Part shown: piece by piece, positions 1-40,139 of the stretch | Numbering within the stretch: position 1 is the stretch's first letter | How the letters are laid out: each line of letters begins with the position of its first letter | Assembly: GCF_001044255.1 (NCBI RefSeq) | Contig: NZ_JYNX01000028.1 | Location: forward strand, 13,855-53,993 | Direction: 5' to 3' | Source of the DNA: Mycolicibacterium chubuense | GTDB taxonomy: Bacteria; Actinomycetota; Actinomycetes; Mycobacteriales; Mycobacteriaceae | DNA: 40,139 nucleotides | The notes under the pieces: generated by a model | The model's database searches: none | Told to the model about the DNA's origin: nothing | What the model saw: the letters and a program-made list of their open reading frames with translations, nothing else | Made by a program: the position numbers and the translations under genes

Positions 1-1646
<1,646 letters not shown>

Positions 1647-1662
1647 TCATCCGGGGTGTGTA

Positions 1663-1679
1663 GTTGCGCATTGCGCAAC
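1663..1679. promoter_or_regulatory. 17-bp palindrome, candidate operator
   Basis: GTTGCGCA-T-TGCGCAAC is a perfect palindrome with 8-bp arms, 35-51 nt upstream of the start at 1628. Read on the minus strand, a related imperfect copy starting GTTGCATATCGCGCAT lies directly before it (about 1682-1698), spaced roughly two helical turns away. Tandem half-sites near a catabolic gene start suggest an operator. The regulator is unknown and is not encoded next to it in this window. Confidence 0.45.
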
Positions 1680-1766
1680 GTGATGCGCGATATGCAACAG
1701 AATCATCCACCCTGGATGCACGGCGCGCAAGACGGACACGCTGGGAGAAACCTGGAGGGTCGACGA

Positions 1767-1827
1767 CGCGAACGTGCATTCCCTGTCGTCGCGCGGCGAC
1801 GACGGCTACTGGGAATGCACGTTCGCG
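1767..1827. repeat. Nested palindrome 3' of prcA (terminator or repeat element)
   Basis: The outer arms 1767-1783 and 1811-1827 are perfect 17-bp inverted copies (CGCGAACGTGCATTCCC and its complement). Inside them, GTCGTCGC (1785-1792) and GCGACGAC (1796-1803) form a second 8-bp stem with a 3-nt loop. The element starts 11 nt after the prcA stop codon in the direction of transcription and has no U-tract. It could end or protect the proteasome transcript, or be a copy of a dispersed palindromic repeat. I saw no second copy in this window. Confidence 0.75.
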
Positions 1828-1837
1828 AAGGAGGTGG

Positions 1838-2575
1838 TCAGTTCTCCGGCTCGGCGGGCTCGGCCGGCGCTTCGGCGGCGGGAAGCATCGCCTCGAGGGC
1901 CGCGCCGGTGATGCGCCGGAATGCGCGGCGCGGACGGTTGGCGTCGAGCACCGCGACCTCGAGCGTCGACGGGGCCAGCGTGCGCGGCTCGGTGCCGTTG
2001 CCGCCCGCACCCAGGGCCTTCACCGCGATCGCGACGGCGTCGGCCAGGCTGAGGTTCTCGGTGTAGGACTCCGTCAACGCCGACGAGATCGGCTCGGTGG
2101 TGCCGCCCATCACCACGAAGTGCGGCTCGTCGGCGATCGACCCGTCGTAGGTGATGCGATACAGCTCGGGGGCCTTGGTCTCGCCGTAGTGGGCCACCTC
2201 GGCCACGCAGAGCTCCACCTCGTAGGGCTTGGCCTGCTCGGTGAAGATGGTGCCCAGGGTCTGGGCGTACACGTTGGCCAGCTGCCGGCCGGTGACATCG
2301 CGACGGGAGTAGGCGTAACCCTGCGTGTCGGCGAACCGGATGCCGCCGCTGCGCAGGTTGTTGAACTCGTTGAAGCGGCCAACTGCGGCGAACCCGACCC
2401 GGTCGTAGAGCTCGCTGACCTTCTGCAGCGACCGCGACGGGTTCTCCGCGACGAACAGCACGCCGTCGGCGTAGGCCAGCGCGATCACGCTGCGGCCGCG
2501 GGCGATGCCCTTGCGGGCGAGCTCGGAACGCTCACGCATCGCCTGTTCGGGCGAGATGAAATACGGGAAACTCAC
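1838..2575 (-). CDS. prcA: 20S proteasome alpha subunit PrcA
   Basis: The 245-residue product starts [20 protein letters not shown], the conserved actinobacterial alpha-subunit N-terminus that forms the gated pore of the outer heptameric rings. Typical alpha-subunit segments follow, including [40 protein letters not shown] and the EPHFVVMGG region. It lacks a propeptide and catalytic threonine, as expected for alpha subunits. The tail is rich in Glu, Pro and Ala. The start overlaps the prcB stop by 4 nt (ATGA), so the two are translationally coupled. Together with PrcB it forms the core particle that degrades pupylated proteins fed by Mpa. Confidence 0.97.
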
Positions 2576-3489
2576 AGCTCGTCACCTCGAAGCGGTTCCG
2601 CATTGGGGCCGAATGTGTCTGCCCGCGAACGGTTCTCGATGATCTCGCGACACAGCGCGGCGATCTGCTGCTCGGTCACCTCGACGGCGCCGTCGGCGTC
2701 GATGGACACCGCCGTCGGGAAGATGCCCCGCACCAGGTCCGGACCGCCCGTCGCGGAGTCGTCGTCGGCGGCGTCGTAGAGCGCCTCGATGGCCACCCTC
2801 AGCGCCGACTCGGCGTCGGTGACCTGTGCGTACAGCTTCTTCATCGACGACTTCGCGAAGATCGACCCCGAGCCGACGGACTGGTAGCCCTCCTCCTCGA
2901 GGTTGTGCCCGCCGGCAGCGTCGAACGACACGATGCGGCCGGCCCGTTCCGGGTTCGGATCATCGAGGTCGTAACCCGCCAGCAGCGGCAGCGCGATGAA
3001 GCCCTGCAGCGCCGCACCGAGGTTGCCGCGCACCATGGTGGCCAGCCGGTTCACCTTGCCCGGGAACGTCAGCGCCACCCCCTCGAGCTTTTCGTAGTGC
3101 TCGAGTTCGACGGCGTAGAGGCGCGCGAACTCCACCGCGATCGCGGCCGTACCGGCGATGCCGGTGACCGTGTAGTCGTCGGTGATGTACACCTTCTGCA
3201 CGTCGCGGCTGGCGATCATGTTGCCCTGCGTGGCCCGCCGGTCACCGGCCATCAACACCCCGCCGGGGAACTTCAGCGCCACGATCGTGGTGCCGTGCGG
3301 AACCGCATCGGTCGGCATGCCCGTCGGCACGGGCCCACCGGAGCCCGGAAGCAGGTGCGGTGCCTGCTGGCGCAGGAAGTCCGAGAACGACGACAGATTC
3401 ACTCCGCCGTGTGACAGACCCCGCGGCAAGGCGTCAAAAGCTCCCGATGATGGGTGGGGAAAGGACTGATCGCGATGCGGCCAGGTCAC
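2572..3489 (-). CDS. prcB: 20S proteasome beta subunit PrcB
   Basis: The 305-residue precursor starts MTWP, the same as the M. tuberculosis protein. A 66-residue propeptide ends at HG before the mature N-terminus [11 protein letters not shown]. The nucleophile is Thr67 (mature Thr1). Mature Asp17 (in AGDRRATQG) and Lys33 (in RDVQKVYI), the other catalytic residues known for this family, are present. The subunit cuts peptides inside the core particle after autocatalytic removal of the propeptide. It sits between pup and prcA with 4-nt overlaps on both sides, forming one translational unit. Confidence 0.97.
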
Positions 3490-3680
3490 TGTCCACCCTT
3501 CTGCACGTACGCACGCACGAAGTCTTCTGCGTTCTCTTCGAGGACGTCATCGATCTCGTCGAGCAGATCGTCGGTCTCCTCGGTCAGCTTCTCGCGGCGC
3601 TCCTGGCCGGCGGCCGTGCTGGCGGTGGGGTCGTCATCGTCGCCGCCTCCGCCGCCGCGCTTGGTCTGCTCCTGAGCCAT
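3486..3680 (-). CDS. pup: Prokaryotic ubiquitin-like protein Pup
   Basis: The 64-residue protein is acidic and largely disordered. It ends in Gly-Gly-Gln, the form that Dop deamidates to Glu before PafA ligates it to target lysines. The N-terminal part ([17 protein letters not shown]) threads into the Mpa pore, and the central helical part ([21 protein letters not shown]) is the Mpa coiled-coil-binding segment. A strong Shine-Dalgarno sequence (AGGAGG) precedes ATG 3680. Its stop overlaps the prcB start by 4 nt. A GC-rich hairpin lies 22 nt upstream of the start. Confidence 0.98.
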
Positions 3681-3701
3681 CGCTGCCTCCTGCGTAGTGA
3701 T

Positions 3702-3725
3702 CGGCGGGCCTAGAGCTGCCCGCCG
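3702..3725 (-). promoter_or_regulatory. GC-rich hairpin in the pup leader
   Basis: The arms CGGCGGGC (3702-3709) and GCCCGCCG (3718-3725) are perfect 8-bp complements with an 8-nt loop. The hairpin lies in the 93-nt gap between the dop stop and the pup start. If the TAGGGT at 3734-3739 is the pup promoter -10, the hairpin sits at the extreme 5' end of the pup-prcBA mRNA. Otherwise it could be a terminator for dop. There is no U-tract. Confidence 0.6.
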
Positions 3726-3733
3726 GTCCCTCC

Positions 3734-3739
3734 ACCCTA
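3734..3739 (-). promoter_or_regulatory. Candidate -10 box for pup-prcB-prcA
   Basis: The minus strand reads TAGGGT, which fits the mycobacterial TANNNT consensus. It would start transcription near 3726, giving a leader of about 46 nt before pup. The -35 region is poor. Confidence 0.35.
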
Positions 3740-3773
3740 CCGGTCAGGCGTGGGATTGCCGGGGATAGCTCGA

Positions 3774-5282
3774 TCAGTTCGTCAGTTGCTCGACGAGCTC
3801 CGCGGCGCTGTCCACCGAGTCCAGTAGGGCGCCGACGTGGGACTTGCTGCCCCGCAGCGGTTCGAGTGTCGGGATCCGCACCAGCGAATCGCCGCCCAGA
3901 TCGAAGATCACCGAATCCCAGCTGGCGGCGGCGATGTCGGCGCCGAACCGCCGCAGGCATTCCCCGCGGAAGTACGCCCGCGTGTCGGTGGGCGGGCTGT
4001 CCACGGCGTCGAGCACCTGCTGCTCGGTGACCAGCCGCTGCATCGAGCCGCGCGCCACCAGCCGGTTGTAGAGGCCCTTGTCCAGCCGCACATCGGAGTA
4101 CTGCAGATCCACCAGGTGCAGCCGCGGCGCGTTCCAGCTCAGGTTCTCCCGGTGGCGGAAACCCTCCAGCAGACGCAGCTTGGCCGGCCAGTCGAGCAGA
4201 TCCGCACACTCCATCGGATCGCGCTCGAGCAGATCCAGCACGTGTGCCCAGGTTTCGAGGACGTGGGAGGCGCGCGGATCCGGGTCCCGGCTGTCGACCA
4301 GCTTCGCGACGCGGTCGAGGTAGATCCGCTGCAGCGCCAGTCCGGTCAGCTCGCGGCCGTCGGCCAGCGCGACGGTGGCGCGCAGCGACGGATCGCGAGA
4401 GAGCACGTGCACCGCGTGCACCGGCCGGGCCAGCGCCAGATCGCTCAGGTCGGCGCCGATCTGCGGCCCCTCCTCGATCAGGTCCAGCACCAGGGAGGTG
4501 GTGCCCAGCTTGAGATAGGTGGACGTCTCGGCGAGGTTGGCGTCGCCGATGATCACGTGCAGCCGGCGGTACTTGTCGGCGTCGGCGTGCGGCTCGTCGC
4601 GGGTGTTGATGATGCCGCGCTTGAGCGTGGTCTCCAGCCCGACCTCGACCTCGATGTAGTCCGAGCGCTGGGAGAGCTGGAAGCCCGGCTCGTCCCCGGA
4701 GGGGCCGATGCCGACCCGGCCTGACCCCGTGACGACCTGGCGGGACACCAGGAACGGGGTGAGACCGGCGATGACGGCCGAGAACGGCGTCTGCCGCGAC
4801 ATCAGGTAGTTCTCGTGCGACCCGTAGGACGCACCCTTGCCGTCGACGTTGTTCTTGTACAGCTGCAGCTTCGCGGCGCCGGGCACGCTGGCCACATGCC
4901 GGGCCGCCGCCTCCATCACCCGTTCGCCGGCCTTGTCCCAGATCACCGCATCCATCGGATCGGTGCACTCAGGCGCGGAGTACTCGGGATGGGCGTGGTC
5001 GACGTAGAGGCGGGCGCCGTTGGTGAGGATCATGTTCGCCGCGCCGACCTCGTCGGCGTCGACGACCGGTGGCGGACCCGACGAGCGGCTCAGGTCGAAG
5101 CCGCGGGCGTCGCGCAACGGGGATTCCACCTCGTAGTCCCACCGGGTCCGCTTGGCCCGCTGCAGGCCCGCCGCGGCGGCGTAGGCCAGCACGGCCTGTG
5201 TCGAGGTCAAGATCGGATTCGCCGTCGGATCAGACGGCGAGGAGATCCCGTACTCGACCTCCGTTCCGATGATCCGTTGCAT
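3774..5282 (-). CDS. dop: Depupylase/deamidase Dop
   Basis: The start at ATG 5282 gives 502 residues beginning [19 protein letters not shown], the same length and start as I recall for M. tuberculosis Dop. The frame stays open further upstream but that part is not family-like. GTEVEYG carries the N-terminal glutamates of the glutamine-synthetase-like fold shared with PafA. The downstream [20 protein letters not shown] and [10 protein letters not shown] segments belong to the nucleotide- and metal-binding site. Dop deamidates the C-terminal Gln of Pup and removes Pup from substrates. It lies 93 nt upstream of pup in the same direction and is divergent from the membrane gene at 5388. Confidence 0.97.
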
Positions 5283-5387
5283 AGCGACCAGCCTAGAGGT
5301 GCGCCCGGACGGTACGACAGGAGGCCGGGCCACGCCGGTGCGGAATCGCGGCGATGACCTGCGGCAGCGTGGTGAGATTGGGCGATC

Positions 5388-6542
5388 ATGAGCACGCAGC
5401 ATCCGGATCGCGAGCAACGCCTGGCGGCCGAGCACTGGTTCCTGTGCCGCGGCCTGCCCGCGGTGCTGCGGCCGGGCAGGCTGGTGCGCCGGGTCTTCGC
5501 CCGCTCGGCGCCCGCGCTCGCCGCATTCGCGGTGATGATGGGGTTCTCGATCGTGGTGGTCACGGTGACGGGCAAGCACACCATCGACATCGACGGAACC
5601 CCCACCCGCACCGAGTGGTTCGTGCTCGCGATCGTCGTTCTGGTGCTGCCGCTAGCGTCGGTGGTCGGCTGGCTGGTGTCCCGCACGGCCAATCTGCGCC
5701 TGCGCGAGGCGGTGGCCGCGGCATCGGTGGCGATGGCCGCACTGGCGACCGTGTTCGGCGGCCCCAGCGCGCGGGTCTTCGTCGACGTGGTGGTCGAGGG
5801 CGTGGTCATCGTGGCGATACTGCTCTGCACCGCGACAGGAGTGGGCTCGGTGCTCGGGTGGGCGGCGCAGATGACGCTGACGAACCTGGCGTCGGTCGGC
5901 AGCCTCCTGCTGCGCGCGCTGCCGGTGATGCTGCTGACAGTCCTGGTGTTCTTCAACGGACCGGTGTGGACGATGGCGTCGACCGTGAGCCGCGGCCGGT
6001 TGTGGCTCGCGCTGCTGTTCCTGTTCGCCATCGCCGCGGCGTTCCTGGTCTCCAGCACCCTTGGCCTGGTGCGGCCCATCCTGCGCCCGGAGGCCAAACG
6101 GCCCGAGCACGCGCAGATGCTCGTCGGCACCCCGTTCGAGTCGATGCCCGACCGGCCCCGCCGAGTCCCGCTGTCACGCTCGGAACGGGTCAATGTCATT
6201 GGCGTGCTGGCGCTCTCGCAGATCACCCAGGTGATGACGGTGGCGGTGGTGACCGGGTTGCTGTTCGGGGTGTTCGGGCTGATCCTGATCAGCCCCGAGT
6301 TGCTGTCCGCGCTGACGCGGGGCGGGTCCGGTGACGGCCAGCTCCTGGGCATGACGCTGCCGATCCCGCAGGCGCTCATCCAGATCACGATGTTCCTGAC
6401 CGCGCTGACGTTCATGTACCTGGCATCGCGTGCCGTCACCGACAAGGAGTACCGCGCCCAGTTCGTCGACCCGTCGATCGAGGATCTGCTGCTGACCCTG
6501 GTGGCGCGGGACCGCTACCGGACCGCGACGGCGGCGACGTGA
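5388..6542 (+). CDS. Integral membrane protein, Rv2113-like, copy 1
   Basis: The 384-residue hydrophobic protein has about eight predicted membrane segments, for example [53 protein letters not shown] and [15 protein letters not shown]. It has no enzymatic motif that I recognise. Its position between dop and mpa matches the uncharacterised M. tuberculosis Rv2113. It is paralogous to the next gene: both open with [24 protein letters not shown], and both carry a RALP..LLTV segment and an RVNV/QVNV segment. Its stop overlaps the GTG start of copy 2 by 4 nt. The function is unknown. Confidence 0.85.
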
Positions 6543-7693
6543 GCGGGCCGGCGGTGGCGTCCCGGGCGATCCACGAGTGGTTCCTGCACCGCGGGCTGCC
6601 CCTGGTGCTGACCCGGCGGGTGCGCTCCCGGGCGCTGGTCGCGCGCTCGGCCCCGGCGGTGGCCGGGGTCGGGGCGCTGACCGCGGCCACGCTGCTGCTG
6701 GCCGAATGGACCGGCGACGACCCGGATTACGGGGCCGTCCTGCGGCTGGCGGTCATCGCGGCGGTTCTGGCCGCAGCGCCGTTCGCGCTCGAGGTGCTGC
6801 ATCAGCGGTCCACCGCCGCCTCCCGGGTGGGCCGGCGCACGACGGCGCTGGCCGTGATGGCGATCTTCGTACTCGTGATGCCCGTGGTGGTGTCGGGCTG
6901 GTCGGCGGCGGCCCTGGCCGAGGCTCCGGCGTTCCTGCTGGTGTCGCTGCTGACGATCTGGCTGACCTACCTGGGGCTGGGATCGATCGCGCTTTGGGCG
7001 TTCCGCTTCGCGTGGGTGCAACTCGGAGCGCTGGGGACGTTGATGAGCCGGGCGCTGCCGCTGCTGATGCTCACCGTGGTCGTGTACTTCACCGGCGAGC
7101 TCTGGCAGCTGTCGGCCCGCATGACCCGCCAAAGACTGTGGCAGACCGTCGGATTCCTCGCCCTGGTGGCGCTGGTGTTCATGGTGGCGACGATCCGCGA
7201 CGAGGTCCGCGCACTGCGCCAGGACAGATCCCGGCAGTCCGATCCGGCGGCACTGCTGGCCGGCACTCCGCTGGCGGGCGCCCGCCCGGGGGCGACGACA
7301 CCGCTGTCGCTGCCCGAACAGGTCAACGTGGTCGCCGTGATGGTGGTCGCCCAGGCGATCCAGGTGGTGTTGTTCACCACCGGCCTGTTCGCGTTCTTCC
7401 TGGCGCTGGGCATCATCGCGGTGCCCGACGAGGTGACGGTGGTGTGGTCCGGCGAAACCACCTGCGCCGTCGGCGAACCACCTTGTGCGGGAACGTGGTT
7501 CGGCGTGCACGTGCCGGTCCCTCAGACCGTGGTGCACACCTCGCTGTTCGTCGCGGTGCTCTCCGGGCTGTACTTCACGGTCAGCACCAGCGTCGACCCC
7601 CTCTATCGCCAGCGGTTCTTCGAGCCACTGATCGCCGATGTCGCGGTGAGCCTCGCCGGCCGCGACGCCTACCTGGCCATCGAGCGCAGCTGA
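6539..7693 (+). CDS. Integral membrane protein, Rv2113-like, copy 2
   Basis: The GTG start at 6539 lies inside the stop of the upstream paralogue (GTGA overlap), so the two are translated together. The product is again exactly 384 residues and keeps the same segment order: EWFLHRGLPLVL, a central MSRALPLLMLTVVVYFTGELW segment, the LLAGTPLAG linker, and the PEQVNVVAVMVVAQAIQVV segment before the last membrane helices. The copies have diverged strongly, so the duplication is old. The pair may form a heteromeric membrane complex; no direct evidence for a function is visible. Confidence 0.83.
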   Translation: MSGPAVASRAIHEWFLHRGLPLVLTRRVRSRALVARSAPAVAGVGALTAATLLLAEWTGDDPDYGAVLRLAVIAAVLAAAPFALEVLHQRSTAASRVGRRTTALAVMAIFVLVMPVVVSGWSAAALAEAPAFLLVSLLTIWLTYLGLGSIALWAFRFAWVQLGALGTLMSRALPLLMLTVVVYFTGELWQLSARMTRQRLWQTVGFLALVALVFMVATIRDEVRALRQDRSRQSDPAALLAGTPLAGARPGATTPLSLPEQVNVVAVMVVAQAIQVVLFTTGLFAFFLALGIIAVPDEVTVVWSGETTCAVGEPPCAGTWFGVHVPVPQTVVHTSLFVAVLSGLYFTVSTSVDPLYRQRFFEPLIADVAVSLAGRDAYLAIERS

Positions 7694-7706
7694 GGCGGAT
7701 CATCGT

Positions 7707-8231
7707 TCACTCGAGGATCTTCCAGGTGTCTTTCTCGCCGGCCTCACCGGCGGTCACCTGCACCGCACGCGTCGCGCCCCCGGGATCGGTCGCCGAACAT
7801 TCGAAAGTCCGGCCCGACTCGACGATCTTGAGGCCGTCGCCGCACTCGACCGTCACGTCGAACCCGTACCGGGCCGAGATCTGCTCGGCCAGTCCGGCTT
7901 CGGTGTCGGTGAGATCGTAGACAGTGTCGATGGTCCGGTAGTCGACGTTGTTGTCGTCGTCGGTGAAGGTCGCCACCACCCGGACGTCTCCGCCGTCGAG
8001 GTCGGCAACGCACGTCAGAGTGTCACCGGCCTTCGGGGGCTTGTCCGGCCGTGGGCATTCGACGGAGGACACCTGCCGCGCCAGGGGTTGGTACTGGGTG
8101 TTGAGCTCGTCGGCGATCGCCGACTCCAGCTTCTGATAGTCGGGTCCCCCTGCTGACACCGAGAAGTTGCAGGCCGCGAGCATCGGGATCGTTGCCGCCA
8201 GCACCGCGAGATCGCGTCGTCGACTTACCAC
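7707..8231 (-). CDS. DUF4333-type lipoprotein
   Basis: The 174-residue product starts at GTG 8231. It has an N-terminal RRR segment, a hydrophobic stretch and the lipobox L-A-A-C, so Cys21 would be lipidated and the protein anchored on the outer face of the membrane. The mature part holds two similar halves: VECPRPDKPPKAGDTLTC near residue 60 and VECGDGLKIVESGRTFEC near residue 130. Each is a Cys-flanked strand pair as in DUF4333 domains of mycobacterial surface proteins. It is convergent with the membrane gene to its left (13 nt apart) and divergent from 8317. The function is unknown. Confidence 0.8.
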   Translation of the reverse strand: MVSRRRDLAVLAATIPMLAACNFSVSAGGPDYQKLESAIADELNTQYQPLARQVSSVECPRPDKPPKAGDTLTCVADLDGGDVRVVATFTDDDNNVDYRTIDTVYDLTDTEAGLAEQISARYGFDVTVECGDGLKIVESGRTFECSATDPGGATRAVQVTAGEAGEKDTWKILE

Positions 8232-8304
8232 GTGTAGGACCGTACGTCGCGAGGTCGGCGCGCAGAATGGGTCGAAAGTCCCTTCTTGGCGGCGGCTGAA
8301 CAGC

Positions 8305-8310
8305 TATGTT
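8305..8310 (+). promoter_or_regulatory. -10 box, leaderless start of the Rv2114-like gene
   Basis: TATGTT is followed by 6 nt and then GTG 8317, the spacing that places transcription start on the start codon. Confidence 0.5.
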
Positions 8311-8316
8311 GACCGC

Positions 8317-8919
8317 GTGCCGACGCTACGGGGCAAGCGATACGGCGAGGTGCTGCTGGTCAGCGCCGGGCCGGACGGGCCGCTGGCGACCGTCTACAAC
8401 ACCTATCCGCTCAACGACTGTCCGCCCGAACTGTGGAGCCGGCTCGACGCCGAGGCCCTGGCCAAGGAGCACGGCGCGGTGGCCGCCCTGCTCAACGGGC
8501 CGCGCTACTGGTTGATGGACGCCATCGAGAAGGACATGGGCGACGATCGGGAGATCGTCACCTTCGGCGGTCTGGACATGTACCGCCAGGCCGTCGTCAC
8601 CCTGTCTTCGATGAATCCCGCCCCGTACGTGCCGAACACGGTGGCACGCAACGCGGTCTTCGTGTTCGACGCGGGCCAACCGATTTTCGAGCTTGTCGAC
8701 CCCGACGGCGGGCACTGGGTGATGCAGACGTGGAGCCAGATCGTCGACCCTGCCCTGGAATACGACGACCTGCCGCACCTAGCCGGCCGGCTGACGCTCC
8801 CCGAGGGCTGGTCCTACCGCACGCGCACCCTCGCCGAGCCGCTGCGCATCGACACCAGCAGTCAGGCCGCCCAGGTTCTCCAGGACGGCCTGACCAACAG
8901 CTACTCGCTGGCGCGCTGA
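8317..8919 (+). CDS. Conserved hypothetical protein, Rv2114-like
   Basis: GTG 8317 gives 200 residues beginning VPTLRGKRYGEVLLVSAGP. The frame is open upstream, but a -10 box 6 nt before this codon and the divergent lipoprotein start argue for this short form. The protein is soluble, with no signal peptide or membrane segment. It has a repeated acidic/aromatic composition (VYNTYPLNDCPPELW, LNGPRYWLMDAIEKDMGDD, HWVMQTWSQIVDPAL). Its position before mpa and its length match M. tuberculosis Rv2114. I recognise no catalytic motif. It is convergent with mpa, 4 nt apart. Confidence 0.8.
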   Translation: MPTLRGKRYGEVLLVSAGPDGPLATVYNTYPLNDCPPELWSRLDAEALAKEHGAVAALLNGPRYWLMDAIEKDMGDDREIVTFGGLDMYRQAVVTLSSMNPAPYVPNTVARNAVFVFDAGQPIFELVDPDGGHWVMQTWSQIVDPALEYDDLPHLAGRLTLPEGWSYRTRTLAEPLRIDTSSQAAQVLQDGLTNSYSLAR

Positions 8920-8923
8920 CCCG

Positions 8924-10765
8924 CTACAGGTACTGCCCCAGGTTCGACTCGGTGTCGATCGCCCGGCTTGCCGACGAACTCTTCCCGGTGACCAGCGTGC
9001 GGATGTAGACGATCCGCTCGCCCTTCTTGCCCGAGATGCGGGCCCAGTCATCGGGATTGGTGGTGTTGGGCAGATCCTCGTTCTCGGCGAACTCGTCGAC
9101 GATCGAGTCCAGCAGGTGCTGGATGCGCAGACCGGGCTGGCCGGTCTCCAGCACGGACTTGATCGCGTTCTTCTTCGCCCGGTCGACGACGTTCTGGATC
9201 ATCGCCCCGGAGTTGAAGTCCTTGAAGTACATGACTTCCTTGTCACCGTTGGCGTAGGTGACCTCCAGGAACCGGTTGTCGTCGATCTCGGCGTACATCC
9301 GCTCGACGACCTTCTCGATCATCGCCTTGATCGTCAGGCGGCGGTCGCCGTTGAACTCGGACAGGTCGTCGGCGTGGATCGGCAGTTCCGCGGTGAGGTA
9401 CTTGCTGAAGATGTCCTGCGCCGCCTCGGCGTCCGGCCGCTCGATCTTGATCTTGACGTCCAGCCGGCCGGGCCGCAGGATCGCCGGGTCGATCATGTCC
9501 TCGCGGTTGGAGGCGCCGATGACGATGACGTTCTCCAGCCCCTCCACACCGTCGATCTCGCTGAGCAGCTGCGGCACCACCGTGGTCTCCACGTCGGAGC
9601 TGACACCGGTGCCGCGGGTGCGGAAGATCGAGTCCATCTCGTCGAAGAACACGATGACGGGCGTGCCCTCGGAGGCCTTCTCCCGCGCGCGCTGGAAGAT
9701 CAGCCGGATGTGCCGCTCCGTCTCGCCGACGAACTTGTTCAGCAGCTCGGGGCCCTTGATGTTGAGGAAGTAGGACTTCGCCTCACGGGCGTCGTCGCCG
9801 CGGACCTCGGCCATCTTCTTGGCCAGCGAGTTCGCCACCGCCTTGGCGATGAGCGTCTTGCCGCAGCCGGGCGGACCGTAGAGAAGCACGCCTTTGGGCG
9901 GGCGCAGCGAGTACTCGCGGTAGAGCTCCTTGTGCAGGAACGGCAGTTCGACGGCGTCGCGGATCTGCTCGATCTGACGGGTGAGGCCACCGATGTCGTG
10001 GTAGCTGACGTCGGGCACCTCCTCGAGCACCAGGTCCTCGACCTCGGCCTTGGGGATACGCTCGAACGCGTACCCGGCCTTGGTGTCGACCAGCAGCGAG
10101 TCGCCCGGACGAAGCTTGCGCGGACGGTCGTCGCCCAGCACGTCGTCGTCGTAGCCGTCGGGCAGGTCCTCGGACGCGACCAGCGGCTCGGCCAGCCAGA
10201 CGATGCGCTCCTCGTCGGCATGACCGACGACGAGGGCCCGGTGGCCGTCGGAGAGGATCTCGCGCAGCGTGCTGATCTCGCCGACCGACTCGTAGTGGCC
10301 GGCCTCGACGACCGTGAGCGCCTCGTTGAGGCGGACCGTCTGACCCTTCTTGAGCTCTTTGGTGTCGATGTTGGGTGAGCACGTCAGGCGCATCTTGCGG
10401 CCCGAGGTGAACACGTCGACGGTGTCGTCCTCCTGGACCGACAGCAGCACGCCGTAGCCGCTCGGCGGCTGGCCGAGCCGGTCGACCTCCTCGCGGAGCG
10501 CCAGCAACTGCTGACGCGCCTCCTTGAGGGTGTCCATCAGCTTGGCGTTGCGGGCCGCCAGGGAATCGATGCGGGCCTCGAGTTGATGGACATCGCGGGC
10601 GCTGCGCAGTCCGCTCTGCGGGCCCACCGCACTTTCGAGCTGCTCGCGCAGGACGGCCGCTTCGCGGCGCAGCTGCTCGAGCTCGGCAGCGTCCTCTGCG
10701 GACAATCGGCTCTGGGGGGATGCCCCGAAGGCGTCAGAGGCTTCGGGACGTTCGGACTCACTCAT
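8924..10765 (-). CDS. mpa: Mycobacterial proteasome ATPase Mpa (ARC)
   Basis: The start ATG 10765 follows a good Shine-Dalgarno sequence (AAAGGAG); the GTG at 10783 overlaps that site and is rejected. The product has 613 residues. Residues 25-97 form a coiled coil ([19 protein letters not shown] and on) that captures Pup. Two OB-type interdomains follow (about 98-245), then the AAA+ module with Walker A GPPGCGKT (297-304) and Walker [10 protein letters not shown] (370-378). The C-terminus GQYL holds the penultimate Tyr known to dock into the alpha ring. Mpa unfolds pupylated proteins and feeds them to PrcBA. It is about 5 kb from pup but belongs to the same pathway. Confidence 0.97.
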
Positions 10766-10850
10766 GCTGAGCTCCTTTCCCACACCGGATGTTGGTGCGG
10801 TAACAACTTCAAAGCTACCGGCGATTCAGTCATTGTGTGCGGTGTAGGAA

Positions 10851-10878
10851 TTCGACACACCAGCAACACTGTTAGCCT
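10851..10878 (+). promoter_or_regulatory. Candidate promoter of the MTB12-like gene
   Basis: TTCGAC (10851-10856) and TAGCCT (10873-10878) are 16 nt apart. Transcription would start near 10885, followed by a 28-nt leader with GGAAGGA 5 nt before GTG 10913. Confidence 0.4.
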
Positions 10879-10912
10879 CTGTACATCAGTTCGTCCGATC
10901 GGAAGGACAGTC

Positions 10913-11401
10913 GTGACCCTCAAATCCCTCTTTACCAGCTTCACCGCTGGGACCGCAGCAGCCGCCGTCGCGGGTGCCGCGGCCGTGGGTGTGACCTCGA
11001 TTGCACTGGGTGCAGGCGTGGCGTCCGCGGAGCCGGTCGTCGTCAACGCGCCGCTGGCCCCGGCGCCTGAGCTCGCCGGCCCTCTGACCCAGACGGTCAA
11101 CGTGCTCGGTTCCGGCGGTTCGTTCTCCGGCAAGCAGGCCTACGTGCAGGACCTGGGCCGTATCGGCGGAATCGGCGTGTCCGCCAAGTACAACAGCGCG
11201 GTCGAGAAGGGCTACCTGCCGCTGACCGCGACGGTCGCCGATGTGGACCAGAACGGCAACGTCGCGACGGCCAACGTCACGGCGACGCTGCCCAACGGCG
11301 TGACCCGCACGATGCCGCTGAGCTTCGTCCAGGGTCCGAGCCCCACCGGCTGGCAGCTCTCGCAGCAGTCGCTGTTCACGTTGGCGGGGATGCTGGGCTG
11401 A
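10913..11401 (+). CDS. Secreted MTB12-family antigen-like protein
   Basis: GTG 10913, preceded by GGAAGGA, gives 162 residues. The N-terminus MTLKSLFTSFTAGTAAAAVA, rich in Ala and Gly and ending in ASAEP near residue 39, is a Sec signal peptide with an AXA cleavage site. The mature part matches the layout of the low-molecular-weight antigen MTB12 (CFP-2): a helical LGRIGGIGVSAKYNSAVEKGYLPLT region, then strands with alternating Ala/Val/Thr, and a closing GWQLSQQSLFTLAGMLG. It would be exported and cleaved free of the membrane. It lies 22 nt before lppK, which carries the same kind of domain on a lipid anchor. M. tuberculosis lacks a gene at this position, as far as I recall. Confidence 0.8.
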   Translation: MTLKSLFTSFTAGTAAAAVAGAAAVGVTSIALGAGVASAEPVVVNAPLAPAPELAGPLTQTVNVLGSGGSFSGKQAYVQDLGRIGGIGVSAKYNSAVEKGYLPLTATVADVDQNGNVATANVTATLPNGVTRTMPLSFVQGPSPTGWQLSQQSLFTLAGMLG

Positions 11402-11423
11402 TTCGCCTGATTCTTACCGAACG

Positions 11424-11996
11424 ATGACGCCGGTGCGTCACCCCGTTCTCCTCCGCGGCGCCGCCACGATCGTGGCGGCGTTCGCGTTGGGCGGGTGCGG
11501 TCCGGCGACCCCTCCCACGTCGTCCCCGTCGGTCGAGACGTCGCCGCCGCCGTCGGTGGGAATCCCGGCCCCGGCCCCTCCGGCACCTGGCGGTCCACCA
11601 CTGCCGCAGCCGTCCGCTTTGACCGACGTGATGGCACGGCTGGCCGATCCGGCCGTGCCGGGAACAGAAAAGGTCACGCTGATCGAGAACGGCACCGCCG
11701 GCGAGGCCGCGGGGCTGGACCGGTTCGCCGCCGCACTGCGCGACAACGGATCGCTCCCGCTGAGCTTCGAGGCGCGCGATCTGGCGTGGTCGCAGAACGG
11801 CTCCGGCAACGTCGTCGCGACCGTGATCGTCACGACGGCCAACCCGCAGAGCGGACGTTTCACGTACCCGATGGAGTTCGCCCCGGCCGACGGATCGTGG
11901 CAGCTGACCCGCCAGACCGCCGACCAACTCCTCGCCCTCGACGCACCACCACCGCCGGCGCCACCGCCGCCGGCCGCGCCAACACCGACGCCCTAG
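11424..11996 (+). CDS. lppK: Lipoprotein LppK
   Basis: The 190-residue product has a signal sequence ending in the lipobox L-G-G-C; Cys25 is the predicted lipid-modified residue. A Pro/Ser/Thr-rich spacer (26-55) is followed by an MTB12-like domain (DVMARLADPAVPGTEKVTLI to SWQLTRQTADQLLAL), then a Pro/Ala-rich tail (PPPPAPPPPAAPTPTP). Sequence and position after mpa match M. tuberculosis LppK (Rv2116). The function is not known; it is expected on the outer face of the cytoplasmic membrane. It is probably cotranscribed with the gene upstream and with the DUF503 gene 3 nt downstream. Confidence 0.88.
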   Translation: MTPVRHPVLLRGAATIVAAFALGGCGPATPPTSSPSVETSPPPSVGIPAPAPPAPGGPPLPQPSALTDVMARLADPAVPGTEKVTLIENGTAGEAAGLDRFAAALRDNGSLPLSFEARDLAWSQNGSGNVVATVIVTTANPQSGRFTYPMEFAPADGSWQLTRQTADQLLALDAPPPPAPPPPAAPTPTP

Positions 11997-11999
11997 CCC

Positions 12000-12296
12000 A
12001 TGTGGATCGGCTGGCTGGAGTTCGACCTGCTGCTCGGCGATGTGCGCTCGCTCAAGCAGAAGCGTTCCGCCGTGCGGCCCCTCGTTTCTGAGTTGGCGCG
12101 CCGCTTCTCGGTGTCGGCGGCCGAGACCGGCTCCCAGGATCTCCACCGGCGCGCCGGCGTCGGGGTCGGCGTGGTCGCCGCGGACCGGGCGCATGCGGTG
12201 AGCGTGCTCGACGCCGCCGAACGACTGGTCGCGGCCCGACCCGAATTCGAACTGCTGTCGGTGCGGCGCGGATTGCGGCGCAGCGACGACGAGTGA
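12000..12296 (+). CDS. DUF503 family protein (Rv2117-like)
   Basis: The 98-residue product MWIGWLEFDLLLGDVRSLKQ matches the small DUF503 family, which has a ferredoxin-like fold. Its conserved features are the SLKQKRSAVRPLV motif near the N-terminus and a C-terminal VLDAAERLVAARPEFELLSV segment. It corresponds in position and length to M. tuberculosis Rv2117. ATG 12000 is 3 nt after the lppK stop, so it is probably translated from the lppK message. No biochemical role is established for the family as far as I know. Confidence 0.85.
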   Translation: MWIGWLEFDLLLGDVRSLKQKRSAVRPLVSELARRFSVSAAETGSQDLHRRAGVGVGVVAADRAHAVSVLDAAERLVAARPEFELLSVRRGLRRSDDE

Positions 12297-12309
12297 GTCT
12301 GACGAGTGA

Positions 12310-14893
<2,584 letters not shown>

Positions 14894-14897
<4 letters not shown>

Positions 14898-15403
14898 TCG
14901 CCGAGATCCGCGCACAGTTCGATCTCGCGTGGGCACTGTGCGATCTCCATCTGGCCGAGATCGACGACACCTCTGCGCTGTGGGAGCCGTCCCCCGTGTG
15001 CTGGACGGTCCGGCGGGACGACACGGGAGTGTGGCGGGCGGACTGGGCCACGGTCGAACCCGAGCCGGTGCCGGTTCCGACGATCGCCTGGCTCACCTGG
15101 CACATCGCCTACTGGTGGACTGCCACTTTGGCCGCGATGTCCGACGAGCCGATGCCCGATCCCGTCGCGCTGCCGTGGGCCGGCGACGCCGAAGGGGCGG
15201 TGGCGACGGTCCGTGGGTTGGCGCAGAGATGGCGACAGTTCCTCCATGAGTCGACGGTCGACTCCCTCGCCGCACCCTCGACCTTCCCCTGGGGTCCGGG
15301 CACGAGCCGCACCCAGGCCGACACAGCGCTGTGGGTGGCGATCGAGTTGACGAAGAACGCCGCGGAGATCGGCACCCTGAGGTTGCTGCACGCGACCAGC
15401 TGA
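14894..15403 (+). CDS. DinB-like superfamily protein
   Basis: ATG 14894 overlaps the thioesterase stop by 4 nt. The 169-residue protein has the pattern of DinB-like four-helix bundles: MIAEIRAQFDLAWALCDLHLAEI as the first helix, AWLTWHIAYWWTATL with the typical metal-ligand His, and a late helix WVAIELTKNAAEIGTLRLL. The family includes thiol-dependent metalloenzymes such as mycothiol- and bacillithiol-dependent transferases. The usual three-His metal site is only partly visible here (His at residue 76), so catalysis is uncertain. Confidence 0.7.
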
Positions 15404-15451
15404 GTTCACGGCCAGGTCACTGACAGGTATCGGGTCGGCGTGGGCTCCATC

Positions 15452-15477
15452 GTTAACAACTGTCACATGGTTAACAT
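15452..15477 (+). promoter_or_regulatory. Double GTTAAC palindrome with leaderless -10
   Basis: GTTAAC occurs at 15452-15457 and again at 15470-15475, 18 bp apart. The second overlaps TAACAT (15472-15477), a -10 box placed 6 nt before GTG 15484. The arrangement suggests that a regulator covers the promoter of the DUF1906 gene. Confidence 0.4.
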
Positions 15478-15483
15478 CACGCC

Positions 15484-16284
15484 GTGTCTGACCACCCAGC
15501 CGATCCCGGCCCCCGGCGCCTGTCGCGGCGGGACGCCCTGCGCTACGCCACCGCGGCGTCGGCGCTGGCCGGATTGGGTGCGGTCGCGCTGAGCTCCGGG
15601 GCGCCCCGCGCGGCGGCCGCGGCCCCGACGCTGATCGACTTCGCCGCACGCCAGATCCCGGCGCAGGACATCCGGGCGGCCGGTCACGCCGGCGTGGTCA
15701 ACTACGTCTCGCTCTCGCGCCCCGGATCGTCGTTCGGCGCCAAGCCGATCACGCTGCCCTACGCCCGCGCGCTCACCGCCGCGGGACTGGTGATCGTCAG
15801 CAACTACCAGTACGGCAAGCCCGGCGGCACGGCGCCGTCGGACTTCACCCGCGGCTACCCCGGCGGCGTCGCCGATGCGCGCACCGCGTGGCAGTTGCAC
15901 ACCGCGGCCGGAGGCGGCCGGAGCGCACCCGTCTTCTTCACCATCGACGAGGACATCGACCGCAACACCTGGAACACGGTGGCGCTGCCGTGGTTTCGCG
16001 GCATCAACTCGGTCCTGGGCGTTCAGCGCACCGGCGTCTACGGAGGCATCGACGTCTGCCAGTGGGCGATCGCCGACGGGGTGATCGGGCAGTCGGGCAT
16101 CCCCGGATACCGGTGGGCGTGGCAGACGCGCGCCTGGTCCGGCAACCGGATCCACCCCGCCGCCGTGCTGTATCAGCGGGTGGTGGACACCGCATCGAAT
16201 CCCGGGCCCCTCGTCGGAGGGAGTCGCGTCGACGTCAACGACGTGATGGCGCGCGACTGCGGTCAGTGGAACTTCCACCAGTAA
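15484..16284 (+). CDS. Tat-exported DUF1906 (glycoside-hydrolase-like) protein, Rv2525c-like
   Basis: The 266-residue product has a twin-arginine signal (SRRDALRYATAASALAGLGA) with probable cleavage after an Ala run near residue 47. The mature part is a DUF1906 TIM-barrel: TLIDFAARQIPAQDIRAAGH, GLVIVSNYQYGKP, FFTIDEDID (acidic strand end), TGVYGGIDVCQWA and WAWQTRAWSG, ending VDVNDVMARDCGQWNFHQ. M. tuberculosis Rv2525c is a Tat-exported protein of this family thought to act in the cell wall. The substrate is not known. The GTG start is supported by a -10 box 6 nt upstream. Confidence 0.85.
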   Translation: MSDHPADPGPRRLSRRDALRYATAASALAGLGAVALSSGAPRAAAAAPTLIDFAARQIPAQDIRAAGHAGVVNYVSLSRPGSSFGAKPITLPYARALTAAGLVIVSNYQYGKPGGTAPSDFTRGYPGGVADARTAWQLHTAAGGGRSAPVFFTIDEDIDRNTWNTVALPWFRGINSVLGVQRTGVYGGIDVCQWAIADGVIGQSGIPGYRWAWQTRAWSGNRIHPAAVLYQRVVDTASNPGPLVGGSRVDVNDVMARDCGQWNFHQ

Positions 16285-16296
16285 CCCTTATATGCG

Positions 16297-16326
16297 ATTG
16301 CATCTATATAGATCAGATGCAATACT
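16297..16326 (+). promoter_or_regulatory. ArsR promoter with embedded operator
   Basis: ATTGCATCT (16297-16305) and AGATGCAAT (16315-16323) are perfect 9-bp inverted arms with a 9-nt spacer. They overlap a promoter: TTGCAT (-35, 16298-16303), 17 nt, AATACT (-10, 16321-16326), then 6 nt to GTG 16333. Binding by a dimer would block RNA polymerase; autoregulation by the downstream ArsR protein is the simplest reading. Confidence 0.7.
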
Positions 16327-16332
16327 GGTGGC

Positions 16333-16653
16333 GTGGACGTATTCGAAGCGGTCGCCGAGCCGAGTCGGCGGATACTGCTGGATTCCCTGGCCGACGGTGA
16401 GCGCACGGCGGGCGAGCTCGTCGCAGCACTCCCCGGCCTGACGCAGCCCACCGTCTCCCGCCACTTGCGCGTGCTGCGTGAGGTCGGGCTGGTCGAGGTA
16501 AGGCCCGACGCGCAACGGCGGATCTATGCCTTGCGTTCGGAGGGCCTGGTGGCCATCGATGCCTGGATCGAGCAGTACCGCCGCTTCTGGACCGGTCACC
16601 TCGACGCGCTGGAACGCCACCTCCACCGCACTCACGGGACACCCGATGAGTGA
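16333..16653 (+). CDS. ArsR-family transcriptional regulator
   Basis: The 106-residue winged-helix protein starts VDVFEAVAEPSRRILLDSLADGE. The helix-turn-helix ERTAGELVAALPGLTQPTVSRHLRVLREVGLVEVR is typical, followed by the wing DAQRRIYAL. It has no CXC metal-binding motif in the recognition helix, so it belongs to the non-metal group often found before SRPBCC/AHSA1 genes. It is leaderless by promoter position, and a perfect inverted repeat covers its promoter. It overlaps the next gene by 8 nt, so regulator and targets form one operon. Confidence 0.9.
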   Translation: MDVFEAVAEPSRRILLDSLADGERTAGELVAALPGLTQPTVSRHLRVLREVGLVEVRPDAQRRIYALRSEGLVAIDAWIEQYRRFWTGHLDALERHLHRTHGTPDE

Positions 16654-17152
16654 GCGAGAGGGCCGCATCACCGTCGACGGCGACCGCGCGGTCCTGCGGT
16701 TCGAACGGCGACTCCCCTACCCCGTCGAGATCGTCTGGGCTGCCATCACCGATCCCACACAGCGACGAGAGTGGTTCGGGCACACCACGATCGAGCCCGT
16801 CGAGGGCGGTCTGATCGACATGGTGGCCGACGGCCCGCCCCTGCCGGCGGAGCGCAAGAGGATGACCGGCCGCATCCTGGTGTGGGATCCCCCGCACGTG
16901 TTCGAACACGAATGGAAGCAACCGATCGTCGAAGACGGCACCGTCCGTTACGAACTCGTTCCGGACGGCCCCGACGGGCAGGCGACCCTGCTGCGATTCA
17001 GCCATCGAGGCCTGGGCGTGCGCAACGCCGGCGGCTTCCTCGGCGGCACGCACGCCTTCCTCGACCGTCTCGAAGCCCACCTCGCCGGCGAAGCGCTGCC
17101 CGACTGGACTGCCCGCCGCCTCGAGATCCTGAACTCCGAAGGGAAACCATGA
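16646..17152 (+). CDS. SRPBCC (AHSA1-like/START) domain protein
   Basis: The 168-residue protein has a single SRPBCC fold. RFERRLPYPVEIVWAAITDP is the opening strand and helix, then REWFGHTTIEPVEGG, HVFEHEWKQPI, and a C-terminal FLGGTHAFLDRLEAHLAG helix that lines the hydrophobic pocket. Members bind hydrophobic ligands or act as activator-like chaperones. Translational coupling to ArsR (8-nt overlap) and to the flavodoxin gene (4-nt overlap) is visible. ArsR-SRPBCC pairs are common in actinobacteria; the ligand is unknown. Confidence 0.85.
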   Translation: MSEREGRITVDGDRAVLRFERRLPYPVEIVWAAITDPTQRREWFGHTTIEPVEGGLIDMVADGPPLPAERKRMTGRILVWDPPHVFEHEWKQPIVEDGTVRYELVPDGPDGQATLLRFSHRGLGVRNAGGFLGGTHAFLDRLEAHLAGEALPDWTARRLEILNSEGKP

Positions 17153-17745
17153 TGCGGGCTCCACTCATCGCCGTCGCCTACCAGTCCGGGTTCGGACACA
17201 CCGCCGCCCTCGCCGAATCCGTTGTTGCCGGCGCTGATTCGACCGGAGCCACCGCGACCCCCGTCGCGGTGACCGACATGACCGAAGCCGACTGGCACAC
17301 GCTCGACACCGCCGATGCGATCGTCTTCGGCAGCGCCACCTACATGGGCAACGTGTCGTCGGGCTTCCAGGCCTTCGCCGAGAAGACCGGCAGGCGATGC
17401 ATCACCGGGGCGTGGCGCGACAAGGTCGGGGCGGGATTCACCAACTCCGGCGCCAAGAGCGGCGACAAGATGAACACCTTGGTCTCTCTGGCCGTCTTCG
17501 CCGCGCAGCACCACATGCACTGGGTGAACCTGGGTCTCGGCCCGGGCTGGAACAGCTCGGCCGGCAGCGAACTCGATCCGAACCGGCTGGGCTTCTGGCT
17601 GGGCGCGGGGGCGGCCACCGACGTCGACGCCGACGCGCAGGCCGTTCATCCCGCCGACGTGGCGACGTGTCGTCACCTCGGCGCGCGGGTCGCCGAGGTG
17701 ACCGCCCAGCTCATCGCCGGCCGGGCGGTCACGACAGCGGCGTGA
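17149..17745 (+). CDS. Flavodoxin-fold NAD(P)H:quinone oxidoreductase (WrbA/NQO-like)
   Basis: ATG 17149 overlaps the SRPBCC stop by 4 nt (ATGA), giving 198 residues. AVAYQSGFGHTAALAESV is the FMN phosphate-binding loop of flavodoxin-like proteins. DAIVFGSATYMGNVSSGFQAF and AGFTNSGAKSGDK, with HMHWVNLG after them, match the isoalloxazine-contacting loops of WrbA-type enzymes. Likely role: two-electron reduction of quinones using NAD(P)H with FMN. With ArsR control and an SRPBCC partner, a detoxification unit is plausible but inferred. It is convergent with the R2lox gene, 3 nt apart. Confidence 0.82.
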   Translation: MMRAPLIAVAYQSGFGHTAALAESVVAGADSTGATATPVAVTDMTEADWHTLDTADAIVFGSATYMGNVSSGFQAFAEKTGRRCITGAWRDKVGAGFTNSGAKSGDKMNTLVSLAVFAAQHHMHWVNLGLGPGWNSSAGSELDPNRLGFWLGAGAATDVDADAQAVHPADVATCRHLGARVAEVTAQLIAGRAVTTAA

Positions 17746-17754
17746 ACCTCACGC
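17740..17754. terminator. Short hairpin spanning two opposed stop codons
   Basis: GCGTGA (17740-17745), loop ACC, TCACGC (17749-17754). The flavodoxin TGA and the R2lox TGA both lie in the arms. Two facing TGA codons give 3 bp for free, so only half of the symmetry is informative. Confidence 0.4.
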
Positions 17755-18687
17755 GGAGGCGGCCAGCGCCTTGCGGTCCTCGTCGGCGAAGGTGTCCTCG
17801 AGCTGCAGTGGCGTGTAATCGATGTCGATCTCGGCCAGCGGACGACCGCGGGCACTGCTGATCGTGCCGAACCGGCGCATCCCCTTGTCCGCGGCGTACT
17901 GCTGGAACTCGTCCTTCTGCAGGCCGAACGGCACCTCGTCGTAGAGGTCGTAGGCGTCGTCGGTGTTCTGCAGCGCCAGCGGGATGAGCTCGTTCATCCG
18001 GTTCTCGAACACCGCATAGTTGCCGTCGTCGGCCGCGACGTGGCGCCGACATGTGAACGTGCCCCACGCCATGTGGCGCCGTTCGTCGTCGCCGATTCTG
18101 CGCACCAGTTCCTGCATGCCGGGCAGGATGTTGTTGTCTACGCAGATCCGGTGCCACGCATAGTATCCCGTCAACGCCATCATGCCTTCGATGACGTGGT
18201 TGTAGGTCGCCGACGCCCGCACCTGCGCCGCCGGCGACGGATCGGAGGCAAGCGCGTCCAGGGATGCCGGCAGCTCCTCGTAGAAGATCGTCCGGTACGT
18301 CGGGAGGTCGTCGAGGAAGACCTGCAGATCGTCGGTGACCCCGACCGCGTCCAGCCACAGCCGGAACACCTGGGTGTGCTTGGCTTCCTCGAAGGCGAAC
18401 TGGGTCAGATACATCTCGTCGCCGAGGCGGCCCTCGGCCCGCATCGCCGCCATGAACGGCTGGATGTCCTGGGTGACCGCTTCCTCCCCGGCGATGAACT
18501 GGGCGCACAGCCGGGTGGCCCATTCGCGTTCGAGGTCTGTCAGCGCCTCCCAGTCGGCGCGGTCCCGGGAGAAGTCGATGTCGGCGGGATTCCAGAATTT
18601 CGCGTTGCCGCCGGCAAAGAGCTTGAGCGGCAGGCTGTCCCAGTTGAGACCGCCTGCGGCGAGCGAATCCGAACGTGTCCTAGTCAT
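17749..18687 (-). CDS. R2-like ligand-binding oxidase (R2lox), Rv0233-like
   Basis: The 312-residue ferritin-like protein carries all known R2lox metal ligands at the same numbers as M. tuberculosis Rv0233: Glu68 (GEEAV), Glu101 and His104 (EEAKH), Glu167 (VIEGMM), Glu202 and His205 ([10 protein letters not shown]). Val71 and Tyr162, the pair that forms the ether crosslink next to the Mn/Fe cofactor, are conserved. Databases often call it ribonucleotide reductase beta, but it binds a fatty-acid-like ligand and is not a working RNR subunit. It is downstream of a TetR gene with an 8-nt overlap, as in the Rv0232-Rv0233 pair. Confidence 0.93.
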
Positions 18688-19375
18688 CTGCGTGTTCTCC
18701 TCTGAAGTGGACGGTTGACAGGGTCTGGGGCGCGCCGGTACCGAACGCGGCGGCCAGCACGGCGACGTAGCGCCGCACGACCAGCGCGGGCTGTTCGGCG
18801 GACATCTCGTCGAGACCGAGCACCGGGTCCATGCCGCGCACGTACGGCGCCAGCGCCAGGTGCGGCAGCAGCATCAGCAGCAGGGACAGCAGCGCGTCGA
18901 CGTCGGCATCGGCGCGCAGGTCGCCGCGCGCCCGCGCGTCCTGCACGAGCGGCCGGAGAACCTCGAGATAGTGCCGGTGCACCACGGCCCGCACGCTCAC
19001 CCGCGCGTCGGTGTCGACCTCGAAGCTCGACGCGGCATGCAGCGCCCGCTCCCGGGGATGCTCGGCGAAGTACGCGACCCACACGTCGAGCAGGTCGGTG
19101 AGGAACTCGAAGAACGGCCGACTCGGGTCGAGCACGCGGATCTGGGCCTCCATGTGGGACCGCACCCGCTGGCTGCCGACGTCGGTGATGTGGGCATAGA
19201 GGTCGCGCTTGTCGGCGAAGTACTGGAACAGGCTGCCCTTGGCCACGCCCGCGCGCCGCGCGATGACGTTGAGGCTGCCGCGGGAGAAGCCGTGCTCGGC
19301 GAACTCCGCCTCCGCGGCGGCCACCACGGCGGCCCGGCGTTCACCGCCGAGACGGGACCAGGTGACCGTGGGCAT
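18680..19375 (-). CDS. TetR-family regulator (Rv0232-like)
   Basis: The 231-residue protein has an N-terminal TetR helix-turn-helix: [50 protein letters not shown] (residues about 14-64, including the [12 protein letters not shown] recognition part). The C-terminal helical domain would bind a ligand. It overlaps R2lox by 8 nt, so they are cotranscribed. A 19-bp palindrome lies 18 nt upstream of its start, on top of its promoter, which points to autoregulation and control of R2lox by a small lipophilic molecule. Confidence 0.9.
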
Positions 19376-19392
19376 CGCGCCTCCCAGGCTTG

Positions 19393-19435
19393 ATATGACC
19401 AGTGGTCATATTACTGTGACTCATGCCACAGTCAA
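19393..19435 (-). promoter_or_regulatory. TetR/R2lox promoter with palindromic operator
   Basis: Minus strand: TTGACT (19435-19430), 16 nt, TAATAT (19413-19408). ATATGACCAGTGGTCATAT (19393-19411) is a perfect palindrome around G19402 that overlaps the -10 box and the probable start site. A smaller inverted repeat, ACTGTG/CACAGT (19413-19432), fills the spacer. Occupation of the 19-bp site would block initiation. Confidence 0.7.
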
Positions 19436-19446
19436 GGGGGCGCCGA

Positions 19447-20817
19447 TCAGTCCAGCGGTTCGAGCTCCTGCAGCATCGTGGGCACCAACTCGCTGACCGT
19501 GGGGTGGATGTGCATGGTGCGCGAGATCGCCGTGTAGGGCAGCTTGGCGGTCATCACGTCGAGGATGTCCTGGATCACCTCGTCACCGCCGACGCCGAGG
19601 ATCGCCGCGCCGAGGATCTGCTCGGTCTCGGCGTCGACGACGACCTTCATGAAGCCCTGCGTCTCCCCCTTCTCCACCGCGCGTCCCACCCGGGTCATCG
19701 GACGCTTGCCCACCAACGCTTTTCGCCCGGACCGGCGCACCTCGTCGACACTCATGCCGGCGCGACCCAGCGGAGGGTCGATGTAGAGCGCGTAGGTGGT
19801 GACGCGGTCGCTGACCCGGCGCGGGTCGTCGTCGAGCAGGTTGGCGGCCACGATCTCGAAGTCGTTGTAGGACGTGTGGGTGAAGGCGCCGCGGCCGTTG
19901 CAGTCCCCCATCGCCCAGATGTGCCCGACATTGGTGCGCAGCTGGTCGTCGACGACGATGTAGCCGCGCTTGTCGGTCTCCACCCCGGCGGCCTCGAGTC
20001 CGAGATCGTCGGTGTTGGGCTGCCGGCCCACCGCGACGAGCAGGTGCGAGCCGCTTATCGGCTCGGCCCCGTCGCGCGGTGTGACGGTGAATCCGCTGTC
20101 CTGCTTGGCGAACGACATCGCGTCGGCGCCGACGACGACGTGGATGCCCTCGGCTTCGAGGATCTCCTTGATCGACGCCGAAACGTCCTCGTCCTCGCGG
20201 GAGGTCAGCCGCGGGCCCTTCTCGATGACCGTGACCTCGGCCCCGAACCGGCGGTACATCTGGGCGAACTCCAGCGCGATGTAGCTGCCGCCGATGATCA
20301 CCAGGTGCTCGGGCACGACGTCGAGGTCGAGGATGCCGACGTTGGTCAGGTAGTCGATGTCGGCCAGCCCGGGCAGATCGGGCGCCACCGCGCGGCCGCC
20401 GACGTTGAGGAAGATGCGGTCGGCCTCGAGGACCTGATCGTCGACCCGCAGGGTGTGCGGTCCCTCGAAGCGGGCGTGGCCGCGGATCAGCGTGCAGCCG
20501 GGCATGCCCTCGATCCAGGACTCGACGCCTTCGCGGTCGCCGGTGCTGATGCGGTCCTTGCGGGCTTTGACGGCGGCCATGTCGACGGTCACGGTCCCGG
20601 TGCCGATCCCGAAATCGGCGCCCCGGCGCGCGATGTGCGCGGCATGCGCGCTGGCGACGAGCGTCTTGGTGGGGATGCAGCCGGAGTTGACGCACGTTCC
20701 GCCGACGAGTTTGCGTTCGATCACCGCCACGGTCTGGCCCGCCTCGGTGAGCCGGCCGGCCAGCGGCGGGCCGGCCTGCCCGGCGCCGACGATGATCGCG
20801 TCGAATCGCTGAACCAT
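19447..20817 (-). CDS. Mercuric-reductase-like pyridine nucleotide-disulfide oxidoreductase
   Basis: The 456-residue flavoprotein starts RFDAIIVGAGQAGPPLAGRL (FAD-binding GxGxxG). The redox-active motif GGTCVNSGCIPTKT places the disulfide at Cys42 and Cys47. A second Rossmann motif, VIIGGSYIALEFAQMY, binds NAD(P)H. GHIWAMGDCNG is the second FAD motif, and the C-terminal interface has the HIHPTVSEL motif with the catalytic His. It lacks the N-terminal metal-binding domain and the C-terminal Cys-Cys of true MerA, so mercury reduction is not supported; the substrate is unknown. It starts 3 nt after the DUF4126 stop and is likely cotranscribed with it. Confidence 0.88.
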   Translation of the reverse strand: MVQRFDAIIVGAGQAGPPLAGRLTEAGQTVAVIERKLVGGTCVNSGCIPTKTLVASAHAAHIARRGADFGIGTGTVTVDMAAVKARKDRISTGDREGVESWIEGMPGCTLIRGHARFEGPHTLRVDDQVLEADRIFLNVGGRAVAPDLPGLADIDYLTNVGILDLDVVPEHLVIIGGSYIALEFAQMYRRFGAEVTVIEKGPRLTSREDEDVSASIKEILEAEGIHVVVGADAMSFAKQDSGFTVTPRDGAEPISGSHLLVAVGRQPNTDDLGLEAAGVETDKRGYIVVDDQLRTNVGHIWAMGDCNGRGAFTHTSYNDFEIVAANLLDDDPRRVSDRVTTYALYIDPPLGRAGMSVDEVRRSGRKALVGKRPMTRVGRAVEKGETQGFMKVVVDAETEQILGAAILGVGGDEVIQDILDVMTAKLPYTAISRTMHIHPTVSELVPTMLQELEPLD

Positions 20818-20820
20818 CCG

Positions 20821-21303
20821 CTACACCACGCTGACGAGGAAGGCGACCAGGAAGCCGCCGACGACGGCGAGCGCGTCCTCGATGAAGGCGCCGGGGCGGT
20901 CGTTGCCACCCCGCGCGGCGGCGACCCTGGTGCGCAGCTCGGCGCCGGCGAGGGTGCCGAGCACGGCGCCGATCATGCCCGCACCGGTCGCGCTGAAGGT
21001 GTGGAAGAAGGCGCTGCCGATGACGGCGCCGGCGAAGCCGCCCGTCACCAGGCGCGCAAGGAACTGCGGCGGCACCTTGCGGCTCGGCGTCTTGGGCAGC
21101 TGATCGGTGATCAGCTCACCGACGAGGAGGATGGTCAGCACCGTCACCGTGATCGGGTGTGCCACCCACTCCGACCACTTGCCGTCGACGTCGATCCAGC
21201 CGAGGAACGCGCCCCAGGCCACAGCGGCGGGTGCGGTCATGGCGCGCAGGCCGGCGATCACCCCGATCAGGAGTGCGAACACAAGAACCAGGACCTGCGT
21301 CAT
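20821..21303 (-). CDS. DUF4126 membrane protein (Rv2120c-like)
   Basis: The 160-residue protein has several membrane segments: VLVLVFALLIGVIAGLRAMTA, ITVTVLTILLVGELITD, GFAGAVIGSAFFHTF and a C-terminal ALAVVGGFLVAFLVSVV. GLRAMTAPAAVAWGA near the N-terminus is typical of DUF4126. Position before hisG matches M. tuberculosis Rv2120c. A GGGGAGG ribosome site precedes ATG 21303. The function is unknown. It lies 69 nt after hisG in the same direction and 3 nt before the flavoprotein gene. Confidence 0.85.
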   Translation of the reverse strand: MTQVLVLVFALLIGVIAGLRAMTAPAAVAWGAFLGWIDVDGKWSEWVAHPITVTVLTILLVGELITDQLPKTPSRKVPPQFLARLVTGGFAGAVIGSAFFHTFSATGAGMIGAVLGTLAGAELRTRVAAARGGNDRPGAFIEDALAVVGGFLVAFLVSVV

Positions 21304-21372
21304 CGGACCTCCCCGTGGTTGGACAGGGCGACGCTAACACGGCCATCCCGCGCGTGAGCGGTGTCGATGTTC

Positions 21373-22239
21373 CTAGAAGCGGCAGAACCTGATGTCCGAG
21401 GCCAGGATTGCTTTGGCCCCGATCGCGGCGAGCTCGTCCATGATCGCGTTGACGTCGCGGCGCGGCACCAGCGCACGTACGGCGACCCAGTCGGGATCGG
21501 CCAGCGGCGCGATCGTCGGTGACTCGAGCCCCGGCGTCACCTCGGTGGCGCGGTCGAGAACCGAACGCGGACAGTCGTAATCGAGCATCAGGTACTGCTG
21601 GCCGAACACCACGCCCTGGACCCGGGCCACCAGTTGATCGCGGGCCGCGTCCTTCTCGGCGTCGCCACTGTCGTCGGCGCGCTCGATGAGCACCGCCTCG
21701 GAGTCGCACAGCGAGTCGCCGAACGCGGTGAGATCGTGCAGACCCAGCGTGCGCCCGGAGCCGACCACATCGGCGATCGCGTCGGCCACGCCGAGTTGCA
21801 CCGAGATCTCCACCGCGCCGTCCAGGCGGATCACCGTGGCCTCGATGTTCCGGGCCGCCAGGTCCTTTCGCACCAGGTTCGGGAACGAGGTGGCGATGCG
21901 TCTGCCGGCGAGGTCTTCCACCTGCCAGGACCGCCCGGCCGGGGCGGCGTAGCGGAACGTCGACGATCCGAAGCCCAGCGCGAGGCGCTCCCGCACCGGC
22001 CCGTCGGACTCCAGTGCCAGATCACGGCCGGTGATGCCCAGGTCGAGCTGGCCCGATCCGACGTAGATCGCAATGTCCTTGGGCCGTAGGAAGAAGAACT
22101 CGACCTGGTTGACCGGGTCGACGACCGTCAGGTCCTTGGCGTCGGTGCGGCGCCGGTAGCCGGCCTCGGACAGGATCGCCGCGGCCGGTTCGCTGAGGGT
22201 GCCTTTGTTGGGGACCGCGACACGCAAGTTCTGGGGCAC
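21373..22239 (-). CDS. hisG: ATP phosphoribosyltransferase HisG (long form)
   Basis: The 288-residue product from GTG 22239 contains [19 protein letters not shown], the catalytic core with the [14 protein letters not shown] and [26 protein letters not shown] segments, the phosphate loop [23 protein letters not shown], and a C-terminal ACT-like domain ending [10 protein letters not shown] for histidine feedback. It catalyses the first step of histidine biosynthesis, from ATP and PRPP. GTG 22239 starts 1 nt after the hisE stop, so the two are coupled. A start a few codons further in (TTG before CGT) is the alternative that matches the M. tuberculosis N-terminus. Confidence 0.96.
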
Positions 22240-22240
22240 G

Positions 22241-22522
22241 TCACAACGTCCGATACACGTCGTCGAGGGTGAGGCCGCGTGCGAGCAGCAGCACCTGGGT
22301 CCAGTAGAGGAGCTGGCTGACCTCTTCGGCCAGCGCCTCGTTGCTCTCGTGCTCGGCGGCCAGCCACACCTCGCCGGCCTCCTCGAGGATCTTCTTGCCG
22401 ATGCCGTGCACGCCCGCGTCCAGCGCCGCGACGGTGCCGCTGCCTGCGGGCCGGGTGCGGGCCCGTTCACTCAACTCGGCGAACAGGGCGTCGAAGGTCT
22501 TCACGTTGGCCGATTGTGTCAC
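22241..22522 (-). CDS. hisE: Phosphoribosyl-ATP pyrophosphatase HisE
   Basis: The 93-residue protein is the all-alpha MazG-like fold. [31 protein letters not shown] carries the metal-binding Glu residues of the EExxE and E(D) motifs. It hydrolyses phosphoribosyl-ATP, the second step of histidine synthesis, directly after HisG. Length equals that of M. tuberculosis HisE. The GTG start at 22522 has no clear ribosome site. It is followed after 1 nt by hisG. Confidence 0.96.
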
Positions 22523-22548
22523 GTCGCGGTGGCGAGGCCCGCCGCGGA

Positions 22549-22565
22549 CCCGGAGACGATCCGGG
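22549..22565 (-). terminator. Hairpin after the sugar porter gene
   Basis: CCCGGA (22549-22554), 5-nt loop, TCCGGG (22560-22565), starting 9 nt after the porter stop codon in the direction of transcription. It has no U-tract, so it could be a weak terminator before hisE. Confidence 0.35.
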
Positions 22566-22574
22566 CCGCGCGCC

Positions 22575-24047
22575 CTAGCCGACCGGTTTCGGCTCGCTCT
22601 TCATGATCGAGCCGTGCATGTCCTCCAGCGACACGCCCTTGGTCTCCATCACCCAGCGCCAGACGAACAGTCCCGACAGCACCGCGCACAGCCCGTAGAA
22701 GCCGTAGGCCAGGCCGAGGTGCTCGCGAAGGCCGGGGAACGTGACGGTGATCAGCCAGTTGGCCGCCCACTGGCCGGCAGCGGCCAGGCCCAGCGCCGCG
22801 GCGCGGATCCGGTTGGGGAACATCTCGCCGAGCAGCACCCACACCACCGGGCCCCAGGACATGCCGAACGCGACGACGAACAGGTTGGCGGCGATCAGTG
22901 CGATCGTCCCGGATGCGCCGGGCAGGCTCGGTGTCCCGTCCGGGTTGAGCGTCGCGTTACCGAAGATCACCGCCATCGTGATCAACGTGATCGCCATACC
23001 CGTCGAGCCGATCAGCAGCAGCGGCTTGCGTCCGATCTTGTCGATGAGAGCGATCGCGATCAGCGTGGTCAGCACGTTGATGACCGAGGTGATCACGGTG
23101 AAGATGGCGGAGTCGTCGGCACTGAAGCCGACCGCCTGCCACAGCACGTTGCTGTAGTAGAAGATCACGTTGATGCCGACGAACTGCTGGAACACCGACA
23201 GCCCCAGGCCCACCCAGACGATGCCGTAGAGCCCGCCGGTCGGCTTCTTCATGTCCCGCCAGGACGGCTTGTCCTCGCGTTCCAGGGTCTCCTGGATGCG
23301 GGAGATCGTGATCTCCAGGTTCTTCTGCCCGAGCAGCATCGTCAGGACGCGGCGGGCCTCCGGGATCTTGTGGCTGGCAACCAGATAGCGCGGCGATTCC
23401 GGGATCGTGAAGGCGAGGACGCCGTAGAGCACCGCGGGCAGCGCCATCGCCAGGAACATCCAGCGCCAGGCGTCCAGACCGAACCACAGCGGCTCGTTGG
23501 GGCCGCCGGCCAGGTACTGCAGGAGATAGTTGATCGCGAAGGACAGGAAGATGCCCGACACGATGGCCAGCTGCTGCAGCGATCCGAGCCGGCCGCGGAT
23601 GCCGGGCGGCGAGGTCTCGGCGATGTAGGCCGGCGCGATGACCGATGCGACGCCGACGCCGACGCCGCCGACGATCCGGAACAGCACCACCGTCCAGACC
23701 TCGTGCGCGAAGCCGGTGCCGAAGGCGCTGATCAGGAACAGCACCGCGGCGATCTTCATCACCGCGATGCGACCGATCTTGTCGGCGATGCGGCCCGCGG
23801 TCATCGCACCCGCGGCGGCGCCCAGCAGCGCCGAGGCGACCGCGAAGCCCAGTTCGGCGTTACCGATGCCGAAGTCCTCCTGGATGGAGTCGACCGCGCC
23901 GTTGATCACCGCGCTGTCGTAGCCGAACAGCAGGCCGCCGAGCGCGGCCACCGACGCGATCCGGATCGCCGTCTTCCCCGACGCGAACTTCTCGTCCCCG
24001 GAGAAGATCTCCGGACCATCTGCAGCTGGACCACCTTGACCGGCCAT
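22575..24047 (-). CDS. MFS sugar porter (glucose/galactose-type symporter)
   Basis: ATG 24047 with GGAAGGG upstream gives 490 residues with about 12 membrane segments. The sugar-porter signatures are all present: [15 protein letters not shown] in helix 1, GRIADKIGR in the 2-3 loop, [14 protein letters not shown] after helix 4, [12 protein letters not shown] in the central loop, [17 protein letters not shown] in helix 7, [12 protein letters not shown] in the 8-9 loop and [10 protein letters not shown] at the C-terminus. It probably takes up a hexose with a proton. A CRP-like site lies 24 nt upstream of the start. The next gene upstream is a HAD phosphatase in the same direction. Confidence 0.9.
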
Positions 24048-24070
24048 CACACACCCTTCCCGCGCCGTTG

Positions 24071-24086
24071 CGTGATACGCATCACA
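24071..24086. promoter_or_regulatory. CRP-like binding site before the sugar porter
   Basis: CGTGA-TACGCA-TCACA matches the mycobacterial Crp/cAMP consensus (T/C)GTGA-N6-TCAC(A/G). The inner part GTGAT...ATCAC is perfectly symmetric. It lies 24-39 nt before ATG 24047, so it probably overlaps the core promoter, and repression is as likely as activation. Confidence 0.6.
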
Positions 24087-24136
24087 TTCAATCACTCGCA
24101 TGGAGCGGTCGGGAGCATTCCCACAAGTGCGCGTCT

Positions 24137-24814
24137 TTACGCGCTGCGCAGTTCCCGATCGATCTCGCGGTAGATGCGGCGCAGCGCGTCGGCGTCCAGG
24201 CCCGCCAGCGAATCGGCGTGCCGGCGCCGGATACCCCCGGGGACCGGCACGTCGTTGGGCACCACCAGCACCGCGCAGCCGGCTTTCTCCGCCGCCGCGG
24301 CACCGGTGACGGAGTCCTCGACGGCCAGGCACTCCGACGCGGAGAGCCCGAGCAGATCGGCGGCGCGCAGGTACGGATCGGGCGCGGGTTTGCCGCTGGC
24401 GACCTCGTCGGCACACACGGTCACCGAAAAGTAGTGTCGCCCAATGCTGTTGAGTGCACGCTCGGTCAGCGCACGCTGGGTGTTGGTCACCAGCGCCATC
24501 GGGGTGCCGTCGGCCGCAAGAGCTTCCAGCATTTCCCGGGCTCCGTCACACCACGGCAGTCCGCCGTCGAACAACCCGGCCGTGTGCTCGTGCAGCCAGC
24601 GGATCGACTCGGCCATCGCCTGCGGGTCGAGGTCAAGACCCAACTCCGTGTAGACCGTGGCCATCGTCTCGTCGGCCGACGCGCCGACCAGTGCAGTCCT
24701 GGTCTCGCGGCTCATCGAGCCGCCCAGCGACTCGTAGAGCGCGGACAGTGATATGTCCCACAGCTTTTCGGAATCGACGAGCGTGCCGTCCATGTCCCAC
24801 AACACCGCTCGCAC
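24137..24814 (-). CDS. HAD-family phosphatase (beta-phosphoglucomutase-like)
   Basis: The 225-residue protein starts MRAVLWDMDGTLVDSEKLWD, HAD motif I with the nucleophilic Asp8 and general acid Asp10. Motif II is in MALVTNTQR, motif III Lys in ASGKPAPDPY, and motif IV in CLAVEDSVTGAAAAEKAG. A helical cap between residues 15 and 85 makes it subclass I. It likely acts on a sugar phosphate or similar small phosphate ester. It sits upstream of the sugar porter (89-nt gap), which fits a sugar-phosphate role, but that is inference. Confidence 0.88.
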   Translation of the reverse strand: MRAVLWDMDGTLVDSEKLWDISLSALYESLGGSMSRETRTALVGASADETMATVYTELGLDLDPQAMAESIRWLHEHTAGLFDGGLPWCDGAREMLEALAADGTPMALVTNTQRALTERALNSIGRHYFSVTVCADEVASGKPAPDPYLRAADLLGLSASECLAVEDSVTGAAAAEKAGCAVLVVPNDVPVPGGIRRRHADSLAGLDADALRRIYREIDRELRSA

Positions 24815-24959
24815 CCGCCGATTGTGTCACGAAACGGCCCCGCGGCGCGAACCGCGCACCCCGGGGCCGCGGCCGGACTACGGATTGTCAAGGGTCCCCC
24901 GGGACCGCCGCAGTGCCAGGGTCGAAGGAGAAGATCCGCCGACGACCGGAAGGCCAGCC

Positions 24960-25370
24960 ATGTCCGACCAGACGCAACGACTGATGAAGGCGATGACCCT
25001 GCTGCAGTCCGTCACACCGCCCCACATTTCGGCCGGCGCCGAGGCGATGACCGCGGTCATCGAGTGGGGTCCCGGTGACGCCGGCGCGCCCCCTCACCGG
25101 CACCCCGGCGGACCGTGCTTCGGATACGTCCTCGAGGGCGAGATGCTCTTCGAACTCGAAGGCGAGCCACCCCGCGTCATCACCGCCGGCGAGGCGTTCT
25201 GGGAGCCCGGCGGCGACGTCATCCACTACTCCGACGGCAACAACCGCGACGACGTACCGCTGCGCTTCCTGGTCACCATGCTCTGCCGGCCGGGCGTCGA
25301 CATGTTCGTCCTGGTCGACGACGCCGAACTGGAGGCACGCAAGGACCGCCGCGTGCCCGCGGCCCGGTAG
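24960..25370 (+). CDS. Cupin-domain protein
   Basis: ATG 24960 with GGAAGG upstream gives 136 residues. Cupin motif 1 is GAPPHRHPGGPCFGYVLEGEM (His-X-His and Glu) and motif 2 is EAFWEPGGDVIHYSDGNN (His). The fold is a single small beta-barrel with a metal site. Cupins of this kind act as dioxygenases, isomerases or sensors; nothing in the sequence decides which. The AGGAGG of the next gene begins in its stop codon, so the two are translated as a pair. Confidence 0.85.
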   Translation: MSDQTQRLMKAMTLLQSVTPPHISAGAEAMTAVIEWGPGDAGAPPHRHPGGPCFGYVLEGEMLFELEGEPPRVITAGEAFWEPGGDVIHYSDGNNRDDVPLRFLVTMLCRPGVDMFVLVDDAELEARKDRRVPAAR

Positions 25371-25378
25371 GAGGCAGC

Positions 25379-26032
25379 GTGTCCGATCTCGACACCGTGG
25401 TCCGGCGGCGGCACTCCACGCGAATGTTCCTGCCCGACAAGCCGGTACCGCCGGAACTGCTCGACGAGGCGTTGACGCTGGCGATGCGGGCGCCCTCGAA
25501 CTCCAACGTGCAACCGTGGCGGCTGTTCCTGGCCACCGGCGCCCGGCGCGAACGCCTCGCCGGCGCGCTCGCCGCCGCGGTGCGCGCCGACCCGCCCCCC
25601 GCGATGGGCATCCCGGAGTCGCACAGCCACCTGCGCCGTCAACTGGGGGCACTGGTCTACGGCGCGATGGGCGTCGCCCGCGAGGACACCGCGGGCCGCT
25701 GGAACGCGCAGCTGCGCAACTGGGACTTCTTCCACGCACCGGTCGCCGGCATCGTGTGCATGCACCAGGACCTCGGGTTCGCCGACGCGATCGGGGTCGG
25801 CATGTTCCTGCAGACGCTGCTGCTCGCGCTCACCGACCGCGGGCTGGACACCTGCGTGCAGGTCTCCACAGCGCTCTATCCCGAGGTCGCCCGCGAACAG
25901 CTCGGCATCCCCGCCGAACTGACCGTGTTGTGCGGCATCTGCATCGGCTACGCCGACCCCGCCTTCCCGGCGAACTTCCTCGACATCCCGCGCAACGCCG
26001 TCACCGACAACGTCGTCGTCTACGACGACTGA
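25379..26032 (+). CDS. Nitroreductase-family FMN oxidoreductase
   Basis: GTG 25379 follows AGGAGG, 8 nt after the cupin stop. The 217-residue protein opens with VVRRRHSTRMFLPDKPVP, the RRSxR FMN-phosphate signature, then LAMRAPSNSNVQPWRLFLATG, the flavin-binding PSxxNxQPW motif. DAIGVGMFLQTLLLAL and a late TVLCGICIGYADPAFPAN complete the fold. The family reduces nitro compounds, quinones or enones with NAD(P)H. Pairing with a cupin suggests a small-molecule conversion, not further defined. It is convergent with metH, 10 nt apart. Confidence 0.9.
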   Translation: MSDLDTVVRRRHSTRMFLPDKPVPPELLDEALTLAMRAPSNSNVQPWRLFLATGARRERLAGALAAAVRADPPPAMGIPESHSHLRRQLGALVYGAMGVAREDTAGRWNAQLRNWDFFHAPVAGIVCMHQDLGFADAIGVGMFLQTLLLALTDRGLDTCVQVSTALYPEVAREQLGIPAELTVLCGICIGYADPAFPANFLDIPRNAVTDNVVVYDD

Positions 26033-26042
26033 CGTTCGCGGC

Positions 26043-26048
<6 letters not shown>
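26027..26048. terminator. Inverted repeat holding the nitroreductase and metH stop codons
   Basis: GACTGA (26027-26032) and TCAGTC (26043-26048) with a 10-nt loop. Both arms contain a TGA stop. It is a weak bidirectional terminator candidate; three of the six base pairs follow simply from the facing TGA codons. Confidence 0.35.
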
Positions 26049-29792
<3,744 letters not shown>

Positions 29793-29799
29793 AAGCGTT

Positions 29800-29816
29800 C
29801 CTTCCATGGCGGAAGG
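29800..29816 (-). promoter_or_regulatory. Shine-Dalgarno-sequestering hairpin of metH
   Basis: Minus strand CCTTCC (29816-29811), loop GCCAT, GGAAGG (29805-29800) form a perfect 6-bp stem. The right arm is the ribosome site for GTG 29792. The left arm shares CCT (29816-29814) with the 3' strand of aptamer helix P1, so the two structures exclude each other. Confidence 0.65.
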
Positions 29817-29885
29817 CGTCCTTGACTCTGCCGAGCGTGGCGGACACCGGCTCATCACCGGAACCCGTTGCAACGCCTCTCGACG
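29811..29885 (-). ncRNA. Probable S-adenosylhomocysteine (SAH) riboswitch upstream of metH
   Basis: Read on the minus strand, the leader has the SAH-riboswitch landmarks as I remember them: a 5' CGAG followed by GGCGUUGCAACGG, a variable P2 hairpin, CGCUCGG, then AAGGACGCC. P1 pairs AGGCGU (29878-29873) with ACGCCU (29819-29814). The pseudoknot pairs UCGAG (29883-29879) with CUCGG (29835-29831), one U-G included. P2 pairs GG..CCGG with CCGG...CC around 29838-29867. A -10 box at 29897-29892 would start the RNA right at the pseudoknot strand. SAH rises when homocysteine recycling is needed, and the hairpin below predicts ON regulation. A covariance-model search was not possible here. Confidence 0.65.
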
Positions 29886-29891
29886 GAGAAA

Positions 29892-29897
29892 AGTCTA
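29892..29897 (-). promoter_or_regulatory. -10 box of metH
   Basis: The minus strand reads TAGACT, matching TANNNT. Transcription would begin near 29885, exactly where the riboswitch aptamer begins. The -35 is poor. Confidence 0.5.
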
Positions 29898-30106
29898 ACG
29901 TCGTCTCCCGATCGACGTCTGGACGCCCACCTCGTCGCTGCGATCGACCCGCAACCCGCTCGGCGTGCACGCCATCGTGCGCGCCGGCCATGCGACAGTG
30001 CCGGTCGAGTCGTCGTCTCCCAGGTTAACCAGAAGGCCGCGGAGGCTATTTCGCCGACCGCACCCCGGGGGCGGGTCGATGCCCGTCATCTGACCCACGC
30101 AGGGCT
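29898..30106. other. Intergenic region between metH leader and the PAC2 gene
   Basis: The 326-nt gap between metH and 30119 is the only one over 300 nt. Beyond the riboswitch and the two -10 boxes it holds a 12-bp palindrome GGCGTGCACGCC (29962-29973) and an 8-bp palindrome GGTTAACC (30023-30030). No ORF with coding character and no further RNA structure was recognised. Confidence 0.5.
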
Positions 30107-30112
30107 TACGCT
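30107..30112 (+). promoter_or_regulatory. -10 box, leaderless start of the PAC2 gene
   Basis: TACGCT is followed by 6 nt and GTG 30119. Confidence 0.5.
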
Positions 30113-30118
30113 GGATTG

Positions 30119-30997
30119 GTGACCCCCTCGGATTTCGGCGGTCCGAAGCGACCCGACCTCCCTGACCTGCGCGACACGATCGTCGTCGCCGCATTCGAGG
30201 GGTGGAACGACGCCGGAGACGCGGCCAGCGATGCCCTGGAGCATCTCGATGCCATCTGGGAGGCGGAGACGATCGTCGAGATCGACGACGAGGCCTACTA
30301 CGACTACCAGGTCAATCGTCCGGTGATCCGCCAGGTCGACGGGGTGACCCGGGAGCTGGTGTGGCCGTCGATGCGGATCTCGCACTGCCGCCCGCCGGGC
30401 GCCGACCGCGACATCGTGCTGATGCACGGCGTGGAACCCAACATGCGGTGGCGCACCTTCTGCGCCGAACTGCTGGCGATCGCCGACAAGCTCAACGTGC
30501 AGACCGTGGTGATCCTGGGCGCGCTGCTGGCCGACACGCCGCACACGCGCCCCGTCCCGGTGTCGGGCGCGGCCTACTCCCCCGACTCGGCCAAGACGTT
30601 CGGACTCGAGGAGACCCGGTACGAGGGACCCACGGGCATCGCGGGCGTGTTCCAGGACGCGTGCGTGCAGGCGGGCATCCCCGCGGTCACCTTCTGGGCC
30701 GCGGTGCCGCACTACGTGTCGCAACCCCCTAACCCGAAGGCCACCGTCGCGCTGCTGCGCCGCGTCGAGGACGTCCTCGACATCGAGGTGCCGCTGGCCG
30801 ACCTGCCCGCCCAGGCCGAGGAGTGGGAGCAGGCGGTCACCGAGATGACCTCGGAGGACGACGAGATCGCCGAGTACGTGCAGTCGCTCGAAGAGCGCGG
30901 CGACGCGGAGGTCGACATGAACGAGGCGCTGGGCAAGATCGACGGCGACGCGCTGGCGGCGGAGTTCGAGCGCTACCTGCGCAGACGCGGCCGGTAG
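30119..30997 (+). CDS. PAC2-family protein (Rv2125-like)
   Basis: GTG 30119 gives 292 residues. The PAC2 (proteasome assembly chaperone 2) fold is visible in the N-terminal DTIVVAAFEGWNDAGDAASDALEHL, the central VQTVVILGALLADTPHTRPVPVSG, and YEGPTGIAGVFQDACVQAGIPAVTFWAAVPHY. The C-terminal third is acidic and helical (EEWEQAVTEMTSEDDEIAEYVQSLEE). It corresponds to M. tuberculosis Rv2125. Whether actinobacterial PAC2 proteins help build the 20S core is not settled as far as I know. A -10 box 6 nt upstream supports leaderless initiation. It is convergent with the patatin gene, 1 nt apart. Confidence 0.9.
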   Translation: MTPSDFGGPKRPDLPDLRDTIVVAAFEGWNDAGDAASDALEHLDAIWEAETIVEIDDEAYYDYQVNRPVIRQVDGVTRELVWPSMRISHCRPPGADRDIVLMHGVEPNMRWRTFCAELLAIADKLNVQTVVILGALLADTPHTRPVPVSGAAYSPDSAKTFGLEETRYEGPTGIAGVFQDACVQAGIPAVTFWAAVPHYVSQPPNPKATVALLRRVEDVLDIEVPLADLPAQAEEWEQAVTEMTSEDDEIAEYVQSLEERGDAEVDMNEALGKIDGDALAAEFERYLRRRGR

Positions 30998-31005
30998 CTC
31001 ACCGG
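30991..31005. terminator. Small hairpin at the PAC2/patatin convergence
   Basis: CCGGT (30991-30995), loop AGCTC, ACCGG (31001-31005). It covers the ends of both genes. Only 5 bp, so weak as a terminator. Confidence 0.3.
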
Positions 31006-31991
31006 AAGCGGTCGACGTAGTCGGTCCAGTCCCACGTCGTCAGGAATTCCTCACCTGCCCGCAGGCCCTTCAGGTAGAGGGTGCGTTTCTCGGCGGTGGT
31101 GAGGTCGAAGTCGAGGACCCCGACCTCGCGGGTGTCGATCCGGATGGTGCGGACGCTGACCCACGGCTGGTTCAGGTAGGCCTGATCCCGCCCCACCAGG
31201 ATCGTCGTCAGCACCTGCTCGAGCAGTGTCGGCGAGCCGAGCAGATGCAGCGGCCGCAGCGCCGGGATCACCTGGTCGGACTCGGCCGGCAGGGTGGGCA
31301 GCAACGTCACGCCGAACGTCGGCCAGCGCGGCTTGCCCCCGTCGGTGCGGTCCAGCGAGTCGATCGGGAAGTTGGACAGCAGCCCGCCGTCGACCAGCGT
31401 CGAGGTGATGCCGTCGGCGCTGGTCAGCGTTTCGGGATGGAAGAAGAACGGGATCGCGGTCGACGCGCGCACCGCGTCGGCGACCTTCTGTTCGTCCGGG
31501 TCGAGGCCGTAGACGCGCCGGTAGTCCCACGGCAGCCGGACCAGCTCGCCGCGGGTGACGTCGGCGACGGTCACGACCAGGCGGTAGCGCTGCTCGGGCG
31601 GCAGCTGCGGATCGTCGATGGCCAGGTCGGCGAACGTCGTCACCCCGAAGCCGGCGAGTTGGTCGGCCACCCAGCGCCGCAGCGCCTCACCCCGGTAGAT
31701 GCCGCCGCCGCTGAGCACTCCCCACGCCGGGCCGAGCACCGGCACCCGTTCGATCGGCCCGGGGTCGAGGAAGGCGCGGTAGTCGATGGACAGCGCGAGG
31801 TCCTCGAGCTGCCCCGAGGTGAGGTCGCCGTGCTGCGCGGCCGCGGCGAGCACGGCCCCGACCAGGGCGCCGGCCGACGTACCGGAGATGCGCTGCGGCA
31901 CGTACTCGGCGTCGACGAGCGCCGCGACGGCGCCGACCAGGGCGATGCCCTTGACGCCGCCGCCGGAGAGCACCAGGTCGGCCCGCTTCAC
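30999..31991 (-). CDS. Patatin-like phospholipase (RssA-type)
   Basis: The 330-residue protein starts ADLVLSGGGVKGIALVGAVAAL. GGGVKG is the oxyanion hole and ISGTSAGALVGAVL holds the G-X-S-X-G nucleophile (Ser in GTSAG). VDGGLLSNFPID carries the catalytic Asp in DGG. There is no signal peptide, so action at the cytoplasmic side or on intracellular lipids is likely. It starts 10 nt after the DUF1254 lipoprotein stop and is the last gene of an SDR-lipoprotein-patatin operon. The substrate is unknown. Confidence 0.88.
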   Translation of the reverse strand: MKRADLVLSGGGVKGIALVGAVAALVDAEYVPQRISGTSAGALVGAVLAAAAQHGDLTSGQLEDLALSIDYRAFLDPGPIERVPVLGPAWGVLSGGGIYRGEALRRWVADQLAGFGVTTFADLAIDDPQLPPEQRYRLVVTVADVTRGELVRLPWDYRRVYGLDPDEQKVADAVRASTAIPFFFHPETLTSADGITSTLVDGGLLSNFPIDSLDRTDGGKPRWPTFGVTLLPTLPAESDQVIPALRPLHLLGSPTLLEQVLTTILVGRDQAYLNQPWVSVRTIRIDTREVGVLDFDLTTAEKRTLYLKGLRAGEEFLTTWDWTDYVDRFR

Positions 31992-32001
31992 CGGCGCCAG
32001 G

Positions 32002-33453
32002 TTAGACCTTTTCCGGCTGCGGCGGCTTCCACGTGCCGTTCAGGGCGTCGGGCTTCGGCCAGTACAGGCGCAGCACCAGCGAGAACGGCCCCTTCGGGGT
32101 GGGCAGCCAGTTCGCTTCCCGGTCCAGGCCGGGCGAGCTGTTCTGCACGTAGAAGGTGTAGCCGCCGTCGGAGTCGGGCACCAGGCTCGGCAGCATCGGC
32201 GAGTTGATCAGGTAGCGGTTGATCGGGTTGGCCACCAGCATGCTCTGCGGCAGCTCGTAGACCGTCAGCGACCAGAACGCGTTGACCGGCGGCAGCTGCC
32301 CCTTGGCGAACCGGAACGTGTAGTTGTTGGCCCCGGTCAGCGGGGCGCCGGTGGAGTCGGTGGTGAAGCTCGGGTAGAGCGCTTCGGCAGCGGTGTTGCC
32401 GTAGATGCCGAACACCGCGCCGGCCATCCGGTACAGGTAGTTGCCCTTGAGGTCCTGGCGGGTGCCGAAGAACTGGGCCGATCCGACCTTGCCGGTGTCG
32501 ATGTCGTTCTTCTTCAGCGCGTCGAGCTCGGCCCACGCGTCGGCCATGCCGCCCTCGATCGCCGTGCGCATCTCGGGGGTGAGCTTCTCGGCGTCGAAGT
32601 TGCCGTCGGGCCCGATACCGATCTTCGCGAATCGTTCGCGCAAGTCCTTCTCCTCGGGCAGCGTCGGCGCGAAGCGCAGCGCGAAGTTCAGGATCTCGAA
32701 GAACTGCGGCGACGTGCGCTGCTGGTCGGGAGTCAGCGGCGGCACGAAGTCGATCGGCGGGGCCGGCGCGGGCGAGGGCTGGTTGAGGAACACCGACAGC
32801 GGGGCCACCTGGTATCCGGCTTGGATCTTCTTGACCTCGTCGATGTCGGACGGTCCGAAAAGCTGCGTGCGGTACAGCACCATCGCGAGCTCGGTGTCCG
32901 ACCGGATCACCTCGTCGATGCCGGCGGGCTTCTCGCCCTTCCAGTCCGGGCCCGCCAGCAGGTACTTGCCGCCGCCGTTGCCGGTGGTGCGGCTGCCGAC
33001 GTAGGCGAAGTTGTAGGTGTAGCCGTCGACGAACTGCAGCGAGTAGTACCGGTCCTGCTGGATCGGCGGGACCGTCAGCACGAGCGGTTCGGTGCGCAGG
33101 TCGGCGCCGACGGCCGAGTACGGCGTGTCCGAGTTGGGTGTCTGGATCGTGGTGTCCTCGGGGGTGAACACCCGCGCGGTGTTGTGCACCTCGTTCCAGC
33201 CGCCCTTGTACTGCGGGTCCTGCTTGTCGACGAAGTAGGTGTACTGCACCCGGTAGTTGTCGACGATCGGAAACCCGTAGATGTAGGCCTCTTTGGCGAT
33301 GGCCCGGGCCTCCTCGGGGGTGACGGGCGCCGGGGTCGTCGACGCCGACGGCGACGACGACGACGACGAACTCTGCGCCTGGTCGCTCGCCTGTCCGCTG
33401 CAGCCGGCGACGACGAGCATCGCGGCCGTCATGAGCAGTGCTCTGATTTTCAC
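32002..33453 (-). CDS. DUF1254/DUF1214 lipoprotein
   Basis: GTG 33453 overlaps the SDR stop by 4 nt and gives 483 residues. The signal MKIRALLMTAAMLVVAGC has lipobox V-A-G-C, so Cys18 is lipidated. A Ser/Pro linker follows (20-42). The DUF1254 domain (about 45-190) shows EAYIYGFPIVDNYRVQYTYF, TIQTPNSDTPYSAVGADLRTEP and YYSLQFVDGYTYNFAYVGSRT. The DUF1214 domain (about 340-470) shows NNYTFRFAKGQLPPVNAFWSLTVYE and ends in LRLYWPKPDALNGTWKPP. It is placed on the cell surface. Homologues are widespread and mostly without known function; the operon with an SDR and a patatin hints at lipid metabolism. Confidence 0.87.
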   Translation of the reverse strand: MKIRALLMTAAMLVVAGCSGQASDQAQSSSSSSSPSASTTPAPVTPEEARAIAKEAYIYGFPIVDNYRVQYTYFVDKQDPQYKGGWNEVHNTARVFTPEDTTIQTPNSDTPYSAVGADLRTEPLVLTVPPIQQDRYYSLQFVDGYTYNFAYVGSRTTGNGGGKYLLAGPDWKGEKPAGIDEVIRSDTELAMVLYRTQLFGPSDIDEVKKIQAGYQVAPLSVFLNQPSPAPAPPIDFVPPLTPDQQRTSPQFFEILNFALRFAPTLPEEKDLRERFAKIGIGPDGNFDAEKLTPEMRTAIEGGMADAWAELDALKKNDIDTGKVGSAQFFGTRQDLKGNYLYRMAGAVFGIYGNTAAEALYPSFTTDSTGAPLTGANNYTFRFAKGQLPPVNAFWSLTVYELPQSMLVANPINRYLINSPMLPSLVPDSDGGYTFYVQNSSPGLDREANWLPTPKGPFSLVLRLYWPKPDALNGTWKPPQPEKV

Positions 33454-34328
33454 CGGGTCTCCAGATCCGTGGTGCGGGAACTCATCGAACGGCCGAGCGC
33501 CGCGACTTCGGCGTCCATGCGCGGGAGCAGGTCGGGCACGAAGGCGCGGACCGGTTGCTCGCCGAGCGATGTGGACAGCAGCGGTTTGAGCACGCGCAGG
33601 GCGCCGACCCAGCCGGGGCAGTTGATCTGACGCCTGCGGTTCTCGATCCCGGCGACGAACGCCCGTCCGCACGCCTGCACCGAGGTCGTCTTGTTCAGCG
33701 GGAACGGCAACTTGCTCAGCATCTCCTGGAATGTCGACAGGTCGGCCTTGGTGTCCTGCACCATCGGCGTGTCGATCCAGGACATGTGCGCCGACCCGAC
33801 ATCGACGCCGCGGTGGGACACCTCCAGACGCAGCGCATTGGCGAAGTGCTCGACAGCGGCCTTGGATGCGTTGTAGGGCGCCAGCCCGGGCGCGGCGGCG
33901 TAGGCGGCCAGCGACGACACGATCAGCACGTAGCCGCGGCGGTCGAGCACCGAGGGCAGGGTGGCCCGCACGGTGTGGAACACCCCCATCACGTTGATGT
34001 CCATCAGGGCCTGGAACGCCTCAGGGTCGACCTGCAGCACCGAGCCGTACGAGGCGATTCCGGCGTTGGCCATCACGACGTCGATGCCGCCGAACCTCTC
34101 GATCGCGTTCGCGGCGGCCGTCTCCATCGCGGCCAGGCTGCGCACGTCGGCCGTCTCGGCGTGCACCCGCTCCGCGCCCAGCTCGTCGACCATCGAGGCG
34201 ACCGCGGCCCCGTCGAGGTCGGTCAGAGCGAGATTGGCGCCCTTGGCGTGCAGGCGGCGGGCCACCTCGGCGCCGACGCCGCGCGCACCGCCCGTGATGA
34301 GTACTGTCTTGCCGGCCACCGATCCCAT
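33450..34328 (-). CDS. Short-chain dehydrogenase/reductase (Rv2129c-like)
   Basis: The 292-residue SDR has the cofactor motif TGGARGVG (residues 12-19), ANAG in the central sheet, and the catalytic Ser (VSSLAA) and Y-N-A-S-K. ALTDLDG at the end of the second strand suggests NAD rather than NADP preference. Position next to mshC and length match M. tuberculosis Rv2129c. A -10 box TAGGTT 6 nt before ATG 34328 predicts a leaderless start and thus a new promoter after mshC. Substrate unknown; the downstream genes are lipid-related. Confidence 0.9.
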   Translation of the reverse strand: MGSVAGKTVLITGGARGVGAEVARRLHAKGANLALTDLDGAAVASMVDELGAERVHAETADVRSLAAMETAAANAIERFGGIDVVMANAGIASYGSVLQVDPEAFQALMDINVMGVFHTVRATLPSVLDRRGYVLIVSSLAAYAAAPGLAPYNASKAAVEHFANALRLEVSHRGVDVGSAHMSWIDTPMVQDTKADLSTFQEMLSKLPFPLNKTTSVQACGRAFVAGIENRRRQINCPGWVGALRVLKPLLSTSLGEQPVRAFVPDLLPRMDAEVAALGRSMSSRTTDLETR

Positions 34329-34334
34329 GGCGGC

Positions 34335-34340
34335 AACCTA
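34335..34340 (-). promoter_or_regulatory. -10 box, leaderless start of the SDR operon
   Basis: The minus strand reads TAGGTT, 6 nt, then ATG 34328. Confidence 0.45.
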
Positions 34341-34356
34341 CTCCACCGCCGGGGTG

Positions 34357-35595
34357 TTACAGCTGAACTCCCAGCAGCGCGTCGACCGCCGTGGCGACGG
34401 TCCGCCCGGCGGTCGCGTCGTGCCCACCGTAGGACAGCGCGTCGGTGGCCCAACCATCAAGGGCAGCAAGAGCTTTGGGGGTGTCGAGATCGTCGGCGAG
34501 GTACCGGCGCACCCGGGCGACGACGTCGCCGGCATCCGGCGCGCCATCAAGTGAGGTCGCGCTGCGCCACCGGTGCAGACGCTGCTGGGCCTCCTCGAGC
34601 ACCGCCGGGCTCCAGAACCGGTCCTCGCGGTAGTGACCCGCGAACAGCCCCAACCGGATCGCCGCCGGATCCACACCGTCGCGGCGCAGCTGCGACACCA
34701 GCACCAGGTTGCCGCGGCTCTTGCTCATCTTGTGCCCGTCCCAGCCGATCATGCCGGCGTGCACGTAGTGGCGCGCGAAACGCCGCTCCCCCGAGACGCA
34801 TTCGGCGTGGGCGGCGGAGAACTCGTGGTGCGGGAAGATCAGGTCGCTGCCGCCGCCCTGGATGTCCAGGCCGGTGCCGATGCGGCTCAGCGCGATCGCC
34901 GCACACTCGACATGCCAGCCGGGCCGGCCGGGACCGAACGGCGACGGCCAGCTCGGCTCGCCGGGCCGCTGGGCGCGCCACAACAGCGCGTCGAGCGGGT
35001 CGGCCTTGCCCTGCCGGTCCGGATCACCGCCGCGCTCGGCGAACAGCGCGAGCATCGTGTCGCGGTCGTACCCGGACTCGTACCCGAACTGCAGGGTCGC
35101 GTCGGCACGGAAGTAGACGTCGGGATACTCCTGATCGTCGACGACATAGGCCGCGCCGGAGGCCAGCAGCTTCTCCACCACCTCGACGACCTCGGCGATG
35201 GCCTCGGTGGCCGCCACATAATCGCGCGGCGGCACCACCCGCAGCGCCGCCATGTCCTCGCGGAACAGGTCGGTCTCCCGGTCGGCGAGCTCGCGCCACC
35301 CGATGCCGTCACGGTCGGCGCGTTCGAACAGCGGATCGTCGACGTCGGTGATGTTCTGCACGTAGTGCACGTCGTGACCCGCGTCCAGCCACACCCGGGC
35401 CACCAGGTCGAAGGTCAGATAGGTCGCGGCGTGACCCAGGTGGGTGGCGTCGTACGGGGTGATCCCGCAGACGTACATGGTCGCGGTGGAGCCGGCACTC
35501 ACCGGCCGGACCTGGCGATCGGCGCTGTCGTAGAGCCGCAGTTGCGGACCCCGACCAGCGAGCACCGGAACGCTCGGCGCCGACCACGATTGCAT
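34357..35595 (-). CDS. mshC: L-cysteine:glucosaminyl-inositol ligase MshC
   Basis: ATG 35595 gives 412 residues starting [12 protein letters not shown], matching the M. tuberculosis start. The class I tRNA-synthetase-like fold shows Cys43 in [10 protein letters not shown] (zinc), the HIGH-type motif THLGH (51-55), Cys231 in GWHVEC, the [12 protein letters not shown] segment, and KMSKS (289-293). It joins cysteine to GlcN-inositol with ATP in the third committed step of mycothiol synthesis. A -10 box TAGAGT 7 nt upstream and the lack of a ribosome site suggest a leaderless message. The neighbour cysQ is in the same direction, 66 nt upstream. Confidence 0.97.
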
Positions 35596-35602
35596 GGCTT
35601 CG

Positions 35603-35608
35603 ACTCTA
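35603..35608 (-). promoter_or_regulatory. -10 box, leaderless start of mshC
   Basis: The minus strand reads TAGAGT, 7 nt, then ATG 35595. Confidence 0.5.
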
Positions 35609-35661
35609 GACATCAGCCTCTGCGACAACGCCGAGGGCCGTTTCATTCCCGTTCATGTCCT

Positions 35662-36429
35662 CTAGCGCCGGTAGGTCGACCAGATCACCTCGAGCAGCGT
35701 GTCGGCCACCTCGGGCCGGCACATCAGCAGGTCGGGCAGATAGGGGTCGCGACGGTTGTAGATCAGCGGGCTGCCGTCCAGGCGCGTCGCGTGCAGCCCG
35801 GCGGCCCACAACACCCCGGCCGGGGCGGCCGAATCCCACTCCCACTGGCCGCCGGCGTGCACGTAGGCGTCCACATCGCCGCGCACCACGGCCATCGCCT
35901 TGGCGCCGGCCGAACCGATGCGGACCAGCTGGATGTCGAGTTCCTCCCGCATCCGCCACAGCACCGCGGGCGGCCTGCTGGCGCTGGCGGTGATCCGGAT
36001 GGGCCCGTCGGTGCGTGGCGGCGGAGCGCTCACGGTGTCGGTGCGGTACACCTCCCCGCGGGCAGGCAGCGCCACGGCGGCGTCGGTGATCGCTCCCCCG
36101 CTCGAGCCGTCGCGTTGCCACAGCGCGATGTGCACCGCCCAGTCGGCCCGCCCGGGCATCGAGTACTCGTAGGTGCCGTCGACGGGGTCGACGATCCAGA
36201 CCCGGTCGGCGTGGACGCGCGAGACGTCGTCGGCGGCCTCCTCGGACAGGATGGCGTCGTGCGGCCGATGCTGGTGCAGGCGGTCCAGGATCAGCGTGTT
36301 GGCCCGCATGTCGCCGGCGTCGCCCAGGTCGTAGGGGTCGTAGAAACCGATCTGCTCGCGCATGGACAGCAGCAGGTCACCGGCCTCGGCGGCCACGGTG
36401 GCGGCCAGCGCTGCGTCGGTGAGTGTCAC
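35662..36429 (-). CDS. cysQ: 3'-phosphoadenosine 5'-phosphate phosphatase CysQ
   Basis: The 255-residue protein is a Li-sensitive inositol-monophosphatase-type enzyme. ILSEEAADD holds the metal-binding Glu, [13 protein letters not shown] is the DPxDGT metal site, and [16 protein letters not shown] is the C-terminal motif. M. tuberculosis Rv2131c of this family dephosphorylates PAP and also fructose-1,6-bisphosphate and inositol phosphates. Its place beside mshC links sulfate assimilation with thiol synthesis. The GTG start at 36429 lies 17 nt after the upstream stop. Confidence 0.94.
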
Positions 36430-36446
36430 CGGGTCAGTAGATCACG

Positions 36447-37256
36447 TCAGAACGCCGGCCACGGGATCGGGCGGCGCCGGTCAGGCGTGGGCATCACCGG
36501 ATTACGCAGCAGCGCAACGACTCTGGCGCGAAGCGCGGCCACCTCGCGGGGGGTGACGTGGCAGCACAGCTCGGCGCCGAGCTCGCCGCGCAGCGCCTCG
36601 CCGAGCGCGGCGACATCGGTCAGGGTGTCGTCGTCGACGGGCTTGCCGGCCCAGCCCCACAGCACGGTGCGCAGCTTGTCCTCGACGTGCAGGGTCACCC
36701 CGTGGTCGACGCCGTAGACCTGGCCGTCGACGCCGGAGAGCACATGGCCGCCCTTGCGGTCGGCGTTGTTGATCAGGACGTCGAACACGGCGAGGCGGCG
36801 CAGCCGCTCGTTGTCGGCGTGCACCAGGGTGACCTCGTCACCGGCGTAGTCGTAGGCCTGCAGCACGGGCAGAAAACCCGGCGGGATCGCCCCGGCGGGC
36901 AGCAGGTCGATCAGATCGGGCCCGGATGCGGCGGTCTCGTCGTCCTCGTCGTCGGCGGGTTGGTCGACCCAGCGCTGCACCATCCCCGGACCGGCCGGCC
37001 CGTCACGAATGATGGTGTAGGGCACCAGATTCCAGCCCAGCGCGGCCGAGACCAGATAGGAGCCCCGCTCCCGTCCGGCCAACGTGCCGTCGGGAAAGTC
37101 CCACAGCGGGGCCTCGCCCCGCACGGGCTTGTAGACGCAGTGCACGACCTGCTCGTCCAGGGTCGACTCGCACAGGAACGTCGCGTTGCTCGCGGAGCGG
37201 ATCCGGCCCAGGACGGTCAGGTCACCGCGGTCGAGGACCTCAGACGTCGTCGACAT
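36447..37256 (-). CDS. SCO1664-family PI3/PI4-kinase-like protein (Rv2133c-like)
   Basis: ATG 37256 gives 269 residues starting MSTTSEVLDRGDLTVLGRI; the start lies 17 nt inside the DUF3090 gene. CVYKPVRGEAPLWDFPDGTLAGRE holds a Lys in the position of the ATP-binding lysine of phosphatidylinositol-kinase-like folds. FDVLINNADRKGGHVLSGVDGQVYGVDHGVTLH is the catalytic D-x-x-x-N/D-x-G-type loop. The actual substrate is unknown. It is always near DUF3090 and the phosphoglycerate mutase-like gene in actinobacteria, as far as I recall. Confidence 0.88.
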   Translation of the reverse strand: MSTTSEVLDRGDLTVLGRIRSASNATFLCESTLDEQVVHCVYKPVRGEAPLWDFPDGTLAGRERGSYLVSAALGWNLVPYTIIRDGPAGPGMVQRWVDQPADDEDDETAASGPDLIDLLPAGAIPPGFLPVLQAYDYAGDEVTLVHADNERLRRLAVFDVLINNADRKGGHVLSGVDGQVYGVDHGVTLHVEDKLRTVLWGWAGKPVDDDTLTDVAALGEALRGELGAELCCHVTPREVAALRARVVALLRNPVMPTPDRRRPIPWPAF

Positions 37257-37827
37257 CGTCGGACCCGCCCAGCGCGCCGCGCCGGTAACCGTTGGTGCGG
37301 ACGCAGATGTGGCCCTCGGGATCGAGCGGCTCGTCACACAGGGGACAGGGCGGGCGTCCCGCCGAGATGACCCGGTTCGAGCGCGTCGCGAACTCGCGCG
37401 CCGATTCGGGGGTGAGGAACACCCGCACCGCGTCGGGGCCCTCCTCCGCGTCGTCGAGCACCACCGACGCGTCGAACTCGGTGTCGGACACCGCGAGCAG
37501 TTCCACCACGACGGTCTGCGCCTCGGAGTCCCAGCCCAGTCCCATGGTGCCGACCCGGAACTCCGCGTCGACGGGCGTCACCAGCGGGCTCAGATCCTCG
37601 ACCTCACCGGTGTCGGGCGGGATCGGCGTGCCGAAGCGGCGGTTGATCTCCAGCAGCAGCGCCGCGATCCGCTCGGCGAGCACGGCCACCTGCTGCTTCT
37701 CCAGCACCACCGACACCACCCGGGTGTCGTGCACCGCCTGCAGGTAGAACGTCCGATTCCCCGGTTGACCGACCGTCCCGGCCACGAAGCGGTCGGGAGT
37801 GCGGAAGACGTGGATTTCACGGGGCAT
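37240..37827 (-). CDS. DUF3090 family protein (Rv2134c-like)
   Basis: ATG 37827 gives 195 residues, the length of M. tuberculosis Rv2134c. It starts MPREIHVFRTPDRFVAGTVG. The body contains FYLQAVHDTRVVSVVLEKQQVAVLAERI and the TMGLGWDSEAQTVVVELLA strand pair. The C-terminus has a zinc-knuckle-like C-P-L-C...H-I-C cluster (PPCPLCDEPLDPEGHICVR). Function unknown. A -10 box TATTTT 10 nt before the start predicts a very short leader. The end overlaps the kinase-like gene by 17 nt. Confidence 0.9.
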   Translation of the reverse strand: MPREIHVFRTPDRFVAGTVGQPGNRTFYLQAVHDTRVVSVVLEKQQVAVLAERIAALLLEINRRFGTPIPPDTGEVEDLSPLVTPVDAEFRVGTMGLGWDSEAQTVVVELLAVSDTEFDASVVLDDAEEGPDAVRVFLTPESAREFATRSNRVISAGRPPCPLCDEPLDPEGHICVRTNGYRRGALGGSDDVDDV

Positions 37828-37837
37828 GGCAGGTTCC

Positions 37838-37843
37838 AAAATA
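37838..37843 (-). promoter_or_regulatory. -10 box upstream of DUF3090 gene
   Basis: The minus strand reads TATTTT, 10 nt before ATG 37827, inside the 27-nt gap after the phosphoglycerate mutase-like gene. This would let the downstream genes be transcribed separately. Confidence 0.4.
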
Positions 37844-37854
37844 CCGTGCGCGGC

Positions 37855-38553
37855 TCACCCGGCAGAACCGCCGACCACGGCGTCTCCGGCGGGCACGTCG
37901 TCGGTCTTCTCGGGCGGCGGCGGGGCGATCAACGCGGAGTTCAGCGCCGAGCCGGTGTGATTGACGTGGATCACGAACGGGCGCACCGCGGTGTAGCGGA
38001 CCACGCTGACCGATGCGGGATCGGCGTTGATGCGCTGGAAGCTGTCCAGATGGGTGCCGAGCGCGTCGGCCAGCACCGCCTTGATCACGTCACCGTGAGT
38101 GCAGGCGACCCACAGCGCGTCGCCGCCGTGCTCCTCGGCCAGCCGGCGGTCGTGTTCGCGCACAGCGGACACCGCGCGCGCCTGGACGGCGGCCAGACCC
38201 TCACCGTCGGGGAACACCGCGGCGCTGGGCTGCTGCTGCACCACCGCCCACAGCGGCTCCTTGACCAGCTCGCCGATCTTGCGTCCCGTCCACGCGCCGT
38301 AGTCGACCTCGGCGATCCGGTCGTCGATCACCGGCTCCACGCCCAGCGCGGCAGCCAGCGGTTCCACGGTGCGGCCGCACCGCAGCAGCGGCGACCGCAC
38401 GATCGCGCGGATGGGCAGTGAGCCGAGCCGTTCGACGAGCGACTCGGCCTGTTCGCGGCCGCGGTCGTCGAGGTCGACGCCTTCGGAACGGCCGGCCAGC
38501 GTGTGCGCCGTGTTCGACGTCGAACGGCCGTGGCGCAGCAGGAGAACGGTCAT
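37855..38553 (-). CDS. Histidine phosphatase / phosphoglycerate mutase-like protein (Rv2135c-like)
   Basis: ATG 38553 overlaps the uppP stop by 4 nt and gives 232 residues. [19 protein letters not shown] carries the catalytic [23 protein letters not shown] the second Arg, [10 protein letters not shown] the acidic residue, and [16 protein letters not shown] the second His. It belongs to the MSMEG_4193-type subfamily of broad histidine phosphatases; the physiological substrate is not settled. Coupling to uppP suggests a link to undecaprenyl phosphate or cell-wall metabolism, which is inference. Confidence 0.92.
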
Positions 38554-39398
38554 GTCGCCGCCACCACCCCGGTGCCGAGCAGGATCAGGACCACGGTGCC
38601 GAGCAGCACGCGGTAGCCGACGAACCAGTACATGCTGTGGCGCACCAGGAACCGCAGAAACCACGCCACCGCGGCGAATCCGACGACGAACGCGATCACG
38701 GTCGAGACGAGCAGCTGCGGTCCGGTCGCGCTCATGCCCTCCCCGACGGGCGCGAAGGCGTCGGGCAGCGAGAACAGTCCCGAGGCGAACACCGCGGGAA
38801 TGGCGAGCAGGAAGCCGAACCGCGCCGCCAGCTCGCGGTCCATGCCGAGGAACAACCCGGCGCTGATGGTGGCGCCGGACCGCGACACCCCCGGCACCAG
38901 CGCCAGACACTGCGCCAGGCCGACCGTCACGCTGTCGCGCCAGGTGAGCTGCTCGACGCGTCGAGTCTGCCTGCCGTAGTACTCCGCCGCGGCGATCACC
39001 GCGGAGAAGACGATCAATGCCGTTGCGACCAGCCAGAGATTGCGTGCGCCCGTGCGGATCTGGTCTTTGAACAGCAGGCCGACCGCCCCGATGGGGAGGG
39101 TGCCGATGATGACCCACCAGCCCAGCCAGTAGTCGCTGCTGCGATGGGCGGCGACGAACAGGCCGTTGAACCAGGCCTTGACGATCCGTCCGATGTCGCG
39201 GGCGAAGTACAGCAGCACGGCCGCTTCGGTGCCCAGCTGGCTGACCGCGGTGAAGGACGCCCCGGCGTCGTCGTCGAAGAAGATCCGGGAGGCGATCGCC
39301 AGATGCCCCGAGGAGGACACCGGCAGAAATTCGGTGAGCCCCTGCAGTACCGACAGGACCACTACCTGAAGCCACGACATGGCAGGGACGTCCGTCAC
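38550..39398 (-). CDS. uppP: Undecaprenyl-diphosphatase UppP
   Basis: The 282-residue form starts at GTG 39398, supported by TACGGT placed 7 nt upstream; ATG 39380 gives 276 residues and matches the M. tuberculosis N-terminus [23 protein letters not shown] is the conserved glutamate/PVSSSGH motif, and [15 protein letters not shown] the second catalytic motif (PGxSRSG). Around eight membrane helices follow, including [17 protein letters not shown] and [16 protein letters not shown]. It dephosphorylates undecaprenyl (or decaprenyl) diphosphate to recycle the lipid carrier of peptidoglycan and confers bacitracin tolerance in other bacteria. Confidence 0.95.
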
Positions 39399-39405
39399 GA
39401 CGACG

Positions 39406-39411
39406 ACCGTA
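39406..39411 (-). promoter_or_regulatory. -10 box, leaderless start of uppP
   Basis: The minus strand reads TACGGT, 7 nt, then GTG 39398. Confidence 0.4.
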
Positions 39412-39425
39412 CCGTGAGGGCAGCG

Positions 39426-39737
39426 TCAGCGACCGGTCCGCGGCACCGGATGCGCCGCGGCGACCGCGTCGCGCACGACGGCGGTCATGCTCCGCTCGTC
39501 GGTCAGATCGATGTCGGTGAGCTTGCGTGTCGCGACCGCGACGACGTCCTCACTCTGGGGCACCAGCCCGCGCAGCCGCGGGCGGTAGACCTCGACGACC
39601 AGCTCGTGACGCTCGATGTGGAAGGAGAAACTCCGGCCGTCACCCACCTGGCCGAAGCCGCTGGCGTGGACGCCAGTGGTGATGTCCTCGACCGCGAAGC
39701 CCTCCGGGGTCACTACGCGGTCCGTCGCGAGGGTCAT
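39426..39737 (-). CDS. Conserved hypothetical protein (Rv2137c-like)
   Basis: ATG 39737 gives 103 residues: MTLATDRVVTPEGFAVEDI, then GVHASGFGQVGDGRSFSFHIERHELVVEVYRPRL and a C-terminal RSMTAVVRDAVAAAHPVP helix. ATG 39749 in frame is possible, but TATGGT lies 7 nt before ATG 39737, at leaderless distance. It is soluble, with no motif that I recognise. Position upstream of uppP agrees with M. tuberculosis Rv2137c, which is annotated longer. It is divergent from lppL. Confidence 0.8.
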   Translation of the reverse strand: MTLATDRVVTPEGFAVEDITTGVHASGFGQVGDGRSFSFHIERHELVVEVYRPRLRGLVPQSEDVVAVATRKLTDIDLTDERSMTAVVRDAVAAAHPVPRTGR

Positions 39738-39750
39738 GGTATGTACCATA
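39736..39750. promoter_or_regulatory. Palindrome over the promoter and start of the Rv2137c-like gene
   Basis: ATGGTA-TG-TACCAT (39736-39749) is symmetric and overlaps both the -10 (ACCATA on the plus strand, 39745-39750) and the start codon. It could be an operator, or chance from a TATGGT box facing an ATG. Confidence 0.3.
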
Positions 39751-39808
39751 CCGCCGCGGGGGCCACCGCGCCCCGCAGATGCCACCGGCCGTGTCCGACC
39801 GGGGTGCT

Positions 39809-39814
39809 TACACT
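39809..39814 (+). promoter_or_regulatory. Candidate -10 box of lppL
   Basis: TACACT predicts transcription from about 39821. The leader of about 37 nt contains GGAAG (39846-39850), 7 nt before TTG 39858. Confidence 0.4.
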
Positions 39815-39857
39815 GGCTGTTCGATCAAGATCTGAACGCACGACCGGAAGCTACCCA

Positions 39858-40139
39858 TTGCAGCGCCGTTCAAACCCCCTTTCCCAGCCGGTTCGACTCG
39901 GCCTCGTGTTTTCCGCAATCGTGCTGGTCGCCGGGTGTTCGTCGAATCCGGCCGACGCGCCGCCGCCGACCATCGCGCCGGCCCGTGCGGCCGACTCTCC
40001 CCCGGCCACCGCGGGCCTGCCCGGCACGGTGTTCCCGCTGCCCGCGGGCGCCCAGGCGGCGGTGTTCGACGCCGCGACCCGCTCGCTGGTCACGCTCGAT
40101 GCCGCCGCCCCGGACCGCGCCACGGTGACGACGATCGCC
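39858..40139 (+). CDS. lppL: Lipoprotein LppL (5' part, runs off window)
   Basis: TTG 39858, preceded by GGAAG, opens a frame that continues past the window end: MQRRSNPLSQPVRLGLVFSA, then the lipobox V-A-G-C with Cys27. A Pro/Ala-rich linker (PPPTIAPARAADSPPATAGL) is followed by the start of a repeat-like domain (AAVFDAATRSLVTLDA) as in M. tuberculosis LppL (Rv2138), whose body resembles a beta-propeller. An upstream GTG at 39804 in the same frame would add an atypical 18-residue extension. Expected on the outer face of the membrane; function unknown. Confidence 0.82.
   Translation, partial: MQRRSNPLSQPVRLGLVFSAIVLVAGCSSNPADAPPPTIAPARAADSPPATAGLPGTVFPLPAGAQAAVFDAATRSLVTLDAAAPDRATVTTIA

Follow-up and report, generated by a model that had tools for sequence, protein, structure and literature searches.

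SAH is the product of methylation reactions and is turned into homocysteine by AhcY, and the studies that introduced SAH riboswitches (Wang 2008, Edwards 2010) reportedly described switches with ON logic. In proteobacteria, SAH riboswitches (Rfam RF01057) have been reported before metH and ahcY, according to the available text of PMC4239095. The SAM/SAH riboswitch (RF01727) also binds SAH, but in the available part of PMC2864571 it is reported from Rhodobacterales only, upstream of metK. In mycobacteria, the riboswitch discussed in the accessible text of PMC8088520 sits on the other methionine synthase gene, metE, and differs from an SAH switch in having another ligand, cobalamin, and in being an OFF switch. 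SAH riboswitches themselves 'were also identified in Mycobacteriaceae', as the Discussion of PMC3766115 put it in 2013. Because the family was named as a carrier then, the occurrence of the element described below is not new, and the two are very likely the same element, although that main-text mention names neither gene, structure nor platform. An earlier sequence-only reading of the locus knew of no described mycobacterial case with the expression platform that it proposed, and this platform was not found in print. The same is true of the leader's anatomy, its conservation and its link to MetH type, in a literature search that left most subscription papers outside, and the available portions of PMC8088520, PMC12713380, PMC5070874, PMC8192938, PMC9495176, PMC2864571, PMC4239095 and PMC4428469 do not describe the metH leader.

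We analyzed a 40,139-nt stretch of Mycolicibacterium chubuense DNA, hereafter the window, in which metH occupies 26043..29792 on the minus strand and begins with a GTG codon (29792-29790). The earlier identification of this gene is borne out by its product, a B12-dependent methionine synthase with the Pfam domains S-methyl_trans, Pterin_bind, B12-binding_2, B12-binding and Met_synt_B12, all above their cut-offs, and with residues 14-1247 matching a solved methionine synthase (PDB 9ssp). Its divergent neighbour is a PAC2-family gene (30116-30997). We consider it highly likely that the metH leader is an RF01057-type SAH riboswitch with a translational ON platform, where SAH as the ligand, the direction of control and the translational level are what we infer.

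Read along the minus strand, the leader begins with a putative −10 box, TAGACT (29897-29892), assigned from the sequence and from the spacing of its counterparts in relatives. Seven bases later comes the 5′ strand of P1, GUCGAG (29884-29879), followed directly by the 5′ strand of the pseudoknot, AGGCGU (29878-29873), then UGCAACGG, the P2 hairpin (29867-29841), CCGCCACG and the 3′ strand of P1, CUCGGC (29835-29830). The P1 strands are placed by both the RF01057 alignment and an 81-row alignment of actinomycete leaders (A2); P2, whose sequence and length vary among relatives, is placed by the RF01057 alignment, and four of its pairs change on both sides on A2. After a short linker and CAAGG, the 3′ strand of the pseudoknot, ACGCCU (29819-29814), pairs with the AGGCGU strand, with covariation on A2. 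It runs on through UCC and five further bases to GGAAGG (29805-29800), which contains the ribosome site (AAGGA, 29803-29799) and is the pairing partner of a putative anti-Shine-Dalgarno arm, CCUUCC (29816-29811). The three bases CCU (29816-29814) are therefore common to the pseudoknot 3′ strand and the anti-Shine-Dalgarno arm. All of these segments, the three shared bases included, were found on the minus strand where the sequence-only reading had placed them, but its names for the two helices are reversed: in the Rfam structure line GUCGAG/CUCGGC is P1, while AGGCGU/ACGCCU lies outside the nested structure and is the pseudoknot. The naming bears on the mechanism, since the helix in competition with the anti-Shine-Dalgarno arm is the pseudoknot and not P1.

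A reading-frame explanation of the leader was discarded. An open reading frame extends metH upstream to a TTG at 29873, but the leader varies in length among relatives, and since the P1-to-pseudoknot length occupies all three residues modulo 3, the leader is not coding. An ATG at 29807 falls within the loop of the hairpin, and relatives often lack it; their commonest loop is GCTAC (21 of 88).

The search against RF01057 that the sequence-only reading proposed returned a full-length match. In a permissive search of 421 bases of leader, RF01057 was the best match and fell at the predicted place, the minus strand from 29887 to 29807, covering all 78 model positions at 27.1 bits (E 0.0038); RF01727 was absent from the three families matched in that scan. 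The gathering score of RF01057 is 37 bits, and the leader is unannotated because it lies below this cut-off; with Rfam's curated cut-offs, no RNA family was matched anywhere in the whole window. In this the window resembles its relatives and differs from the Rfam family. Among 19 mycobacterial metH loci, 11 matched RF01057 at 26.3-31.0 bits and the other eight gave no match at E up to 1, so that all 19 stay under the gathering score. Over whole genomes at E 0.001, where stricter filters lose weak matches, RF01057 matched 2 of 41 genomes and 1 of 25 genomes of the genus, and the host genome was not matched. Other actinomycete loci, found with a mycobacterial model, reached the cut-off in 12 of 20 cases (37.7-46.0 bits), and an aptamer before ahcY (L001) scored 42.6 bits. 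Since these copies pass, the mycobacterial form is one of a group with accepted Rfam members, while itself lying just below the line. The folding energy of the leader alone is unremarkable (z −1.51; equalled by 20 of 200 shuffles), and its minimum-free-energy structure contains P2 and the CCUUCC/GGAAGG hairpin without P1. Taken over all tests run other than the curated score, the leader is very probably an SAH riboswitch.

The sequence-only reading took this aptamer to be known mainly from proteobacteria, but it is more widespread among actinomycetes than this suggests. We trained a covariance model, R1, on 24 leaders including the window's own, and it matched 104 of 347 genomes of the order (25 of 71 genera) and 75 of 393 genomes of the class (17 of 122 genera); these sets, like the genus set below, are samples of larger groups and were scanned with the stricter filters under which weak matches are lost. 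A pattern scan of named genomes gave at least 120 matches, and those listed include, beside mycobacteria, Micromonospora, Amycolatopsis, Actinoplanes, Frankia, Kribbella, Nocardioides and others. We collected 216 distinct aptamer sequences with a search pattern in which portions of P1 and of the pseudoknot 5′ strand are fixed, and 163 of them stand before metH, as in the window, 40 before ahcY and 13 before neither, so that most lie upstream of SAH-recycling genes. They fall into a T-type, found in mycobacteria and a few others, with GGCGU and ACGCC, and a C-type with GGCGC, mostly paired with GCGCC.

Several other targets were observed individually. Hydrolysis of SAH also yields adenosine, and an SAH-type aptamer precedes an adenosine deaminase family gene (PF00962) at L064, in Micromonospora endolithica, and at L232, as well as at L091, where the gene was judged by eye. 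Another, at L206, precedes metK (PF00438, PF02772), a gene that according to the available text of PMC4239095 is not controlled by SAH riboswitches in proteobacteria. Two aptamers lie just upstream of a MOSC-domain gene, at L207 (PF03473) and, judged by eye, at L223, and both genomes (G313 and G480) have a second aptamer at metH. The literature search found no paper on an SAH riboswitch with adenosine deaminase, nor actinomycete SAH riboswitch targets such as adenosine deaminase or metK. A T-type aptamer with metH was also seen at L140, in a contig labelled as an Acidobacteria MAG, which is perhaps a mycobacterial contig in a mixed bin.

Within the aptamer, the ligand-core stretches UGCAACGG, CCGCCA, GCUCG and CAA agree with RF01057, with two junction bases swapped: the Rfam consensus has CCAG..CAAC, which becomes CCAC..CAAG in 79 of the 81 actinomycete rows of A2. 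The pseudoknot differs as well, reading AGGCGY/RCGCCU here and GAGCGC/GCGCUC in the Rfam consensus line, and the six-pair P1 here starts at the predicted transcript start. A change at two Rfam-conserved bases, together with metK among the targets, could indicate a conserved fold whose actinomycete form binds another or a broader ligand (SAM, or both). We regard this as improbable. The G..C to C..G change looks like one swapped, compensatory pair, the rest of the core matches, and the targets are mostly metH and ahcY (163 and 40 of 216), the two genes reported in proteobacteria in the accessible part of PMC4239095.

Across the genus, the aptamer follows the type of MetH. When the N-terminal 200 residues of MetH were searched against 198 genus genomes, 196 gave a match, which was strong in 175 (E at most 1.3e-60) and weak in 21 (E 1.9e-34 or worse). 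R1 matched 176 of the 198, namely the 175 genomes with strong MetH matches and G123, which has no MetH match in the N-terminal search; the 22 genomes without an R1 match are the 21 with weak MetH matches and G177. A chance match is excluded by this frequency. The R1 match lies directly upstream of metH in all 30 loci fetched (L004-L033, the window's copy included), and in the host genome the single match is at metH.

We then consider the 23 genomes with a weak or no N-terminal match, G177 and G123 included. In 18 of them there is a different full-length MetH, 36-39% identical to the window's, and no aptamer match. Two (G149 and G072) have pieces of the same MetH, 89-92% identical, at or near a contig end and with the 5′ part outside the match; G101 has distant MetH relatives and a short remnant only; and G177 and G123 have no MetH match. 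RF01057 is over its cut-off in none of the 23. Its weak matches there do not exceed 23 to 24.5 bits, apart from 27.9 bits in G123, and since RF01057 at E up to 1 also matches 5 of 14 control genomes, these weak matches (G123 apart) are noise. All 163 MetH proteins associated with an aptamer are closer to the window's MetH than to the other type. This split agrees with the two MetH types that PMC4428469, in its available text, describes for mycobacteria: it calls the form found in M. tuberculosis and M. leprae MetHa, and assigns the common type to most rapid growers and to M. smegmatis mc2-155. Judging from the identities, the other MetH of the 18 genomes is probably MetHa. The aptamer is thus constant beside one mycobacterial MetH type in our sample. 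A first assignment of the MetH of the strongly matching relatives to the M. tuberculosis type was reversed by the same partly available source and the identities, and the low MetH protein level of M. tuberculosis was discarded as support, as that species has the other MetH type.

Compensatory change in P1 and the pseudoknot, a test that the sequence-only reading had proposed, is present across actinomycetes. It was measured on A2, whose 81 rows represent 80 of 243 loci picked for spread plus a weak second match in L071 (28.2 bits), and which was fitted to P1 and P2 as modelled in R1, leaving the pseudoknot out of the fit. Over the 19 pairs of P1, P2 and the pseudoknot, 97.5% of 1,429 cells are standard-paired, compared with 26.7-43.0% when the strands are slid by 1-3 columns. 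Nine of the 19 pairs change on both sides, a number that 2 of 500 shuffles equalled, and 106 cells are changed on both sides compared with 28.9 in shuffles (0 of 500 as high). P1 cells are 97.3% paired, with three pairs changed on both sides and the three inner pairs invariant, and pseudoknot cells are 98.3% paired. At pseudoknot pair 12-120 the rows hold C-G 56 times, U-A 20 times and U-G once, with four unpaired; the larger set has 119 C-G, 91 U-A, one U-G and three C-U. In a structure-free scan of column pairs, two P2 pairs rank first and the 12-120 pair third. The fourth-ranked pair, 120-126, cannot be a helix, which means that lineage alone can give a covariation signal, and the pseudoknot varies mostly by a single U-A/C-G split, which runs in part along phylogenetic lines. 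The T-type also occurs in two propionibacterial MAGs and one Nocardioides, so that the U-A/C-G change is not confined to one branch.

The position of the −10 box is supported by its fixed distance from P1. A TANNNT motif ends 6, 7 or 8 nt before P1 in 50, 39 and 3 of the 92 T-type leaders, thus in all of them, and at any other distance up to 49 there is one match; in C-type leaders the distance is broader, mostly 8-11. P1 can be extended outward by one base in 108 of 124 C-type leaders but in 15 of 92 T-type leaders. Both the fixed spacing and the rarely extendable P1 are in line with a mycobacterial transcript whose first base is that of P1, which would place the transcript start at or next to 29884. 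A sigma-70 scan found no promoter here, with hexamer rules that may not suit mycobacteria. Upstream of the −10 box, at 29911-29927 on the minus strand, lies a DNA block, GGCGTCCRGACGTCGAT, which recurs within 4 mismatches at set positions in 47 of 71 dereplicated promoters, compared with 3 of 710 shuffles, and which may include the −35 element or a site for a regulator. Such a block invites the reading that the conserved stretch as a whole is a promoter or DNA-binding site and not an RNA switch. This is very improbable, as the block lies outside the predicted transcript, while the paired changes, variable-length P2 and pseudoknot inside the transcript are best explained by RNA.

In the platform, 88 of 90 T-type metH leaders retain the pairing of CCUUCC with GGAAGG across a loop, and the other two (L063 and L125) have GGGAGG there. 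In C-type leaders the arm is mostly CCUCC with GGAGG, so that the two strands of the hairpin differ together between the types. For platform analysis the 216 sequences were reduced to 212 by removing two without the AAGG anchor and two that were too short. Stems of at least 7 pairs were present in 184 of the 212 leaders, compared with 180 of 1,060 with shuffled right-hand parts, and the anti-Shine-Dalgarno arm overlaps the pseudoknot strand in all 212, a figure partly set by where the stem was sought. The first start-like codon in any frame falls 4-8 nt after GGAAGG in the 88 leaders (GTG 57, ATG 23, TTG 8). Three forms of the hairpin have computed energies of −7.8 to −9.0 kcal/mol, and the pseudoknot as a duplex has −8.3 kcal/mol with six pairs and −9.6 kcal/mol with seven; in these models the energies are matched, which is what a ligand-tipped switch would need.

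In folding models, occupying the pseudoknot strands lifts the openness of the Shine-Dalgarno site from 0.019 to 0.518, with a rise in 88 of 88 leaders, and masking 12 other bases in the same leaders gives 0.025; for leaders cut at different 3′ ends the two values were 0.023 and 0.529, with the site opener in 79 of 81. Masking the 3′ strand of the pseudoknot alone likewise gives 0.518. Since the gain comes entirely from this strand, it shows geometry and not the effect of a ligand, and the modelled opening follows almost necessarily from how the strands are arranged. An additional OFF pairing seen in the minimum-free-energy structure of this leader, between the pseudoknot 5′ strand and bases after GGAAGG, was rejected as a general feature: across 81 leaders it had a mean of 0.039 and a median of 0, with high values in the window's copy and L005.

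From these elements we propose the following sequence of events. Transcription, positioned by the −10 box, would begin with P1's first base or one adjacent to it. Without SAH, CCUUCC would pair with GGAAGG and hide the ribosome site. With SAH, the aptamer would close its pseudoknot with ACGCCU, withdrawing CCU from the anti-Shine-Dalgarno arm, so that the hairpin would be down to half its pairs and the ribosome site would open; rising SAH would then mean more MetH output. The sequence-only reading had proposed an ON-switch working through shared bases, and the strand overlap on which it relied holds, although the site would be freed by formation of the pseudoknot and not of P1. As a prediction from leader sequences, the ON-switch reading is well supported in silico.

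An SAH riboswitch with this overlap could instead affect mainly the level of the transcript, through RNA stability or Rho access for example, rather than the access of ribosomes. In the ahcY leaders of other actinomycetes the overlap occurs in a partly terminator-like hairpin, with a T run of at least 4 after the hairpin in 10 of 40 and of at least 3 in 22 of 40, and the aptamer may therefore drive transcription control there. At metH, however, a T run of at least 4 follows the hairpin in 0 of 161 leaders (0 of 90 T-type, 0 of 71 other), and the right arm of the hairpin doubles as the ribosome site, a start-like codon following after 4-8 nt. The T-run counts suggest translational control at metH and transcriptional control in some ahcY leaders, and we give control at the transcript level of metH a small probability, slightly above that of a different ligand. 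Translational control thus remains our preferred reading for metH.

The metabolism of the host bears on how such a switch could work. AhcY is present in the host genome (G000, contig C16), and no MetE N-terminal domain (PF08267) was found in that genome, so MetH may be the host's only methionine synthase. If the host relies on MetH alone, a tight OFF state would be costly, which counts against an ON-switch. As for the cobalamin riboswitch of mycobacterial metE, the one cobalamin RNA match in the host, on contig C35, scores 24.6 bits against a cut-off of 31.5, and a two-riboswitch logic for this host, with B12 acting on metE and SAH on metH, was dropped because no MetE domain was found.

On a broader reading we are evenly divided. 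Actinomycete SAH riboswitches may form a coherent sub-lineage with a swapped junction pair (G..C to C..G) and a recast pseudoknot, which in mycobacteria would be a fixed module, its transcript starting on the aptamer and its platform a translational hairpin, present with one of two MetH types and absent with the other, and which in other actinomycetes would serve a wider SAH-disposal regulon including adenosine deaminase, metK and a MOSC-domain gene.

The Rfam cut-off has kept the element hidden, as neither the window nor any of its 19 tested relatives reaches 37 bits. If our reading is true, species with the other MetH type should lack the SAH switch. It would also provide a testable SAH reporter in a genus whose discussed methionine synthase switch, in the literature available to us, is the metE cobalamin riboswitch, and most of the sampled mycobacteria (176 of 198 genomes) would read their methylation load directly into the translation of methionine synthase.
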